Assembly: GCF_021590045.1 (NCBI RefSeq)
Contig: NZ_CP062221.1
Span: 62,001-126,000, forward strand
Direction of reading: 5' to 3'
DNA: 64,000 bases
From: Cellulomonas palmilytica
Lineage (GTDB): Bacteria; Actinomycetota; Actinomycetes; Actinomycetales; Cellulomonadaceae
The notes below the pieces were generated by a model that had not been told where the DNA came from, searched no databases, and saw nothing but the letters and a program-made list of their open reading frames with translations. Both the position numbers and the translations under genes were made by a program. This document shows positions 1 through 64,000 of this stretch, in pieces; the stretch's first letter is position 1, and every line of letters starts with the position of its first letter.

Positions 1-779
1 AGCAGCTCGCGCTGCGCGACGGCCTCGTCGAGCGAGGTGGCCTGCAGGCGGACGACGTCCGCGTGCCGCGCGGCGAGCGTGAGCGCCGCGTCGCTCGTCG
101 CGCGCACGACGACCGGCGGTCGGCCCTGCGGCGGGCGCGGCGTGATCGACGGGCCCTTCACCCGGAACCTGATGCCCTCGTAGTCGACGTAGTGCAGCTT
201 CTCCCGGTCGACGAACCGACCCGTCGCGACGTCGCGGATCTCCGCGTCGTCCTCCCACGAGTCCCACAGCCGGCCGACGACGTCGATCACGTCGCCCGCC
301 TCGTCGACCGCGTCCGCCTCGTCCTGCACGCCCTTGCGACCGAACGCGCGGGCGGCCTCCGGCGTCGTCGACCAGCCCACGCCCCACGCCGCGCGGCCGC
401 GGCTCACGTGGTCGATCGTCGCGACGGCCTTCGACACGTGGAACGGCTCGGTGTGCGTCGTGTCGATCGTCGGGACGAGGCCGATCCCCGCGCTGCGCGG
501 CGCGAGGCGGGACGCGACGAGCGCCGCGTCGAGCCGGCCCTGCGCGCCGTGGCGCTGCACGGGCTGCAGCGAGAACGCGTCGTCGAGCACGACGAGGTCG
601 AGCAGGCCGCGCTGCGCGGTCGCGACGAGGGACGCGAGGCGCTGCGCGTCGAACAGCCGCTGCGCCTGCGAGCCCAGGTCACGCCAGGCGGCGGGGTGCG
701 CGCCGGCGTCGGTGAGGTCGACGCCCAGGTGCACCGAGGGTGCGCTCAGGTCGGTCCGGTGGCGGTGGTGCTGCGACAT
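1..779 (-). CDS. LLM-class flavin-dependent monooxygenase (NtaA/SnaA/DszA-like), C-terminus outside window
   Basis: 259 N-terminal residues are visible and the 3' end lies left of base 1. The fold is the bacterial luciferase-like barrel. The order SLVATAQRGLLDLVVLDDAF, then a segment reading TIDHVSRGRAAWGVGWSTTP, is the usual NtaA/SnaA/DszA pattern, where the second segment is normally GRxGWNxVTS. Such FMNH2-dependent enzymes often desulfonate or oxidise organosulfur compounds. The ATG at 779 follows GGAG at about 8 nt. The upstream leader carries a SAM-IV riboswitch and a Cys-rich small ORF, which strongly suggests a role in sulfur scavenging. The substrate cannot be named. The flavin reductase partner is not in the window. 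Confidence 0.85.
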   Translation of the reverse strand, partial: MSQHHRHRTDLSAPSVHLGVDLTDAGAHPAAWRDLGSQAQRLFDAQRLASLVATAQRGLLDLVVLDDAFSLQPVQRHGAQGRLDAALVASRLAPRSAGIGLVPTIDTTHTEPFHVSKAVATIDHVSRGRAAWGVGWSTTPEAARAFGRKGVQDEADAVDEAGDVIDVVGRLWDSWEDDAEIRDVATGRFVDREKLHYVDYEGIRFRVKGPSITPRPPQGRPPVVVRATSDAALTLAARHADVVRLQATSLDEAVAQREL

Positions 780-1062
780 CGGGTGCTCCAGCTCGGTCAG
801 GTGCGGTTCGGTCGGGTCGGGTGGGGCGCGGGTCGGCGCCGTGACGTCGCCGCACGCCCGGACGGGTCGTCCGGGTACGGCGATGCCGGGCGCGCGGGTG
901 TCGCGCGGTGGGTCCGGGCGTCGTCGACGCTCGGACCCTGCCTGCGGCGTGCGGGGACGCGCGGTCGTCGTCGGACGTGTGCGCGTCCGTGGACCGTCAG
1001 GTCAGGTGGCCCGGCCGGTGGCCGGTGGGCGGATCAGCGTCCGCCGTGCCCGTGAGGCGTCG

Positions 1063-1152
1063 TCAGCGACAGCTCTCGTCGGTGCACATGGAGCGACAGC
1101 ACATGTCGAGGCGCGTGGCGCGGGTGTCCCCGTCGGTGCTCCTCATGCTCAT
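1063..1152 (-). CDS. Cysteine-rich leader peptide, 29 aa
   Basis: A short ORF lies between the SAM-IV riboswitch and the LLM monooxygenase. It starts at ATG 1152 (a second in-frame ATG is at 1146) with GGGAG about 8 nt upstream, and stops at 1063-1065. It ends in CCRSMCTDESCR, with four Cys codons in the last eleven, preceded by TRLDM. Actinobacterial sulfur genes often carry small Cys-containing uORFs of this layout, at which ribosome stalling on Cys codons controls the downstream gene. Here the peptide would report Cys-tRNA level while the riboswitch reports SAM. The peptide itself is probably without function. Inference from composition and position; no expression data. Confidence 0.6.
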   Translation of the reverse strand: MSMRSTDGDTRATRLDMCCRSMCTDESCR

Positions 1153-1210
1153 GGGCTCGTCTCCCTCGGTCCGCTGCGTTGCCGGACGGCGGGGTTTCGC
1201 CGTCCGACCA

Positions 1211-1288
1211 GGTCCTCACCCGGGGCACCCCGCCGCGCGGGAGGGTTGCCGTCCGACCAGCCGGGGCTACGCGTCGGAGCTCATGACC
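1211..1288 (-). ncRNA. SAM-IV riboswitch
   Basis: Read on the minus strand, the element begins GGTCATGAG, continues with a GCCCCGGCTGG segment and the conserved CGGCAACCCTCC, and closes with GGGGTGCCCCGGGTGAGGACC. These match the SAM-IV class of actinomycetes, and GGTC/GACC forms the closing stem P1. A nearly identical element lies at 18761-18838. It sits about 60 nt upstream of the Cys-rich leader peptide and controls the same transcript as the LLM monooxygenase. AT-rich sequence just upstream (1289-1345) probably holds the promoter. Confidence 0.85.
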
Positions 1289-1450
1289 TTCGTGCTGCAG
1301 ACCGGAAAATTCGGACTGCATTGGTCAGGAAAACTAGGCCCACCCCGTCGAGGTGTCAACGACGCCCCACCCCTGTCCCACAATCCGGACCAACACACTC
1401 CCCTTTTGCGACCGGCCCCCGCCCACCGCCTCCGGTCCACCCCGAGACGA

Positions 1451-1575
1451 GACCGGGGTTGCTCCGGCGTCGACCGGTCAGAGCCGGAGCAACCGCGGGG
1501 TCGGCGGAGGAGACATCGCCGAGACCGTCGTCGCTCCGGCTCTGGGGTCACGGAACCGGAGGAAGCGCGGGGTCG
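1451..1575. repeat. Two copies of a palindromic TTGCTCCGGC repeat
   Basis: Copies at 1451-1503 and 1523-1575, each about 53 nt. The pattern is GACC(C)CG..TTGCTCCGGC, a variable loop of about 10 nt, GCCGGAGCAAC, then CGGGGTCG. The second copy is degenerate (CGGAGGAAG on its right arm). The same family recurs at 13939-14229 and 20773-20970. Both copies lie 3' of purL and upstream of the sulfur leader. Confidence 0.85.
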
Positions 1576-1598
1576 ACGGCGGGTCGTCGGGACGACGA

Positions 1599-1632
1599 CG
1601 AGGCCCCCGCGCCGGTGGGTGCGGGGGCCTCG
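1599..1632 (-). terminator. Hairpin terminator of purL
   Basis: CGAGGCCCCCGC and GCGGGGGCCTCG form a perfect 12-bp stem with a 10-nt loop, starting about 48 nt after the purL stop. There is no U-tract, as is common at this GC content. An 18-nt repeat (GGGGTCGTGCGGGGCCTC-like) fills 1632-1680. Confidence 0.65.
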
Positions 1633-1679
1633 GGGTCGTGCGGGGCCTCGGTTCGTGCGGGGCCTCGGGTCGTGCGGGG

Positions 1680-4025
1680 TCAGGCGAAGTGGCGCGGGAG
1701 GGTGGCCTCGAAGACCTCGCGGGCCTCGGCCAGCGGGATCGAGAACAGGCCCTCGACCTCGACAGCCGGACCCGCCTCGTCGTCGTCCGTCGCGACGTCC
1801 GCCGTCTGGCCCAGCTTGAGGGCCGGGACGCCGCGCGCGACGCACAGGTCCGCGAACCGCACCTCCTCCGAGCGCGGCACCGCGACGAGCGCTCGGGCCG
1901 TGGACTCGGAGAACAGCGCCTCGAACGGCGTCACGCCGTCGCGCTCGCACAGCGCGTCGAGCGACACCCGCGCACCCACGCCGAACCGCAGCGAGGACTC
2001 GAGCAGCGCCTGGACCAGACCACCCTCGGACAGGTCGTGCGCGGCGTCGACGAGCCCGTCGCGCGCCGCGTTCTGCAGCACCGCGGCCAGCGCGCGCTCG
2101 GCGGCCAGGTCGACCCGCGGCGGCAGGCCGCCGAGGTGGGCGTGCTCGACGTCGGCCCACGCGGAGCCGTCGAGCTCGGCGCGCGTCGTGCCCAGCAGGT
2201 AGACGGACACGCCGGGGGCCGTCCAGCCCGACGGCACGGCCTGCGCGACGTCGTCGAGCACGCCCAGCACGCCGACGACGGGCGTCGGGTGGATGGCGGA
2301 GTCGATCTTCCCGGGCTCGCCCGTGCCGTTGTAGAGCGAGACGTTGCCGCCGGTCACCGGGACCTCGAGCGTCTGGCACGCGTCGGCCAGGCCGCGGATG
2401 GCCTCGACGAGCTGCCACATCGAGTCCGGGTGCTCGGGGCTGCCGAAGTTGAGGCAGTCGGTCACCGCGAGCGGGCGGGCGCCCGTCGTCGCGACGTTGC
2501 GGTACGCCTCGGCGAGCGCGAGCTGCGCGCCCGTGTATGGGTCGAGCTTGCCGTAGCGGCCGTTCGCGTCGGTCGCGAGCGCGACGCCCAGGCCGGTGGC
2601 CTCGTCGACGCGGACGACGCCCGAGTCGTCGGGCTGCGCGAGGGCCGTGTTGCCCTGCACGAACCGGTCGTACTGCTTGGTCACCCACTCCTTGGACGCG
2701 AGGTTGGGCGAGCCGAGCAGGCGCAGCGCGGTCGCGCGCAGCTCGTCGGGGCTCGTCGGACGCGCGAGCGACGCGGAGGTGTCGGCGTTCAGCCCGTCCT
2801 GCCACGCGGGACGCGCGTAGGGACGGTCGTACACCGGGCCCTCGTGCGCGACCGTCTTCGGGTCGACGTCGACGATGCGGTGGCCGTGGTGGTCGATCGT
2901 GAGGCGGCCGGTGCCGGTGACCTCGCCGATGATCGCGGTCTCGACGTCCCACTTCGAGGTGATCGCGAGGAACTCGTCCAGCTTGGCGGGCGAGACGACC
3001 GCCATCATCCGCTCCTGCGACTCCGACATGAGGATCTCGCCGGCGGTCAGCGTGGGGTCGCGCAGCAGCACGTTCTCGAGGTCGACGTGCATGCCGCCGT
3101 CACCATTGGAGGCGAGCTCGCTCGTCGCGCACGAGATGCCCGCGGCGCCCAGGTCCTGGATGCCCTCGACGACGCGCGCGGCGTACAGCTCGAGGCAGCA
3201 CTCGATGAGCACCTTCTCCATGAACGGGTCGCCGACCTGCACCGACGGGCGCTTGGACGGCTTGGTGTCGTCGAACGTCTCGGAGGCGAGGATCGACGCG
3301 CCGCCGATGCCGTCGCCGCCCGTGCGCGCGCCGAACAGCACGACCTTGTTGCCCGTGCCGGACGCGTTGGCCAGGTGGATGTCCTCGTGCCGCAGCACGC
3401 CCAGGCACAGGGCGTTGACGAGCGGGTTGCCCTGGTAGCAGGGGTCGAACACGAGCTCGCCGCCGATGTTCGGCAGGCCGAGCGAGTTGCCGTACCCGCC
3501 GACGCCCGCGACGACGCCGTGCACCACGCGGGCGGTGTCCGGGTGGTCGACCGCGCCGAACCGCAGCTGGTCCATGACGGCGACGGGGCGCGCACCCATC
3601 GAGATGATGTCGCGCACGATGCCGCCGACGCCCGTGGCCGCGCCCTGGTACGGCTCGACGTACGACGGGTGGTTGTGGGACTCGACCTTGAACGTCACCG
3701 CCCAGCCGTCGCCGATGTCGACGACGCCCGCGTTCTCGCCGATGCCGACGAGCAGGTGCTCCTTCATCGCCGGCGTGGTCTTGTCCCCGAACTGGCGCAG
3801 GTGCGTCTTGGAGGACTTGTACGAGCAGTGCTCGGACCACATGACGGAGTACATCGCGAGCTCGGCGGCGGTGGGCCGGCGGCCGAGGATGTCCCGGATG
3901 CGCTGGTACTCGTCGGGCTTGAGACCGAGCTCCGCGTACGGCTGCTCGAGGTCGGGGGTCGCCGCGGCGTCCTCGACGGTGTCGTAGTGCTGGTCGCTGC
4001 TGGGGCGCGCGGGTGCGGAGGTCAT
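1680..4025 (-). CDS. purL: Phosphoribosylformylglycinamidine synthase subunit PurL
   Basis: 781 aa, the size of the small-type PurL that works with PurQ and PurS. It uses ATP and ammonia delivered by PurQ to convert FGAR to FGAM, step 4 of de novo purine synthesis. [11 protein letters not shown] (about residues 63-73) and KVESHNHPS (about 113-121) are the hallmark ATP-binding and substrate-binding segments, and the GGDGIGGAS glycine-rich stretch follows. ATG 4025 has AAGGGAAC just upstream, and an in-frame extension further upstream lacks family similarity. purQ and purS lie some 22 kb away on the same strand, so the three subunits are not co-transcribed. Confidence 0.97.
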
Positions 4026-4314
4026 CGGTTCCCTTGGGCGAGTTCCAAGCCGTGCTGGCCGGCCGGCAGGGACACGGCCGTCGTCGGCGGACGGCCACAG
4101 GATACCGACGCCCCGGCGGCCGTCGGACCCGCGTCCACGACCCGGCGCGGACCCGTCACGGACCGCCGCGCGCGGCCCTCGGCGCGCGGTCGTCGGACGT
4201 CCGTCGGACGCTCGTCCAGGTGACGCTCGCCCGGACGGGCGAGCCGACGGTGGGCCCAACGGGTGACACGTGCCCGGAACACGGCGTGCCGCACGCGACA
4301 CGCCGATGGGGGAA

Positions 4315-4344
4315 TTGTGCGTTATGCCTGATCACCCCTACTGT
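4315..4344 (+). promoter_or_regulatory. Probable sigma-70-type promoter
   Basis: TTGTGC (4315-4320), an 18-nt spacer and TACTGT (4339-4344) lie in a locally AT-richer stretch of an otherwise GC-rich 380-bp gap between purL and the surface protein gene. The predicted start near 4351 leaves a leader of about 56 nt to the ATG at 4407. Nothing else was recognised between 4026 and 4314. Confidence 0.5.
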
Positions 4345-4406
4345 TCCGGCTTGGTCGGATGTCCGATTCGACCGTTTTCGACGCACTCTCCCCGAGTCGA
4401 GGTCCG

Positions 4407-5315
4407 ATGCTCTCCCGTGCCGCTGCCGCCACCGCCCTCCCCCTCGTCACCGGTCTCCTCCTCGTCGCCTCGTCCACGGGCGCGTGGGCCGGCGGGTCGG
4501 ACGACCCCGTGCCCTACTCCGTGACGGTCGACGGCCTCACGCTCGCACCCGGTGACACGTTCGCGAACCACGACCACGTGAACGTGACGTACACGCACCG
4601 CGGCCGCACGGGATCGGCGAACCTGCACATCGAGGGCACGCGGTCGACCGGCGGCCTCATCGGCAAGAACGCGGTGCGCTGGGACACGGTCGGCATCCCC
4701 GAGAACTCGTGCATCACCTGGGTGCAGGTCAGCAAGTACAACGAGCACTACGGCGAGGGCGGCCAGAAGCCCGTCTGCTCGACGACGTGCCGCCCGACCC
4801 CGAACCCGACCTACCCGCCGCAGCCGTCGCCGTCGCCCACGCCGACGCCGTACCCGACCTACCCGCCGCGTCCCACGCCGACGCCGACGCCCACCGCGAC
4901 GCCGACCCCGCCCGTCGAGGAGCCGACGACCCCGCCGGTCGAGGAGCCCACGCCGACGCCGGAGCCCTCGGACGAGGCACCGACCCCGGAGCCCACCCCG
5001 GAGGAGACCACGCCCGCGCCGACGCCCACCGAGCCGACCCCGCCGTCGGACGAGGAGACGCCGACCCCCGAGCCGTCGCTGTCGAGCCCCGTCGCGCCGG
5101 GTGACGACGACGAGGTCGTCGTGGCCGGACCGACGCCGACGCCGAGCTACCCGTCCGCGGTGCTGGCCGACGAGCCCGAGGAGCCGCCGCTCGCGGCCAC
5201 CGGCTCCGACTCGCTCGTGCCCGGCCTCGCCGCCGGTCTCGGTGCGCTCGCCGCGGGTGCCGGTCTCCTCGCGGTCCACGCCCGCAAGCGGTACCGCCCC
5301 GCGCACCGTCGCTGA
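4407..5315 (+). CDS. Cell-wall-anchored Pro/Thr-rich surface protein with LAATG sorting signal
   Basis: 302 aa from ATG 4407, which has GAGG 6 nt upstream; an in-frame ATG at 4359 would add 16 residues before the signal peptide. Layout: signal peptide ending near STGAWA, an exported globular domain of roughly 100 residues with two C-terminal Cys pairs (family not recognised), a long Pro/Thr/Glu-rich wall-spanning stalk, then LAATG, a hydrophobic segment and the basic tail HARKRYRPAHRR. LAxTG is the motif recognised by class E sortases of high-GC Gram-positives, so covalent attachment to peptidoglycan is likely. No sortase gene is in the window. The ligand or role of the N-terminal domain is unknown. 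Confidence 0.8.
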   Translation: MLSRAAAATALPLVTGLLLVASSTGAWAGGSDDPVPYSVTVDGLTLAPGDTFANHDHVNVTYTHRGRTGSANLHIEGTRSTGGLIGKNAVRWDTVGIPENSCITWVQVSKYNEHYGEGGQKPVCSTTCRPTPNPTYPPQPSPSPTPTPYPTYPPRPTPTPTPTATPTPPVEEPTTPPVEEPTPTPEPSDEAPTPEPTPEETTPAPTPTEPTPPSDEETPTPEPSLSSPVAPGDDDEVVVAGPTPTPSYPSAVLADEPEEPPLAATGSDSLVPGLAAGLGALAAGAGLLAVHARKRYRPAHRR

Positions 5316-5320
5316 CACGA

Positions 5321-5368
5321 CCGACGGACCGGCGACCGCACGCACGGGTGCGGGAACCGGTCCGTCGG
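5321..5368 (+). terminator. Hairpin terminator after the surface protein gene
   Basis: CCGACGGACCGG (5321-5332) and CCGGTCCGTCGG (5357-5368) are perfect 12-bp arms, and CCGCAC/GTGCGG inside them extends the hairpin. It begins 6 nt after the stop codon. Confidence 0.75.
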
Positions 5369-5478
5369 GTCGACGTCCGGCCGCACCCCCTCCCCCTGAG
5401 CGACCGGGCGCGGGCCCGGCGGGCACGAGCCTCGGCTCGGCCCGCCGGGCTCCGGCACGTGGGCGCTAGGTTCGGCGC

Positions 5479-6351
5479 GTGCCCACCGCCGTGACCCGCC
5501 GCGCGCTCGCCGCACTGCTCGCGGGGGTCGTCGTCGCGCTCGTCGGGGCGTGCACACCGTCGCCGGCGCAGCCTGGCGCCACGACGAGCCCGCACGCGGC
5601 GACGTCGTCTCCGGCCGCGGCGACGCCGGCCGCGTCGGCCGCGCCGTCAACCGCCGCGTCGGCGGCGCCGTCACCCGCCGCGTCGGCGGCGCCGTCACAG
5701 GGCGCGGACGACGCGCTCCTCGACCGCGCGATCCGCGGCGGTGTGACGGTGCGCTCGTCGGGCCCCTCGTCGGGGACGGTCGCGCTGCGCGTGCTCGCCG
5801 ACGCCACGCCGCGCGCGCTCGACGACGGGTCGGTCCGGGTGCCGCTCGCGGCAGGCGACGGCACGGTCGTCGTCGTCGCGCCCGCGCCCTGGCGGCTCGA
5901 CGTGCTCGCGGACGGGACCGCGCTCGTCCTGCTCGACGACGAGCCCGTCGCCGGCCTGCGGGCCGAGCCCGCGGGACGGCTGCGCACGCTCACGCGCACG
6001 GAGGTGGACGGCACGACGAGCGACGTCGCGGTGCTGCGCGCGGACGACGAGCCGACGAGCGTGTGGATCACCGCGCGCGCGGTGCTCGACCTGTCGTGGG
6101 GCGAGCGCGAGGGCGGGCGGTCGCTCGCGGTGACCCCCGCGGACTGGGCGCGCGGAGGCGGGCTCGCGGCAGCCGCGCTCGTGCCCGCGCAGGTCGTCGC
6201 GGCCGAGCCGGAGGCGGGGACCGCGACGATGCTCGACCAGCTCGCGTGCCACCAGCAGGGCGCGCGGCGCAAGGCCGCGTGGAACATCGAGCCGTGGCGG
6301 CCGCAGGTCTCGGCGCTGGAGCTGGTCGCGACCCGGTGCAACCCGACGTGA
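5479..6351 (+). CDS. Putative lipoprotein of unknown function
   Basis: 290 aa from GTG 5479. A signal peptide runs into the lipobox LVGAC with Cys25 as the lipidation site, so the protein should be anchored to the outer face of the membrane. Residues 27-75 are an Ala/Pro/Ser-rich linker containing a tandem repeat. The rest looks like a beta-rich globular domain with WRLDVLADGTALVLLDDEP and a C-terminal pair of Cys. I do not recognise the family. It is convergent with the DUF1361 gene, 4 nt from its stop. Confidence 0.75.
   Translation: MPTAVTRRALAALLAGVVVALVGACTPSPAQPGATTSPHAATSSPAAATPAASAAPSTAASAAPSPAASAAPSQGADDALLDRAIRGGVTVRSSGPSSGTVALRVLADATPRALDDGSVRVPLAAGDGTVVVVAPAPWRLDVLADGTALVLLDDEPVAGLRAEPAGRLRTLTRTEVDGTTSDVAVLRADDEPTSVWITARAVLDLSWGEREGGRSLAVTPADWARGGGLAAAALVPAQVVAAEPEAGTATMLDQLACHQQGARRKAAWNIEPWRPQVSALELVATRCNPT
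5626..5699 (+). repeat. In-frame 24-nt tandem repeat inside the lipoprotein linker
   Basis: Three near-identical units of about 24 nt (core GCCGCGTCGGCGGCGCCGTC) encode the SAAPS-type linker. Such repeats can change copy number by slippage and so alter linker length. Confidence 0.7.
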
Positions 6352-6355
6352 CGCG

Positions 6356-7069
6356 TCAGCCGCGCAGCTCCTCGATGCGCACGAGCCCGCCGATGACGGG
6401 CCCGATCACCACGAGGTAGATCAGGCCCAGGAACAACGCGGTGAGCAGCGTGAAGAACACCATCCCCGTGAGCCCGCCGGGGCTGCGCACGTGCGCGACG
6501 ACCTTGCGCACGAGCGAGGACGGGTGCCGCACGTCCCAGGAGTTGAGGCGCACGTTGCGCCCCAGGTAGATGCCGAGCGCGACGAGCAGCAGGATCACGA
6601 CGCACAGCACGACGGACGACCGGTCGGCGAGCGCGGTCGCGTCCTCCCCGGAGGACACGAGCACCCACTCGAGCTGCACGACGAACACGTTGAGCACGGT
6701 GTTGAGCACGCCGGACATCGCCAGGACGAGCACGAGCAGCGTGTCGAACCACATGGGCACGTGCTCGTCGGGCTTGCGGTGGCTGAGGTTGAGCTCGGTG
6801 ATGAGGTAGGCCGCGTTGGGCAGCAGGAGCAGCCACGCGAGAGCGCCGACGGCGAGCACCGCCCACCCGACGCCGCGCAGGTCCAGCCGGACCAGCACGG
6901 CCCACACGACGGCCACGAGGCCGAGCAGCACGAGGGGCGCGACGGACAGCGCGAGGTTGAGCAGCATCGGCCGGTAGACGCGCGTGCCGAACGCCGGCCC
7001 GCGTGCGAGCACCAGCGCCAGCGCGAGCACGTTCATGCCCGCGGCGCCGACGACGAGGCTGGTCAGCAT
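6356..7069 (-). CDS. DUF1361 family membrane protein
   Basis: 237 aa with six or seven hydrophobic segments. The stretch LLLPNAAYLITELNLSH (about residues 77-93) is the signature of DUF1361. Inside the family the NAPYxxTD-like loop is conserved, but its biochemical role is unknown. ATG 7069 begins MLTSLVV and is the first start consistent with the first membrane helix. It has no operon partner: a strong terminator lies upstream and a convergent gene downstream. Confidence 0.8.
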   Translation of the reverse strand: MLTSLVVGAAGMNVLALALVLARGPAFGTRVYRPMLLNLALSVAPLVLLGLVAVVWAVLVRLDLRGVGWAVLAVGALAWLLLLPNAAYLITELNLSHRKPDEHVPMWFDTLLVLVLAMSGVLNTVLNVFVVQLEWVLVSSGEDATALADRSSVVLCVVILLLVALGIYLGRNVRLNSWDVRHPSSLVRKVVAHVRSPGGLTGMVFFTLLTALFLGLIYLVVIGPVIGGLVRIEELRG

Positions 7070-7090
7070 GTCGCCATCACAGCAGAGCGC

Positions 7091-7132
7091 GACCGCCCCC
7101 GCTCTCCCGGTGCGGGAGGGACGGGGGCGGTC
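7091..7132 (-). terminator. Strong hairpin terminator of the acyl-CoA oxidase-like gene
   Basis: GACCGCCCCCG (7091-7101) pairs with CGGGGGCGGTC (7122-7132), and CTCCCG/CGGGAG pairs inside. It lies 30 nt after the stop at 7162 and separates this gene from the DUF1361 gene on the same strand. Confidence 0.8.
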
Positions 7133-7161
7133 GACGTCCACCGGGCCGACGGGACGGGCCG

Positions 7162-9240
7162 TCAGCGCAGGTGCTTCTCGGGGACCGCGAGACGCCCGGC
7201 GGCGCGCTCGGTCCGGTAGTGCGCGCGTGCCTCGTCCTGCCGCTCCTTCTCGGCGCCCGACGCGATGGGCGCCCGCAGGTGCTCGGGCGCGTAGCCGAAC
7301 CCGTCGACGAGGTCCTGCGCGTAGGGCCGCAGCCGCACGAGCAGACGGTCGATGTACGACGAGACCGTGCGCGCCCGGCCGGCGGACAGACGGCCGTTGA
7401 CGAGGTACCACGCGAGGTTCCGCTCGACGAGCGTGAGCCCGAACAGGTCGCGCAGCCACGTGAGCACCTGACGCGTGCCGGGGTCGGTCGCGGCGTGCAC
7501 GCCGCGCGTGAACGCCTCCCACTGCACGCGCTCGGCGTGCGCGCGCGCGGCCTCGATGAGCTCGTTCTGGTGCGCGTTCACGAGCGCCGCGGCCTCGGCC
7601 GGCGCCAGCTTCGTCGCGGGGCGCAGCGCGGCGGCGAGCTCGGCGACCATGACCTCGACGCGCTCGGTGAGCAGCTCGCGCTGCGTCTCCTCGTCGCGCA
7701 GCTGGCCCGCCGAGCGACGCGCGTCGCCGACGTCGGCGATGGTCTGCGCGGCGCGCACGAGCAGCGTGCGGTGCACGGCCTTGTCCGCGACGAGCCGCGC
7801 GACGTCACCCGCGCCGCCGGCCTTGAGCGCCTTCGCGAAGTCACCCAGGAGCCGCTTGCCGACGAGCTGGTAGAGCACGGTGTTGTCGCCCTCGAACGTC
7901 ACGTAGACGTCCATGTCCTGGTGCAGGCCGACGAGCCTGTTCTCGGCGAGGAAGCCGGCGCCGCCGCACGCCTCGCGGCACTCCTGGACGGTGCGCATCG
8001 CGAGCCACGTGGAGGTGGGCTTGAGGGTCGCGGCGAGCGTCTCCAGGTCCTCGCGGGAGTCGGGCGTGTCGTCGCGGCCGGAGAACACCTCGTCGAACGA
8101 CGCGAGCAGCTCCTCGTGCGCGAACGTCGAGGCGTACGTCTCGGCGAGCAGCGGCAGCAGGCGGCGCTGGTGACGCTGGTAGTCGAGCAGGACGACCTCG
8201 TCCTCGCCCGCGCCCGCGAACTGGCGGCGCTCGTTCGCGTACCGCACGGCGATGGCGAGCGCGATCTTGCTCGCGTTGACCGCCGCGCCGTCGAGCGAGA
8301 CGCGGCCCTGCACGAGCGTGCCGAGCATCGTGAAGAACCGGCGGCCCGGGCTCGCGATCGGCGAGGTGTACGTGCCGTCCTCGGCGACGTCGCCGTACCG
8401 GTTGAGCAGGTTGGTCCGGGGCACGCGCACGTGGTCGAAGTGCAGGCGGCCGTTGTCGATGCCGTTCAGCCCGCCCTTGAGGCCGTCGTCCTCGCCGCCG
8501 ATGCCGGGCAGGAACTGCCCGTCCTCGTCGCGCAGCGGCACGTAGAACGCGTGCACACCGTGGTTGACGCGTGGCTTGCCCTCGGGCGCGGTGATGAGCT
8601 GCGCGAACACGACGGCCGCGCGGCCGTGCAGCGCGGCGTTGCCGAGGTAGTCCTTCCACGCCGCGCGGAACGGCGTGTGGATGACGAACTCCTGCGTCTC
8701 GCGGTCGTACTCGGCCGTGGTGCCGATGGACGCGACGTCGGACCCGTGGCCCGTCTCGGTCATCGCGAACGCGCCGGGCATCTCCACCGACATCGCGGCG
8801 GGCAGGAACGTGTCGTGGTGGTGCTCGGTGCCCAGGTGCAGGATCGCGGACGCGAACAGGCCCCACTGCACACCGGCCTTGATCTGCAGCGACGCGTCGC
8901 CCGCGACGAGCTCCTCGAACCGCGCGAGGCTGCCGCCGTGGTCGTCGGCGCCGCCGAGGCGCGTGGGGAACGCGCGCAGCACGTCGTGGTGCGCGACGAG
9001 CTCGCGCAGCTGGTGCAGCACGCGCTCGCGGTGCTCCGCCATCGGCAGGCCGTCGATCTTCTGGAACTCGGGCGTGCCGGTCAGCGCGCGGGCCTCGCGA
9101 CGCAGCGTCGCGTACTGCCCGAGGAGCTGGTCCGTGAGCGCGGCGACGTCGACGCGCGGCTGGTCGGTGGAGGCGAGGCTGGTGCCGCGCCGCGGGGACG
9201 GGGTGGTGGGACCTGTGGGTGCGGTCGTGGTGGCGGTCAT
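7162..9240 (-). CDS. Acyl-CoA dehydrogenase/oxidase family flavoenzyme
   Basis: 692 aa, longer than ordinary acyl-CoA dehydrogenases (about 380-400) and matching the acyl-CoA oxidase-like branch. FAD-binding and substrate segments are visible: AFAMTETGHGSDVASIGTTA, then a beta-domain, ERRQFAG, and near the C-terminal half CREACGGAGFLAENRL followed by VTFEGDN. The Glu in the last motif corresponds to the catalytic base region. It introduces the alpha-beta double bond in fatty acyl-CoA. Start ATG 9240. The TetR gene lies just upstream in the same direction, and the thiolase/FabG4/MaoC operon is divergent from that regulator. Together these could carry out a beta-oxidation or chain-modification cycle. 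Whether oxygen or an ETF is the electron acceptor cannot be read. Confidence 0.88.
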   Translation of the reverse strand: MTATTTAPTGPTTPSPRRGTSLASTDQPRVDVAALTDQLLGQYATLRREARALTGTPEFQKIDGLPMAEHRERVLHQLRELVAHHDVLRAFPTRLGGADDHGGSLARFEELVAGDASLQIKAGVQWGLFASAILHLGTEHHHDTFLPAAMSVEMPGAFAMTETGHGSDVASIGTTAEYDRETQEFVIHTPFRAAWKDYLGNAALHGRAAVVFAQLITAPEGKPRVNHGVHAFYVPLRDEDGQFLPGIGGEDDGLKGGLNGIDNGRLHFDHVRVPRTNLLNRYGDVAEDGTYTSPIASPGRRFFTMLGTLVQGRVSLDGAAVNASKIALAIAVRYANERRQFAGAGEDEVVLLDYQRHQRRLLPLLAETYASTFAHEELLASFDEVFSGRDDTPDSREDLETLAATLKPTSTWLAMRTVQECREACGGAGFLAENRLVGLHQDMDVYVTFEGDNTVLYQLVGKRLLGDFAKALKAGGAGDVARLVADKAVHRTLLVRAAQTIADVGDARRSAGQLRDEETQRELLTERVEVMVAELAAALRPATKLAPAEAAALVNAHQNELIEAARAHAERVQWEAFTRGVHAATDPGTRQVLTWLRDLFGLTLVERNLAWYLVNGRLSAGRARTVSSYIDRLLVRLRPYAQDLVDGFGYAPEHLRAPIASGAEKERQDEARAHYRTERAAGRLAVPEKHLR

Positions 9241-9253
9241 CGGGTCTCCCGGG

Positions 9254-10096
9254 TCATCGGATCTCCCATGGGCGGGTGGACGTGTGGGGGAAGCGCTCGC
9301 GGGCGAGCAGGCCGACGGGGCCCGCCCAGAGCCACGCGGCGACCTGGGCGGTGAGGGTCTCGCGGTCGGGCACGCCGGGCTCGCCGCGGTGGGCCATCCA
9401 CCACTCGCCCGCGCCGCGCACGAAGCCGACGGCTCCGGCGGCCCAGACCTCGGCGAGCGAGTCGCGCGCCGCGGCGGCGAGGTCCGGTGCCGCACCCTCG
9501 TCGTGCTCGCCCTGCTCGCCGTGGTCCGCGTGGTCGGACAGCTCGCGCGCGAACGGCAGCGCGACGAGGTGCGTCACGGAGTCGAGGAAGTGCCCGAGCG
9601 GGCCGCCGGACTCCACGGACCCGTCGCGCGTGACGAACGCGTAGACGTGCGGCGACGACTCGATCATCTCGAGGTAGACCGCGACCATCGCGCGCAGGCC
9701 GTCGCGCGGGGTGGGGGCGACGCGCAGGACGCCCTCGAGCGCGCCCTGGATCTGCAGCACGACGGCCTCGGCGACCGCGATCTGCAGGCCGGTCTTGTCG
9801 GAGAAGTAGCGGTAGACGATCGACTTCGACGTCCCCGCGGCGTTCGCGATCTCCTCCATGGAGACGTCGGGGCCCTTGTGGTGCACCGTGCGGCGCGCGA
9901 TGCGCACGAGCTCGGCGCGGCGGGCCTCGCGGTGGTCGGCCCAGCGGGCGGAGCGGCCGTCGACGACGAAGGGGTCGTCGCGGCGGACGTCGCGTGCCGT
10001 CTCGCGCGAGAGGGCCCCGGCCGCGCTCCCCCCTGGGGTGCCCGCCGGCGCGCTGGAGGCCGTCGCCGTCGACGGGCCCGGTGTGATCGGACTCAC
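9254..10096 (-). CDS. TetR family regulator of the fatty-acid cluster
   Basis: 280 aa from GTG 10096. An unusual N-terminal extension of about 60 residues precedes the helix-turn-helix (VSMEEIANAAGTSKSIVYRYFSDKTGLQIAVAE), and a ligand-binding domain follows. Its stop is 13 nt before the acyl-CoA oxidase-like gene on the same strand, so the two are probably one operon. It is divergent from the thiolase operon. TetR regulators in this setting usually repress until long-chain acyl-CoA binds. The extension may be an artefact if translation starts further in, but no better start with a Shine-Dalgarno was found. Confidence 0.85.
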   Translation of the reverse strand: MSPITPGPSTATASSAPAGTPGGSAAGALSRETARDVRRDDPFVVDGRSARWADHREARRAELVRIARRTVHHKGPDVSMEEIANAAGTSKSIVYRYFSDKTGLQIAVAEAVVLQIQGALEGVLRVAPTPRDGLRAMVAVYLEMIESSPHVYAFVTRDGSVESGGPLGHFLDSVTHLVALPFARELSDHADHGEQGEHDEGAAPDLAAAARDSLAEVWAAGAVGFVRGAGEWWMAHRGEPGVPDRETLTAQVAAWLWAGPVGLLARERFPHTSTRPWEIR

Positions 10097-10109
10097 GAAA
10101 CCGAAGGTA

Positions 10110-10185
10110 TCAGGTACTGTGGGTTCTGGACACCAGGTCGGGACATTGGTCCCTGGACCAGGGGACACGCAGGGCCCCTGGACAC
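10110..10185. promoter_or_regulatory. Divergent regulatory region with CTGGACA palindromes
   Basis: Two odd palindromes share one core: CTGGACACCAG (10126-10136) and CCCTGGACCAGGG (10151-10163). A third half-site, CCCCTGGACACC, follows near 10174. They lie between the TetR gene and the thiolase gene, just downstream of a possible -10 (TACTGT, about 10115-10120) for the thiolase operon. They are plausible TetR operators; binding is inferred. Confidence 0.5.
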
Positions 10186-10241
10186 CGTCCCGACACCCCG
10201 CTGGACGAACCATCGCGACGACGCGAGAGGAGCGCCACCGC

Positions 10242-11591
10242 ATGGCACTCGAGAAGACGGCCCGCTCGAAGGCGGCCCAGCCCACGCCCCCGTCCGGCCC
10301 GCGCCGCGCGCTCGTCCTGGGCGGCAACCGCATCCCGTTCGCCCGGGCCGGCGGGAGGTACGCGCACGCCTCCAACCAGGACATGCTCACCGCGGCCCTC
10401 GAGGGCCTCGTCGCGCGGTACGGCCTGCAGGGGCAGCGGATCGGCGAGGTCGCCGCAGGCGCGGTGCTCAAGCACAGCCGCGACTTCAACCTCACGCGCG
10501 AGGCCGTGCTCGGCTCGTCGCTCGCCGCGACCACGCCCGCGTACGACGTGCAGCAGGCGTGCGCGACCGGGCTCGAGACGCTCGTCGGGCTGTCCAACAA
10601 GATCCGGCTCGGGCAGCTCGAGTCCGCGATCGCGGGTGGCGTGGACTCCACGTCGGACGCGCCGATCGTCGTGACCGACCGCCTGCGCCGCGCACTGCTC
10701 GACCTGTCGCGCGCCAAGACGGCCGGGCAGAAGCTCGCCGCGCTCGGGCGCATCCGCCCCAAGGACCTCGCGCCCGTCGCACCGTCCACGGGCGAGCCGC
10801 GCACGCGCCTGTCGATGGGCGAGCACCAGGCGCTCACGACCGCGGAGTGGGGCATCACGCGTGAGGCGCAGGACGAGCTCGCGCTCGCCTCCCACCAGCG
10901 GCTCGCGGCCGCGTGGGACGCCGGGTTCTTCGACGACCTCGTCACGCCGTACCGCGGCCAGACGATCGACGGGAACCTGCGCAAGGACACCTCGCTCGAG
11001 AAGCTCGCGAGCCTCAAGCCCACGTTCGGCACCCGGCTCGACGCGCCCGCGACCATGACCGCCGGCAACTCGACGCCGCTCACCGACGGCGCGTCGACCG
11101 TGCTGCTCGGGTCCGACGAGTGGGCCGCGCAGCACGGGCTCACGCCGCTCGCCGCGGTCGTCGACGCCGAGGCCGGCGCGGTCGACTTCGTGCACGGCGA
11201 GGACGGGCTGCTCATGGCACCGGTGTTCGCAGTGCCGCGCCTGCTGGCGCGCAACGGCCTGTCGCTGGCGGACCTGGAGTACGTCGAGATCCACGAGGCG
11301 TTCGCGTCGACGGTGCTCACCACGCTCGCCGCGTGGGAGTCCGAGGAGTTCGGCCGCACACGGCTCGGGCTGGACGGCGCGTTCGGCGCGGTCGACCGCG
11401 CACGGCTCAACGTGCACGGCTCGTCGCTCGCCGCGGGGCACCCGTTCGCCGCGACCGGCGGGCGCATCGTCGCGACCATCGCCAAGGAGCTCCACCTGCG
11501 CAAGCAGCGCGACGGCGGCACCCCGCGCGCGCTCGTGTCCATCTGTGCGGCCGGCGGGCTCGGCCTCACCGCGATCCTCGAGGCGGCCTGA
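10242..11591 (+). CDS. Acetyl-CoA C-acyltransferase (thiolase, FadA2/FadI-like)
   Basis: 449 aa. It performs thiolytic cleavage of 3-ketoacyl-CoA (or the reverse condensation). The nucleophilic Cys is in QQACATGLETLVGLSNKI (Cys at about 107), the conserved GHP motif appears as SSLAAGHPFAATGGR, and the second catalytic Cys is in CAAGGLGLTAILEAA. ATG 10242 follows GAGAGGAG. First gene of an operon with fabG4-like and MaoC-like genes (1-bp gap, then 4-bp overlap). The order thiolase-FabG4-MaoC is the same gene set as fadA2-fabG4-htdX of mycobacteria. Confidence 0.92.
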   Translation: MALEKTARSKAAQPTPPSGPRRALVLGGNRIPFARAGGRYAHASNQDMLTAALEGLVARYGLQGQRIGEVAAGAVLKHSRDFNLTREAVLGSSLAATTPAYDVQQACATGLETLVGLSNKIRLGQLESAIAGGVDSTSDAPIVVTDRLRRALLDLSRAKTAGQKLAALGRIRPKDLAPVAPSTGEPRTRLSMGEHQALTTAEWGITREAQDELALASHQRLAAAWDAGFFDDLVTPYRGQTIDGNLRKDTSLEKLASLKPTFGTRLDAPATMTAGNSTPLTDGASTVLLGSDEWAAQHGLTPLAAVVDAEAGAVDFVHGEDGLLMAPVFAVPRLLARNGLSLADLEYVEIHEAFASTVLTTLAAWESEEFGRTRLGLDGAFGAVDRARLNVHGSSLAAGHPFAATGGRIVATIAKELHLRKQRDGGTPRALVSICAAGGLGLTAILEAA

Positions 11592-11592
11592 C

Positions 11593-12990
11593 ATGGCGAA
11601 CCCCATCACGACCACCCTCTCGGCCAAGCTCTCGGGGCTGCTCGGCTTCTCCCCCGCCGTCCCGCTGCGGCGCTGGGAGCCCGGTCAGCCGCTCGTCGAC
11701 GGCAAGGTCCTCGTGCTCGGCGCGGGCGACGGGCCGGACGCCGACGCGGACGCCGTCGCGGCGCTCCTGTCGGGCTCGCCCGCGCAGCCGTCCGCGACCC
11801 CCGACGCCGCGGGCGCCGAGGTGCTCGACGGCTGGGGCCTGGACGTCTACCGCCACCCCGTGCCCGACGAGCGGTACGCCGCGGTCGTCGTCGTCCTGAC
11901 GGGCGTCGAGCACCCCGACGACCTGCACGCGCCGATGCTCGCCGCGGCCTCGACCCTCAAGAAGCTCGCACGCGGCGGCCGGGTCGTGACGATCTCGCGC
12001 GCCGCGACCGCGTCCGACGCGCCCGCCGTCGCGGCAGCCCGCCAGGGCGTCGACGCCGTCGTGCGGACCATCGCCAAGGAGTCGCGCGGCGGTGCCACCG
12101 CCAACGGCATCGTGCTCGGCGCGGACGTGCCCGTGACCGCGGCCTCGGCCGTCGGCGCGCTGCGGTTCCTGCTGTCCACGCGCTCCGCGTTCGTGCACGG
12201 GCAGCTGCTCGCCGTCGACTCGACCGCCGGCTCGCTGCCCGCCGACTGGGACGCGCCGCTCGCCGGTCGCGTCGCGGTCGTCACGGGCGCCGCGCGCGGA
12301 ATCGGCGCGGCCATCGCCCGCACGCTCGCGCGGGACGGCGCGACCGTGGTCGCGGTCGACGTGCCCGCCGCGGGCGAGCAGCTCGCGGCGGTCGCCAACG
12401 AGGTCCGCGGCACCGCGCTGCAGCTCGACATCACCGCCCCCGACGCGGGCGCGACGATCCTCGAGCACGCCCTCGCGCGGCACGGGCACCTCGACGTCGT
12501 CGTGCACAACGCCGGCATCACGCGCGACAAGCTGTTCGCCAACATGACCGACGCGCAGTGGGACTCGGTCATCGCGGTGAACATCGCCGCGCAGCTCGCG
12601 ATCAACGAGGCGCTCCTGACCTCGGGCGACTTCACCGACGCGCCCCGCATCGTGTCCATCTCGTCGACCACGGGCCTCGCGGGCAACCGCGGCCAGGCCA
12701 ACTACGCGGCCACCAAGGGCGGCGTGATCGGCATGGTCCGCGCGACCGCGCCGCTGCTCGAGCCGTTCGGCGGCACCGCCAACGCGGTCGCTCCCGGCTT
12801 CATCGAGACCGAGATGACCGCGAAGATGCCCGCCGTGACGCGGCAGGTCGCGCGCCAGCTCAACTCGCTGCAGCAGGGCGGGCGGCCCGTCGACGTCGCC
12901 GAGGCCGTGTCGTTCCTCGCGTCGCCGCAGGCCGGCGGGGTCGTCGGGCGCACGCTGCGGGTGTGCGGGCAGAACGTGGTGGGCGCGTGA
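11593..12990 (+). CDS. fabG4: High-molecular-weight 3-oxoacyl reductase (FabG4-like SDR)
   Basis: 465 aa. An N-terminal Rossmann-like domain of about 210 residues that lacks a clear glycine motif is followed by a complete short-chain dehydrogenase domain. The latter has the cofactor motif VTGAARGIGAAIA, the NAG motif in VVHNAGITRDK, and catalytic Tyr371/Lys375 in YAATKGG. This two-domain layout is that of FabG4, which reduces 3-oxoacyl-CoA (or ACP) with NADH. ATG 11593 lies 1 nt after the thiolase stop. Co-transcribed and probably translationally coupled. Confidence 0.9.
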   Translation: MANPITTTLSAKLSGLLGFSPAVPLRRWEPGQPLVDGKVLVLGAGDGPDADADAVAALLSGSPAQPSATPDAAGAEVLDGWGLDVYRHPVPDERYAAVVVVLTGVEHPDDLHAPMLAAASTLKKLARGGRVVTISRAATASDAPAVAAARQGVDAVVRTIAKESRGGATANGIVLGADVPVTAASAVGALRFLLSTRSAFVHGQLLAVDSTAGSLPADWDAPLAGRVAVVTGAARGIGAAIARTLARDGATVVAVDVPAAGEQLAAVANEVRGTALQLDITAPDAGATILEHALARHGHLDVVVHNAGITRDKLFANMTDAQWDSVIAVNIAAQLAINEALLTSGDFTDAPRIVSISSTTGLAGNRGQANYAATKGGVIGMVRATAPLLEPFGGTANAVAPGFIETEMTAKMPAVTRQVARQLNSLQQGGRPVDVAEAVSFLASPQAGGVVGRTLRVCGQNVVGA

Positions 12991-13925
12991 CGCTCGTCGA
13001 CCTGCCCGCCGTCCCCGGCCTCGGCGGGCTCTACGCGCGCGGCGCGGCGTCCACCGGTCGGCTCGCCGTCGCGCGTCGCACCGGCTCCGCGCCCGTCGAG
13101 CTGCCCGGCACCGAGTACCGCGTGCGCGGCGTGCGCCCCTCGCTCGAGCACCTGACCGCCTACCAGCGGCTCGTCGGGGAGTCGGCGACGGACACGTTGC
13201 CGCCCGGGTTCGTGCACGTGCTCGGCTTCCCGCTCGCGATCGCGCTCATGGCGCGCACCGACTTCCCGCTGCCGATGCTCGGGATGGTGCACCTCGCGAA
13301 CGTCGTCGAGCAGCGCCGCTCCATCGGGTACGACGAGACGCTCGACGTCACGGCGTCCGCGCGCGACCTGCGGCCCCACCGCACCGGCACGCAGGTGGAC
13401 CTCGTCGTCGAGGTCACCGTGGACGACGAGCGCGTCTGGCGCGGCACCTCGACGTACCTCGCCAAGGGCGTCCGGCTGTCGGGGTCCGGGTCCGACGAAG
13501 CCGCGTCCGACGCAGCCACGTCCGACGACGCCGCGTCCGACGAGAGCGCGACGGACGAGCGTGCGCCGTTCGAGCCTCCGCTCCCCACCGGCCAGTGGAG
13601 GCTCGGCGCCGACACCGGTCGGCAGTACGCCCGCGTCTCGGGCGACCGCAACCCGATCCACCTCAACCCGCTCACCGCCAAGGCGCTCGGCTTCCCGCGC
13701 ACCATCGCGCACGGCATGTACACCGCGTCGCGCCTGCTCGCGGACGCGGGCCGGGGCCGCGGCGACGCGTTCGTCTGGTCGGTCGACTTCGTCAAGCCCG
13801 TCCTGCTCCCGGCGACGGTCGCGACGAGCGTCCGCCACCGCCCGCGCGGCGGCTTCGACCTCGCGGCCTGGCACCCGCGCACGTCCAAGCCGCACGTCCT
13901 CTCCTCGGTCCTCCCCCTCCCCTGA
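12987..13925 (+). CDS. MaoC-like (R)-hydratase
   Basis: 312 aa from GTG 12987, overlapping the fabG4 stop by 4 bp (GTGA). The N-terminal half is a degenerate hot-dog domain. A low-complexity linker (repeats of SDEAASDAA-type residues) leads to the catalytic hot-dog with the hydratase-2 motif YARVSGDRNPIHLNPLTAK. It should hydrate 2-enoyl-CoA to (R)-3-hydroxyacyl-CoA. With thiolase and FabG4 it completes an elongation or degradation cycle in which the (R)-hydroxy intermediate is used. Comparable to mycobacterial HtdX. Confidence 0.88.
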   Translation: MTLVDLPAVPGLGGLYARGAASTGRLAVARRTGSAPVELPGTEYRVRGVRPSLEHLTAYQRLVGESATDTLPPGFVHVLGFPLAIALMARTDFPLPMLGMVHLANVVEQRRSIGYDETLDVTASARDLRPHRTGTQVDLVVEVTVDDERVWRGTSTYLAKGVRLSGSGSDEAASDAATSDDAASDESATDERAPFEPPLPTGQWRLGADTGRQYARVSGDRNPIHLNPLTAKALGFPRTIAHGMYTASRLLADAGRGRGDAFVWSVDFVKPVLLPATVATSVRHRPRGGFDLAAWHPRTSKPHVLSSVLPLP

Positions 13926-13938
13926 CCACTCCACCGCC

Positions 13939-14229
13939 GACCCCGCGGTTGCTCCGGCTCCCAACCCTCGAAGCCGGAGCAACCCCGGGCTCGACCGTCC
14001 CCCTCGGCCGCGACCCCGTCATTGCTCCGGCTATCCGCGGTCTGAGCCGGAGCAACCGCAAGGTCGGCCGACGTCCATCACCGCCCATCAGCCTCGACCG
14101 CGACCCCGCCGTCGCTCCGGCTATCCCCGCTCAAGGCCGGAACAACCCCAGAGTCGACCGTCCCTCTCTGCCACGACCCCGTCATTGCTCCGGGTATCCG
14201 TGGTCTGAGCCGGAGCAACCGCGGGGTCG
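13939..14229. repeat. Cluster of four palindromic TTGCTCCGGC repeats
   Basis: This fills the 349-bp gap between the MaoC gene and the convergent GNAT fusion gene. Copies at 13939-13993, 14012-14066, 14102-14156 and 14175-14229, spaced about 80 nt apart. Consensus: GACCCCG, 2-4 nt, TTGCTCCGGCT, loop of 9-12 nt, AGCCGGAGCAACC, CGGGGTCG. Inner and outer arms both pair. Some arms differ from each other, with compensating and non-compensating changes. No gene is visible here. Confidence 0.9.
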
Positions 14230-14274
14230 GCCAGAGAGCACTTGGACGGGGGATCGGGTCGGGCGGGCGGGTTG

Positions 14275-15465
14275 TCAGGTGGGGAGCCAGCCGGCCAGGG
14301 CCGCGATGCCGCGGGCGATCTCGTCGGGGGTGCGGCCCGTGGTGCCGACGCGGTGGACCGACGGTGGGCAGCCGCGGTCGAGTCCGCGCGCCGCGGCGTC
14401 GCTGCGCGCGACGTGCGCGTCGAGCTCCGCGCCGTGCTCGCGCCGCGCGAGGCGTTCGTGGGCCGTGGCGTCGTCAGCCGTGAGCAGCACCGCGGTGACG
14501 CGCGGGGCGTCGCCCATCGCGAGGGCCAGGTCGTCGGCGTACTGCGGGCTCACGGTGTTCGTGTAGACCAGTCGCCGGTAGCCCAGGTCGCGGTACGCGG
14601 ACCAGACCGCGCGCAGGTTGCGTTCCGCGAGGCGCTCGGCGTGCGGTGCGGGGTGCGCGAGGTCGAGGTAGTCGCCCTCGATCACGGCGTGCCGCACGTC
14701 GGCGGCCGTGAGCAGCGCGTGCAGCGCGTGCGCGACGGTCGACTTGCCGACCCCCGAGCGCCCACCGATGAGCACGACGTGCGACCGCTCGCCGTCCGGG
14801 GCGCCGGCACGCGCAGCCTCGTCGGGACGCGCAGCCTCGTCGGGCCGTCCGCTCGCGTCGGTGAGCGCGGCCTCGTCGGGCCCAGGGAGCCCCAGGCGCT
14901 CGCGCAGGCGCGTGCGGGCGGCTGGCCACTCGTCGGCGAGGATCGAGAAGTACACCGAGTCGCCGCGTGAGCCGTCGGGCGCGAGCCGGTGCCCGCGCAG
15001 CCGCCCCTCCTCGACCGCGCCGAGCCGCGCGACGGCGGCGAGCGAGCGCGCGTTGCGCGCGTCCACCCGCAGCGCCACGCGGTGCACGCCCCACGTCTCG
15101 AACGCGTGGGTCAGGAGCGCGAGCTTGCAGGCGGGGTTGACGTGCGTGCCCCACACGGCGGGGTCGTAGAACGTGTGGCCGATCTCGAGGCGGCCGATGC
15201 GCAGGTCGACGTCGTAGAGCGACGTCGAGCCGAGCACCGCGCCGGTCGCGTCGTCGAGCACCGCGAACGCGTACCGGCCTGGCGCAGCGAGTGCGGTCTC
15301 GACGTCCGCGCGCATGTCGTCGGGCGTGCGCGGCACGGGTGACGTCATGCCGCGCCAGACCCGGTCGTCGACGAACGCGACGAGCGCCGCGGCGTGGTCG
15401 AGGGCGAGAGGGACGAGGCGGACCCCGGGGGCGCGGAGCGTCAGGTCGTGCTGCACGCGCCGCAT
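14275..15465 (-). CDS. GNAT acetyltransferase fused to a P-loop kinase domain
   Basis: 396 aa. Residues 1-175 form a RimJ/RimL-type GNAT domain (RLVPLALDHAAALVAFVDD near the start, then LGSTSLYDVDLRIGRLEIGH and VHRVALRVDARNARSLAAVARLGA). A Glu/Ala/Arg-rich linker of about 35 residues follows. Residues 210-396 form a P-loop NTPase with Walker A GGRSGVGKST, like small nucleoside or aminoglycoside kinases. Start ATG 15465. The gene stands alone, divergent from the pentapeptide gene. Either an N-acetyl/phospho dual-modifying enzyme or two activities on one metabolite; the substrate is unknown. Confidence 0.85.
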   Translation of the reverse strand: MRRVQHDLTLRAPGVRLVPLALDHAAALVAFVDDRVWRGMTSPVPRTPDDMRADVETALAAPGRYAFAVLDDATGAVLGSTSLYDVDLRIGRLEIGHTFYDPAVWGTHVNPACKLALLTHAFETWGVHRVALRVDARNARSLAAVARLGAVEEGRLRGHRLAPDGSRGDSVYFSILADEWPAARTRLRERLGLPGPDEAALTDASGRPDEAARPDEAARAGAPDGERSHVVLIGGRSGVGKSTVAHALHALLTAADVRHAVIEGDYLDLAHPAPHAERLAERNLRAVWSAYRDLGYRRLVYTNTVSPQYADDLALAMGDAPRVTAVLLTADDATAHERLARREHGAELDAHVARSDAAARGLDRGCPPSVHRVGTTGRTPDEIARGIAALAGWLPT

Positions 15466-15537
15466 CGTGCCACCGGGGCCGCGTGCGGCTCGAACGCTTT
15501 GCGCCCGCGGGTGGGTGCGGGGTGGCAGGGTGGGCGC

Positions 15538-16125
15538 ATGCTTCTCGACGCCGGCGGCGACTACGACGGTCTGACGTTCACCGAGGAGGACCTCGCGGGC
15601 CAGGACGGCAGCGAGGCGCGGTTCCTGGACTGCACGTTCGTCGGTGTCGTGCTGGACGGCGCGGACCTGCGGCACGCACGGTTCGTCGACTCCGAGTGGA
15701 GCGGCGTGCGGGCGTCCGAGCTCGACCTGTCGAGCACCGCGTGGCAGGACGGCGAGTGGCGGGACTGCCGGCTCGGCGCGGTCCAGGCGTACGGGTCGCG
15801 GTGGACGCGCCTGCATCTCGTCGGCGGGAAGATCGACTACCTCAACCTGCGCGACGCGACGCTCGAGGAGGTGCGGCTGTCGGGGGTCGTGGTCGACGAG
15901 CTCGACCTGGCCCGGGTGCGCGCGAAGCGGCTCGTGCTGGAGGACTGCCGCGTGCGGCGGCTCGACGTGACGGGCGCGTCGCTGACCGATGCGGACCTGC
16001 GCGGCGTGCGGGACCTGCAGCACCTCGACGGCGTGGCGGGGCTCGCCGGCTCGACGATCACGTCCGAGCAGCTGGTCGAGCTCGCGCCGGCGCTCGCCGA
16101 GCACCTGGGTCTGCGCGTGCGCTGA
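15538..16125 (+). CDS. Pentapeptide repeat protein
   Basis: 195 aa. Tandem pentapeptides of the A(D/N)LxX type run through the chain, for example FLDCTF, GADLRHARFVDSEWSGVRASELDLSST and ASLTDADLRGVRDLQ, giving a right-handed quadrilateral beta-helix. There is no signal peptide. Members include DNA-mimicking gyrase-protection proteins and many of unknown function. ATG 15538 is 72 nt from the divergent GNAT-kinase start, so the two may share a control region. Confidence 0.85.
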   Translation: MLLDAGGDYDGLTFTEEDLAGQDGSEARFLDCTFVGVVLDGADLRHARFVDSEWSGVRASELDLSSTAWQDGEWRDCRLGAVQAYGSRWTRLHLVGGKIDYLNLRDATLEEVRLSGVVVDELDLARVRAKRLVLEDCRVRRLDVTGASLTDADLRGVRDLQHLDGVAGLAGSTITSEQLVELAPALAEHLGLRVR

Positions 16126-16144
16126 CGCCCACGCCGGGTGGCGG

Positions 16145-16681
16145 TCAGGAGAGCGTCATCGCCAGCGCCGACCTGGTGAACGCGTCGGGGTCGTCGGGGC
16201 GGACGCCGACGGCCGCGAGCTGGCCCAGCCCGACGACGGAGGCGAGCGCGACGAGCGAGCGGCGGCGGGCCTCGTCGGGGTCGTGGCCGAGCTCGACGAG
16301 CAGGTCGGCGAGGTAGTCGACGCGCCGCTGCGACACACGCGCCACCACGTCGCCGACCCCCTCGACGGCGGCCTCGACGTAGAGCCGCGCGGACTCACGG
16401 CGCAGGCGGGCGACCGCGGCGAACAGCGCCTCGAGGCGCGCGCGGGCATCGCCGCCGGTCTGCGCGAGCGCGATCACGGCGTCGGTGTGCTCGTCCTCCC
16501 ACCGCGCGACGACGGCGGCGACGAGCTCGGCGCGGTCGGCGAAGTGCCAGTAGAAGGAGCCCTTGGTCGCGCCGAGCGAGCGCGCGAGCGGCTCGACGCG
16601 CACGGCGGCGAGGCCGTCGCGCCGGAACGTGTCGTAGGCCGCGTCGAGCCACGCCTGCTTCGTCGTCGAGGCCTTGACCAT
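16145..16681 (-). CDS. TetR family regulator
   Basis: 178 aa. The N-terminal helix-turn-helix is VEPLARSLGATKGSFYWHFADRAELVAAVV, followed by a short ligand-binding domain. It is divergent from the DUF2867 gene, and two near-perfect palindromes lie in the 77-bp gap, directly against its start codon. It therefore probably represses both itself and the DUF2867 gene. The ligand is unknown. Confidence 0.9.
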   Translation of the reverse strand: MVKASTTKQAWLDAAYDTFRRDGLAAVRVEPLARSLGATKGSFYWHFADRAELVAAVVARWEDEHTDAVIALAQTGGDARARLEALFAAVARLRRESARLYVEAAVEGVGDVVARVSQRRVDYLADLLVELGHDPDEARRRSLVALASVVGLGQLAAVGVRPDDPDAFTRSALAMTLS

Positions 16682-16684
16682 GAT

Positions 16685-16730
16685 CCGTACGCTACCGTAC
16701 GGTCATGTTCCGTACGGCACCGTACGGAAC
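16685..16730. promoter_or_regulatory. Twin TetR operators (CCGTACGG palindromes)
   Basis: Site 1 is CCGTACG-N4-CGTACGG (16685-16702), starting 4 nt upstream of the TetR start. Site 2 is GTTCCGTACGG-CA-CCGTACGGAAC (16707-16730), a perfect 11-bp inverted repeat. Four CCGTACGG-like half sites in 46 bp between divergent genes are the typical layout for a TetR repressor with its target. Confidence 0.8.
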
Positions 16731-16758
16731 GGCTGCCACGAGGTGAGGGGGCACCACG

Positions 16759-17253
16759 ATGGGCACGGCGATGGGCACCACGACGGGCACGACGACGCGC
16801 ACGCGCTGGTCGCTCGCGATGCGCGACTTCCCGCCCGACTACGCGGACACGACGATCGTCCGCCTGCCCGACGGCGCCACGACGGACCCGCGCACCTGGG
16901 CCACGACGACGTTCTCGCCGCGCACCATGCCGCGCTGGGTGCTCGCCGCGCTCGGGCTGCGCCAGCTCCTCGTCCCGCTGATCGGGGTCCGGCCCGCACC
17001 GCGGGCCACGTTCGCGGTCGACGAGGTGGTCGCCGACGAGCACGGGGGCGAGGCGCTCGTCGTCGCCGACGACCGGCACCTCGACTTCCGGTGCGGCGTC
17101 GCGGTCGACGCGCGGGCGGGCCTCGTCGCGGTCACGACGAACGTGCGCGTCCACAACCGGCGCGGCCGGCTCTACTTCCTGCCCGTGCGCGCGCTGCACC
17201 CGCACGTCGTGCGCAGCATGCTCACGCGCGCCGCGCGCGTCCTGGCGCCCTGA
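16759..17253 (+). CDS. DUF2867 family protein, probable target of the divergent TetR
   Basis: 164 aa. After a short repeat-rich N-terminus (MGTAMGTTTGTTT) the body DFPPDYADTTIVRLPD...PRWVLAALGLRQLLVPLIG matches DUF2867, a family with a lipocalin/START-like fold of unknown function. Start ATG 16759 has GAGGGGG about 8 nt upstream; a later in-frame ATG (MRDFPPDY) is possible. The CCGTACGG operators upstream suggest induction by a small molecule. Confidence 0.8.
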   Translation: MGTAMGTTTGTTTRTRWSLAMRDFPPDYADTTIVRLPDGATTDPRTWATTTFSPRTMPRWVLAALGLRQLLVPLIGVRPAPRATFAVDEVVADEHGGEALVVADDRHLDFRCGVAVDARAGLVAVTTNVRVHNRRGRLYFLPVRALHPHVVRSMLTRAARVLAP

Positions 17254-17263
17254 CCCCGGCTGC

Positions 17264-18685
17264 TCAGTCCAGCGCGGGGCCGCACGCGGCCGCGGCGGTC
17301 GCGGCCAGGTGGTCCAGGCCGTGCACCGCGAGCAGCGGACGCGTGTCGTCGACGACCGCCCAGCAGCCGTCCTCGATCGCGTACCGCGAGCGCGGCCCGT
17401 CCGTGACGTAGGCGTGCAGCGCGGCGACGAGCCGGTCGACCGCCTCGCTCGGCGTCCCGACACCCACCGACGCGCGGATCGCGCCGTTGCTCGCCCCCAG
17501 GCGCGTGAGCAGCGGGTGCGCGCAGAACCGACCGTCGCGCACACCGATGCCGTGCTCCGCGGCGAGGTACGCCGCGACGAGGCCTGGGTCGTGGCCCTCG
17601 ACGGTGAACGTCACGACGCCCACCGGCTCGGCCGAGTCCGGCCAGATGCTCGCGACCCGCACGCCCGGCACCTGCTCGAGACCCGCGACGAGCCGCGAGC
17701 GCAGCGCCTGCTCGTGCGCGACGAGCGCGCCGTCGGGCAGCGCCGCGAGCGCGTCGCACGCCTGGGCGAGCGCGATCGCGCCGATGACGTTGGGCGACCC
17801 GGCCTCGTGGCGCGCCGGGGCCGGCTGCCACACCGTCCGATCGGTCCGCACGTCGCGCACCGCACCTCCCCCTGCGAGGTACGGCGTGCCCGTGTCGAGC
17901 CAGTCGCGGCGGCCGACGAGCGCGCCCGCGCCGAACGGCGCGTAGATCTTGTGGCCGGAGAACACGACGTAGTCGGCGCCCGAGCGCGCGAGCGAGAAGC
18001 CGCGGTGCGGGACCAGCTGGGCCCCGTCGACCGCGACGCGCGCCCCCGCGGCGTGCGCGATCTCGACGACCTGCTCGACGGGCAGCGCCTCGCCCGTGAC
18101 GTTGGACGCCCCCGAGACCGTGACCAGCGCGTACGGCCGCGCGGCGAGCTCGGTGCGCAGCGACTCGAGCGTCGCCGCGACCGTCTCGGCGATCGGCAGG
18201 ATCGTCGTGCGACGGCCCTGCGGGTCGGACGAGCGCAGCCACGGCAGCAGGTTCGCGTGGTGCTCGAGGTCGAGCACCAGGACGCGCTCGCCGGCGGGCA
18301 CGACGCCCGCGAGCAGGTTGAGCGAGTCGGTGGTGTTGCGCGTGATGATCGCGACGTCGTCCTCGCGCGCGTCGACGAACCGCGCGATCGTCTGCCGCGC
18401 GGACTCGTACAGCGCGGTCGACACCTGCGAGAGGTACCCCGCGCCGCGGTGCACCGACGCGTACAGCGGCAGCACCTCCGCGACCCGGTCGGCCACGGCC
18501 TGCAGCGCCGGGGCGCTCGCCGCGTAGTCGAGGTTCGCGTAGACGCGCTGCGTGCCGTCGACGAGCGGCACCGTGGTGCTGGCGCCGACCACCGGCAGCA
18601 GGGGCTCCACGGCGCCCGCCGGGGTCGTCGTCGGGGTCGTCGCACCCGTCGTCGGACAGGACGTCGTCTCGGCCAGAGCGGTCAC
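17264..18685 (-). CDS. Class V aminotransferase-fold PLP enzyme (cysteine desulfurase-like)
   Basis: 473 aa from GTG 18685, which has GGAGG 7 nt upstream. The PLP fold is complete: SGASNVTGEALP, the Asp/Gln pair in VAVDGAQLVPHRG, the Schiff-base Lys in YVVFSGHKIYAPFGAGAL, and RHEAGSPNVIGAIAL. It resembles CsdA/isopenicillin-N-epimerase relatives rather than the housekeeping IscS/SufS, and no Fe-S assembly genes are adjacent. A SAM-IV riboswitch in its leader ties it to sulfur amino-acid metabolism. Cys desulfuration or a lyase reaction is likely, but the substrate cannot be assigned. The N-terminal 50 residues are poorly conserved and acidic/Thr-rich. Confidence 0.85.
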   Translation of the reverse strand: MTALAETTSCPTTGATTPTTTPAGAVEPLLPVVGASTTVPLVDGTQRVYANLDYAASAPALQAVADRVAEVLPLYASVHRGAGYLSQVSTALYESARQTIARFVDAREDDVAIITRNTTDSLNLLAGVVPAGERVLVLDLEHHANLLPWLRSSDPQGRRTTILPIAETVAATLESLRTELAARPYALVTVSGASNVTGEALPVEQVVEIAHAAGARVAVDGAQLVPHRGFSLARSGADYVVFSGHKIYAPFGAGALVGRRDWLDTGTPYLAGGGAVRDVRTDRTVWQPAPARHEAGSPNVIGAIALAQACDALAALPDGALVAHEQALRSRLVAGLEQVPGVRVASIWPDSAEPVGVVTFTVEGHDPGLVAAYLAAEHGIGVRDGRFCAHPLLTRLGASNGAIRASVGVGTPSEAVDRLVAALHAYVTDGPRSRYAIEDGCWAVVDDTRPLLAVHGLDHLAATAAAACGPALD

Positions 18686-18760
18686 GGGGGTACCTCCGTG
18701 GGTCCGGGGACTCCGGGGTCGGGCGTCCCGCGCTTGCCGTCACCGGTCGGTGCACGGCCT

Positions 18761-18838
18761 GGTCGTCACCCGGGGCACCCCACCGCGGAGGAGGGTTGCC
18801 GGCCAGCGAGCCGGGGCTTCGCGCTGGCACTCATGACC
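18761..18838 (-). ncRNA. SAM-IV riboswitch
   Basis: The minus strand reads GGTCATGAGTGCCAGCGC, then GCCCCGGCTCGCTGGC, CGGCAACCCTCC, and GGGGTGCCCCGGGTGACGACC. This is a very close match to the SAM-IV pattern, including the pseudoknot-forming and closing-stem segments. It ends about 75 nt before the GTG of the class V aminotransferase. A consensus -35 TTGACA lies on the minus strand at 18877-18872. High SAM should lower expression. Confidence 0.92.
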
Positions 18839-18960
18839 TGACCGAAAGGGTGACGAGCCGGACGAGCGGCTGTCAACGCAGACGCGCGTCCGTCTCGTCA
18901 CACGGGACGGTGTGTCCACGAGGTGGATACCTGCGGCGGACCGGCGTTAGTCTCCTCGCA

Positions 18961-19053
18961 CCATCCAGAGCGGCCGAGAGATCTGGCTCGACGACGCCGC
19001 AGCAACCCGCAGGCCCCGCGCCTGGCCGAGGGTGCTACCGCCAGGACCGATGG
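18961..19053 (+). ncRNA. SAM-I (S-box) riboswitch
   Basis: The element opens with CCATC, then AGAGCGGCCGAGAGATCTGG (the AGAGnGGnnGAGGGAnnGG region), GCAGCAACC (GGCAACC region) and GGTGCTACCGCCAG (GGTGCnAAnnCC), and closes with GATGG as P1. P1's 3' strand runs into the Shine-Dalgarno GGAGGAG (19052-19058) of the rhodanese gene. A possible -10, TAGTCT, is at 18948-18953. It controls the rhodanese-metZ operon. Confidence 0.88.
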
Positions 19054-19062
19054 AGGAGCGAC

Positions 19063-19482
19063 ATGGCCGAACCCTACGCAGGCGACCTCACCCCGCAGGA
19101 GGCCTGGGACCTCGTGACGTCCGACGAGCGCGCGCTGCTCGTCGACGTGCGCACCGAGGCCGAGTGGCAGCAGATCGGCGTCCCGGACGCCGCCGACGCC
19201 GACGACCGCGCCGCGTTCGTCCAGTGGCTGACCCCCGCCGGGCCCAACCCCACGTTCCTCGACGAGCTCGCGGCCACCGGGCTGCAGCCCGGCGACGGCC
19301 GGCCCGTGGTGTTCCTGTGCCGCTCGGGCGTCCGCTCCGTGGCCGCCGCACAGGCCGCGACCGCTGCCGGCTACGGCCCCGCCTACAACGTGCTGCGCGG
19401 GTTCGAGGGCGACGTCGGACCCGACGGGCAGCGCGGCCACTGGGGCTGGCGCGCCGAGGGTCTGCCCTGGCGGCAGGCGTGA
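19063..19482 (+). CDS. Rhodanese-like sulfurtransferase
   Basis: 139 aa, a single rhodanese domain. The active-site loop is FLCRSGVRS, with Cys carrying the persulfide, and DVRTEAEW is the N-terminal rhodanese signature. ATG 19063 follows GGAGGAG, which overlaps the S-box P1 stem. It overlaps metZ by 4 nt, so sulfide or persulfide handling and homocysteine formation are co-translated. A plausible role is supplying sulfide/persulfide to MetZ; this is inference from the operon. Confidence 0.9.
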   Translation: MAEPYAGDLTPQEAWDLVTSDERALLVDVRTEAEWQQIGVPDAADADDRAAFVQWLTPAGPNPTFLDELAATGLQPGDGRPVVFLCRSGVRSVAAAQAATAAGYGPAYNVLRGFEGDVGPDGQRGHWGWRAEGLPWRQA

Positions 19483-20732
19483 GCGCGCACGTCCCGGGCC
19501 CCGGCGACTGGGACTCCCGGCGCGTCGAGCGCTCGACGCTGCGCCCCGACACGCTCGCGGTGCGCGGCGGTCAGGTCCGCTCGCAGTTCGGCGAGTTCGG
19601 CGAGGCCCTGTTCCTCACCCAGGGCTTCACGTACGACTCCGCGGGCCAGGCCGAGGCCGCGTTCGCGGGCGAGGTCGACCGGTTCCTGTACTCGCGCTAC
19701 AACAACCCGACCGTCTCGACGTTCGAGGAGCGCCTGCGGCTGCTCGACGGGGCCGAGGCCTGCTACGCCACGGCCACCGGCATGAGCGCGGTGTTCACGG
19801 CGCTCGCCGCGCTCGTCGGGTCCGGGTCGCGCATCGTCGCGGCGCGCGCGCTGTTCGGGTCGAGCGTCGTGATCTTCGACGAGATCCTCGCCCGGTGGGG
19901 CGTGCGCACCGACTACGTCGACGGCCACGTGCTCTCCCAGTGGGAGGAGGCGCTCGCGACCCCGGCCGACGTCGTGTTCTTCGAGACGCCGTCCAACCCG
20001 ATGCAGGACCTCGTCGACATCGAGGCCGTCTCGCGCCTCGCGCACGCCGCCGGCGCGGTCGTCGTCGTCGACAACGTATTCGCGACGCCCGTGTTCTCCC
20101 GACCGCTCGACCTGGGCGCGGACGTGGTCGTGTACTCCGCGACCAAGCACATCGACGGGCAGGGCCGTGTGCTCGGCGGCGCGATCCTCGGCTCGTCGGA
20201 CTTCGTCAACGGACCCGTCCAGACGCTCGTCCGCAACACCGGGCCGTCGCTGTCGCCGTTCAACGCGTGGGTGCTGCTCAAGGGCCTCGAGACGCTGTCG
20301 ATCCGCGTGCGGCACCAGGCCGCGTCCGCGCTCACGCTCGCGCGCTGGCTCGAGTCCCACCCGGCGGTCGAGTCCGTGCGCTACCCGTTCCTCGAGTCGC
20401 ACCCGCAGCACGACCTCGCGCTGCGGCAGCAGACCGGCGGCGGGACGGTCGTGACGTTCACGCTCCGCACGCCCGACGGCGCGACGCCCGAGCTCGCGAA
20501 GAAGACGACGTTCGGCGTGCTCGACGCGCTGCGCATCATCGACATCTCCAACAACCTGGGCGACGCGAAGTCGATCGTCACGCACCCCGCCACGACGACG
20601 CACCGCAAGCTCGGCCCCGAGGGTCGCGCGAAGGTCGGCATCGGCGAGGCCACGGTCCGCTTCTCGGTCGGCCTGGAGGACGTCGACGACCTGCGCGAGG
20701 ACCTGGACCAGGCCCTCGCCACCCTCCGCTGA
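19479..20732 (+). CDS. metZ: O-succinylhomoserine sulfhydrylase MetZ
   Basis: 417 aa from GTG 19479 overlapping the rhodanese stop (GTGA). A Cys/Met-metabolism PLP enzyme: YSRYNNPT near residue 67, TGMSAVFTAL, the PLP Lys in VYSATKHIDGQGRVLGG, and the C-terminal ATTTHRKLGPEGRA region. It forms homocysteine directly from an activated homoserine and sulfide. MetZ and MetY differ in acyl donor and loop length; the roughly 400-residue size and motif set favour MetZ. Expression should follow the S-box. Confidence 0.92.
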   Translation: MSAHVPGPGDWDSRRVERSTLRPDTLAVRGGQVRSQFGEFGEALFLTQGFTYDSAGQAEAAFAGEVDRFLYSRYNNPTVSTFEERLRLLDGAEACYATATGMSAVFTALAALVGSGSRIVAARALFGSSVVIFDEILARWGVRTDYVDGHVLSQWEEALATPADVVFFETPSNPMQDLVDIEAVSRLAHAAGAVVVVDNVFATPVFSRPLDLGADVVVYSATKHIDGQGRVLGGAILGSSDFVNGPVQTLVRNTGPSLSPFNAWVLLKGLETLSIRVRHQAASALTLARWLESHPAVESVRYPFLESHPQHDLALRQQTGGGTVVTFTLRTPDGATPELAKKTTFGVLDALRIIDISNNLGDAKSIVTHPATTTHRKLGPEGRAKVGIGEATVRFSVGLEDVDDLREDLDQALATLR

Positions 20733-20772
20733 CCGCCCCGCGCCCCGCGCCCCGCGCCCCGCACCACCCGAC

Positions 20773-20970
20773 GACCCCGGGGTTGCTCCGGCTCAGACCG
20801 TCCGAAGCCGGAGCAACGACGGGGTCGCCGTGCGTCTTGTCGGCCGACCCCGTGGTTGCTCCGGCTCTGACGAGCGATACCAAGAGCAACGACGGGGTCG
20901 TCGGGACCCACTGTCGACCCCGGGGTTGCTCCGGGTCTGGCCGGTCGGAGCCGGAGGAAGGGCGGGGTCG
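20773..20970. repeat. Cluster of three palindromic TTGCTCCGGC repeats
   Basis: Copies at 20773-20827, 20845-20900 and 20916-20970 fill the gap between metZ and the convergent LLM-like gene. The first is well matched. The second has a damaged right arm (ACCAAGAGCAAC), and the third shows GGGTCT and GGAGGAAGG changes. Same family as at 1451 and 13939. Confidence 0.9.
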
Positions 20971-21534
20971 TCAGGGGTGGGCGGGGAGGGTGCGGGCCAG
21001 CGTGCGGGCGATCGTCGGCGCGTGGCGACGGGAGCGGCCGACGAGCACGAGCTCGACGCGGTCGACGCCCGTGCGGCGGGCGAGCTCGGCGGCCTCGTCG
21101 ACGACCGTGCCCGGCGCAGCGACGAGCATCGTCGCGTCCGCCTGCCACGCGAGGTGGCTGAACGCCGCGGAGTAGGCCAGGTGGCCGCGTCGACGAGCCG
21201 CGTCGTCCTCGTCGTCGGCGACGACGGTCTCGACCTCGAGCACGACCGTGACGTCGTCGCGCGAGCGGCCGACGGCCGCGACCTCGTCGTCGAGCATCGC
21301 GACGAGCGCGCGGACCGACGCGTGCGTCGGCAGGCCGGCGCCGTGGCGGACCCGGATGACGTCCGCGCGGGCGGCTGCGAGCGCGAGGGTCGTGGGGACG
21401 AGCGTCGCATCGTCGATGACGAACTCGGTGACGTGCCGCGGGGCGGGTGCCGCGAGCGCGACGGTCGCGGCGGAGGACGTGAGGTCGGGGGACGTGACGG
21501 AGGGGGTGCGCACGTGCGCGAGGGGCTGAGCCAC
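20971..21534 (-). CDS. Small protein resembling the C-terminal half of an LLM flavin monooxygenase
   Basis: 187 aa from GTG 21534 (GAGG upstream; start uncertain). LAAARADVIRVR parallels LAARHADVVRL in the LLM enzyme at the left end of the window. The later DVTVVLEVETVV, a helical segment and TGVDRVELVLVG follow the order of the C-terminal part of LLM oxidoreductases. The N-terminal flavin-binding half is missing, so catalysis is doubtful. A Cys-Cys leader peptide upstream suggests control by cysteine supply. It may be a regulatory or partner subunit, or a decayed gene kept under sulfur control. Confidence 0.6.
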   Translation of the reverse strand: MAQPLAHVRTPSVTSPDLTSSAATVALAAPAPRHVTEFVIDDATLVPTTLALAAARADVIRVRHGAGLPTHASVRALVAMLDDEVAAVGRSRDDVTVVLEVETVVADDEDDAARRRGHLAYSAAFSHLAWQADATMLVAAPGTVVDEAAELARRTGVDRVELVLVGRSRRHAPTIARTLARTLPAHP

Positions 21535-21607
21535 GGGAGGAGGTCCTCGGGTCGGACGGGGATGCGCGACGAGGGCCGTCGGGCCGCGGGCGCGCGCGAG
21601 CGTCAGC

Positions 21608-21655
21608 TCAGCGACAACACACCCGGACCGAGAACATGGCGGACAGGCTAACCAT
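21608..21655 (-). CDS. Cys-Cys leader peptide, 15 aa
   Basis: MVSLSAMFSVRVCCR followed by TGA, 73 nt upstream of the LLM-like gene on the same strand. The two Cys codons (both TGT) sit immediately before the last codon, as in cysteine-responsive attenuator uORFs of actinobacteria. The Shine-Dalgarno is weak. The spacer to the next gene contains GAGGACCTCCTC, which can fold over the next gene's ribosome site. Confidence 0.5.
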   Translation of the reverse strand: MVSLSAMFSVRVCCR

Positions 21656-21894
21656 GGCCCGCTCGTCGTGACCACCCCATGTCCACGATCCGTCGCGTAC
21701 TTCACCCGTGAAGGGAACTTCGCCGGCAACCGCCCGCAAGTTTCGGCCTCATACCCGGAATCGTTTAGCGGATGGACCGAAAGGGAAACCCCGGTCGAAG
21801 GTCCGAAGTGTTCAGCCCGCGTTCACCGTGCGTCCGCCGGTCGGTCTCCAGCCCGCGCGGGCGCGAACGCTACTTCCGGGGGGCAAGCGTTTCC

Positions 21895-22512
21895 ATGACT
21901 CAGCTCGTGCTCATCGCCGTCGACCTGCTGGCCGTGTCCGCCCTCGCCGGCGTCTACTTCCACCGGCACCGTCGCCGTGACCTCGTCGCCGCGTTCGTCG
22001 GCCTCAACGTGGGCGTGCTGGCCGTGGCGTCCTCGATGAACGACGGCGGGATCGGCGCGGGCGTCGGGCTCGGGCTGTTCGGCGTGCTGTCGATCATCCG
22101 CCTGCGCTCCGCGGAGATCGACCAGAGCGAGGTGGCCTACTACTTCGCGGCGCTCGCGCTCGGCATCCTCGGCGCGCTGCGGCTCGACCCGTGGTGGCAG
22201 GCGCCCGCGCTCATGGCGCTGATCCTCACGGCCGTCGTCGTCGGGGACCACCCGCGCCTGCTGCGCCGCTACGCACGCCAGGAGCTCGTGCTCGACGGCG
22301 CGATCGCCGACCGCGTCGCGCTCGTCGGGCGGCTCGAGCAGCTGCTCGGCGCGCGCGTGCACGCCGTGTCCGTGCAGCGCCTCGACCTCGTCAACGACAC
22401 CACCTGGGTCGACGTGCGGTACGAGACACCGGCCTCGCCGCGGCGCCGCGCGGCCGCACCCCGCCGCGAACCGGCGCACGCCGGCATCGCGCCGTGGGAG
22501 GTCTCCGGGTGA
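21895..22512 (+). CDS. DUF4956 family membrane protein
   Basis: 205 aa with about four N-terminal membrane helices and a cytoplasmic C-terminal domain. VGLGLFGVLSIIRLRSAEIDQSEVAYYFAALALG is typical of DUF4956. The family is regularly encoded next to VTC-domain and CotH genes, as here; it overlaps the VTC gene by 4 bp. Start ATG 21895 with GGGGGG about 10 nt upstream. The leader (21690-21894) is less GC-rich than its surroundings and contains CTTCACCCGTGAAG, a small hairpin; no known riboswitch was recognised there. Confidence 0.85.
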   Translation: MTQLVLIAVDLLAVSALAGVYFHRHRRRDLVAAFVGLNVGVLAVASSMNDGGIGAGVGLGLFGVLSIIRLRSAEIDQSEVAYYFAALALGILGALRLDPWWQAPALMALILTAVVVGDHPRLLRRYARQELVLDGAIADRVALVGRLEQLLGARVHAVSVQRLDLVNDTTWVDVRYETPASPRRRAAAPRREPAHAGIAPWEVSG

Positions 22513-23312
22513 CGGCGACGGTCGACGACCTGCTGCGGCGGCTCGCCCCGGTCAGCCTCGAGGAGCTGATCGCGGCCGCCGAGCTCCAGACGCGCGTCGA
22601 CCGCAAGTACCTGCTCCCCGTCGGTCAGGTCGACCCCCTCGTCGTGCACCTGGCCGACACGGCGCAGGTGCTCGAGATCGGCACCACGCGGCTGTTCGAC
22701 TACGAGTCGGTGTACTTCGACACGCCCGACCTGCTGGCGTACCGGCTCGCGGCCACCCGACGCCGCCGCCGGTTCAAGGTCCGCACGCGCAGCTACCTCG
22801 ACTCGGCGCAGTGCTGGCTGGAGGTCAAGACGCGCGGCCCGCGCGGCGCGACGGTCAAGGACCGGCTGCCCTACGAGCTGCGGGACCGCCTCTCGGTCGC
22901 GCCCGGCCGCTGGTACGTCTCGACGGTGCTCGACCGCACGGGCGTGCTCGCGGGCAGCGGGCGGGACCTCGACGACCTCGTGCTGCGGCCCGTGCTGGTC
23001 ACGCGCTACCTGCGCACGACGCTCCTGCTGCCCGGCACGGCGAGCCGCGTGACCATCGACACCGGCCTGCGCTGGGACGACGGCACGCGCAGCGCCGTGC
23101 TGGACGGGCTCGCGGTGGTCGAGACGAAGACCGGGTCGACCGCGTCCGCCGCGGACCGTGCGCTGTGGTCGCTCGGGCACCGGCCGGTGCGTGTCTCGAA
23201 GTACGCGACCGGCCTCGCGGCGCTGCGTCCCGAGCTGCCCTCGCACCGCTGGCGGCGCACGCTGCACCGCCTCGCACCCCACCTCGAGCCGGCCCCCGAC
23301 GCGCGCGAGTGA
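22509..23312 (+). CDS. VTC-domain polyphosphate polymerase-like protein
   Basis: 267 aa from GTG 22509 overlapping the DUF4956 stop. A triphosphate-tunnel fold is suggested by the N-terminal TRVDRKYLLPV, the beta strands VYFDTPDLLAYRL and RRRRFKVRTRSYLDS, and WLEVKTRG with alternating basic residues facing the tunnel. In yeast the VTC domain makes polyphosphate from ATP. The bacterial genes of this class are linked to CotH and DUF4956, and their product is not established. No signal peptide, so it acts in the cytoplasm beside the DUF4956 membrane protein. Confidence 0.88.
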   Translation: MTATVDDLLRRLAPVSLEELIAAAELQTRVDRKYLLPVGQVDPLVVHLADTAQVLEIGTTRLFDYESVYFDTPDLLAYRLAATRRRRRFKVRTRSYLDSAQCWLEVKTRGPRGATVKDRLPYELRDRLSVAPGRWYVSTVLDRTGVLAGSGRDLDDLVLRPVLVTRYLRTTLLLPGTASRVTIDTGLRWDDGTRSAVLDGLAVVETKTGSTASAADRALWSLGHRPVRVSKYATGLAALRPELPSHRWRRTLHRLAPHLEPAPDARE

Positions 23313-23378
23313 GCCCCACGGGCGCCTGCCGGCCGCCCGCCACGGACGCAGCCCGCGTCCCTGACGAAGGAGAGTCCC

Positions 23379-25517
23379 ATGCGCGCCTCGCTGCCGAGAG
23401 CCGCCACGACCACCCTGCTCGCCGCCGCGATGCTCGTCGGCGCGGGCGCGGCCGCCTGGGCCGCACCGCCGGGCGCCCGGCCCGCCGCGCAGCCCGCCGG
23501 AGCCCCGGGTGACGTGCCCGCGCTCGTCGCGCCCGCCGCGGTCGACACGGGCCTGGCCGGCGACATCACGTTCTCGCGCGCGAGCGGGACGTTCACCGGC
23601 AGCGTCCAGGTCACGCTCGGCACGGGCGTCGCGGGCGCGCAGATCCGGTACACGACCAACGGCGAGGCACCGACGGCGAGCTCGCCCGTGTACTCCGCGC
23701 CGCTCACGCTGACGCGCAGCACCGAGGTCCGCGCGCAGGCGTTCGTCGGCGGCACCGCGACGGGCGAGCCCGGCTCGGCGCAGTACGTCGCGACGAGCGT
23801 GACGACGACCCACGACCTGCCCGTGCTCGTCGTCGACAACTACGGCACGGGCGCGGTCGGCGACGACTGGCGCAACGCGGCGTTCCTGTCGTTCGAGCCC
23901 ACGGGCGGCACGACGAGCCTGAGCGCGGCACCCGAGCTCGTCTCGCGCGCCGGGTACCACCTGCGCGGGCAGTCGAGCCGCATGTTCGCCAAGCTGCCGT
24001 ACCGGATCGAGCTGAGGGACAACACCGACGACGACCTCGACCTGCCGCTGCAGGGCATGCCCGCCGAGTCCGACTGGGTGCTGCGCGGCCCGTTCAGCGA
24101 CAAGTCGCTGGTGCGGGAGGCGTTCGTGCTGGACCTCGGCCGCGAGCTCGGCCTGCAGGTCCCGCGGTACAAGCTCGTCGAGGTGTACGTGAACGAGGAC
24201 TCCCAGCCCGTGAGCAGCGACGACTACCGGGGCGTCTACCTGTTGCTGGAGACCATCAAGAACCAGAAGAACCGGCTCGACCTCAAGAGCCTCAAGCCCG
24301 AGGACGTCACGCCGCCCAAGGTCGAGGGCGGGTACATCCTGAAGTTCGAGTGGCAGGCCGCCGAGGGCGTCACGCTGCCCTGCACGGGCAGCACCTCGAC
24401 GTGCTGGCGGGACCTGGAGGTGCACGATCCCGACGACCTGGTGCCCGCGCAGCGCGACTGGATCGCCGGGTACGTGCAGAAGTTCCACGACTCCCTGCGC
24501 TCGTCGCAGCCGGCCGACCCGAGCACCGGCTACCCCGCGTACATCGACGTGGACTCGTTCGTCTACCAGGTGATCGTCAACGAGCTGAGCCGCGAGATGG
24601 ACTCGTACATCCGCAGCCAGTACTTCTACAAGGACCGCGGCGGCAAGCTGGTCGCGGGGCCGTTGTGGGACTACGACCTGTCGTTCGGCGTCGGCGGGTA
24701 CTTCGGCAACGAGCAGACCAGCGGGTGGCAGTACCAGCAGACCCGCACGCCCGTGGCGAACGACTGGTTCGTGCGCCTCATGTCCGACCAGGCGTTCGCC
24801 AACCGCGTGAAGGTGCGCTGGCAGGAGCTGCGCCGCGGCGCGCTGTCGGACGCGAGCCTGCAGGCGCGCCTCGATGCGCTCACCGCGCCGCTGGGCAACG
24901 CGGCGGCGCGCAACTTCGCGAAGTACCCGAACCTGTCGACGCGCATGATCGGCCCGTTCATCACCTCGACCACCGGGACGTGGCAGGGCCAGGTGCAGGA
25001 CCTGCGCACGTGGCTGCGCAGCCGCGCGGCGTGGCTCGACACCACGGCGGCCTGGGGTGGTCCGACGACCCCGCTCCCGACCGACGAACCCACGGAGGAG
25101 CCCACGGAGGACCCGACGGACGACCCCACGGAGGACCCGACCGACGAGCCCACCGACGACCCGACGGACGACCCGACCGAGGAACCCACGGACGAGCCGA
25201 CGACGAGCCCGGCCGGTTGCACCGCGTCGGTGAACGTCCCGAGCCGGTGGCCCGGCGGGTTCCAGGGCGACGTGGTGGTGACCGCAGGGTCACGGCCGGT
25301 GAACGGCTGGACCGTGACGTTGACGTTCCCGGCGGGCTACGGCGTGAGCCAGGTGTGGAACGCGTCGACGACGACGAGCGGGCAGACCGTGACCGCGAGG
25401 AACGTCTCGTGGAACGGCTCGCTCGCGGCGGGTGGCACGGCGATGTTCGGCTTCATCGGCAGCGCACCGACGTCCGGCGGCACGGGCACCCCGACCGCCA
25501 CCTGCAGCGCGAGCTGA
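23379..25517 (+). CDS. Secreted CotH-family kinase with chitobiase-like domain and CBM2
   Basis: 712 aa. The signal peptide ends near residue 28 (GAAAWA). Residues about 65-125 are a chitobiase C-terminal-type beta-sandwich (IRYTTNGEAPTASSPVYSAP). Residues about 170-550 are CotH: YHLRGQSSRMFAKLPYRIEL, DWVLRGPFSDKSLVREAFV, and later GPLWDYDLSFG, which carries the catalytic and metal Asp. Residues 563-608 are a Thr/Pro/Asp/Glu repeat linker. Residues 613-712 are a family 2 cellulose-binding module (WPGGFQGDVVV, VNGWTVTLTF). CotH proteins are secreted or spore-coat protein kinases; a cellulose-binding form is unusual. ATG 23379 follows AAGGAGA. Confidence 0.92.
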   Translation: MRASLPRAATTTLLAAAMLVGAGAAAWAAPPGARPAAQPAGAPGDVPALVAPAAVDTGLAGDITFSRASGTFTGSVQVTLGTGVAGAQIRYTTNGEAPTASSPVYSAPLTLTRSTEVRAQAFVGGTATGEPGSAQYVATSVTTTHDLPVLVVDNYGTGAVGDDWRNAAFLSFEPTGGTTSLSAAPELVSRAGYHLRGQSSRMFAKLPYRIELRDNTDDDLDLPLQGMPAESDWVLRGPFSDKSLVREAFVLDLGRELGLQVPRYKLVEVYVNEDSQPVSSDDYRGVYLLLETIKNQKNRLDLKSLKPEDVTPPKVEGGYILKFEWQAAEGVTLPCTGSTSTCWRDLEVHDPDDLVPAQRDWIAGYVQKFHDSLRSSQPADPSTGYPAYIDVDSFVYQVIVNELSREMDSYIRSQYFYKDRGGKLVAGPLWDYDLSFGVGGYFGNEQTSGWQYQQTRTPVANDWFVRLMSDQAFANRVKVRWQELRRGALSDASLQARLDALTAPLGNAAARNFAKYPNLSTRMIGPFITSTTGTWQGQVQDLRTWLRSRAAWLDTTAAWGGPTTPLPTDEPTEEPTEDPTDDPTEDPTDEPTDDPTDDPTEEPTDEPTTSPAGCTASVNVPSRWPGGFQGDVVVTAGSRPVNGWTVTLTFPAGYGVSQVWNASTTTSGQTVTARNVSWNGSLAAGGTAMFGFIGSAPTSGGTGTPTATCSAS

Positions 25518-25540
25518 CGGACGGCCCACGCCGGCTCGCG

Positions 25541-25577
25541 GACGCGGCGGCCCGCCCTCGTGGCGGGCCGCCGCGTC
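25541..25577. terminator. Bidirectional hairpin terminator
   Basis: GACGCGGCGGCCCGCC (25541-25556) and GGCGGGCCGCCGCGTC (25562-25577) are perfect 16-bp arms with a 5-nt loop, between the convergent CotH and GNAT genes. Confidence 0.85.
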
Positions 25578-25628
25578 GTGCCGCGACCCGCGCGGCGAGT
25601 CCGCCCGGGGCACCGCCGAGGACGCCGC

Positions 25629-26615
25629 TCAGCCGAGCGGGCGGCCGAACCAGAGCGTGAGGAAGTCGCCCGCGCGGTCGGTGAACGGCAGCACCGGCCG
25701 GTACCCGGCGGACAGGTACAGCGTCACGGCCTCGGGCTGGCGGATGCCGGTGCCGAGCACGGTCGTCGCGAATCCGCGGGCACGGGCCTCGTCGTGCGCC
25801 GCCGCGAGCAGCGCGCGCGCCACGCCCGTCCCGCGCGCCTCGTCGGCGACGAACATCTTCTTGAGCTCGACGCTCCCGTCCGGGTAGCCGGGGCGCGGCG
25901 CCCGCAGCGTCAGGCAGCCCGCGGGCGTCCCGCCCACGCGTGCGAGCCACGTGGTGAGCGCGCCGACGCCCTGGCGCGCGTCGTCGGACGCGAAGCCCTG
26001 GTCGGGCTCGTCGGGGACGAGCTCCGGGTAGCGCTCGACGTTGAACGCCCACATCGCGCGCCGCAGCGCGCGGGCGTCGGGGTGGTCCCACGGCACGGTC
26101 TCGATCGTCACGTCCGCACCGGCGGTCGAGGGTCCCGACGAGACGCGCGGCGCCGGCGACAGGTCCTTGGCGAAGCACCGCGAGGACGGCTCGTCGACGT
26201 ACTCGGCGTAGTTCGGGATCGACCGGTAGCCGAGCGCCAGGTACAGCCCGATCGCGTCGGGCTGCAGCACACCGGTCTCGAGCACGAGGCGCGTGAGGCC
26301 GCGCTCGGCCGCGAGGCGCTCGAGCTCGACCATGACCCGCCGCGCGTGGCCGCGTCCACGTGCCGACGGCACGGTGTACAGCCGCTTGACCTCGCCCGCG
26401 CCGGGGCCGAGGTCCGCGGACGCGTCACGCAGCGCGACGCACGCGACCGGCTCGTCGTCGTCCCGCGCCACGACCATCGCGACGATCCCGTCGCCCGTCA
26501 TGGTGTGGCCGATGTCGTCGTCGCCGTACCGCTCGCGCAGCTCCGCCTGCTGGGCGGTGCGCAGGGCCGCGGCGTGGACGTCGTCCCAGTGGACGAGGTC
26601 GAGCGCGACCGTCAT
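25629..26615 (-). CDS. Tandem-GNAT acetyltransferase
   Basis: 328 aa holding two GNAT domains. Residues 1-150 include VKRLYTVPSARGRGHARRVM and LVLETGVLQPDAIGLYLALGY. Residues 170-328 include KMFVADEARGTGVARALL and TTVLGTGIRQPEAVTLYLSAGY. Both keep the acetyl-CoA pyrophosphate loop (RGRGHARR; RGTGVAR). ATG 26615 lies 3 nt after the purQ stop, so it is the last gene of purS-purQ-GNAT. The substrate is unknown; a purine link is only suggested by position. Confidence 0.85.
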   Translation of the reverse strand: MTVALDLVHWDDVHAAALRTAQQAELRERYGDDDIGHTMTGDGIVAMVVARDDDEPVACVALRDASADLGPGAGEVKRLYTVPSARGRGHARRVMVELERLAAERGLTRLVLETGVLQPDAIGLYLALGYRSIPNYAEYVDEPSSRCFAKDLSPAPRVSSGPSTAGADVTIETVPWDHPDARALRRAMWAFNVERYPELVPDEPDQGFASDDARQGVGALTTWLARVGGTPAGCLTLRAPRPGYPDGSVELKKMFVADEARGTGVARALLAAAHDEARARGFATTVLGTGIRQPEAVTLYLSAGYRPVLPFTDRAGDFLTLWFGRPLG

Positions 26616-26618
26616 GCG

Positions 26619-27314
26619 TCAGCCGACGAGCGAGTGCAGGACCGAGGTGAAGAACCGCAGGCCGTCGGTGCCGCTGCGCGGGCCCTTCGCGCCGTCGGGG
26701 CCGAAGCCCGGCTCGACGGCGTGCTCGGGGTGCGGCATGAGGCCGACGACGTTGCCGCGCGCGTTGCTGATGCCCGCGATCCCGCGGCGCGAGCCGTTGG
26801 GGTTGTGGTCCTGGTAGCGGAACACGACCCGACCCTCGCCCTCGAGCTCGTCGAGCGTGCGCTCGTCGGCGACGTACTGGCCGTCCTGGTTCTTCAGCGG
26901 GATCGTGATCCGCTCGCCGGGCGTGTAGTCCCGCGTCCAGGCGGTGTCGACGTTCTCGACCGACAGCACCTGCTCGCGGCACACGAAGTGCAGGTGGTCG
27001 TTCTTGATCATCGAGCCCGGCAGCAGGTGCGCCTCGGTGAGCACCTGGAAGCCGTTGCAGATGCCGAGCACCGGCAGGCCGCCGTGCGCGGCGTCGACGA
27101 TCTCGGTCATGACCGGCGCGAACCGGCTGATCGCGCCCGCGCGCAGGTAGTCGCCGTAGGAGAACCCGCCGGGCAGGACGACCGCGTCCACGCCGTGCAG
27201 GTCCGCGTCCGCGTGCCACAGCGCGACAGGCTCGGCGCCCGCGAGGCGCACCGCGCGCGCGGCGTCGCGGTCGTCGAGCGTCCCCGGGAAGGTGACGACG
27301 CCGATGCGGGTCAC
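26619..27314 (-). CDS. purQ: Phosphoribosylformylglycinamidine synthase subunit PurQ
   Basis: 231 aa class I glutamine amidotransferase that supplies ammonia to PurL. The nucleophile is Cys86 in [10 protein letters not shown], and the catalytic His/Glu are in [10 protein letters not shown] near the C-terminus. The N-terminus reads [12 protein letters not shown], with GTG as start at 27314 overlapping the purS stop by 4 bp. Located between purS and the tandem GNAT gene. Confidence 0.97.
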
Positions 27315-27571
27315 GCCGGGACCTGCTCGTCCGCGTAGACCGCGACGACGTCCTCGATCACGGGGTTCGACAGGACCTGCTCGCCCGCCTCACGGGCCGC
27401 GGCGAGCACCTCGTCGGTGACGTCGCCGTCGACCTCGAGCTCGAACCGCTTGCCCTGCCGCACGCTCGCGAACTGACCGAACCCGAGACGGCTCAGCGCG
27501 GCGGCGACGGCCTTGCCCTGCGGGTCGAGGATCTCCGGCTTCGGCATGACGTCGACGACAACTCGTCCCAC
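27311..27571 (-). CDS. purS: Phosphoribosylformylglycinamidine synthase subunit PurS
   Basis: 86 aa, the normal PurS size. [19 protein letters not shown] at the N-terminus and [10 protein letters not shown] are typical. PurS dimers bridge PurQ and PurL and help channel ammonia. GTG 27571 has AGGAG 8 nt upstream, and upstream in-frame residues lack family similarity. A possible -10, TAGACT, is at 27618-27613. Confidence 0.95.
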
Positions 27572-27677
27572 AGGTCTGCTCCTGGTTGCGCGGTGGCGGG
27601 GGGTTCGTCGCGAGTCTACCGACCCGCACCGCACGCCCCGCCCGCCGCCCGCCGGTCGGACAGGCGCCCCGGGCGGG

Positions 27678-28778
27678 TCAGCGGTCGGCCTCGCGGAGCA
27701 CCGGTCCGGCCGTCGTCCCGCGCACGGGCGCGGCCCGCGGCGTGTCGAGAGCGGGCACCCGACCTCGCAGCAGCGCCACGACGTCGACGAGCGCGACCTC
27801 GTCGGCGGGCCCGCGCAGGACGACGAGCAGCGCGACGAGCGGCGGGAGCACGACGAGCCCGCCGCCCACGACCGCGTACGACAGCACCGGCGCGTACGAG
27901 ACCTCGAACGACAGGAGGAACACGGTCAGGGCGACCGCCAGCAGCGCCACGAGCCCGCTGCGCAGGTGGTCCCGCACGACGAGGCGGTGCGGCTGGTCGT
28001 GCGGCGCGTCGAGTCGGGGTCGCACGCGGCGCACGGCGCGCACGGCGGCGAGCGTCCCGACGAGCAGGCCGCACACGACGACGGCAGCCGCCACCGGACC
28101 GAACCCGCCCGGCGGGACCGCGGTCGTCTCGACGCACACCTGCCCGCACGACACCACTTCGAGGTGCCCGGGCGCCGCGAGCACGACGCCCACGGCGGCG
28201 AGGGTCCCGGCGAGGACGCCGGCGGCCACCCACCGCAGCGCGGTCCGCGCCGCGAACCGGCGACGCGGGGCCCAGTCCCACCCGAGGTCCCAGGGCGTGG
28301 GGGCCTCGCCGGGCTGGGCCACGAGGTGCTTGGCCCGCCACCGGTTCAGGTGAACGGCGCGACGTAGCAGGACGACCGGGAGCAGTGCCAGCACGTACGC
28401 GAGGAACGAGCCGGTCCTCGTCAGCGCCGCCACCGCCAGGAACGGCCACGCCGACCACAGCCACTCGCCGAGCGCGCCCGACACGGTGCTCCGCTCGTCG
28501 TGCGCCCAGCCGCGGTGGTGCACGGGGATCCGGGTGTCGAGCAGCCGGTACGCGGCGCGGGTCCGCAACGGGGGTCCGGTGCGCACGCGCGTGGCGAGCC
28601 CGCCGCGGACGAGCCCGAACCCCTCGCGGACGCCGACGCGCTGCGGGTCGCTCCCGCCGATCTCGGCGATGTCGGCGAGCAGGTCGGCCACCTCACGCGC
28701 CCGCGCCGCACGCCACCGGGGCGGGTAGGCGGCGAGGCACCAGCGCAGCGGGAGCCCTCCGGGTCCGCGGCGCGCCAT
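27678..28778 (-). CDS. Membrane protein with HAAS-like N-terminus, partner of PadR
   Basis: 366 aa. The N-terminal 60 residues (LRWCLAAYPPRWRAARAREV, LLADIAE) resemble the cytoplasmic HAAS/permease-prefix segment found next to PadR regulators. About eight membrane helices follow. ATG 28778 overlaps the PadR stop by 1 nt (TGATG), so the two are translationally coupled. Proteins of this kind often control or respond to envelope stress. The function is not known. Confidence 0.75.
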   Translation of the reverse strand: MARRGPGGLPLRWCLAAYPPRWRAARAREVADLLADIAEIGGSDPQRVGVREGFGLVRGGLATRVRTGPPLRTRAAYRLLDTRIPVHHRGWAHDERSTVSGALGEWLWSAWPFLAVAALTRTGSFLAYVLALLPVVLLRRAVHLNRWRAKHLVAQPGEAPTPWDLGWDWAPRRRFAARTALRWVAAGVLAGTLAAVGVVLAAPGHLEVVSCGQVCVETTAVPPGGFGPVAAAVVVCGLLVGTLAAVRAVRRVRPRLDAPHDQPHRLVVRDHLRSGLVALLAVALTVFLLSFEVSYAPVLSYAVVGGGLVVLPPLVALLVVLRGPADEVALVDVVALLRGRVPALDTPRAAPVRGTTAGPVLREADR

Positions 28779-29122
28779 CACGCACGGCCCAGCGCGGGCC
28801 GCGCAGGCCGCACGGAGAGGATGCGCCGCGCGCGTGACGCGAGCTCGCGCAGCCGGTCGGTCTCGGCGGTGACCTCGGCGAGGCCCTCGTCGGTCAGCCG
28901 GTAGTAGCGCCGCAGGCGCCCGTCGACGACGACCTCGTCGGACATCTGCGCCCAGCCGCGCTCGACGAGCCGGTCGAGCACGCCGTACAGCGTCCCGGCC
29001 CCGAGCGCGACGCGCCCGCCCGACAGCGCCTTCACCTCGCGTACCACGCCGTAGCCGTGGCGCGGCTCGTCCGCGAGCGCGAGCATCACGAGGTACGTCT
29101 GCTCACTCATCCCCTTGGCCAT
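28778..29122 (-). CDS. PadR family transcriptional regulator
   Basis: 114 aa winged-helix regulator: TYLVMLALADEPRHGYGVVREV, GAGTLYGVLDRLVERGW, and YYRLTDEGLAEV are PadR signatures. ATG 29122 (MAKGMSEQ) fits a nearly leaderless transcript; a second ATG at 29110 is possible but AAGGGG abuts it. It is first in a two-gene operon with the HAAS-like membrane protein. It probably binds the palindrome at its own promoter. Confidence 0.9.
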   Translation of the reverse strand: MAKGMSEQTYLVMLALADEPRHGYGVVREVKALSGGRVALGAGTLYGVLDRLVERGWAQMSDEVVVDGRLRRYYRLTDEGLAEVTAETDRLRELASRARRILSVRPARPALGRA

Positions 29123-29160
29123 ATCCGATATATATCGCTGAACGACATATGCGCACAAGG
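29123..29160 (-). promoter_or_regulatory. padR promoter with overlapping palindromic operator
   Basis: On the minus strand TTGTGC, a 17-nt spacer and ATATAT form a promoter whose -10 lies inside CGATATATATCG (about 29127-29138), a perfect 12-bp palindrome. The transcription start would fall at or next to ATG 29122, i.e. leaderless. This AT-rich island stands out in the GC-rich background. Confidence 0.6.
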
Positions 29161-29172
29161 GGTTCGAGCAGG

Positions 29173-30096
29173 TCAGTCGTGCCCGCGGACCTCGTGCGCC
29201 TCGTGCGCGACCCGCACCGTCAGCGCCCCGGGACGCACGCGCGCCTCGACCTCGCGGAACTCCCCGACCGGGTCGCCGTCCAGCTGCGCGGCCACCGGCC
29301 GGCTCACCCGCACGCGCACCGCGGGCGCCTGCTGCCGGTCGAGGTGCCGGTGCCCCGGCCCCGAGCGCACCACGGTCACGAGCGTGCGCACCCAGCCGAC
29401 GAGCCCGCGCGGCGCGACCACCGCGACGTCGAGCAGCCCGTCGTCGAGCTGCGCGTCCGGCATGAGCTCGAGCCCGCCCTGCAGGCGACCGCTGTTGCCG
29501 ATCACCACGGCCTTCGCCGAGCGCCGCACCGGCGTGGCGCCGGCCACCTGGACGTGCGCCGTGAAGCCGCGCCCGACCGCCGCCCGCAGCCCGCCCAGCA
29601 GGTACGCGGGCCACCCGACGGCGGCCTTGAGCCGTTCATCGGTGCGCGCCATCGTCTCGGCGTCCAGGCCGACGCCGGCCATCACGAGGAACACGTGCTC
29701 GCGCGCGTCGCCGTCGAACCGCATGACGCCCACGTCCACCCGCTCGTCGCGCCCGTCGAGCACCACGCGCATGGCGTCGCCCACGTCGTCCGCCGTCAGG
29801 CTCAGCGCACGCGCCAGCAGGTTGCCCGTGCCACCCGGCAGGAGCCCGAGCGGGACGTCGCCGCCCGCGAGCACCTCCGCCACCGCGCGGACCGTGCCGT
29901 CGCCGCCGAACGCGCACACCAGGTCCGCGCCCTGCTCGAGCGCCGCGCGCGTCTGACCGACCCCCGGGTCCTCCGGGGTGGTCTCGAGCCACAGCGGCCG
30001 CTCCAGCCCGGCCTGCTCGCAGACCTCGTCGAGCAGGGGTCGCGCGTCGACGACCTCCGGCTTCGACGGGTTCGCCACGATCGCCACGCGCGTCAT
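29173..30096 (-). CDS. Diacylglycerol kinase family lipid kinase
   Basis: 307 aa with the DAGK/NAD-kinase-like ATP site: AFGGDGTVR (GGDGT at about 64-68) and LGLLPGGTGNLLARAL. It should phosphorylate diacylglycerol or a related lipid at the membrane. ATG 30096 overlaps the preceding PAP2 gene by 4 bp. It is grouped with two PAP2 phosphatases of opposite activity, forming a lipid phosphorylation/dephosphorylation operon. Confidence 0.9.
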   Translation of the reverse strand: MTRVAIVANPSKPEVVDARPLLDEVCEQAGLERPLWLETTPEDPGVGQTRAALEQGADLVCAFGGDGTVRAVAEVLAGGDVPLGLLPGGTGNLLARALSLTADDVGDAMRVVLDGRDERVDVGVMRFDGDAREHVFLVMAGVGLDAETMARTDERLKAAVGWPAYLLGGLRAAVGRGFTAHVQVAGATPVRRSAKAVVIGNSGRLQGGLELMPDAQLDDGLLDVAVVAPRGLVGWVRTLVTVVRSGPGHRHLDRQQAPAVRVRVSRPVAAQLDGDPVGEFREVEARVRPGALTVRVAHEAHEVRGHD

Positions 30097-30845
30097 CGTC
30101 GTGCTCCCGTCGTCGTGCTGCCGTCGGCGTCCACCGCGTGCGCGTCGTCAGCTGCCTTCGACCGCGGCGTGCTCAGCCAGCCCCACCCCAGCACCGCGCA
30201 CAGGAGCCCGTTGACGCACCCGACGAGCACGTCGCTCGGGTGGTGCATCCCCCGGTACAGGCGCGAGGTCATGACGAGCACCGGGACCAGGAGCAGCACG
30301 ACCGTCAGCACGACCCGCAGCCACGTGCGCCGGATGCGCTGCGCCATGAGCGCGAGCGTCACGTACAGCGCGGTCGACGCACCCGAGTGGCCGCTCGGGA
30401 AGCTCGACGTGGGCGGCGCCTCGTCGAGCTGCTCCACGTCCGGTCGACTGCGCCCGACGAGCGCGGACGACCCGAGGAACACCATCACCTGCGCGCTGAG
30501 CGCGACCGCGGGGACCACCGCGTACCACCAGCGACGCGTGCGCCACCAGACGGCGGCGACGACGAGCACGCACACCGCGATGATCCACTGGGTGTTGCCG
30601 ACGTGGGACGCGAACGCGGACAGCGCGTCGAGCGTCGCGGTGCGCTGCTCGACGAACCACCGGCTGACCGGGTCCTCGCGCTCGGCGACCCAGCGCAGCG
30701 GGCCGTCGAGCAGCATCCCGAGCCCGACGACCACGGCGCCCCAGACGACTGCGGGCAGCAGCACGCGCACCGCCAGGTCACGCGCGGCCCGCCGCGGCTC
30801 GGGTCGGGTCGCGACGTCCGGGTCCCAGCGGTGCAGGTCGAGCAT
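30093..30845 (-). CDS. PAP2-family lipid phosphatase
   Basis: 250 aa, about six membrane helices. The three phosphatase motifs are present: GRSRPD (after a Lys/Arg-rich region), PSGHSG with the base His, and SRLYRGMHHPSDVL with the nucleophilic His. It may dephosphorylate phosphatidate or undecaprenyl pyrophosphate. ATG 30845 overlaps the upstream PAP2 stop by 1 nt. Confidence 0.9.
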   Translation of the reverse strand: MLDLHRWDPDVATRPEPRRAARDLAVRVLLPAVVWGAVVVGLGMLLDGPLRWVAEREDPVSRWFVEQRTATLDALSAFASHVGNTQWIIAVCVLVVAAVWWRTRRWWYAVVPAVALSAQVMVFLGSSALVGRSRPDVEQLDEAPPTSSFPSGHSGASTALYVTLALMAQRIRRTWLRVVLTVVLLLVPVLVMTSRLYRGMHHPSDVLVGCVNGLLCAVLGWGWLSTPRSKAADDAHAVDADGSTTTGARR

Positions 30846-31585
30846 CAGGCCGCGCCCCTCTCGTCGTCGTGCCGGTACCAGTGCCGGAAGCCGAGGTACG
30901 ACGCGAGGGCGAACCCCACGCCGAGCAGCATCCCCGCGACCACGTCGCTCGGGTAGTGGACGCCCAGCATGACCCGGTCCGCGGCGGTCGCCACGGTGAG
31001 CAGCGCGGCGCCGGTCACGGCCGCGACCCGCAGCCCCCGCGAGCGCAGCGAGGGCCACACCAGCAGGACGAGGACCGTGGTCATCAGCGCGGTGTTCGTC
31101 GCGTGACCGGACGGGAACGAGTACCCGTGCGCGACCTCGACGGGCTCGTCGAGCACGGGCCGGGCACGCTGCACGAGCTCCTTGAGCACGTTCGACAGGG
31201 CCCAGCCCGCGAGGACGGTCACGGCCGCCCACACCGCACGCGCGGTGTCCCGCGTGCGCCACCAGTACCAGCCGCACAGCGCCAGCACCGGGATGACGAG
31301 GTTGCGCGCGAGGAAGACCGTCTGCCAGACGACGAGCGCGCGCAGCAGCCCCGGCTCTCCCCCCGACAGCCGCGTACCGGCGTTCACGGCGGCCTCGTCG
31401 AGCCGCACGAGCGGGGACCACTCGCCGCGCACGAGCAGAGCGACGGCCACGACGAGCACGCCCGTCCCGACGCCGGTCAGCACCGCGAGCCCGAGGCTTC
31501 GAGCGCCGCGCACGGCGCGCTCGGGCTCGGCCGGGCGTGAGCTCGGTCGGGGGCGGCGCAGGAGCTGGCGGGTCACGCGGCACAC
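30845..31585 (-). CDS. PAP2-family lipid phosphatase
   Basis: 246 aa from GTG 31585 (GTG 31576 is an alternative; neither has a good Shine-Dalgarno). The motifs are KELVQRARPV (KX6RP type), PSGHATN and ADRVMLGVHYPSDVV. About six membrane helices. First gene of PAP2-PAP2-lipid kinase. The two PAP2 proteins are only moderately alike, so different substrates are likely. Confidence 0.88.
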   Translation of the reverse strand: MCRVTRQLLRRPRPSSRPAEPERAVRGARSLGLAVLTGVGTGVLVVAVALLVRGEWSPLVRLDEAAVNAGTRLSGGEPGLLRALVVWQTVFLARNLVIPVLALCGWYWWRTRDTARAVWAAVTVLAGWALSNVLKELVQRARPVLDEPVEVAHGYSFPSGHATNTALMTTVLVLLVWPSLRSRGLRVAAVTGAALLTVATAADRVMLGVHYPSDVVAGMLLGVGFALASYLGFRHWYRHDDERGAA

Positions 31586-31670
31586 CGTGCCACACGCCGG
31601 GCGAACCGGCCTGTCGAGCGGCGTCCGGCACCCGTGCGGGGGACCTCGCGGCCCGGCTCGCGCGGCGGGC

Positions 31671-32615
31671 TCAGAGCGCGAGCGGCACTCCCGTGAGGCG
31701 CTCGTACGCCTCGAGGTAGCGCGCCCGCGTGCGCTCGACCACGTCGGCCGGCAGCGGCGGGGGCGGTGCGTCCGACGCGCGCTCCCACCCCGACGACGCC
31801 GACGTCAGCCAGTCGCGCACGAACTGCTTGTCGAAGCTCGGCTGCGGGTGCCCGGGCTGCCACTGGTCGGCGGGCCAGAACCGCGACGAGTCCGGTGTGA
31901 GCACCTCGTCGCCGAGCGTGATCGCGCCCGTGGCGGGGTCGGTGCCGAACTCGAGCTTGGTGTCCGCGAGCAGCACGCCGCGCTCGCGCGCGATCGCCTC
32001 GGCCCGCGAGTAGACCGCGAGCGTGAGGTCGCGCAGCGCGGCGGCGTTCTCGTCGCCGACCGTCGCGGCGACCACCGAGAACGGCACGTTCTCGTCGTGG
32101 TCGCCCAGCTCGGCCTTGGTGGCGGGCGTGAAGACGGGCTCGGGCAGACGCGAGCCGTCGACGAGGCCCGCGGGCAGCGGGATGCCGGTGACCTCGCCCG
32201 ACGCGCGGTACTCCGCGAGCCCCGAGCCGGTGAGGTAGCCGCGCACGACGCACTCGACCGGGAACATCTGCAGGCGCCGGCAGATCATCGCGCGGCCCGC
32301 GACCGCGGCGGGCACGTCGGTCGACACCACGTGGCTCGGCACCAGGTCGGCGAGCTGCTCGAACCACCACAGCGACAGCTGCGTGAGCACCACGCCCTTG
32401 TCGGGGATGCCCGGGGAGAGCACGTGGTCGTACGCCGAGACGCGATCGCTCGCGACGACGAGCACCACGTCGCCGTGCTCCTCCCGCACGGCCCGGCCCT
32501 GCGCGCTCTCGTCGGGGACGTACAGGTCCCGGACCTTGCCCGAGTACGTGTGCGTCCACCCGGGGAGGGCGGCGGTGGTCGTCGCGGCGGGGGCGTCCGT
32601 GGCGTCGTGGGTCAC
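31671..32615 (-). CDS. purC: SAICAR synthase
   Basis: 314 aa. GWTHTYSGKVRDLYVPD near the N-terminus, VVASDRVSAYDHVLSPGIPDKG, and TKLEFGTDPATG (ATP/Mg site) identify PurC. It joins aspartate to CAIR in purine synthesis. ATG 32615. Lies 75 nt downstream of purD and probably shares its transcript. Confidence 0.97.
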   Translation of the reverse strand: MTHDATDAPAATTTAALPGWTHTYSGKVRDLYVPDESAQGRAVREEHGDVVLVVASDRVSAYDHVLSPGIPDKGVVLTQLSLWWFEQLADLVPSHVVSTDVPAAVAGRAMICRRLQMFPVECVVRGYLTGSGLAEYRASGEVTGIPLPAGLVDGSRLPEPVFTPATKAELGDHDENVPFSVVAATVGDENAAALRDLTLAVYSRAEAIARERGVLLADTKLEFGTDPATGAITLGDEVLTPDSSRFWPADQWQPGHPQPSFDKQFVRDWLTSASSGWERASDAPPPPLPADVVERTRARYLEAYERLTGVPLAL

Positions 32616-32690
32616 CGGGACAGTCTGGCCGCTCGCAGCCGCGAGGTCACATCGGGGCCAGCAGGTGGGCGGGGCCCGACGAGCGGCGCG

Positions 32691-33956
32691 TCAGGACGCC
32701 GCGGACGCCTTCGCCGCGATGTCCGAGCGGTGGTGCGCGCCCTCGAGCCCGATGCTCGCGACACCCACGTACGCGCGCTCGCGCGCCTCCGCGAGGTCCG
32801 CGCCGGTCGCCGTCACGGACAGCACGCGCCCGCCCGCGCTGACCACGCGACCCTCGGCGTCGTACGCGGTGCCGGCGTGCAGCACGTGCACACCCTCGAC
32901 GGCCTCGGCCGTCTGCAGCCCGGTGATGACGTCGCCCGTGCGCGGCGCGGCCGGGTAGCCCTGCGACGCGACGACCACGGTGACCGCGGCCTCGTCGGAC
33001 CACTCGAGCGGGGCGAGCGCGCCCAGGCCGCCCGTCGCCGCCGCGTGCAGCACGCCCGCGAGCGGGGTGCGCAGGCGCGCGAGCACGACCTGCGTCTCGG
33101 GGTCGCCGAACCGCGCGTTGAACTCCACGACGCGCACGCCCTTCGACGTCAGCGCGAGCCCGCAGTACAGGACGCCGACGAACGGCGTGCCGCGGCGCGC
33201 CATCTCCGCGACCGTGGGGCGGGCGACGGTCTCGAGGACCTCCTCGACGAGTCCGTCGGGCGCCCACGGCAGCGGCGTGTACGCGCCCATGCCGCCCGTG
33301 TTCGGGCCCTTGTCGTCGTCGAGCGCGCGCTTGAAGTCCTGCGCCGGCACGAGCGGGACCACGTCGGTGCCGTCCGACAGCACGAACAGCGAGACCTCGG
33401 GGCCGTCGAGGTACTCCTCGACGACGACCGCGCCGCCCTCCTTCGCGAGGCACGCACGCGCGTGGTCGACCGCGACCTGACGGTCCTCGGTCACGACGAC
33501 GCCCTTGCCCGCCGCGAGCCCGTCCTCCTTGACGACGTGCGGCGCGCCGAGCTCGTCGATCGCTGCGACGGCCTCCTCGACCGTGCGCGCGACGCGCGGC
33601 TCGGCCGTGGGCACGCCCGCGGCGGCCATGACCTCCTTGGCGAACGCCTTGGAGCCCTCGAGCCGCGCGGCCTGCGCCGACGGCCCGAAGACCGGGATCC
33701 CGGCGGCGCGCACCGCGTCACCCACGCCCGCGACGAGCGGCGCCTCGGGGCCGACGACGACGAGGTCCGCGCCGAGCTCGCGCGCGAGGTCCGCGACCGC
33801 CGCGCCGTCGAGCGGGTCGACCGCGTGCAGCGTCGCGACCTCGCCGATCCCCGGGTTGCCGGGGGCCGCGTGCAGCTGGGTCACGGCCGGGTCGAGCGCG
33901 AGGGCTCGGGTGATCGCGTGCTCACGGGCGCCGGTGCCGACGACGAGGATCTTCAC
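32691..33956 (-). CDS. purD: Phosphoribosylamine-glycine ligase
   Basis: 421 aa from GTG 33956 (VKILVVGTGAREHAI). ATP-grasp enzyme: HVVKEDGLAAGKGVVV, EYLDGPEVSLFVLSDG, DKGPNTGGMGAYTP and VEFNARFGDPETQVVL are the PurD signatures. It makes GAR from phosphoribosylamine and glycine. It is followed by purC. Confidence 0.97.
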   Translation of the reverse strand: MKILVVGTGAREHAITRALALDPAVTQLHAAPGNPGIGEVATLHAVDPLDGAAVADLARELGADLVVVGPEAPLVAGVGDAVRAAGIPVFGPSAQAARLEGSKAFAKEVMAAAGVPTAEPRVARTVEEAVAAIDELGAPHVVKEDGLAAGKGVVVTEDRQVAVDHARACLAKEGGAVVVEEYLDGPEVSLFVLSDGTDVVPLVPAQDFKRALDDDKGPNTGGMGAYTPLPWAPDGLVEEVLETVARPTVAEMARRGTPFVGVLYCGLALTSKGVRVVEFNARFGDPETQVVLARLRTPLAGVLHAAATGGLGALAPLEWSDEAAVTVVVASQGYPAAPRTGDVITGLQTAEAVEGVHVLHAGTAYDAEGRVVSAGGRVLSVTATGADLAEARERAYVGVASIGLEGAHHRSDIAAKASAAS

Positions 33957-34010
33957 GGCGGCGAGGGTACCCGCGCGCCCCGGCCGCGCGTCGGGGCGTC
34001 CCACACGTCA

Positions 34011-34071
34011 GTCGTCGGGGCCGGTCGTCGGGGCCCGTCGTCGGGGCCGGTCGTCGGGGCCCGTCGTCGGG
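34011..34071. repeat. 13-nt tandem repeat
   Basis: GTCGTCGGGGCCG/C repeated 4.7 times directly after the stop of the ArsR-type gene. A possible slippage tract; no gene is seen in 33957-34071. Confidence 0.85.
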
Positions 34072-34785
34072 TCAGTCGTCGAGCGGCAGCGGGAACACGT
34101 CGGCGTACACGCGCACGCGGCGGCGACCCTCGGTGTCGCCCGCCTCCTTGCGCGCCTTGGCCGCGTCCGTGTGCCGGTCGATGACCTCGACGAGCTCGTG
34201 GGACAGCGCGGACGCCTCCTCGAGCGTGAGGTCCGACGACGACGTGGTGTGCACCGCCACGTCGTCCCACGGCGCCGCGGTGCTGATCGAGTCGAACCAG
34301 GTCTGCAACGTCTCGGCGCGCTCCTGGATGACCGCCCGCAGCGCGGTGTCGGCCGCGAGGCGCGCGGCCGGGTCGTCGAGGTGCCGCCGGTCGAGCGTGA
34401 AGCCGACCGGCCGCCACCAGCGCTCACGACCGCCCGTCGGGGCCGTCGGGTCGTCCTCGATCAGCCCGTGCCGCTCGAGCTGGCGCAGGTGGTAGCTCGT
34501 CTGGCCGGTGCTCTCCCCCAGGTGCCGCGCGACCTGGCTCGCCGTTCCGCGGCCGTGCGCGGTCAGGTACCGGTACATCGCGATGCGCAGCGGGTGCGCG
34601 AACGCCTTCAGGGCCTCGACGCCGAGCGCGCGGGGCGCGTCGCCGAAGGGCGACGACGACTCGAGCGGCGACGACTCGGCAGGTGCGCCGTCCGCACCCT
34701 GCGCGGAAGACGGGAGTCGAACCCGCCTTCCCTCGTCGGGCGTCGCGGCGTCGTCGACGGACGCGGGGGGCTTGCGCTCGGCCAT
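34072..34785 (-). CDS. ArsR-type winged-helix regulator
   Basis: 237 aa from ATG 34785; the in-frame ATG at 34833 lies inside the operator repeats and is less likely. The HTH is ALKAFAHPLRIAMYRYLTAHGRGTASQVARHLGESTGQTSYHLRQLERHGLI. A C-terminal effector domain (WFDSISTAAPWDDVAV) is of a type often found next to MFS exporters. Divergent from the MFS gene, with repeated TTTGCA motifs between them, so probably a repressor of both. Confidence 0.88.
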   Translation of the reverse strand: MAERKPPASVDDAATPDEGRRVRLPSSAQGADGAPAESSPLESSSPFGDAPRALGVEALKAFAHPLRIAMYRYLTAHGRGTASQVARHLGESTGQTSYHLRQLERHGLIEDDPTAPTGGRERWWRPVGFTLDRRHLDDPAARLAADTALRAVIQERAETLQTWFDSISTAAPWDDVAVHTTSSSDLTLEEASALSHELVEVIDRHTDAAKARKEAGDTEGRRRVRVYADVFPLPLDD

Positions 34786-34850
34786 ATGCAGAGATACCTT
34801 TGCACTCGTTCCTTTGCAGAGATTCCTTTGCATCGAACTCTCTGCACTAC
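34786..34850. promoter_or_regulatory. Repeated TTTGCA operator array between ArsR and MFS genes
   Basis: TTTGCA occurs at 34799-34804, 34813-34818 and 34827-34832, exactly 14 nt apart, and is flanked by TGCA at 34787-34790 and 34843-34846. The block TGCAGAGATACCTTTGCA is partly repeated as TGCAGAGATTCCTTTGCA. The region is AT-rich and holds both divergent promoters. Confidence 0.65.
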
Positions 34851-34872
34851 CACGAGCCTAACGGGAGCACCG

Positions 34873-36192
34873 ATGACCACCACGCAGACGCACCAGGACG
34901 TCACCGCGGCGACCGCGTCGTCGGTGCCCGCGGAGACCCCGGTGACCACCGAGCCGCTCGGCTCGCGGTTCACCGCGCTCCTCACCACGACGGGCCTCGC
35001 CAACCTCGGCGACGGCATCGTGCAGATGGGCGCACCGCTGGTCGCCCTCACGCTCACGCGCTCCCCCGGTCAGATCTCGCTGCTCGCGGCGGCCACGTGG
35101 CTCCCCTGGCTCCTGCTCGGGCTCGCGGGCGGCGTCGTGGTCGACCGCACCGACCGTCGCACCGCGCAGGTCGTGGCCCTGGCCACCCGCGCCGCGCTGC
35201 TCGGCGTGGGCGCGTGGCTCGCGCTGACCGACGCGCTGTCGATGCCCGCGCTCGTCGTGCTCGTCCTGCTCTACGGCGTGACGGAGGTGTTCGCGGACCT
35301 CGCGCAGACCTCGCTCGTCCCGGACGTCGTGCCGCGGCCCCGGCTGCAGGCGGCCAACGGTCGGCTCATCGCCGTGCAGCAGGTGACCAACACGTTCGTC
35401 GGCGGACCCGTCGCAGGCGGCCTGCTCGCCCTCGGCACCGGCTGGGTGTTCGGCCTGCCCGCCGGGCTCGCCGTGATCGCGGTCGTCGTGCTCCTGCGCG
35501 GCGTGCCGGGACGCTACAAGCCCGAGCGGACGCAGGAGAGCAAGCCGGTCGCGGACGTGCGCGAGGGCCTGCGCTACGTCGTGCACCACCCCGTGCTGCG
35601 CCCGTTCGTCATCGGCGGCGGCGTCATGAACATGGCGAGCACCGCGTACTTCTCGGTGTTCATCCTGTGGGTCGTCGGGCCCGGGTCGCGCATGGAGATG
35701 CGCGCCGAGCACTTCCCGCTCGTCACCGCCGTGCTCGCCGTGGGCGCCGTCATCGGCTCGCTGCTCACGGAGATGCTCGTCGACCGGCTCCCCGAGCTCG
35801 CCGTCATGTACGGGTGCTGGCTCGCGTGCGTGCCGCTCATGGTCGTGCCGCTCGTCGCGCCGACGGTCCCCGCGCTCGTCGTCGCGATCTTCTTCCTCGG
35901 CCTGACCAACACGATCGGCAACACCATCTCGCAGTCGCTGCGCCAGCGGATCGTGCCGCGCGCCCTGCTCGGCCGCACCACCGGGGCGGGGCGGACCATC
36001 GGCTACGGCCTCATGCCGGTCGGCGCGCTGCTCGGCGGGCTCGTCGCCGAGCACGCGGGGCTGCCCACGCTGTTCGTCGGCGCGACCGTCCTGACGGCGC
36101 TCGCCATCGCGTACCCGGCGCTCACCGTGCGCCGCTCGACGGTCGCCGCGGCCGAGGCCGCGAACACCGACCGGCACGACGAGCCCGCCTGA
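34873..36192 (+). CDS. MFS transporter (drug-efflux type)
   Basis: 439 aa, 12 predicted membrane helices. VVVDRTDRRTAQVVAL is the MFS loop 2-3 motif. FADLAQTSLVPDVVPRPRLQAANGRL and a conserved segment near FVGGPVAGGLL resemble the enterobactin-exporter/macrolide-efflux (EntS/MefA) branch. ATG 34873 follows GGGAGC. Its control by the divergent ArsR-type regulator suggests inducible export of a small molecule. Confidence 0.88.
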   Translation: MTTTQTHQDVTAATASSVPAETPVTTEPLGSRFTALLTTTGLANLGDGIVQMGAPLVALTLTRSPGQISLLAAATWLPWLLLGLAGGVVVDRTDRRTAQVVALATRAALLGVGAWLALTDALSMPALVVLVLLYGVTEVFADLAQTSLVPDVVPRPRLQAANGRLIAVQQVTNTFVGGPVAGGLLALGTGWVFGLPAGLAVIAVVVLLRGVPGRYKPERTQESKPVADVREGLRYVVHHPVLRPFVIGGGVMNMASTAYFSVFILWVVGPGSRMEMRAEHFPLVTAVLAVGAVIGSLLTEMLVDRLPELAVMYGCWLACVPLMVVPLVAPTVPALVVAIFFLGLTNTIGNTISQSLRQRIVPRALLGRTTGAGRTIGYGLMPVGALLGGLVAEHAGLPTLFVGATVLTALAIAYPALTVRRSTVAAAEAANTDRHDEPA

Positions 36193-36208
36193 GACCTTCC
36201 AGGGGCGA

Positions 36209-36250
36209 CGAGAGCCGGTGACCGGGGAACCCCCGCGTCACCGGCTCTCG
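36209..36250. terminator. Bidirectional hairpin terminator
   Basis: CGAGAGCCGGTGAC (36209-36222) and GTCACCGGCTCTCG (36237-36250) are perfect 14-bp arms between the convergent MFS and purA genes. Confidence 0.85.
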
Positions 36251-36271
36251 GCGTGCGCTGCGGACGAGCGC

Positions 36272-38117
<1,846 letters not shown>

Positions 38118-38279
38118 GGCACCAGTCTGACCCGTCCCGGCCCGACGAGCGGCGCGTGGCGTCCGGGGGACTTCATCGGACAACCGTCCGGGAGTCGCCC
38201 GGTTCGGCGTGCGGACCCTCGACGGCCCAACTAGTGTCGACCCGCCGAGCCACCACACCCCCTGGGGACGGACACACAC

Positions 38280-38639
38280 ATGATCGAGATCTCCACGTCG
38301 CCGACGAGCACCACGCTCGTGATCTCCGGCGACCTCGACCTCGCGGAGCGCGACCAGTTCCCCGAGGTCGCCGCGCGGGTCGTCGGGCTGCGCCGTCAGC
38401 TCGTCGTCATCGACATGTGCCGCGTGACGTTCATGGACTCCACGGGGGCAGCTTTCCTGATCTCGCTCGCCGACTCGGCACGCAAGCGTGGCGGCGCCGC
38501 GGCGCTGCGCGGCGCGGACCCGCGCGACCTGTTCGTGCTCGAGGTCTGCGGCGCGCTCGAGCTGTTCCGCATCGACGCGGACCACCGCTGCGAGGACGCG
38601 CGCCCCACGTCGGACTTCTCGGCGCCCGCGACCACCTGA
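38280..38639 (+). CDS. STAS-domain anti-sigma factor antagonist
   Basis: 119 aa SpoIIAA/RsbV-like. VTFMDSTGAAFL holds the Ser/Thr that a partner kinase phosphorylates. The unphosphorylated form would bind an anti-sigma factor. It is convergent with the PAS-GAF-phosphatase-kinase gene; a second STAS gene lies on that gene's other side. A possible -10 is TAGTGT near 38232. Confidence 0.9.
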   Translation: MIEISTSPTSTTLVISGDLDLAERDQFPEVAARVVGLRRQLVVIDMCRVTFMDSTGAAFLISLADSARKRGGAAALRGADPRDLFVLEVCGALELFRIDADHRCEDARPTSDFSAPATT

Positions 38640-38742
38640 CGCACCCGGCCCCGGGCACGCCCTGGCGGCGCGTCCTCGGCCCGCGTGCGCCCGCGGGCGC
38701 CCATGACCTGCCGGCGGCCGCTTCCTGCTCGCGGCGTCCCGG

Positions 38743-40971
38743 TCAGCGGCCGGTCGGCGGCAGCGCGCCCGGGCGCACCTTGGCCCACACGACCTTGCCG
38801 CGGCTCGACTGCCGCCAGCCCCAGTCGGCCAGGCGCTCGACGATCTGCATGCCGAACCCGCCGACGCGCCCGGGGTGGCCGTCGGTCGTCACGGGCGGCG
38901 CGGGGTTGCCGTCCTCGACCTCGATGCGCAGGCCGTCGCCCGTGTCGTAGAGCTGCAGCGAGACGTGGCCGTAGCCGTGCAGCACCGCGTTCGCGACGAG
39001 CTCGGAGACGACGAGCTCCGCGTTCGACGCGTCCGGCATGTCCCACGCGTGGCACGTGCGCACCACCGCGTGCCGCGCGCGGCCCACCGACGCGGCCTCG
39101 CTCGGCAGCGACCAGCGCCGGCGCCGCGGGCTGCGGCCCCGCTGCGCGACGTCGCTCGGGTCGGGCACGCGCACGACGACGACCGCGACGTCGTCCTCGG
39201 GGTGGTCCGCGAGCCGGGACAGCAGCTCCTCGCCGATGCCCGCGGAGTCGCGCGCGGTGACGCCGGCGACCACGCGGGACAGCGCGTCGAGACCCTCGCG
39301 CAGGTCGCGGTCGCGCCGCTCGACGAGACCGTCCGTGTGGTAGACGAGCACGTCACCGGGCTCGAGCTCGAGCTCGGCCGTGCCGCGCTGCCCGTTGCCG
39401 AACCCGACGAGCGGCCCGCCCGCGGCCAGCAGCTGCGCCACCTCACCGCCGCGCACGTGCAGCACCGGCAGGTGCCCGGCGCGCGACCAGCGCAGCAGCC
39501 AGCGGTCGCCCAGGCGGTGCAGCGTGGACAGCACGAGCCCCGCGGCGCGCGGGATCCGCATGCCCGCGACCAGCTGGTCGACACGCTCCAGCACCGGCCC
39601 CGGCAGCGTCACGTCGTACGCGTAGGACCGCACCACCGAACGCAGCTGGCCCATCGCCGCCGCCGCCTCCACGTCGTGCCCCACGACGTCGCCGATCACC
39701 ACGCCCACGACGTCGTGCTCGATCTGCAGCACGTCGTACCAGTCGCCGCCGACCTGTGCGTTCTCGGAGTTCGGCGCGTAGTACGTCCACACGTCGAGGC
39801 CGTCGACCTCGGCCTGCTGCGGAAGCATCGCGCGCTGCAGCGTCTCCGCGAGACGGTGCTCGCGGTCGTACAGGCGAGCGTTGTCGAGCACGAGGCCCAC
39901 GCGGCGCGCGATGAGCTCGAGCACGGTCGTCGTCGACGCCTCGAGCCGCCCGCCCGCCTCAGGACGCGGCAGCACGACGAGCACGCCGATGACCCGGCGA
40001 CGCCCCGGCACCGGCACGACGAACGCCGCCTCCGGCAGCTCGTCGAGACCCGACTCGAGCGCGACCCGCTCGACGAGCCAGTGCGACGCGCTCGCGCGCG
40101 CGTAGTCGCGGTCCAGCACGAGCTCGACGGGCCGGTCCCGGTCCCCGTCGAGGAGCTGCTGCACGGCGTCCTGCGGCGCGTGCTCGACGTCCCCGCCGTC
40201 CGGGCGGCGGTGCTCGCCGTGCCGGCTCCCACGGCCCGACGGCGGCCGCAGCTCGCTCGTCGCGTCCACGGGCCGCAGACCACCGTCGTTGACGTAGAAC
40301 GCCGCCCACGACACGACCGAGCGCTGCAGCAGCGTGGCGATCTCGTGCAGCGGCGTCGCGCGGTCCGTGACGTCCATGAGCAGGTCGGAGACCTGGACGA
40401 TGATGCTGACGCTGCGGCGCTCGCGGCGCTCCGCCTCGACGAGCGCCGCCTGCTGCTCGTCGTGCGAGACGCGCTCGGAACGGTCCTCGAACGCGACGAT
40501 CCAGTGCGCGGGGCCCGCGGGGCTCCCGTCGGGCGTCTCGTCGCCCGGCGGCCCGGCCGGCGCCTCGACCGGCGCGAAGTGCACCCGGCACGGGAACAGC
40601 GACCCGTCGGCGCGCGGGATGGACAGCTCGGCGGTCGTCGGCTCCCCCTGCGCGAGCCGCGCCCGCAGCGCGGCCATCTCACCGTGCCGGCGCGCCCCCT
40701 CGGGGATCGGCTGCCGCTGCCGCTCGCGCGCCCCCGCGGCGTCGTAGCCCATGGTCCGCTCGAACGCCTCGTTCGCCCACACGATGCGCAGGTCGCCCGC
40801 CTCGCACATCGCGTACGGCACGATCGTGGCCTCGAGCGCGCGCGCCAGCAGGGCGGTCGACGGGGGCGCGAGCACGCCCGACGTGGGGGCCTGCGCGGGC
40901 CCTGCGGAGGCCTCGGTCGCGGCCTCCTCGACAGATCCGGACGTACGGGTCGTGCCCGGGGTGTTGACCAC
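38743..40971 (-). CDS. PAS-GAF-PP2C(SpoIIE)-HATPase sensory phosphatase/kinase
   Basis: 742 aa from GTG 40971 (GGAGG 5 nt upstream; two more GTG codons precede it in frame). Order: PAS (about 45-150), GAF (about 200-380), SpoIIE-type phosphatase with GGDWYDVLQI and IGDVVGHDVEAAAAM, then an RsbW-like HATPase with SELVANAVLHG, EVEDGNPAPP and GGFGMQIVERLADWGW. The chain thus holds both phosphatase and anti-sigma-type kinase modules. It is flanked by two STAS proteins, forming a partner-switching system for an unidentified sigma factor or other output. No membrane segment, so it senses an intracellular cue. Confidence 0.92.
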   Translation of the reverse strand: MVNTPGTTRTSGSVEEAATEASAGPAQAPTSGVLAPPSTALLARALEATIVPYAMCEAGDLRIVWANEAFERTMGYDAAGARERQRQPIPEGARRHGEMAALRARLAQGEPTTAELSIPRADGSLFPCRVHFAPVEAPAGPPGDETPDGSPAGPAHWIVAFEDRSERVSHDEQQAALVEAERRERRSVSIIVQVSDLLMDVTDRATPLHEIATLLQRSVVSWAAFYVNDGGLRPVDATSELRPPSGRGSRHGEHRRPDGGDVEHAPQDAVQQLLDGDRDRPVELVLDRDYARASASHWLVERVALESGLDELPEAAFVVPVPGRRRVIGVLVVLPRPEAGGRLEASTTTVLELIARRVGLVLDNARLYDREHRLAETLQRAMLPQQAEVDGLDVWTYYAPNSENAQVGGDWYDVLQIEHDVVGVVIGDVVGHDVEAAAAMGQLRSVVRSYAYDVTLPGPVLERVDQLVAGMRIPRAAGLVLSTLHRLGDRWLLRWSRAGHLPVLHVRGGEVAQLLAAGGPLVGFGNGQRGTAELELEPGDVLVYHTDGLVERRDRDLREGLDALSRVVAGVTARDSAGIGEELLSRLADHPEDDVAVVVVRVPDPSDVAQRGRSPRRRRWSLPSEAASVGRARHAVVRTCHAWDMPDASNAELVVSELVANAVLHGYGHVSLQLYDTGDGLRIEVEDGNPAPPVTTDGHPGRVGGFGMQIVERLADWGWRQSSRGKVVWAKVRPGALPPTGR

Positions 40972-41045
40972 CACCACCTCCGATCGTCTAGCGTGCCGAA
41001 CGGGTGCGACGTCGTCCTGTCGTCGCCACTCGCGGAAGGAGCACC

Positions 41046-41477
41046 GTGCGCGACGGTAACAGCACGATGGAGGGCGGGCCCGTCCAGCCGACGGCCGGCC
41101 CGACGCGCTCCTCGTCACCAGGTGACGGGGAGCAGGGGGGCGTCCACGTGATCGTCGGGGTGGACACGACGAGGATCGTCCTGTCCGGGGAGGTCGACGC
41201 CGACCTCGGCCCCGAGCTGCACGAGGCCACCACCGAGGCCGAGAACGCGGGTCTGCCGATCGAGGTGGACGCGCACCACGTCACGTTCATGGACTCGTCG
41301 GGCGTGGCGTTCCTCGCCCGCCTGTCGATCCGTTCGCAGCACCGCGTGCGGCTGCTGCGCGTCCCGCCGACCGTGCGCTTCCTGCTGGAGGTCACGCGGA
41401 TCGGCGAGCTGCTGGACGTCGTCGAGGAGTCCGACGAGCGGGAGTTCCAGCCCGTCGCACCCGACACGACGCCCTGA
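41046..41477 (+). CDS. STAS-domain anti-sigma factor antagonist
   Basis: 143 aa from GTG 41046, which has AAGGAG upstream. The first 40 residues are a disordered Gly/Ser/Pro region, followed by a STAS domain with VTFMDSSGVAFLARL. Divergent from the PAS-GAF-phosphatase-kinase gene across 74 bp. The phospho-acceptor Ser is intact, so it is a candidate substrate of that protein. Confidence 0.9.
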   Translation: MRDGNSTMEGGPVQPTAGPTRSSSPGDGEQGGVHVIVGVDTTRIVLSGEVDADLGPELHEATTEAENAGLPIEVDAHHVTFMDSSGVAFLARLSIRSQHRVRLLRVPPTVRFLLEVTRIGELLDVVEESDEREFQPVAPDTTP

Positions 41478-41500
41478 CACCCGCACGGCCCGAGCACACG

Positions 41501-41540
41501 ACGAGCCGCCGCGGTCCGAGGAAGGACCGCGGCGGCTCGT
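41501..41540. terminator. Bidirectional hairpin terminator
   Basis: ACGAGCCGCCGCGGTCC (41501-41517) and GGACCGCGGCGGCTCGT (41524-41540): perfect 17-bp arms, 6-nt loop, between the convergent STAS and fba genes. Confidence 0.9.
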
Positions 41541-41572
41541 GGGTTCGAGCGCTGGTGCTCAGCGCGCCCGGG

Positions 41573-42595
<1,023 letters not shown>

Positions 42596-42725
42596 GCGCT
42601 CACAACTCCTGTGGCTGGATGGGGGTGGTGTCGGCACCGAGTCTGCCACTACCCGCCGTCTCGGTGGCCGGGACGTCCTTCCCATGGACGCGACCTGCGG
42701 CTGCGCTCGTGGGCGGCCGGGTGCG

Positions 42726-43361
42726 TCAGGCGTCCGCGGGCGCCGGCAGGTCGGCGTGCTGCTCGACCCACGCGTGCATCGCGATCGCCGCGGCCGCGCC
42801 CGCGTTGATCGACCGCGTCGAGCCGAACTGCGCGATGTGCAGGACGTCCACGGCCGCCGCGCGCGCCTCGTCGGACAGCCCCACGGACTCCTGGCCGAAC
42901 AGCAGCACGCACGCACGCGGCAGCGGGTACCCCTCGATCGGCACGGACCCCGGCAGGTTGTCGACCCCGAGCACGGGCAGGTCCTCGGCGTTCGCCCACG
43001 CGATGAGCTCCCCCACGCTCGCGTGATGCTGCACGTGCTGGTAGCGGTCCGTCACCATCGCGCCGCGCCGGTTCCAGCGCCGGCGCCCGACGATGTGCAC
43101 GCGCGCCGCGAGGAACGCGTTCGCGGTCCGCACGACCGACCCGATGTTGAGGTCGTGCTGCCAGTTCTCGATCGCCACGTGGAACGTGTGCCGCCGGGCG
43201 TCGAGGTCCGCGACGATCGCCTCGAGCGTCCAGTAGCGGTACCGGTCGGCGACGTTGCGCCGGTCCCCGTGGGCCAGCAGCTCGGGGTCGTAGTGGGGCG
43301 CGTCGGGCCACGCCTGCGGCCCGCCCGGCCACGGGGGGACACCGACCTCGGACTCCTCCAC
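42726..43361 (-). CDS. SpoU/TrmH family RNA 2'-O-methyltransferase
   Basis: 211 aa from GTG 43361. The SPOUT motifs are NWQHDLNIGSVVRTANAF, LLFGQESVGLSDEA and IAQFGSTRSINAGAAAAIAM. An N-terminal extension of about 50 residues (WPDAPHYDPELLAHGDRRNV) is typical of the actinobacterial group. SAM-dependent 2'-O-methylation of tRNA or rRNA; the target nucleotide is unknown. Confidence 0.92.
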   Translation of the reverse strand: MEESEVGVPPWPGGPQAWPDAPHYDPELLAHGDRRNVADRYRYWTLEAIVADLDARRHTFHVAIENWQHDLNIGSVVRTANAFLAARVHIVGRRRWNRRGAMVTDRYQHVQHHASVGELIAWANAEDLPVLGVDNLPGSVPIEGYPLPRACVLLFGQESVGLSDEARAAAVDVLHIAQFGSTRSINAGAAAAIAMHAWVEQHADLPAPADA

Positions 43362-43440
43362 GCGCCCCAACCTAACCCCGGGCCGGGCGTCGCCCGCGTG
43401 GGACACGGCGGGTACGCGCGGGTCCGCGTGGATGTCGGGG

Positions 43441-44490
43441 TCAGGAGTCCCGCAGGCCCGCGACGAGCTCGGCGAACACGGCCTGCGCGTCGTCCCAGCG
43501 GGCGAGCGCGGCCGACTGACCGACCCACAGCGACAGCAGCTCACCCTCGTCGCGCTGCGCCGCGACCGCCCGGAACCGGCCCGTGAGCCAGTTCTGCGCG
43601 GGGAACGGCGCGATCGCGCCCGCAGCCTCGACGGCCCGCACCGCGCGGTTCGGCACACCGCGAGCGAGGCGTCCGCTCATCGCGCGCGTCAGGACCGTGC
43701 CGTGCGCGGGGCTCGCGGCGATCGCCGCGCGGTGCGCGTCGCTCGCGGCCGACTGCCGCGTCCGAAGGAACGCCGTGCCGACGACCACGCCGTGCGCCCC
43801 GAGCGCGCGGGCCGCGGCCACGCCGCGACGGTCCGCGACACCGCCGGCCGCGAGCACGGGCACACGAACCGCGTCCACGACCTGCGGGACCAGCGCGAAC
43901 GTCCCGACGACCGCATCGGCCGCGTCGTGCAGGAACGACACGCGGTGGCCGGCGGCCTCCGCACCGGACGCGACCACGGCGTCGACCCCCGCGTCCGCGA
44001 GCGCGCGCGCCTCGTCGACGGTCGTCGCGGTCCCGACGACGAGCGTGCCGCGCTCGTGCGCGGTCTGGACGACCCACGGCGCGGGCACGCCGTACACGAC
44101 GCTCAGCACAGCCGGGCGCGCGTCGAGCACCGCCGCGAGCTGCTCGTCGACGTCCGGCAGGTACGCGTCGGGCTCGTCGGGCTGCGCGAGGCCCAGCTCC
44201 GCGAAGAACGCATCCACCGCGGCGCGCGGACCCGTCAGGTCCACCTCGCCGGGCCGCACCTCGTCGCCGCGCGCGAGCCACACGTTGAGCGCGAACGGCC
44301 GGTCCGTCGCGGCACGCAGCTCCGCCACGGTGCGCTCGACCCGGTCCGGTGCGTAGCCGTACAGGCCGTAGGACCCGAGCCCGCCGAGCCTGCTCACCGT
44401 CGCCGTGAGCTCGACCGACGACAGACCGCCGAACGGTCCCAGGACGACCGGGACCTCGATCCCGAGCAGCGCCTCCAACCGGCCCGTCAT
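43441..44490 (-). CDS. Nitronate monooxygenase-like flavoprotein
   Basis: 349 aa TIM-barrel FMN enzyme. GPFGGLSSVELTATVSRLGG near the N-terminus, AVVASGAEAAGHR (conserved His), PVLAAGGVADRRGVAAARALGAHGVVVGTAFL and ESLAS-like loop replaced by TRAMSGRLARGVPN. It oxidises alkyl nitronates or related propionate-3-nitronate. ATG 44490. Isolated gene between SpoU and DedA. Confidence 0.88.
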   Translation of the reverse strand: MTGRLEALLGIEVPVVLGPFGGLSSVELTATVSRLGGLGSYGLYGYAPDRVERTVAELRAATDRPFALNVWLARGDEVRPGEVDLTGPRAAVDAFFAELGLAQPDEPDAYLPDVDEQLAAVLDARPAVLSVVYGVPAPWVVQTAHERGTLVVGTATTVDEARALADAGVDAVVASGAEAAGHRVSFLHDAADAVVGTFALVPQVVDAVRVPVLAAGGVADRRGVAAARALGAHGVVVGTAFLRTRQSAASDAHRAAIAASPAHGTVLTRAMSGRLARGVPNRAVRAVEAAGAIAPFPAQNWLTGRFRAVAAQRDEGELLSLWVGQSAALARWDDAQAVFAELVAGLRDS

Positions 44491-44636
44491 GCGGCGACTG
44501 TACCGAGCGGGGCCACCGCGACGGTGACCTGCGCCACTCGTCGGACACCCCCCGCGGCGCGCTGTCCTGCACGTCCACGCGAACCTCGCAGTCCGGACGC
44601 AAGCCCCGCACACGACACGCCCGTACCCTGGTGGGC

Positions 44637-45368
44637 ATGCTCACGACGACCGCCCTCGCGGCGCTGCCTGCCGTGGGGCCGGTCCCCGCCCTCGGGCCCG
44701 ACTTCCTCGACGCCGACCACCTCATCCAGTCGTTCGGCGGCGCCGCGCTCCTCGGCATCGTGATCGTCGTGTTCATCGAGACGGGGCTGCTGTTCCCGAT
44801 CCTGCCCGGCGACTCGCTCCTGTTCACCGCGGGTGCGCTCGTCGCGCAGGACGTCCTCGACTTCCCGCTGTGGCTGCTGTGCCTGCTGATCTTCCTGGCC
44901 GCGTTCCTGGGCGACCAGACCGCGTTCCTCATCGGCCGCAAGGCCGGGCCCAAGGTGTTCAACAAGCCCGACTCACGCTTCTTCAAGCAGTCGTACATCG
45001 ACCAGACGTACGCGTACTTCGACAAGTACGGCGGGCGGACGATCATCGTCGCGCGCTTCGTGCCGATCGTGCGGACGTACGCCCCCGTCGCCGCGGGCGT
45101 CGGGCACATGAGCTACCGGCACTTCGTGTCGTTCAACGTCATCGGCGCGCTGCTGTGGGGCGTCGGGGTGACGCTCCTGGGCTTCGCGCTCGGGAACATC
45201 GCGTTCGTCAAGAACAACATCGAGGCGCTGCTCGTCGTCCTCGTCCTGATCTCCGTCCTGCCGATGGTGTGGGAGGTCTGGCGCGCCAAGCGGCGCACGC
45301 GCGACGAGCGGTACGACGAGCCCGCGGAGCGCTCCGACGTCGAGCGGAGGACCTTCGGTGACGCGTGA
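44637..45368 (+). CDS. DedA-family membrane protein
   Basis: 243 aa. ETGLLFPILPGDSLLFTAGAL and GGRTIIVARFVPIVRTYAPVAAG are the DedA motifs, with 5-6 membrane helices. DedA proteins translocate undecaprenyl phosphate or phospholipids. ATG 44637 sits 7 nt after TACCCT, so it is probably leaderless; GTG 44631 is an alternative. The HAD gene overlaps its 3' end by 11 nt. Confidence 0.92.
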   Translation: MLTTTALAALPAVGPVPALGPDFLDADHLIQSFGGAALLGIVIVVFIETGLLFPILPGDSLLFTAGALVAQDVLDFPLWLLCLLIFLAAFLGDQTAFLIGRKAGPKVFNKPDSRFFKQSYIDQTYAYFDKYGGRTIIVARFVPIVRTYAPVAAGVGHMSYRHFVSFNVIGALLWGVGVTLLGFALGNIAFVKNNIEALLVVLVLISVLPMVWEVWRAKRRTRDERYDEPAERSDVERRTFGDA

Positions 45369-46131
45369 GATCCGGGCCTGGCTGTCCGACATGGACGGCG
45401 TGCTCGTGCACGAGGGCATCGCGGTGCCCGGTGCGGCGGAGTTCGTGCGCGCGCTGCGCGACGCCGAGCGGCCGTTCCTCGTCCTGACGAACAACTCGAT
45501 CTTCACGCCGCGTGACCTGCGCGCGCGCCTCGCGACGTCCGGCATCGACCTGCCCGAGGACGCGATCTGGACGTCCGCACTTGCGACCGCGCGGTTCCTC
45601 GTCGACCAGATGCCCACCGGGTCCGCCTACGTGATCGGCGAGGCCGGCCTGACGACCGCGCTGTACGAGTCGGGCTACACGCTCACCGCCGCCGAGCCCG
45701 ACTTCGTCGTGCTGGGCGAGACGCGCACCTACTCGTTCGAGGCCATCACCAAGGCGATCCGGCTCATCCAGGGCGGCGCGCGGTTCATCTGCACCAACCC
45801 CGACGTCACCGGGCCGTCCATCGAGGGCGACCTGCCCGCGACCGGCGCGGTCGCCGCCATGATCCAGGCCGCCACGCGGCGGCAGCCGTACTTCGTCGGG
45901 AAGCCGAACCCCATCATGATGCGCACCGCGCTCAACCGGCTCGGCGCGCACTCCGAGACCACCGCGATGGTCGGGGACCGCATGGACACCGACGTCGTCG
46001 CGGGCATCGAGGCCGGCCTGCGCACCTACCTGGTGCTCACGGGGTCGACCCGGCGCGAGGACGTCGAGCGCTTCCCGTTCCGGCCGTCGGAGATCGTGGG
46101 GTCCGTCGCGGACCTCGTCGACCTCGTCTGA
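45358..46131 (+). CDS. HAD-IIA (NagD-like) phosphatase
   Basis: 257 aa from GTG 45358. LSDMDGVLVHEG is motif I with the nucleophile Asp, LVLTNNS motif II, and GKPNPIMM and AMVGDRMDTDV motifs III/IV. A type IIA cap lies between. Hydrolyses small phosphorylated metabolites, possibly UMP/GMP as in NagD. Overlaps dedA by 11 nt and is co-transcribed. Confidence 0.92.
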   Translation: MTREIRAWLSDMDGVLVHEGIAVPGAAEFVRALRDAERPFLVLTNNSIFTPRDLRARLATSGIDLPEDAIWTSALATARFLVDQMPTGSAYVIGEAGLTTALYESGYTLTAAEPDFVVLGETRTYSFEAITKAIRLIQGGARFICTNPDVTGPSIEGDLPATGAVAAMIQAATRRQPYFVGKPNPIMMRTALNRLGAHSETTAMVGDRMDTDVVAGIEAGLRTYLVLTGSTRREDVERFPFRPSEIVGSVADLVDLV

Positions 46132-46238
46132 CCTCGTCCGACCGCTCGGTCGCGGGCGCCTCCCACGCGCGGGGCGCCGCACCCACCCGGGACCTTGGTC
46201 CCGGGGCGAACCGGGCACGCTCGGGCGATCCTGCGCGC

Positions 46239-47135
46239 ATGCCCAGCCCGCCCGCACCGGCCCGCCCGACGACGCCACGCCCGGCCGGCGCCCGGCCCGC
46301 GTCGCGACGACGAGGCCCCGGCTGGGTGCCGCGCGAGCACGGCGCGTGGGCCATGCTCGTCGTCCCCGTGCTCGTCGGCGCGATCCTGACCACCCCGACC
46401 TGGCGCAACGCGCTCCTGCTCGTCACCTGGCTCGTCGCGTACCTCGCGTTCCACGCGACCGGCCTGTGGCTGCGCGCGTCCCGACGACCGCGCTACCTGC
46501 CGCCCGTGCGCGCGTACGGGGTCACGCTCGTCGTGCTCGGGGCCGTCCTGCTCGGCTCGGCGCCGGGGCTCGTGCGCTGGGCGCCCGCCTACGGCGTGCT
46601 GCTCACGACAAGCCTCGTGTGCTCACGGCGACGCGCGGACCGGTCGTGGCTCAACGACGCCGTGACCGTCGGCGCCGCCGTGCTCATGAGCGTGGTGTCC
46701 GCGGGCCTCGGCCGGGACGGCACCCCGTCCGCGACCACCCTCACCGGGACGTGGGTGCCGCCGGGCGCGGACGACGCGGCGGCCTGGGCCGTCGCCGCCG
46801 TGCTCGCCGGCTACTTCCTCGGCACGGTCCCCTACGTCAAGACGCTGCTGCGCTCGCGGGGCAGCCGAGTCGTGCTCGCGGTGTCCGTCGGCTGGCACGC
46901 GGCGCTCGTGCTGGCGGCCTGCGCCGTGCTCGTCTCCCGGCTCGCCGACGACCGGTCCGGCGGCACCGGGGCGGCCGTCGCGCTCGTCGTCGTCGCCGCC
47001 TGCCTGCTCGCCCGTGCGGTCCTCGTCCCCCGCGTCCGCCCCTGGCCCAGCCCGAAGGCGATCGGCTTCGGCGAGATCGCGGCCACCCTCGCAGTCACGG
47101 CCGCCACCCTCACCACCCCCACCCTCCTCCCCTGA
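46239..47135 (+). CDS. YwiC-like family membrane protein
   Basis: 298 aa. A Pro/Arg-rich N-terminus, then PREHGAWAMLVVPVLVGAI, the signature of the YwiC-like family, and about eight helices. TVPYVKTLLRSRGS is another conserved segment. Function unknown; relatives occur near nitrate-respiration genes in Bacillus and in many actinobacteria. ATG 46239. Confidence 0.85.
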   Translation: MPSPPAPARPTTPRPAGARPASRRRGPGWVPREHGAWAMLVVPVLVGAILTTPTWRNALLLVTWLVAYLAFHATGLWLRASRRPRYLPPVRAYGVTLVVLGAVLLGSAPGLVRWAPAYGVLLTTSLVCSRRRADRSWLNDAVTVGAAVLMSVVSAGLGRDGTPSATTLTGTWVPPGADDAAAWAVAAVLAGYFLGTVPYVKTLLRSRGSRVVLAVSVGWHAALVLAACAVLVSRLADDRSGGTGAAVALVVVAACLLARAVLVPRVRPWPSPKAIGFGEIAATLAVTAATLTTPTLLP

Positions 47136-47152
47136 CCACCCCGCCCCACCCC

Positions 47153-47391
47153 CGCCGAGTGCGCACGTTCCGGCCCCACCGCGCACGCCGTGCGTGCGCA
47201 CTCGCGCACCAACGTGCGCACTCGCGCAAGGGCCGGTCACCGACCGGCGCGGGGGCCCACCACCCCGCACCGACCCGCGCGCGCACTCGCACCCACGGTC
47301 GGGGGCACCCACCTCCCGCCGAGTGCGCGCGTTCCGGTCCCACCGCGCACGCAGTGCGTGCGCACTCGCGCACCAACGTGCGCACTCGGCG
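47153..47391. repeat. Two copies of a 75-nt palindromic element (GAGTGCGCAC family)
   Basis: Copy A at 47153-47226 and copy B at 47317-47391 are about 93% identical. Each begins CGCCGAGTGCGCRCGTT and ends AACGTGCGCACTCGGCG (A's right end is slightly diverged), giving terminal inverted repeats of about 16 bp, with GCGCACG/CGTGCGC palindromes inside. The 445-bp gap 47136-47580 between YwiC and LemA contains no gene. Confidence 0.85.
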
Positions 47392-47434
47392 GGGGGTGGG
47401 GGTCCGGCCGGGGCCGGCGGGCACGCCGTCGGGT

Positions 47435-47512
47435 CGGAGGTGGTGGGTGCGGGTCGAGGTGGTGGGTGCGGGCCGAGGTGGTGGGTGCGGGGCGAGGTGG
47501 TGGGTGCGGGGC
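47435..47512. repeat. 19-nt tandem repeat
   Basis: GAGGTGGTGGGTGCGGGNC repeated four times, changing only at the N position (T, C, G, G), followed by GCGGGG. Confidence 0.85.
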
Positions 47513-47521
47513 GGGGGGGAT

Positions 47522-47556
47522 GACGAAGGCCGGTCGCGTCGCGACCGGCCTTCGTC
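47522..47556 (-). terminator. Hairpin terminator of lemA
   Basis: GACGAAGGCCGGTCGC (47522-47537), 3-nt loop, GCGACCGGCCTTCGTC (47541-47556): 16-bp perfect arms 25 nt after the lemA stop. Confidence 0.85.
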
Positions 47557-47580
47557 AGCTCAGGAGCTTGCGCGTCCTGG

Positions 47581-48150
47581 TCAGAACTGGACCGTGGGTG
47601 CCTGGCGGACCTGCGGGTCCTGCACCTCGAAGTACTCCGCGCGCTCGAAGTGGAACATGCCCGCGATGACGTTCGTCGGGAACGTCTCGATCTTGGTGTT
47701 GAGGCTGCGCACGTTCGCGTTGTAGAAGCGGCGCGCGGCGGCGATCCGGTCCTCGGTCGTCGACAGCTCGTTCTGGAGCTGCTGGAAGTTCTCGCTCGCG
47801 CGCAGCACCGGGTAGTTCTCGGCGACCGCGAACAGGCGGCCCAGGGCCTGCGTCAGCTGGTTCTCCTGCGCGGCCTGCTCCGCGACGGACGCGCCCTGCC
47901 CCGCAGCGGCGGCTCGCGCGCGCGTGACCTCGTCGAACACCGCGCGCTCGTGCGCGGCGTAGCCCTTGACGGTCTCGACGAGGTTCGGGATCAGGTCGTG
48001 CCGGCGGTGCAGCTCGACGTCGATCTGACGCCACGACTCCTGCACCAGGTTCCGCAGGCGCACCAGCGCGTTGTACTGCGCGACGGCCCACAGCAGGGCG
48101 ATGACGACGAGCACGCCCACGACGATCGCGGCGATGGCTCCACCAGGCAC
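47581..48150 (-). CDS. lemA: LemA family protein
   Basis: 189 aa from GTG 48150 (AAGGAG 5 nt upstream). One N-terminal membrane helix, then a helical-bundle domain with NALVRLRNLVQESWRQIDVEL, RRHDLIPNLVETVKGYA and ARRFYNANVRSLNTKIETFP, the LemA signatures. Outward-facing helical protein of unknown role. Downstream of the two paralogous membrane-anchored proteins, 31 nt away. Confidence 0.93.
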   Translation of the reverse strand: MPGGAIAAIVVGVLVVIALLWAVAQYNALVRLRNLVQESWRQIDVELHRRHDLIPNLVETVKGYAAHERAVFDEVTRARAAAAGQGASVAEQAAQENQLTQALGRLFAVAENYPVLRASENFQQLQNELSTTEDRIAAARRFYNANVRSLNTKIETFPTNVIAGMFHFERAEYFEVQDPQVRQAPTVQF

Positions 48151-48181
48151 GAGGACTCCTTCTCCAGGGGTAGGTGTGAGC

Positions 48182-48904
48182 CTAGCGGGCCAGCGGGTCG
48201 TGCCCGTGGTCCAGCCAGACATGACGCGGGACGGCGTCGGCGATCGCGGCGAGCAGCGCGATCCGCGCGTCGAACCGTTGCAGGTCCGTGCGGCCGGGCG
48301 CCCACGTGAGCAGCGTCGTGCCCTCGATGCGCCACGCGACCCGGTTCTCCCGCAGCAGGCGCTCGACGAGCCGCGGGTGGAGGATGGCGTGCCCGACCGC
48401 CAGGTCGGTCGCCCGCACGGCGTAGCGCTTGTTGAACTCGGCGGACTCGACGTCCAGGTCCGTCTTGCCGAACGCGGTGGCCAGGCGCGAGCCGACCGAC
48501 TCGGGCGTCACCTCGAGGTCCGGCAGGAACGCGGGCAGCTGCAACGTGACCACGTGGAACGTGTGCGTCGTCGTGCTGCGCTTGCCGTCCGAGTCGGTGC
48601 TCGACGTCTCGTACGAGTACACGAACGACATCAGCTCGTGCTGCTGGAACCGACCCGCGACGGTGTCGCAGACCTTGCGGTTGTCGCCCGTACCGAACGG
48701 GGACCCGCGCCACCGGCTCACGAGCGAGCGGTCGTCGGGCTGCCGGGTCCAGCCCCGGGTGGTGAGCCACGCGTCGAGCGCCGCCTGGTGCTTGCGGTGC
48801 GAGATGGTCGACCAGACCACCATCAGGATCATCAACGCGGCGCCGATGCCCAGGATCCACGCGACGTCGAACCCGGCCCCGAAGACCGCACCCGAGCTAG
48901 ACAC
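48182..48904 (-). CDS. Membrane-anchored protein, paralogue of the next gene
   Basis: 240 aa from GTG 48904, overlapping the upstream gene by 8 nt. One or two N-terminal helices (VAWILGIGAALMILMVVWS) then a soluble domain. FHVVTLQLPAFLPDLEVTPE, EFNKRYAVRATDLAVGHAIL and ADAVPRHVWLDHG match the neighbouring gene position by position. The family resembles a group of LemA-linked cytoplasmic-domain proteins (DUF3137-like), but I cannot assign it firmly. Function unknown. Confidence 0.8.
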   Translation of the reverse strand: MSSSGAVFGAGFDVAWILGIGAALMILMVVWSTISHRKHQAALDAWLTTRGWTRQPDDRSLVSRWRGSPFGTGDNRKVCDTVAGRFQQHELMSFVYSYETSSTDSDGKRSTTTHTFHVVTLQLPAFLPDLEVTPESVGSRLATAFGKTDLDVESAEFNKRYAVRATDLAVGHAILHPRLVERLLRENRVAWRIEGTTLLTWAPGRTDLQRFDARIALLAAIADAVPRHVWLDHGHDPLAR

Positions 48905-49772
48905 GACCCACCTCCGTCCGGGCGTCCTGCCACACGTGCGGCGGGACGAAGGCGAGCACTGTATCGAGCAGGTGCAGGCAGTGGTCGATCGTCGCGCTCC
49001 GAAGGAAGCGCGGATCGTGCCACGTCAGGATCCAGCCGCCCTCGACCACCCAGGGAAGACCGAGCAGCAGGTCGGGATCGACGAGCCTGCGAGCGAGCCC
49101 ACCGGTCAGCAGGTCCCACGCGACGCGCGGCTCCTCGGCGTCGACCACGTACCTCGTGTCGAACTCCGGGACACCGAGCTCGAGACCACGCCTGCCGCGC
49201 GCCCCGAGCACGGACCTCCCGAACGCCTCGGGCATGACCTCGGTCCTCGGCAGGTCGGCAGGGAGCCGGACCGCCACGACCTGCAGGTCGGCGGACAGCG
49301 GGATGCCCCCGGGCCGCTGCGCGACGTACCGGTACGTGTAGGTCACGGTCTCCAGCTCGACCGCGGTGGCACCGTCCCGCTCGGGCGTTCCGGGCACGTC
49401 CACGGGCAGCAGACGAAGGGTGCGCGTGACGTCGACTGCCAGGTCACGAGTCGCGTACGGCTCGGTGACGCGCGGAGGACCGGTCAGGCCGTCGAGCACC
49501 GAGTCGTCGCGCGCCGCGAACAACCACCCGCGCTCGCGCGCCAGGCGCTGGGCGTCGGCTGTCTGCGCGCGATGCCGGCGACCCTGTCGGCTGAGCACGA
49601 CGACCCAGAAGGCGCCGGCCAAGGACACCATGGCCAGCATGGCGAGGGAGTAGAGCAGCGGCTCCTCGGTCGTGATCGCGTAGATCAGCGAGGTGACCGC
49701 CCAGCACGTTCCCAGCACCACGGCGAGGCGGACGTAGCCCTGCCGCTCGGGTGCCGCCCGCTCCCCCCGCAC
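48897..49772 (-). CDS. Membrane protein, paralogue of the preceding gene
   Basis: 291 aa from GTG 49772, 10 nt after the pyrE stop and without a clear Shine-Dalgarno, so probably reinitiating after pyrE. Two helices at about residues 20-65, then a soluble domain with LQVVAVRLPADLPRTEVMPE, EFDTRYVVDAEEPRVAWDLL and LAFVPPHVWQDAR aligned with its neighbour. The tandem pair with LemA downstream looks like one functional unit. Confidence 0.8.
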   Translation of the reverse strand: MRGERAAPERQGYVRLAVVLGTCWAVTSLIYAITTEEPLLYSLAMLAMVSLAGAFWVVVLSRQGRRHRAQTADAQRLARERGWLFAARDDSVLDGLTGPPRVTEPYATRDLAVDVTRTLRLLPVDVPGTPERDGATAVELETVTYTYRYVAQRPGGIPLSADLQVVAVRLPADLPRTEVMPEAFGRSVLGARGRRGLELGVPEFDTRYVVDAEEPRVAWDLLTGGLARRLVDPDLLLGLPWVVEGGWILTWHDPRFLRSATIDHCLHLLDTVLAFVPPHVWQDARTEVGRV

Positions 49773-49782
49773 GACCGGCCCG

Positions 49783-50361
49783 TCAGGCCAGGCCGAGGTC
49801 GGCCAGGTCGAAGAGGAAGTGGTACGGGACGCCGAGGGCCTCGATCGCCTCGCGGGCACCGGTGCCACGGTCGACGATGACCGCGACGCCCGCGACCTCG
49901 CCGCCCGCCTCGCGCACGGCCTCGACCGCGGTGATCGCGGAGCCGCCCGTCGTCGAGGTGTCCTCGAGCACGACGACGCGCCGTCCCGTGACGTCCGGCC
50001 CCTCGATGCGGCGCTGTAGGCCGTGGGCCTTGCCGGCCTTGCGGACGACGAACGCGTCGACGTCCTGCCCGCGGCTCGCGGCCGCGTGCAGCACCGACGT
50101 GGCGACCGGGTCCGCGCCGAGCGTCAGCCCGCCGACCGCGTCGACCTCGGCGGTGCCGAGACCCACCTCCTCGAGCAGGTCGAGCATGAGGTGGCCGATG
50201 AGCGGCGCCGCGCGGTGGTGCAGCGTGACGCGGCGCAGGTCGACGTAGTAGTCGGCCTCGCGGCCCGAGGAGAGCGTGACCTTGCCGTGCACGACGGCGA
50301 GGTCCTTGATGAGGGTGAGGAGCTGGTCCCGAGGGCTGGCGGCGAGGGTGGCGTCGGTCAC
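49783..50361 (-). CDS. pyrE: Orotate phosphoribosyltransferase
   Basis: 192 aa. SSGREADYYVDLRRVTLH, VVRKAGKAHGLQRRIEG and the PRPP loop VVVLEDTSTTGGSA identify PyrE. It makes OMP in pyrimidine synthesis. GTG 50361. First gene of pyrE-paralogue pair-lemA, an unexpected partner set. Other pyr genes are not in the window. Confidence 0.96.
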   Translation of the reverse strand: MTDATLAASPRDQLLTLIKDLAVVHGKVTLSSGREADYYVDLRRVTLHHRAAPLIGHLMLDLLEEVGLGTAEVDAVGGLTLGADPVATSVLHAAASRGQDVDAFVVRKAGKAHGLQRRIEGPDVTGRRVVVLEDTSTTGGSAITAVEAVREAGGEVAGVAVIVDRGTGAREAIEALGVPYHFLFDLADLGLA

Positions 50362-50390
50362 GCGGGAAGGCTACCGCCGCCGGGGACGGC

Positions 50391-51212
50391 TCAGCGGGCG
50401 TCGTCCACAGGCTCGGCGTCAGCCTCGGAGGAGGCCGTCGCCCCCGGCGACTCGAGGGCCTTGCGGTAGCGACCGACCGCGCGGATCGCACTGCGCGGGG
50501 CCAGCCGGGCCGCGGCGGAGACCGAGCGGTAGCGCAGGCTGGGCGTGGAGATGACGACCCCGCGCCGCACGTCCGCGAGCGCGCGCGCGACGACGTCCTC
50601 GGCGTCGAGCCACGCGAAGTCCGGGTAGGCGGACACGTCGATCGCACCGCGCTCGTGGAACTCGGTGCGCACGAACCCGGGGCACAGCGCGGTCGCGGTG
50701 ACGCCCGTGCCCTTGAGCTCGACCGCGAGTCCCTCGGTGAACGAGCGGACCCACGCCTTGTGCGCGGAGTACGTGCCCGACGCGAGCAGCGCCGCGACCG
50801 ACGCGACGTTGAGGATCGCCCCGCGCCCTCGTCGGACCATGGCGTCCGCCGCGGCGTGCGACAGGACGAGCGGCGTGCGGACCATGAGGTCCAGCGCGCG
50901 CTCCTCGCGCTCGAGGTCGCCGCCGACGAAGCGCTGGTTGAGCCCGAGGCCCGCGTTGTTCACCAGCAGCCCCACCGGGCGCTCGTCGTCGCGCAGCCGG
51001 TCCGCGACGCGCTCCACCTGCGCCCGGTCGGACAGGTCCGCGACGAGCACCTCGGCGCGCACGCCGGCGCCCGCCTCGAGCTGGTGCGCGAGGCGCGTGA
51101 GGCGGGCCTCGTCGCGTGCGACGAGGACGAGGTCGTGCCTGGCCGTCGCGAGCTGCCACGCGAACTCCAGGCCCAGGCCGGCGGACGCGCCGGTGACGAG
51201 TGCGGTTCCCAC
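50391..51212 (-). CDS. Short-chain dehydrogenase/reductase
   Basis: 273 aa classical SDR. ALVTGASAGLGLEFA (NADP loop), LLVNNAGLGLN, and catalytic Tyr/Lys in YSAHKAWV. GTG 51212 gives MGTALVTG. Thirty nucleotides upstream of pyrE on the same strand, so co-transcription is likely. The C-terminal 15 residues are acidic/Ala-rich. The substrate is unknown. Confidence 0.9.
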   Translation of the reverse strand: MGTALVTGASAGLGLEFAWQLATARHDLVLVARDEARLTRLAHQLEAGAGVRAEVLVADLSDRAQVERVADRLRDDERPVGLLVNNAGLGLNQRFVGGDLEREERALDLMVRTPLVLSHAAADAMVRRGRGAILNVASVAALLASGTYSAHKAWVRSFTEGLAVELKGTGVTATALCPGFVRTEFHERGAIDVSAYPDFAWLDAEDVVARALADVRRGVVISTPSLRYRSVSAAARLAPRSAIRAVGRYRKALESPGATASSEADAEPVDDAR

Positions 51213-51357
51213 GCGCCCACCCTACGGACCGGGACCGACCCGGCAACCTCCGCCACGCTCGCGCGGGACGGGCGACGCGGGACCGGCGGGTCCGCGGGGA
51301 CGACGAGGGCTGTGGACGACCGGGGGTCGTGTCGGTCGGGGCTCGTAGGGTGGTCGC

Positions 51358-53436
<2,079 letters not shown>

Positions 53437-53506
53437 CGCGCTCGTCGGACCCGGGCCGCAGGCCGGGGCAACTCCGCACGTCCTCGTCCGTGGCGAGTCG
53501 CAGCAA

Positions 53507-53516
53507 GAAACGTTTC
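53507..53516 (+). promoter_or_regulatory. LacI-type operator upstream of the LPMO gene
   Basis: GAAACGTTTC is a perfect 10-bp palindrome within AAGAAACGTTTCGG, 110 nt upstream of the LPMO ATG. Its shape is that of sugar-responsive LacI-family operators. It differs from the TGGGAGCGCTCCCA site known for CelR/CebR. Confidence 0.5.
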
Positions 53517-53625
53517 GGCGGTTCCCCGTAGGAGGGTCGGCTCCGCAGCCTGGAACGACACCGCCCCAGCCGGTGTCCTGACCCTGCGGCGAGGATGCCG
53601 CGCACTCGAGTGAGGGTGATCCGAC

Positions 53626-54786
53626 ATGCAACGGCACCGAACCATCCTCCGGACGGGACGCGGCCTCGCCGCTGTCGTCGTCGGAGCGATCGCACTGGCC
53701 GCCATCCCGAGCGCCGCACAGGCGCACGGCGGCCTCACCGACCCCGCCACACGCACGTACGCGTGCTACGAGGACGGCCTGGCCGGCGGCGCCGCGGCCG
53801 GCGAGGCCGGCAACATGAAGCCGCGCAACCCCGCGTGCGTCAACGCGTTCGCCAACGAGGGCAACTACTCGTTCTACAACTGGTACGGCAACCTGCTCGG
53901 CACCATCGCGGGCCGCCACGAGACGATCGCCGACGGCAAGCTCTGCGGCCCGGACGCGAAGTTCGCGTCCTACAACACGCCGTCCACGTCGTGGCCGACG
54001 ACGAGCGTCCGCCCCGGTCAGCAGATGACCTTCAAGTACGCGGCGGTCGCCCGGCACCCCGGCTACTTCACGACCTGGATCACGAAGGACGGCTGGAACC
54101 CGTCCGAGCCGATCGGCTGGGACGACCTCGAGCCCGCCCCGTTCGACCGCGTGCTGAACCCGCCGCTGCGTGAGGGCGGCGTCGCCGGGCCCGAGTACTA
54201 CTGGAACGTGACGCTGCCGTCGAACAAGAGCGGCAAGCACGTGCTGTTCAACATCTGGGAGCGCACCGACAGCCCGGAGTCGTTCTACAACTGCGTCGAC
54301 GTGGACTTCAGCGGAAGCACCTCCACGCCGACGCCGACCCCGACGCCGACCCCGACGCCGACTCCGGACGTCACGCCCACCCCGGACGACAACGGCACCC
54401 CGAACACCAGCCCGTCGCCCACCCCGACGGCCACCCCGACGAACACGGCCACGACCCCGACGCCGACCGACGGTCAGTGCGAGATCGGGGTGGACGTCTC
54501 CAACGCGTGGCCGGGTGGCTTCCAGGGCACGGTCACGGCGTTCAACGCGACGATGCAACCCGTCAACGGCTGGACCGTGACGTGGACGTTCGCCAACGGT
54601 GAGACCGTCCAGCAGGCGTGGAACGCCACCGCGACGCAGTCCGGGTCGACTGTCACCGCGAAGAACGTGGCGTGGAACGCGACGATCGCGCACCACAACG
54701 CGGTGTCGTTCGGCTTCATCGGCTCGGGCACGCCCGCCCCGGTGAAGTCCGCGACCCTCAACGGGGCGAGCTGCATCGTCCGCTGA
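53626..54786 (+). CDS. AA10 lytic polysaccharide monooxygenase with CBM2
   Basis: 386 aa. The signal peptide ends AQA so that His34 becomes residue 1 of the mature protein and forms half of the copper histidine brace (HGGLTDPATRTY). The AA10 domain continues through FYNWYGNLLGTIAG, the second brace His in VARHPGYFTTWITKDGWNP, and HVLFNIWERTDSPESFYNCVDV. A Thr/Pro linker leads to a family 2 CBM (WPGGFQGTVTAF, VNGWTVTWTF). Oxidatively cleaves cellulose or chitin outside the cell. ATG 53626 after GAGGGTG. Confidence 0.95.
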   Translation: MQRHRTILRTGRGLAAVVVGAIALAAIPSAAQAHGGLTDPATRTYACYEDGLAGGAAAGEAGNMKPRNPACVNAFANEGNYSFYNWYGNLLGTIAGRHETIADGKLCGPDAKFASYNTPSTSWPTTSVRPGQQMTFKYAAVARHPGYFTTWITKDGWNPSEPIGWDDLEPAPFDRVLNPPLREGGVAGPEYYWNVTLPSNKSGKHVLFNIWERTDSPESFYNCVDVDFSGSTSTPTPTPTPTPTPTPDVTPTPDDNGTPNTSPSPTPTATPTNTATTPTPTDGQCEIGVDVSNAWPGGFQGTVTAFNATMQPVNGWTVTWTFANGETVQQAWNATATQSGSTVTAKNVAWNATIAHHNAVSFGFIGSGTPAPVKSATLNGASCIVR

Positions 54787-54802
54787 CGTCCGCCGCACGC
54801 AC

Positions 54803-54843
54803 CACGGCCCTCGTCACCCCGTCTCCGGGTGGCGGGGGCCGTG
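54803..54843. terminator. Bidirectional hairpin terminator
   Basis: CACGGCCC (54803-54810) and GGGCCGTG (54836-54843) form the outer stem and CACCC/GGGTG the inner stem, between the convergent LPMO and YdeI-like genes. Confidence 0.65.
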
Positions 54844-54853
54844 CGCGTCCCGG

Positions 54854-55453
54854 TCAGAGCCCGTCGGGGCGGCGCTTCTGCGGGTAGACCGTGCGCCCCT
54901 CGGCGAGGTCGGCGACGAACGTCGCGATCCGTCGGGCACGGGTCTCGGGGCGCTTGGCGCCGGTGACGCGGTACAGGACCGCGAACCGGTTCTGGGACGT
55001 CAGCGCGTCGAACCACGCGCGAGCGGTCGGCACCGCGTCGAGTGCCGCCGCGAGGTCGTCGGGGACCTCGATGGTCGCGGGACCGCGGTACGCCGCGTCC
55101 CACCGGCCGTCGGCCTGCGCGGCGGCGACCTGGGCGCGACCCGCCTCGTGCATGCGTCCCTCGCGCTCGAGACGCGCGACGCGGTCGACGTTGACCGCCG
55201 ACCACGCACTGCGCGGCCGACGCGGCGTCATGCGCTGCAGGCTGCTGTGCTCGTCGCGGCTGCGCCGCTGCCCGTCGATCCACCCGAAGCACAGCGCCTC
55301 GTCGACCGCCTGGTCGTACGTCAGCTCCGTGACCGTGCCGCCCTTCTTGTGGGTCACGAGCCACACCCCGGTCGGCTGCGCGTGGTGCTCGACGAGCCAC
55401 GCCCGCCACGCGCTCGCGTCGGGGACCAGCAGCACGGGAAGGTCATCAGCCAC
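54854..55453 (-). CDS. YdeI/OmpD-associated family protein
   Basis: 199 aa from GTG 55453 (GGAGG 9 nt upstream). AVDEALCFGWIDGQRRSRDEHS and ALTSQNRFAVLYRVTGAKRPETRARR are typical of the YdeI/bacteriocin-protection family of small soluble proteins of unknown mechanism. Stands alone between the LPMO and the PKD remnant. Confidence 0.9.
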   Translation of the reverse strand: MADDLPVLLVPDASAWRAWLVEHHAQPTGVWLVTHKKGGTVTELTYDQAVDEALCFGWIDGQRRSRDEHSSLQRMTPRRPRSAWSAVNVDRVARLEREGRMHEAGRAQVAAAQADGRWDAAYRGPATIEVPDDLAAALDAVPTARAWFDALTSQNRFAVLYRVTGAKRPETRARRIATFVADLAEGRTVYPQKRRPDGL

Positions 55454-55559
55454 CCCCCGATCCTCCACCCCACCACCCACACCTCCCGCGACCACCTCGC
55501 GCTCGTCGAGTCCCGCGTCAGCCCCCGGCGGGCGGATGCGCACGCGGGGAGGGCTGAGG

Positions 55560-55912
55560 TCACTCGCCGGTGAGATGGCCGCGGAGCTCGATCACCTCGA
55601 ACTCCTCGCCCTGGTCGACGGTGTGGGTCGTGCCCTCGACGTCACGCCACCGGCCGCTCGGGTCCATGTCGAGCCGGTAGCGGCCGCTCCAGGCGGTCGT
55701 GAGGGAGATGGTCCGCCGTCCCAGGTCGAGGTACGTGTGCGTCACGACGAACGCCGGGTAGGGGCGCCCCGGGTCCGCCGTGACCACGGTCTCGCCGTCA
55801 CCGAAGTCCCAGGTGTACGACTCCGGAGTCACGACGACGTCGACGCCGTACTCGCCGAACAGCACCGTGCGGAGCTCCTGGTCCTCGGGCTCCGCGAAGA
55901 CGATCGTCGGCT
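55560..55912 (-). pseudogene. 5'-truncated PKD-domain protein
   Basis: Family similarity starts at KPTIVFAEPEDQELRTVLFG, immediately after the DUF6318 stop, and runs through the PKD motif YTWDFGDGETVV to the end VIELRGHLTGE. Related actinobacterial proteins carry a signal peptide and an N-terminal part of some 100 or more residues before this point; none is in frame here. The only in-frame starts are a GTG near 55869, which would make a cytosolic fragment of about 102 aa, or an ATG overlapping DUF6318. Probably the remnant of a deletion next to DUF6318, but a coupled short gene cannot be excluded. Confidence 0.6.
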
Positions 55913-55914
55913 TC

Positions 55915-56532
55915 CTATGTCTGGCCCCGGAGGTCGACGGCGGCCGCCTCGATCGACCAGCGGCCGTCCCGCCACACCACATGCATGTCCGCCACGACGC
56001 GCGACGTCTTCGGGAAGTCCTCGACGACCGCGCCGCTCGCATCGAGCGTCGCGGACGGGTGCTCGGTGAATCGAAGCAGCACGCCGTACTCGCCTGCACG
56101 GATCTCCGTGGCGCGGGTCTCCGTGAACTCGATCCGCCCACCCACGGAGTGCTGCCCTTCCGACAGGTCCTCCACCATGTCGCCGGCGTTGGCGCAGTAG
56201 TCGCAGAACTCGCCGCTCAGGCTGTTCCACGCCTCGAGGTCCCCCGTGGCTTGCGCGTAGGGGAACAACGACATGAAGTACTGCGCGACCTCGAGGGCCG
56301 CATCGCTCGACGGTGGTCCAGACAAGCCCTTCGGAGACTTCGGGGGAACTGACGCGTCGAACTCGGCGGCCTCCGGCGACGGGGAGGGTGTCGGTCTCGC
56401 GCTCGGGGTCGGGGTCGGCGACGGCGACGGTGCCGCCACGGTCGTGATCGTCGGGCCGGGATCGGGTTGTTCCCCGCTGCAGGCGGTGAGACCGAGCGTC
56501 GCCACGATCAGTGCGGTCGCGAGTGCCCCCAC
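55915..56532 (-). CDS. DUF6318 family lipoprotein
   Basis: 205 aa from GTG 56532. The signal peptide ends in lipobox LTAC, a Pro/Ser/Thr linker follows, and then a DUF6318-type domain (EVAQYFMSLFPYAQATGDLEAWNSL, CDYCANAGDMVE) with the CxxC pair. Secreted, lipid-anchored, unknown role. These lipoproteins are often next to PKD-domain genes, as here. Start choice is weak because no strong Shine-Dalgarno is seen. Confidence 0.85.
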   Translation of the reverse strand: MGALATALIVATLGLTACSGEQPDPGPTITTVAAPSPSPTPTPSARPTPSPSPEAAEFDASVPPKSPKGLSGPPSSDAALEVAQYFMSLFPYAQATGDLEAWNSLSGEFCDYCANAGDMVEDLSEGQHSVGGRIEFTETRATEIRAGEYGVLLRFTEHPSATLDASGAVVEDFPKTSRVVADMHVVWRDGRWSIEAAAVDLRGQT

Positions 56533-56627
56533 GCATGCGCAGGAACCTACCGAAACCGGGCAGCGCCGTGGGCCGGACCCTCCTCCCTGTGGACAGGCCC
56601 GCCCGGTCGCTCGCGAGTCGGGCGTGG

Positions 56628-56689
56628 AGTCGTGCGTTTCTCGCCAAGTCGTGCAGACGAACGCACGAGTCGGCGAGAAACGCACGACT
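56628..56689. repeat. Long inverted repeat
   Basis: AGTCGTGCGTTTCTCGCC (56628-56645) and GGCGAGAAACGCACGACT (56672-56689) are perfect 18-bp arms; TCGTGC/GCACGA pairs in the loop. It lies between the DUF6318 lipoprotein and the TPR gene, and may act as the TPR operon terminator or as a mobile palindromic repeat. Confidence 0.85.
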
Positions 56690-56728
56690 TCGCGGGGTGG
56701 GGCGGGGTGGCGGCGCGGTGGGGTGGGG

Positions 56729-58798
56729 TCAGCGGGTGAGGGTGCGGAGGACGGCTTCCGCCTCGTCGTGGCGGCCCGCGGCGCGCAGGACCGTGACCAG
56801 GGTGGAGGCGGCCTCGCCGCGGGGGCCGGGCCGGTGCGCGAGCGAGAAGCCCTCGACCGCCGACTCCAGGTTCCACACGGCCTCGTCGACCTGGCCGAGG
56901 CCGTCGTGCAGGCGACCCGCGAGCCAGAACGCGTGCGCCGCGTCCACGACGTGCCCCGCGCCCGCGTAGGCCTCGGCGGCGCGGGTCGCGCGCGCGGCGG
57001 CTGCCGCGGCCTGTGCCGGACCGGTGGAGGCGAGGACGCGGGCGGCGGTGTCGTCGAGGTCGGCGCGGGCGCGGCGGCGCACGGCGTCGGCGCGGGCGGC
57101 GAGCTCGGCGCCCGCGGCCGCGGCGGCGGGGTCCGCAGCGCCCGCACCCCCGCCGGTGAGCGCTCCGGCACCGCCGGCAGCTGCGGCGGCGTCTGCGGAG
57201 TCGAGGTCCACGAGGAGGGCATCGACCGCCTCGAGCACGGCGTCGGCGCCGCCCGTGGCGGACGCGGCGGGGGCCCACGCGACGACGACGGCCGTGACGA
57301 TCTCGGGTGCCGCTCCCCCGGCCCGCAGGCGAGCGACGGCCGCCGGGTAGGTCGCGGCGGCACCCTCCTCGTCGCCGGCCTCCTGCGCGCAGCGCGCGGC
57401 CTCGGCGAGCGCCAGGCCGGCGTCGGCGAGGCGACCCTCCGCCTCGGCGGCGGCGGACGCCTCGAGCCACGCGGCGGCGGCCGCGACCAGGTCGCCCGAG
57501 CGCACCAGACGCTCCGCGCGGTCCACGGCGGACTCACCGCCACCCGAGACCGGTCCGGCATCGTCGAGCAGCAGGCCGGGGAGCGAGGCGGGGTCGGCGC
57601 CCAGCGGCCCGAGCGGCCCGTCGGTGAGCAGCACGTCCGCCTCGTCGGGCGCGGCGGACGAGCCCAGGGAAGGGACGGGCGACGGCGCGGCGCCCGTCGG
57701 GATGACCGCGAGGTCCAGGGTCACGTCGGCGGGGCGGGTCGCGCGCGCCTCGGCAAGCCGCCGGGCGAACCGGTCGGTGCCGTTGCGGGCGTCGAACGCC
57801 GCCGCGAGCGCGGTCGCCTCGGCGACGCACCACGCGTGCAACGCGGCGACGTCGGACGCGGGCACCCCGTCGAGCGCGACGTGGTGCCCCGCGGCGTCGG
57901 GCAGGAGGGCCGCGGTGCCGGCGACCACGTCGGTGAGGAAGCCGAACCGACCGTGCGGGGTGTCGGCCTCGAGCAGCAGGTGCGCGTCCTCGGTGAGCGC
58001 GCGCAGCGCCCGGCGGGTCTGCCCGCCGCGGGCCAGGAGAACGAACCGCGAGCCGCGTGCGCTCGTCATGTCGGACGGCGCGCCCGCGAGCGCGGCGACC
58101 GCGCGCCGGTGCGCCACGACGGCCTGCTCGGCCCGGCCCGCGTCGAGGTGGATCAGCGCGAGCGTGGACAGCATGTCGGCGGGTTCGGTCGCGCAGGTCG
58201 CGCCCGAGTCGAGGGTCGCCTGGATGAGGCGTGCGGCCTCGTCGTCGTCCCCGCGTTCCACGAGGTACGACGCGCGGTCGCCCGGGTCGCACGCGTGGCA
58301 CTGCGAGTAGTCGTCGCGCGGCGTGCGGACCCACTCCTCGAACAGCGCGTCGACGTCGTCGGACCCGCGCAGCCGCGCCCACCCGAACGCCTCGAACGCG
58401 ACCGCGTCCCGACCGAGGCCCGCGAGCGCGTAGCGCCGCTCCATGTCGGCGAGGGTCGCCTCGATCTGCTCCGCGGGGATGTCGGGGAAGTCCGACAGGT
58501 GCCCGACCATCCACTTGAACGACCAGAACAGCCCGTGGGTGTCCTCGGCGTCGAAGTGCTCGGGGTGCTCGTCGTACCAGCGCACGGCCTTGGTGAACGG
58601 CAGGTACGCGCGCTCGACCTCGCCGCCCCACACGAACGACTCGACGAGCACGTTGAGCGCGTACGCGCGCGACGCGTCGGGCCCCTCGGCCTCGACGAGC
58701 CGCACCTGCTGCTCCGCGGCCTGCGTGCGGGCGATGCCGTAGGGCATCTTGCGGACGCGGGAGATCTCCCGGTTCGCCTCCTCGACCGACCGTGTCAC
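56729..58798 (-). CDS. Large TPR-like helical-repeat protein of the HSP90 operon
   Basis: 689 aa from GTG 58798, overlapping the HSP90 stop by 4 bp. Helical TPR-like units run through the whole chain, for example AYALNVLVESFVWGGEVERAYLPF, LSTLALIHLDAGRAEQAVVAHRRAV, GLALAEAARCAQEAGDEEGAAATY and VVDAAHAFWLAGRLHDGLGQVDEAV. A CHAC motif sits in YSQCHACDPGDRA. TPR proteins commonly serve as HSP90 co-chaperones, so a physical link with the neighbour is a reasonable inference. No catalytic domain was seen. Confidence 0.8.
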   Translation of the reverse strand: MTRSVEEANREISRVRKMPYGIARTQAAEQQVRLVEAEGPDASRAYALNVLVESFVWGGEVERAYLPFTKAVRWYDEHPEHFDAEDTHGLFWSFKWMVGHLSDFPDIPAEQIEATLADMERRYALAGLGRDAVAFEAFGWARLRGSDDVDALFEEWVRTPRDDYSQCHACDPGDRASYLVERGDDDEAARLIQATLDSGATCATEPADMLSTLALIHLDAGRAEQAVVAHRRAVAALAGAPSDMTSARGSRFVLLARGGQTRRALRALTEDAHLLLEADTPHGRFGFLTDVVAGTAALLPDAAGHHVALDGVPASDVAALHAWCVAEATALAAAFDARNGTDRFARRLAEARATRPADVTLDLAVIPTGAAPSPVPSLGSSAAPDEADVLLTDGPLGPLGADPASLPGLLLDDAGPVSGGGESAVDRAERLVRSGDLVAAAAAWLEASAAAEAEGRLADAGLALAEAARCAQEAGDEEGAAATYPAAVARLRAGGAAPEIVTAVVVAWAPAASATGGADAVLEAVDALLVDLDSADAAAAAGGAGALTGGGAGAADPAAAAAGAELAARADAVRRRARADLDDTAARVLASTGPAQAAAAAARATRAAEAYAGAGHVVDAAHAFWLAGRLHDGLGQVDEAVWNLESAVEGFSLAHRPGPRGEAASTLVTVLRAAGRHDEAEAVLRTLTR

Positions 58799-60771
58799 GC
58801 GTCCTCCTGGGTCTCGTCGGGCAGTGCGGCGCCCGGCCGCGTCAGCCCTGCCTCGAGCAGCACGCTCATGGCGTCGTTCATGAGCTCGGCCTCGCGTGCC
58901 CGCAGGGGTTCTCCGGCAAGGAGCACGGCCGTGACGTACAGAGACCGCACGCCCGCGGCGAGCACGGGGTCGGCCGGGTCGGCGGCGAGCAGCCGCCGCA
59001 CGGTGGGGTTGGCGTCGTTCACGACGAGGCGGCGGGCGGGCTCGTCGTCGCCGGTCACGAAGCCGGCGAGGACGCCGCCCCACAGGTCGTCGGCGGCGGC
59101 GACGGTGCGCCGAGCGTCCTGCTGGTGCTCGCCGTCGCGGTCCTGCAGCAGCACGGCGGGCACCTCGGCGGGCTCGAAGCGGCGCACGACGAGCGCGCAG
59201 TCCAGCGGCCGCACCACGGCGGCGGCGGCCTGCACCTGGTCGAGGACCTCGAGCTCGCGGTGCGGCTCGACGGGCGCGAGGACCTGTGCGACGTCCTGCG
59301 CGCGCAGCTCGCGGACCTGCCAGCCGGGCCGTCGCGCGAGCCGGGCGAGCAGCTCGTCGTCGTACACGTAGCCCGCGTTGACGACCGTCATGCCCTGCGC
59401 GCGCGCCACGGGCGCGACGCGACGGAAGTCCTCGACGCGCGTGGTGTGCAGGACCTCGCCGACGTCCTCGCGGACCTGCGCGAGCGTCGTGGCGCCGTCG
59501 GTCGTCTCGAACGGCAGGACGTGCGCGACGAGGTCGAGCACCTCGTCGTCGGTGACCGCGAGCGAGCGCAGCGCGAGGTGGTGGGTGGAGACGATGCGGC
59601 GGACCGTCTCGAACGGCATGTCCGCCGCGGCGGACGTGAGCTCCGACGAGCCTGCGCCCGACGAGCCCGCGCCGGCCGACCCCGCGCCCGACGAGGCCGT
59701 CAGCGCCGCGACGGTCCACGCGCGCACCTGCGCGGCGAGGACCTCCTGCGTCGCGAGCAGCAGCTCGTCGGAGTAGAGCTGCTCGCGCGACGCGGTGGGG
59801 CGCAGCACGCTCGTGTCGACGACGCACCGGACGAAGAACGCCCACTCGGGCAGCAGGTCGTCGACGTGCGTGCCCAGGAGCATGCGCTTGAGGTAGACCC
59901 GGTGCCGGCTGCCCGCGCCGGGCGGGACGGCGGTGGGCAGCACGAACGCGACGCCCGTGAGCCCCGCGAGCGGCACCGACAGGTCGATGTGCGCGAGCGG
60001 CGTGAAGCCGAGGGTCCGCTCGCAGTACGCGGCGAGCGCGGCGGTGCGCGCGGCCTCGTCGGGGTAGGTCGCGAGCCACGGCAGCGACGGCTCGGAGACC
60101 CGGCGCCACGCGGTCGCGGGCGACGAGCCCGACGACCCGCCCGCGACGTCCTGCAGGGGGACCTCGACCGCGACGTCGACGGGCAGCAGGCCGCCGAACT
60201 CCTGCGCGAGCGCGACGACGGTGTCGGCCGAGAGCCAGTGCTCGGCGTCGCGGCGTGCGCGCAGCCGGACCGTCGAGCCGACGGGGACGTCCGCGTCGAC
60301 GGGCAGCACCGACAGGTCGTACCGGCCGTCGGCGTAGCCCACCCAGCGCACGGGCGGGGCACCGGCCTCGACCGCGGAGCGCGACACGAGCTCGATCTCG
60401 TCGGCCACCATGAACGCGGACAGCAGGCCGATGCCGAACTGCCCGAGGAACTCCTCGCGGCCCAGCCCCAGGTCCAGGTCGCGCTTCGACGAGCGCCCGA
60501 CGGTCGCCAGGAGCTCGGTCGCCTGCGCGGGCGTGAGCCCGATGCCGGTGTCCGTGACCTCGAGCGTGCCGTCCGGCCCGGGTCGCAGCCGCACCCGGGC
60601 CGGGGCGTCCGCGTCGTGCAGGCGGCGGGCCGTGATCGCGTCGACGCCGTTCTGCAGGAGCTCGCGCACGTAGACGCGCGGGCCGGAGTACAGGTGCCGG
60701 GCGAGCAGGTCGACCACGCCGCGCAGGTCGACCTGGAAGGCCCGACCCGCGGCGGTGAGGTCCTCGCTCAC
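58795..60771 (-). CDS. HSP90 family chaperone (HtpG-like)
   Basis: 658 aa from GTG 60771, overlapping ybjN by 4 bp. GHKL ATPase motifs: ARHLYSGPRVYVRELLQNGVDAI (N box), VTDTGIGLTPAQATELL and GQFGIGLLSAFMVADEIELVSRSA. The middle domain follows (WAFFVRCVVDTSVLRPTASREQL). The signature ELLQNGVDA departs from the ELISNxSDA of true HtpG, placing it in a divergent actinobacterial group. ATP-driven chaperone or remodelling role; clients unknown. Confidence 0.88.
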   Translation of the reverse strand: MSEDLTAAGRAFQVDLRGVVDLLARHLYSGPRVYVRELLQNGVDAITARRLHDADAPARVRLRPGPDGTLEVTDTGIGLTPAQATELLATVGRSSKRDLDLGLGREEFLGQFGIGLLSAFMVADEIELVSRSAVEAGAPPVRWVGYADGRYDLSVLPVDADVPVGSTVRLRARRDAEHWLSADTVVALAQEFGGLLPVDVAVEVPLQDVAGGSSGSSPATAWRRVSEPSLPWLATYPDEAARTAALAAYCERTLGFTPLAHIDLSVPLAGLTGVAFVLPTAVPPGAGSRHRVYLKRMLLGTHVDDLLPEWAFFVRCVVDTSVLRPTASREQLYSDELLLATQEVLAAQVRAWTVAALTASSGAGSAGAGSSGAGSSELTSAAADMPFETVRRIVSTHHLALRSLAVTDDEVLDLVAHVLPFETTDGATTLAQVREDVGEVLHTTRVEDFRRVAPVARAQGMTVVNAGYVYDDELLARLARRPGWQVRELRAQDVAQVLAPVEPHRELEVLDQVQAAAAVVRPLDCALVVRRFEPAEVPAVLLQDRDGEHQQDARRTVAAADDLWGGVLAGFVTGDDEPARRLVVNDANPTVRRLLAADPADPVLAAGVRSLYVTAVLLAGEPLRAREAELMNDAMSVLLEAGLTRPGAALPDETQEDA

Positions 60772-61271
60772 GCGCCGCCCTGGTCCTGCTGGGCCTCCTG
60801 CTCGGCCTTGGCCGCCGCGGCCTGCTCCGGGTACTTCTCGTCGAGGTGCTCGAACAGCTGCAGGCTCGTCGAGATCGCGCACGCGAGGTGCAGGTCGACC
60901 TGGGCGTCGCTCACGCCGTGCTCGTAGTCGACCGTGTGCTCCGCGTAGACGCCGAGCACCTCGTCCTCGACCCGCACGTAGCCCTTGGGCCACAGCCGGT
61001 CCGCGTTCCACGCGTTGACGACGCGCGTGACGTCGTCGAGGTGCTCGGTGCCGAGCACGCGGTTCCAGCGGCCGCGCACCTGCAGGTACTCGCCGGCCTG
61101 GCCGAGGACGAAGAAGTAGAACAGGTGCCCGTCCCAGATGCCCCCGACGTCACCGTCGTCGTCGATGCCGTAGTTCAGGCCGCGCGCGTCGAGGCTCGCG
61201 GTGATCCGGTCACGGCTCAGCGGCGCGAGGCCTTCCTGCGGTCCCGTCGCGTCCTTGGTGAAGAAGCCCAT
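60768..61271 (-). CDS. YbjN-domain protein
   Basis: 167 aa. LDARGLNYGIDDDGDVGGIWDGHLFYFFVLGQAGEYLQVRG is the YbjN fold, a chaperone-like domain similar to type III secretion chaperones. A Gln/Ala/Glu-rich tail ends it. ATG 61271; overlaps the HSP90 gene by 4 bp (GTGA). First gene of YbjN-HSP90-TPR; all three look protein-protein interaction related. Confidence 0.88.
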   Translation of the reverse strand: MGFFTKDATGPQEGLAPLSRDRITASLDARGLNYGIDDDGDVGGIWDGHLFYFFVLGQAGEYLQVRGRWNRVLGTEHLDDVTRVVNAWNADRLWPKGYVRVEDEVLGVYAEHTVDYEHGVSDAQVDLHLACAISTSLQLFEHLDEKYPEQAAAAKAEQEAQQDQGGA

Positions 61272-61407
61272 GATCTCCCCGCTCGCCGGGCCGCCCGCGC
61301 CGGGTGCGCGGGTCCGGAGCCCGGGGACGAGCCTAGACAACCCGGGCGGCCTGCCCGTGCGGTTCGACGGTTCTCACATCGATGCGGTCCGCGAGGCGCG
61401 CGGACGT

Positions 61408-61451
61408 GGGCCGTACGGCCCGATTTCCACGATTCGAGTCGTTGAAAATCG
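61408..61451 (+). promoter_or_regulatory. nirB upstream palindromes
   Basis: GGGCCGTACGGCCC (61408-61421) is a perfect 14-bp palindrome. It is followed by a longer imperfect inverted repeat, CGATTTCCACGA (61421-61432) with TCGTTGAAAATCG (61439-61451), which includes a possible -10 (GAAAAT) 7 nt before the nirB ATG. No classical GlnR box was recognised. Confidence 0.4.
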
Positions 61452-61456
61452 GGGTC

Positions 61457-64000
61457 ATGGACGAGCAGCAGCAGCCGGGTCGGGTGGTCGTCGTCGGCGC
61501 GGGCATGGTGGCGCACCGGCTCGCGGCGCAGATGGTCGCGCGCGGCGGCGACTGGCACCTGACGGTCGTCGGCGACGAGCCGTACGCCCCGTACGACCGC
61601 GTGCACCTGTCCGACGCGATCACCGGCGCGAGCGCGCAGGACCTCACGCTCGACCCGGCCGTGTGGGACGACGACCGCGTCGAGCTGCTCACGGGCGAGT
61701 ACGTGACCGCGCTCGACCGCGACGCCCGCACGGTGCACACCCGCTCGGGCCGCGCGATCGGCTACGACGACCTGGTCCTCGCGACCGGCTCGTGGGCGTG
61801 GGTGCCGCGCACCGAGGGCGCGGACCTGCCCGGGGTGCTGACGTACCGCACGCTCGACGACATCGCGGCGGTCAAGGACAGGGTCGCGGAGCGCGCCGCG
61901 ACCCTGGGCCGCCCGGTGCGCGGGGCGGTCGTCGGCGGCGGCGTGCTCGGCCTGGAGGCCGCCGCGGCGCTGCTGCACCTGGGGGCGGGCGCGACGGTCG
62001 TGGAGTTCGCGGACCGGCTCATGGCGGTCCAGCTCGACGCGGGCGGCGGCGAGGCGCTGCGCGTCCTGGTCCAGGGCCTGGGCATCGACGTGCGCACGAC
62101 GACCGCCGCGTCGCGGGTCGTCGCGGGCGACGACGGCAGCGTGGCCGCGCTCGAGCTGTCGGACGGCGAGGTGCTCGACGCGGACGTCGTGGTGTTCTCC
62201 ACGGGCATCCGGCCGCGGGACCGGCTCGCGCGCGAGTCGGGGCTCGGCATCGGCGAGCGCGGCGGGGTGCTCGTCGGTCCGACGTGCCGCTCGTCGGACC
62301 CGCGCGTCTGGGCGATCGGCGAGTGCGCGTCGTTCGAGGGCGAGTGCGCGGGCCTCGTCGCGCCCGGCAACGCGATGGCGGACGTCGTCGTCGACCAGCT
62401 GTTCGGGGGCCGCAGCGTGCACTCGCGCGCGGCGGACGGCACGCGGCTGAAAGGCGTGGGGGTCGAGGCCGCGAGCTTCGGCGACGTGCTCGCGCTGACG
62501 CCGGGCGCGCTGGAGGTCACGTTCGCGGACCCGGTCGCCCGCACGTACCGCAAGCTCGTCGTGTCCGACGACGCGAGCACGCTGCTGGGCGGCGTGCTCG
62601 TGGGCGACGTCGCGCTGTACTCGTCGCTGCGCCCGATGCTGGGCCGTCCGCTCGGCGCCGACCCGTCCGCGTTCCTCGCGCCCGAGGGCGGGGCGGGCGC
62701 ACCGGAGGTCGAGCTGCCCGACGAGGTCGTGGTCTGCTCGTGCGCGAACGTCACCGCGGGCACGATCCGTGGTGCGGTCAGCGAGCACGGCTGCCGGTCG
62801 GTGGGCGAGGTCAAGACGTGCACCAAGGCGGGCACGGTGTGCGGCTCGTGCGTGCCGCTGCTCACGACGATCGTCAACGTGTCGCTCGAGCGTGCGGGCG
62901 TCGCGGTGTCGAACGCGATGTGCGAGCACTTCACGATGTCGCGCGCCGAGCTGTTCGCGCTCGTGCGGTCGGGCACGGAGCGGACGTTCAGCGCGATCGT
63001 CGCGGCGCACGGCACGGGCCGGGGCTGCGCGATCTGCCGGCCCGTGGTCGCGTCGATCCTGTCGTCGCTCGGCGTGGGGCACGTGCTGCAGCCCGACCAG
63101 GCGCCGCTGCAGGACACCAACGACCACCTGCTCGCCAACCTGCAGAAGGACGGCACGTACTCCGTGGTGCCACGCATGCCGGGCGGCGAGGTCACGCCCG
63201 ACAAGCTGCTCGCGTTCGCGCAGATCGCGGCGGACTTCGGGCTGTTCACGCGCGTCACGGGTGCGCAGCGGCTCGGCATGTTCGGCGCGCGCCAGGACCA
63301 GCTCCCCGAGATCTGGCGGCGCCTCGTGGCGGCGGGCTTCGAGTCCGGGCAGGCGTACGGCAAGTCGCTGCGCGCGGTGAAGACGTGCGTGGGCTCGACG
63401 TGGTGCCGGTTCGGCGTGCAGGACTCGTCGTCCATGGCGGTGCGCCTCGAGCTGCGGTACCGGGGTCTGCGCTCGCCGCACAAGTTCAAGGTCGGGGTGT
63501 CGGGGTGCGCGCGCGAGTGCGCCGAGGCACGCGGCAAGGACGTCGGGGTCATCGCGACCGCGAAGGGCTGGAACGTGTACGTCGGCGGCAACGGCGGGTT
63601 CACGCCGCGGCACGCGGAGCTGCTCGCGGAGGACCTGGACGACGACCTGCTCGTGCGGGTGGTCGACCGCTTCCTCGCGCTGTACATCCGCTCCGCCGAC
63701 CGGCTGCAGCGCACCGCGCCGTGGGTCGCGGCGTACCCGGGCGGCATGGAGGCGCTGCGCGCGGTCGTCGTCGACGACCGGGACGGCATCGCGGCCGAGC
63801 TCGAGGCCGAGATCGAGCGGCACGTCGCCGGGTACGTGGACGAGTGGCGGGCGACGCTCGACGACCCCGCGAAGCTCGCGCAGTTCACGCCGTACCTCAA
63901 CGCGCCGCGGAGCACCGACCCGGACCTCGCGTACGTCCCGCGTCGCGGCCAGCGCGTGCCGCTGGCCGTCGACGTGGTCGACGCACCGCGGGACGGCCGT
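61457..64000 (+). CDS. nirB: NADH-dependent nitrite reductase large subunit, 3' end outside window
   Basis: 848 residues are visible and open at the right edge; full NirB is about 840-870, so it is nearly complete. FAD/NAD Rossmann motifs are VVVVGAGMVAHRLAAQM and GAVVGGGVLGLEAAAALL. A BFD-like [2Fe-2S] segment is CSCANVTAGTIRGAV with CTKAGTVCGSC. The siroheme/[4Fe-4S] Cys sets are KTCVGSTWCRFGVQDS and SGCARECAEARGKD. Reduces nitrite to ammonium in the cytoplasm. ATG 61457 has only a weak Shine-Dalgarno and may be leaderless. nirD is expected just outside the window. Confidence 0.96.
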   Translation, partial: MDEQQQPGRVVVVGAGMVAHRLAAQMVARGGDWHLTVVGDEPYAPYDRVHLSDAITGASAQDLTLDPAVWDDDRVELLTGEYVTALDRDARTVHTRSGRAIGYDDLVLATGSWAWVPRTEGADLPGVLTYRTLDDIAAVKDRVAERAATLGRPVRGAVVGGGVLGLEAAAALLHLGAGATVVEFADRLMAVQLDAGGGEALRVLVQGLGIDVRTTTAASRVVAGDDGSVAALELSDGEVLDADVVVFSTGIRPRDRLARESGLGIGERGGVLVGPTCRSSDPRVWAIGECASFEGECAGLVAPGNAMADVVVDQLFGGRSVHSRAADGTRLKGVGVEAASFGDVLALTPGALEVTFADPVARTYRKLVVSDDASTLLGGVLVGDVALYSSLRPMLGRPLGADPSAFLAPEGGAGAPEVELPDEVVVCSCANVTAGTIRGAVSEHGCRSVGEVKTCTKAGTVCGSCVPLLTTIVNVSLERAGVAVSNAMCEHFTMSRAELFALVRSGTERTFSAIVAAHGTGRGCAICRPVVASILSSLGVGHVLQPDQAPLQDTNDHLLANLQKDGTYSVVPRMPGGEVTPDKLLAFAQIAADFGLFTRVTGAQRLGMFGARQDQLPEIWRRLVAAGFESGQAYGKSLRAVKTCVGSTWCRFGVQDSSSMAVRLELRYRGLRSPHKFKVGVSGCARECAEARGKDVGVIATAKGWNVYVGGNGGFTPRHAELLAEDLDDDLLVRVVDRFLALYIRSADRLQRTAPWVAAYPGGMEALRAVVVDDRDGIAAELEAEIERHVAGYVDEWRATLDDPAKLAQFTPYLNAPRSTDPDLAYVPRRGQRVPLAVDVVDAPRDGR

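Follow-up and report, generated by a model that had tools for sequence, protein, structure and literature searches.

A SAM-IV and a P4-less SAM-I riboswitch back to back in a divergent promoter region of Cellulomonas palmilytica

Why should a single divergent promoter region carry two classes of riboswitch for the same ligand? Within the window, by which we denote the whole analysed stretch of 64,000 nucleotides of Cellulomonas palmilytica DNA, a SAM-IV element on the minus strand lies upstream of the gene for a class V PLP enzyme and a SAM-I element (S-box) on the plus strand lies upstream of rhodanese-metZ (Table 1). The sequence-only reading of this DNA had described two SAM riboswitch classes facing away from each other about 120 bp apart, with these genes on either side, and had named the Rfam SAM and SAM-IV covariance models as a check. 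Both elements score above their gathering cut-offs in a cmscan of the whole window, the gap is 119 bp, and Pfam and NCBIfam matches bear out the gene calls, confirming that the back-to-back arrangement is real. The span given in that reading, which starts at 18761, omits the last 36 nt of the minus-strand SAM-IV aptamer.

Table 1. Features of the divergent region and its flanking genes (positions in the window).
Feature	Position	Strand	Evidence or remark
SufS-like class V PLP enzyme (Aminotran_5)	17264..18685	-	PF00266 281.9 bits; TIGR01979 290.1 versus cut-off 475.1 (below NCBIfam SufS cut-off)
Leader, 39 nt, SAM-IV aptamer to class V start	18686..18724	-	GTG start at 18685; SD GGAGG 18693-18697
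SAM-IV aptamer (RF00634): P1-P3, P5, PK-1, PK-2	18725..18838	-	Rfam 109.2 bits, E 3.2e-19, gathering score 38; pair counts, 77 matches (74 distinct)
Inter-aptamer region, 119 bp, both promoters expected here	18839..18957		aptamer positions
-10-like CACCCT, 18 bp from TTGACA	18847..18852	-	motif by eye, position only
-35-like TTGACA, class V side, conserved in relatives (putative)	18871..18876	-	motif
Imperfect palindrome CCGTCTCG-N5-CGGGACGG between the promoters	18890..18910		possible shared operator (putative)
-35-like GTGGAT, rhodanese-metZ side, weak	18923..18928	+	motif by eye, position only
-10-like TAGTCT, rhodanese-metZ side	18948..18953	+	motif by eye, position only
SAM-I (S-box) aptamer (RF00162), P4-less subtype	18958..19056	+	Rfam 50.6 bits, E 1.2e-08, gathering cut-off 44.4; pair counts including PK-1, 77 matches (70 distinct)
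P1 3' strand GATGG	19049..19053	+	pairs with CCATC 18961-18965
Rhodanese SD GGAGG, 2-nt overlap with P1 3' strand	19052..19056	+	pattern scan; start codon 19063
Rhodanese-domain protein	19063..19482	+	PF00581 43.4 bits
MetZ, O-succinylhomoserine sulfhydrylase	19506..20732	+	NF005870 720.9 bits, cut-off 618

The divergent pair and its conservation

Three Rfam matches in the window exceed the gathering cut-offs, two to SAM-IV and one to SAM-I, the S-box with a margin of 6 bits. The whole genome (3.83 Mb) holds five SAM-IV, two SAM-I and no SAM-I/IV (RF01725) matches at E 0.001. This rules out that the plus-strand element is a SAM-I/IV riboswitch and, with so few SAM-IV and SAM-I elements present, makes their adjacency by chance unlikely by our estimate. 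The second SAM-I precedes metF. Targets of the other SAM-IV elements are an NtaA/DmoA-like monooxygenase, an SsuE-like FMN reductase and an aminotransferase-like protein (all below NCBIfam cut-offs) and, for the fifth, a protein without a family match. The second SAM-IV element of the window (1173-1288, minus strand, 86.5 bits) lies upstream of an NtaA/DmoA-like FMN-dependent monooxygenase gene (264.2 bits, cut-off 279.7). A SAM-IV element of 77.3 bits (L004, 1501-1618; G000:C1:2347044-2347161) lies upstream of the gene for a 252-aa protein (start by eye), which adjoins a SufU-like gene (by eye) and whose product has no NCBIfam match at E 1e-6 and no Pfam match at E 1e-5.

Using ten class V homologues as query and keeping the best 80 of 565 loci, we found that 75 of the 80 have a SAM-IV in front of the class V gene, the exceptions being loci of Leifsonia, a Microbacteriaceae MAG, Cryobacterium, Klugiella and Glaciihabitans; 51 of these 75 have no metZ within the 3 kb examined, and 19 of 20 loci sampled at class level likewise carry SAM-IV before this gene. 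Rhodanese-metZ lies on the other side in 24 of the best 80 (tblastn), from seven genera (Cellulomonas, Cellulosimicrobium, Sanguibacter, Isoptericola, Promicromonospora, Myceligenerans and Xylanimonas) that we take to be grouped as Cellulomonadaceae in GTDB. Both switches are present in all 24, the S-box preceding rhodanese-metZ in each, with inter-aptamer distances of 83-188 bp in 17 loci and 725-1354 bp in seven. Among the remaining 56 loci an S-box occurs once, in Nocardia carnea before a 2OG-Fe(II) oxygenase-like gene (L124, the same locus as L061 and L194). Starting from the S-box instead, the best-scoring 30 loci of 150 family genomes comprise 17 with rhodanese-metZ (one, L036, counted by its rhodanese only, the locus being incomplete), all 17 with a divergent SAM-IV; no SAM-IV was found within 1.5 kb of the other 13 (11 metF, two unassigned) or of the best 30 S-box loci of other Actinomycetes. 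The two locus sets overlap in part (L019 equals L069, and L030 equals L079 over 200 nt). Judged by these sequence comparisons, the divergent SAM-IV/SAM-I arrangement is conserved in related bacteria.

Expression platforms on the two sides

Both aptamers show covariation. Among 77 matches each to SAM-I (70 distinct) and SAM-IV (74 distinct), 99.3% and 98.0% of cells were paired versus 93.6% and 91.4% in shuffles, and both sides change in 10 of 24 and 18 of 38 pairs, respectively; fitting both alignments to the helices of the models biases the helix figures in favour of the structure, and the pseudoknot pairs lie outside the models. For SAM-I, the pairs with changes on both sides include three of the five in PK-1, in which 97.7% of cells are paired, and slid controls drop to 26-52%. 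For SAM-IV, PK-2 (P3 loop and 3' tail) is paired in 98.0% of cells, with double changes in one of its four pairs and two invariant, and the P5 helices are paired in 92.4 and 92.9%, with double changes in seven of nine pairs. Possessing PK-2 and the P5 stem, lacking P4 and matching RF00634 over its full length, the minus-strand element shows no aptamer differences of note from SAM-IV. The S-box shares with RF00162 P1, a two-part P2 with the conserved K-turn G-A positions, P3, PK-1 and the core, which is invariant across 19 aligned sequences, and differs from it in lacking P4 and in its first P3 pair, which is A-U in 67 of the 70 distinct rows versus g-c in the Rfam consensus.

On the plus strand, P1 overlaps the SD of the rhodanese gene, which implies direct blocking of translation. 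This placement on the 3' side of P1 is as described for SAM-I (PMC2258182). Across the 77 S-box matches the SD, assigned here and in the SAM-IV leaders by a simple pattern, overlaps P1 in 62 and follows it in 11, none being found in the other four. In Sanguibacter loci L030/L079 (same sequence), L084 and L091 the P1 3' strand begins 9-15 nt before the SD does; direct blocking is therefore unworkable there as drawn, and the platform must differ.

The minus-strand leader is 39 nt long, versus a median of 38 nt in 61 SAM-IV leaders with an identified SD, and its GTCCC (18707-18711) could pair with GGGAC (18725-18729), the 3' end of the aptamer. An exact complement to the last five aptamer bases occurs within the next 40 nt of its own leader in 43 of 77 cases, versus 17.4 in permutations, and in 8 of 17 versus 2.5 when each tail class is counted once (permutation P 0.0002); for the tail class of the window (GGGAC, three members) the difference is slight, 0.67 in own versus 0.55 in other leaders. 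The tail-leader duplex is no stronger in energy than in shuffled leaders (mean z +0.36; the 60 of 77 matches with a usable SD). In 44 of 60 leaders, and in 21 of the 23 from the Cellulomonadaceae set, the best pairing partner of the aptamer end and that of the SD share at least 4 nt of the leader, both being counts without a shuffled control. In the window this overlap is 0 and the SD-helix z is -0.5; the class V SD is predicted to pair with the start codon in a hairpin lying clear of the GUCCC element. In relatives, covariation thus supports an alternative helix in the SAM-IV leader; in this window it is only suggested, and the leader of the window is a poor example of it.

We consider it very probable that the locus comprises two independent SAM-sensing OFF switches on back-to-back promoters, the S-box acting by blocking an RBS and the SAM-IV element through its leader, and that the two sides have differing histories. 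On the plus strand, SAM binding would fold the P4-less S-box (its fold and SD position are observed, its dependence on SAM presumed), and the closed P1, whose 3' strand holds the first two SD bases, would directly hide the RBS of rhodanese-metZ. On the minus strand, the SAM-IV element would control the class V gene through the 39-nt leader: SAM may stabilise P1 and PK-2 and so keep the aptamer 3' end off the downstream GUCCC, leaving the RBS available for sequestration, and premature ending of the transcript may add to this control. High SAM would then mean less homocysteine synthesis by MetZ and less class V enzyme.

A possible alternative, to which we give appreciably less credence, is that the two sides act at different levels, the S-box blocking translation and the SAM-IV leader ending transcription early (Rho-dependent or by processing), with differing kinetics or SAM thresholds. 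In Streptomyces clavuligerus a premature transcription unit at a class V PLP gene, a SAM-IV target thus already in print, was predicted as SAM-IV and its read-ratio decrease is described as among the most extreme (PMC8269248), which points to control at the transcript level. Leader layouts also differ between the two sides of our locus. Premature 3' ends can, however, also follow from untranslated mRNA, and a scan of 18600-19120 detected no intrinsic terminator on either side, TTTT being present in only 3 of the 77 SAM-IV leader stretches examined. The suggestion of the sequence-only reading that the pair contrasts transcriptional with translational control therefore finds no support in the sequence: there is no terminator, the S-box looks translational, and an RBS hairpin is predicted in the SAM-IV leader.

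It is also conceivable, but unlikely in our view, that the main control comes from a protein regulator at the common promoter region, with the riboswitches fine-tuning it. A scan revealed no consensus sigma-70 promoter, and the promoter-like motifs of Table 1 were instead read from conservation, TTGAC[AG] being found in 23 of 25 upstream regions versus 1.5 in shuffles. Between the family promoters GTCTC/GAGAC is enriched 3-fold (33 occurrences in 25 upstream regions versus 10.9, sd 3.2, in shuffles; 22 of 25 regions versus 9.1), whereas class V regions from other taxa show no such enrichment (7 of 26 versus 6.9). Against such a regulator, the family sequences share their ancestry, the motif is a short one, a binding protein is putative only, and there is little enrichment upstream of metF (7 versus 4.8) or of the other four SAM-IV elements of the genome (2 versus 1.1).

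A SAM-I aptamer without P4

In the Rfam alignment, 18 model positions of the P4 region are skipped against 2 nt of the window S-box. As the P4 helix, which belongs to the SAM-I fold as described, is absent, we file this element as a P4-less variant of SAM-I and not as a standard member. An insertion hiding P4 is ruled out, as GGTGC and the P1 GATG are separated by only 11-13 nt in the measured loci, and a PK-2 substituting for P4 was rejected because inspection of the P3 loops by eye showed no constant complementarity with the 3' tail.

The variant is shared by relatives. In the sets of best-scoring S-boxes, which comprise top-scoring loci only, all 30 from the 150 family genomes lack P4 and all 30 from other Actinomycetes possess it: GGTGC is followed by 20-21 nt in the family (six loci by eye) versus 32-43 nt with a hairpin in the others. 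Family tails of 27 or 33 nt reflect an earlier GGTGC or a longer match and lack P4 by eye. Searching 394 class genomes with a P4-less model (R1) and keeping the 30 best-scoring loci, we found no P4 in the 19 inspected loci scoring at least 64 bits (L178-L196) or in a single locus at 60.5 bits, whereas the seven inspected loci at or below 59 bits (L197-L203) have P4. Since P4-bearing L197 reaches E 8.8e-13 with R1, the E-value alone is no proof that P4 is absent. At E 1e-12, R1 matches 93 of 198 genomes of the order, with a maximum of 13 per genome, and 17 of 296 in the phylum sample; models R1 and R2 were trained partly on loci that were later re-found. Of 33 order and phylum loci, 32 could be read by script and all 32 lack P4 (L225 was not located), as do the seven remaining phylum matches (60-63 bits) and the weakest order match (in G812); in the set of 11 loci that includes these, two (L241 and L244) were read by eye.

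Two further observations concern the same searches. Genome G865 (f117 g353) has 13 R1 matches, and the other listed genomes of its genus have 5-12. The seven P4-bearing S-boxes L197-L203 precede threonine-synthase-like genes (inspected by eye, with a family match for one N-terminal stretch), and SAM control of the threonine branch through P4-bearing S-boxes is possible.

That the S-box is a degenerate aptamer which no longer senses SAM, leaving SAM-IV as the only functional switch, is highly improbable: it would fit the low Rfam score and the loss of P4, but the invariant core, the double changes, the SD kept at P1 and the recurrence of R1 matches, P4-less where inspected, across nearly half of the genomes of the order form a pattern that looks like selection rather than decay.

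Related aptamers with probably separate histories

With two independent SAM-sensing switches as the preferred reading, the question remains why their classes differ. The claim that one metabolite is read here by two unrelated RNA folds does not hold, as both families belong to Rfam clan CL00012 and have the SAM-binding core in common (PMC6890682). According to the cryo-EM study of SAM-IV, the core shared by SAM-I, SAM-I/IV and SAM-IV consists of two parallel coaxial domains around the ligand, SAM-IV being without P4 and gaining a PK-2 linked to P5 (PMC6890682). SAM-IV and SAM-I are therefore cousins with one binding core. The P2 internal loop of the window S-box is absent from SAM-I/IV (PMC2864571). 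The classes at our locus would differ because the two sides have different histories: SAM-IV accompanies the class V gene in most sampled loci, with or without metZ, and the S-box accompanies rhodanese-metZ (and metF in Cellulomonadaceae), so that the two probably met when the operon came to lie beside the class V gene. One paper reportedly found no evidence for shared descent of the two folds. A division of labour with SAM-I serving methionine and SAM-IV serving scavenging agrees with this genome. It does not hold generally, since in Mycobacterium avium SAM-IV precedes an O-acetylhomoserine sulfhydrylase gene (PMC3774663).

Are mixed pairs preferred over pairs of one class? Joining by hand the positions of 46 matches to the P4-less S-box and 57 to SAM-IV, from 39 genomes of the order, gave four mixed divergent pairs within 400 bp (in the genome studied here, in G042 and two in G831) and no same-class pair. 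As about one in two pairs is expected to be mixed from the class frequencies, the excess is not significant, and with so few pairs we claim no preference. One mixed pair of G831, a member of another family of the order (L249, G831:C401), comprises a SAM-IV (47-161, minus strand) and an S-box (319-405, plus strand) before a rhodanese-like start read by eye, and the pairing may therefore reach beyond Cellulomonadaceae. Elsewhere, L179 has a mixed pair with a gap of 175 at monooxygenase and ABC transporter genes (the ABC protein by family search, the other by eye), and L214 and L224 have mixed pairs with gaps of 100 and 99 at substrate-binding-protein and monooxygenase genes (by eye). Same-class pairs were also seen: L183 has divergent P4-less S-boxes 119 bp apart (1501-1589, minus strand; 1709-1796, plus strand), and L060 has two SAM-IV elements (1956-2073, minus strand; 2175-2291, plus strand) between a class V and an MsnO8-family monooxygenase gene.

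Both aptamer families and direct RBS control by SAM-I are already known. The nearest described systems are the tandem SAM-II/SAM-V and SAM-II/SAM-I/IV arrangements (PMC9481103), in which two SAM classes also act jointly but on one transcript, unlike the two divergent transcripts here; the main text of that paper contains no word starting with "divergent" or "opposite". In the titles and abstract openings that our literature searches listed we found neither a divergent SAM-I/SAM-IV pair nor a P4-less subtype of SAM-I, a scope that does not establish their absence from print.

We put forward as a speculative and rather doubtful proposal that the P4-less S-box is an undescribed SAM-I subtype, widespread in Actinomycetota as a compact unit of aptamer and RBS, and that mixed divergent pairs of SAM-IV and P4-less S-boxes are a recurrent device in which cousin aptamers have different set points. 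If so, sulfur scavenging and methionine synthesis would shut down at different SAM levels. The locus offers a natural side-by-side comparison: related SAM aptamers serve two arms of sulfur metabolism from a single promoter region in the same cell, so that differences in affinity, speed and platform would be measurable against an identical cell background. The loss of P4 from the S-box also raises the question of what this helix does in SAM-I, since many bacteria apparently do without it although they retain the remainder of the fold.
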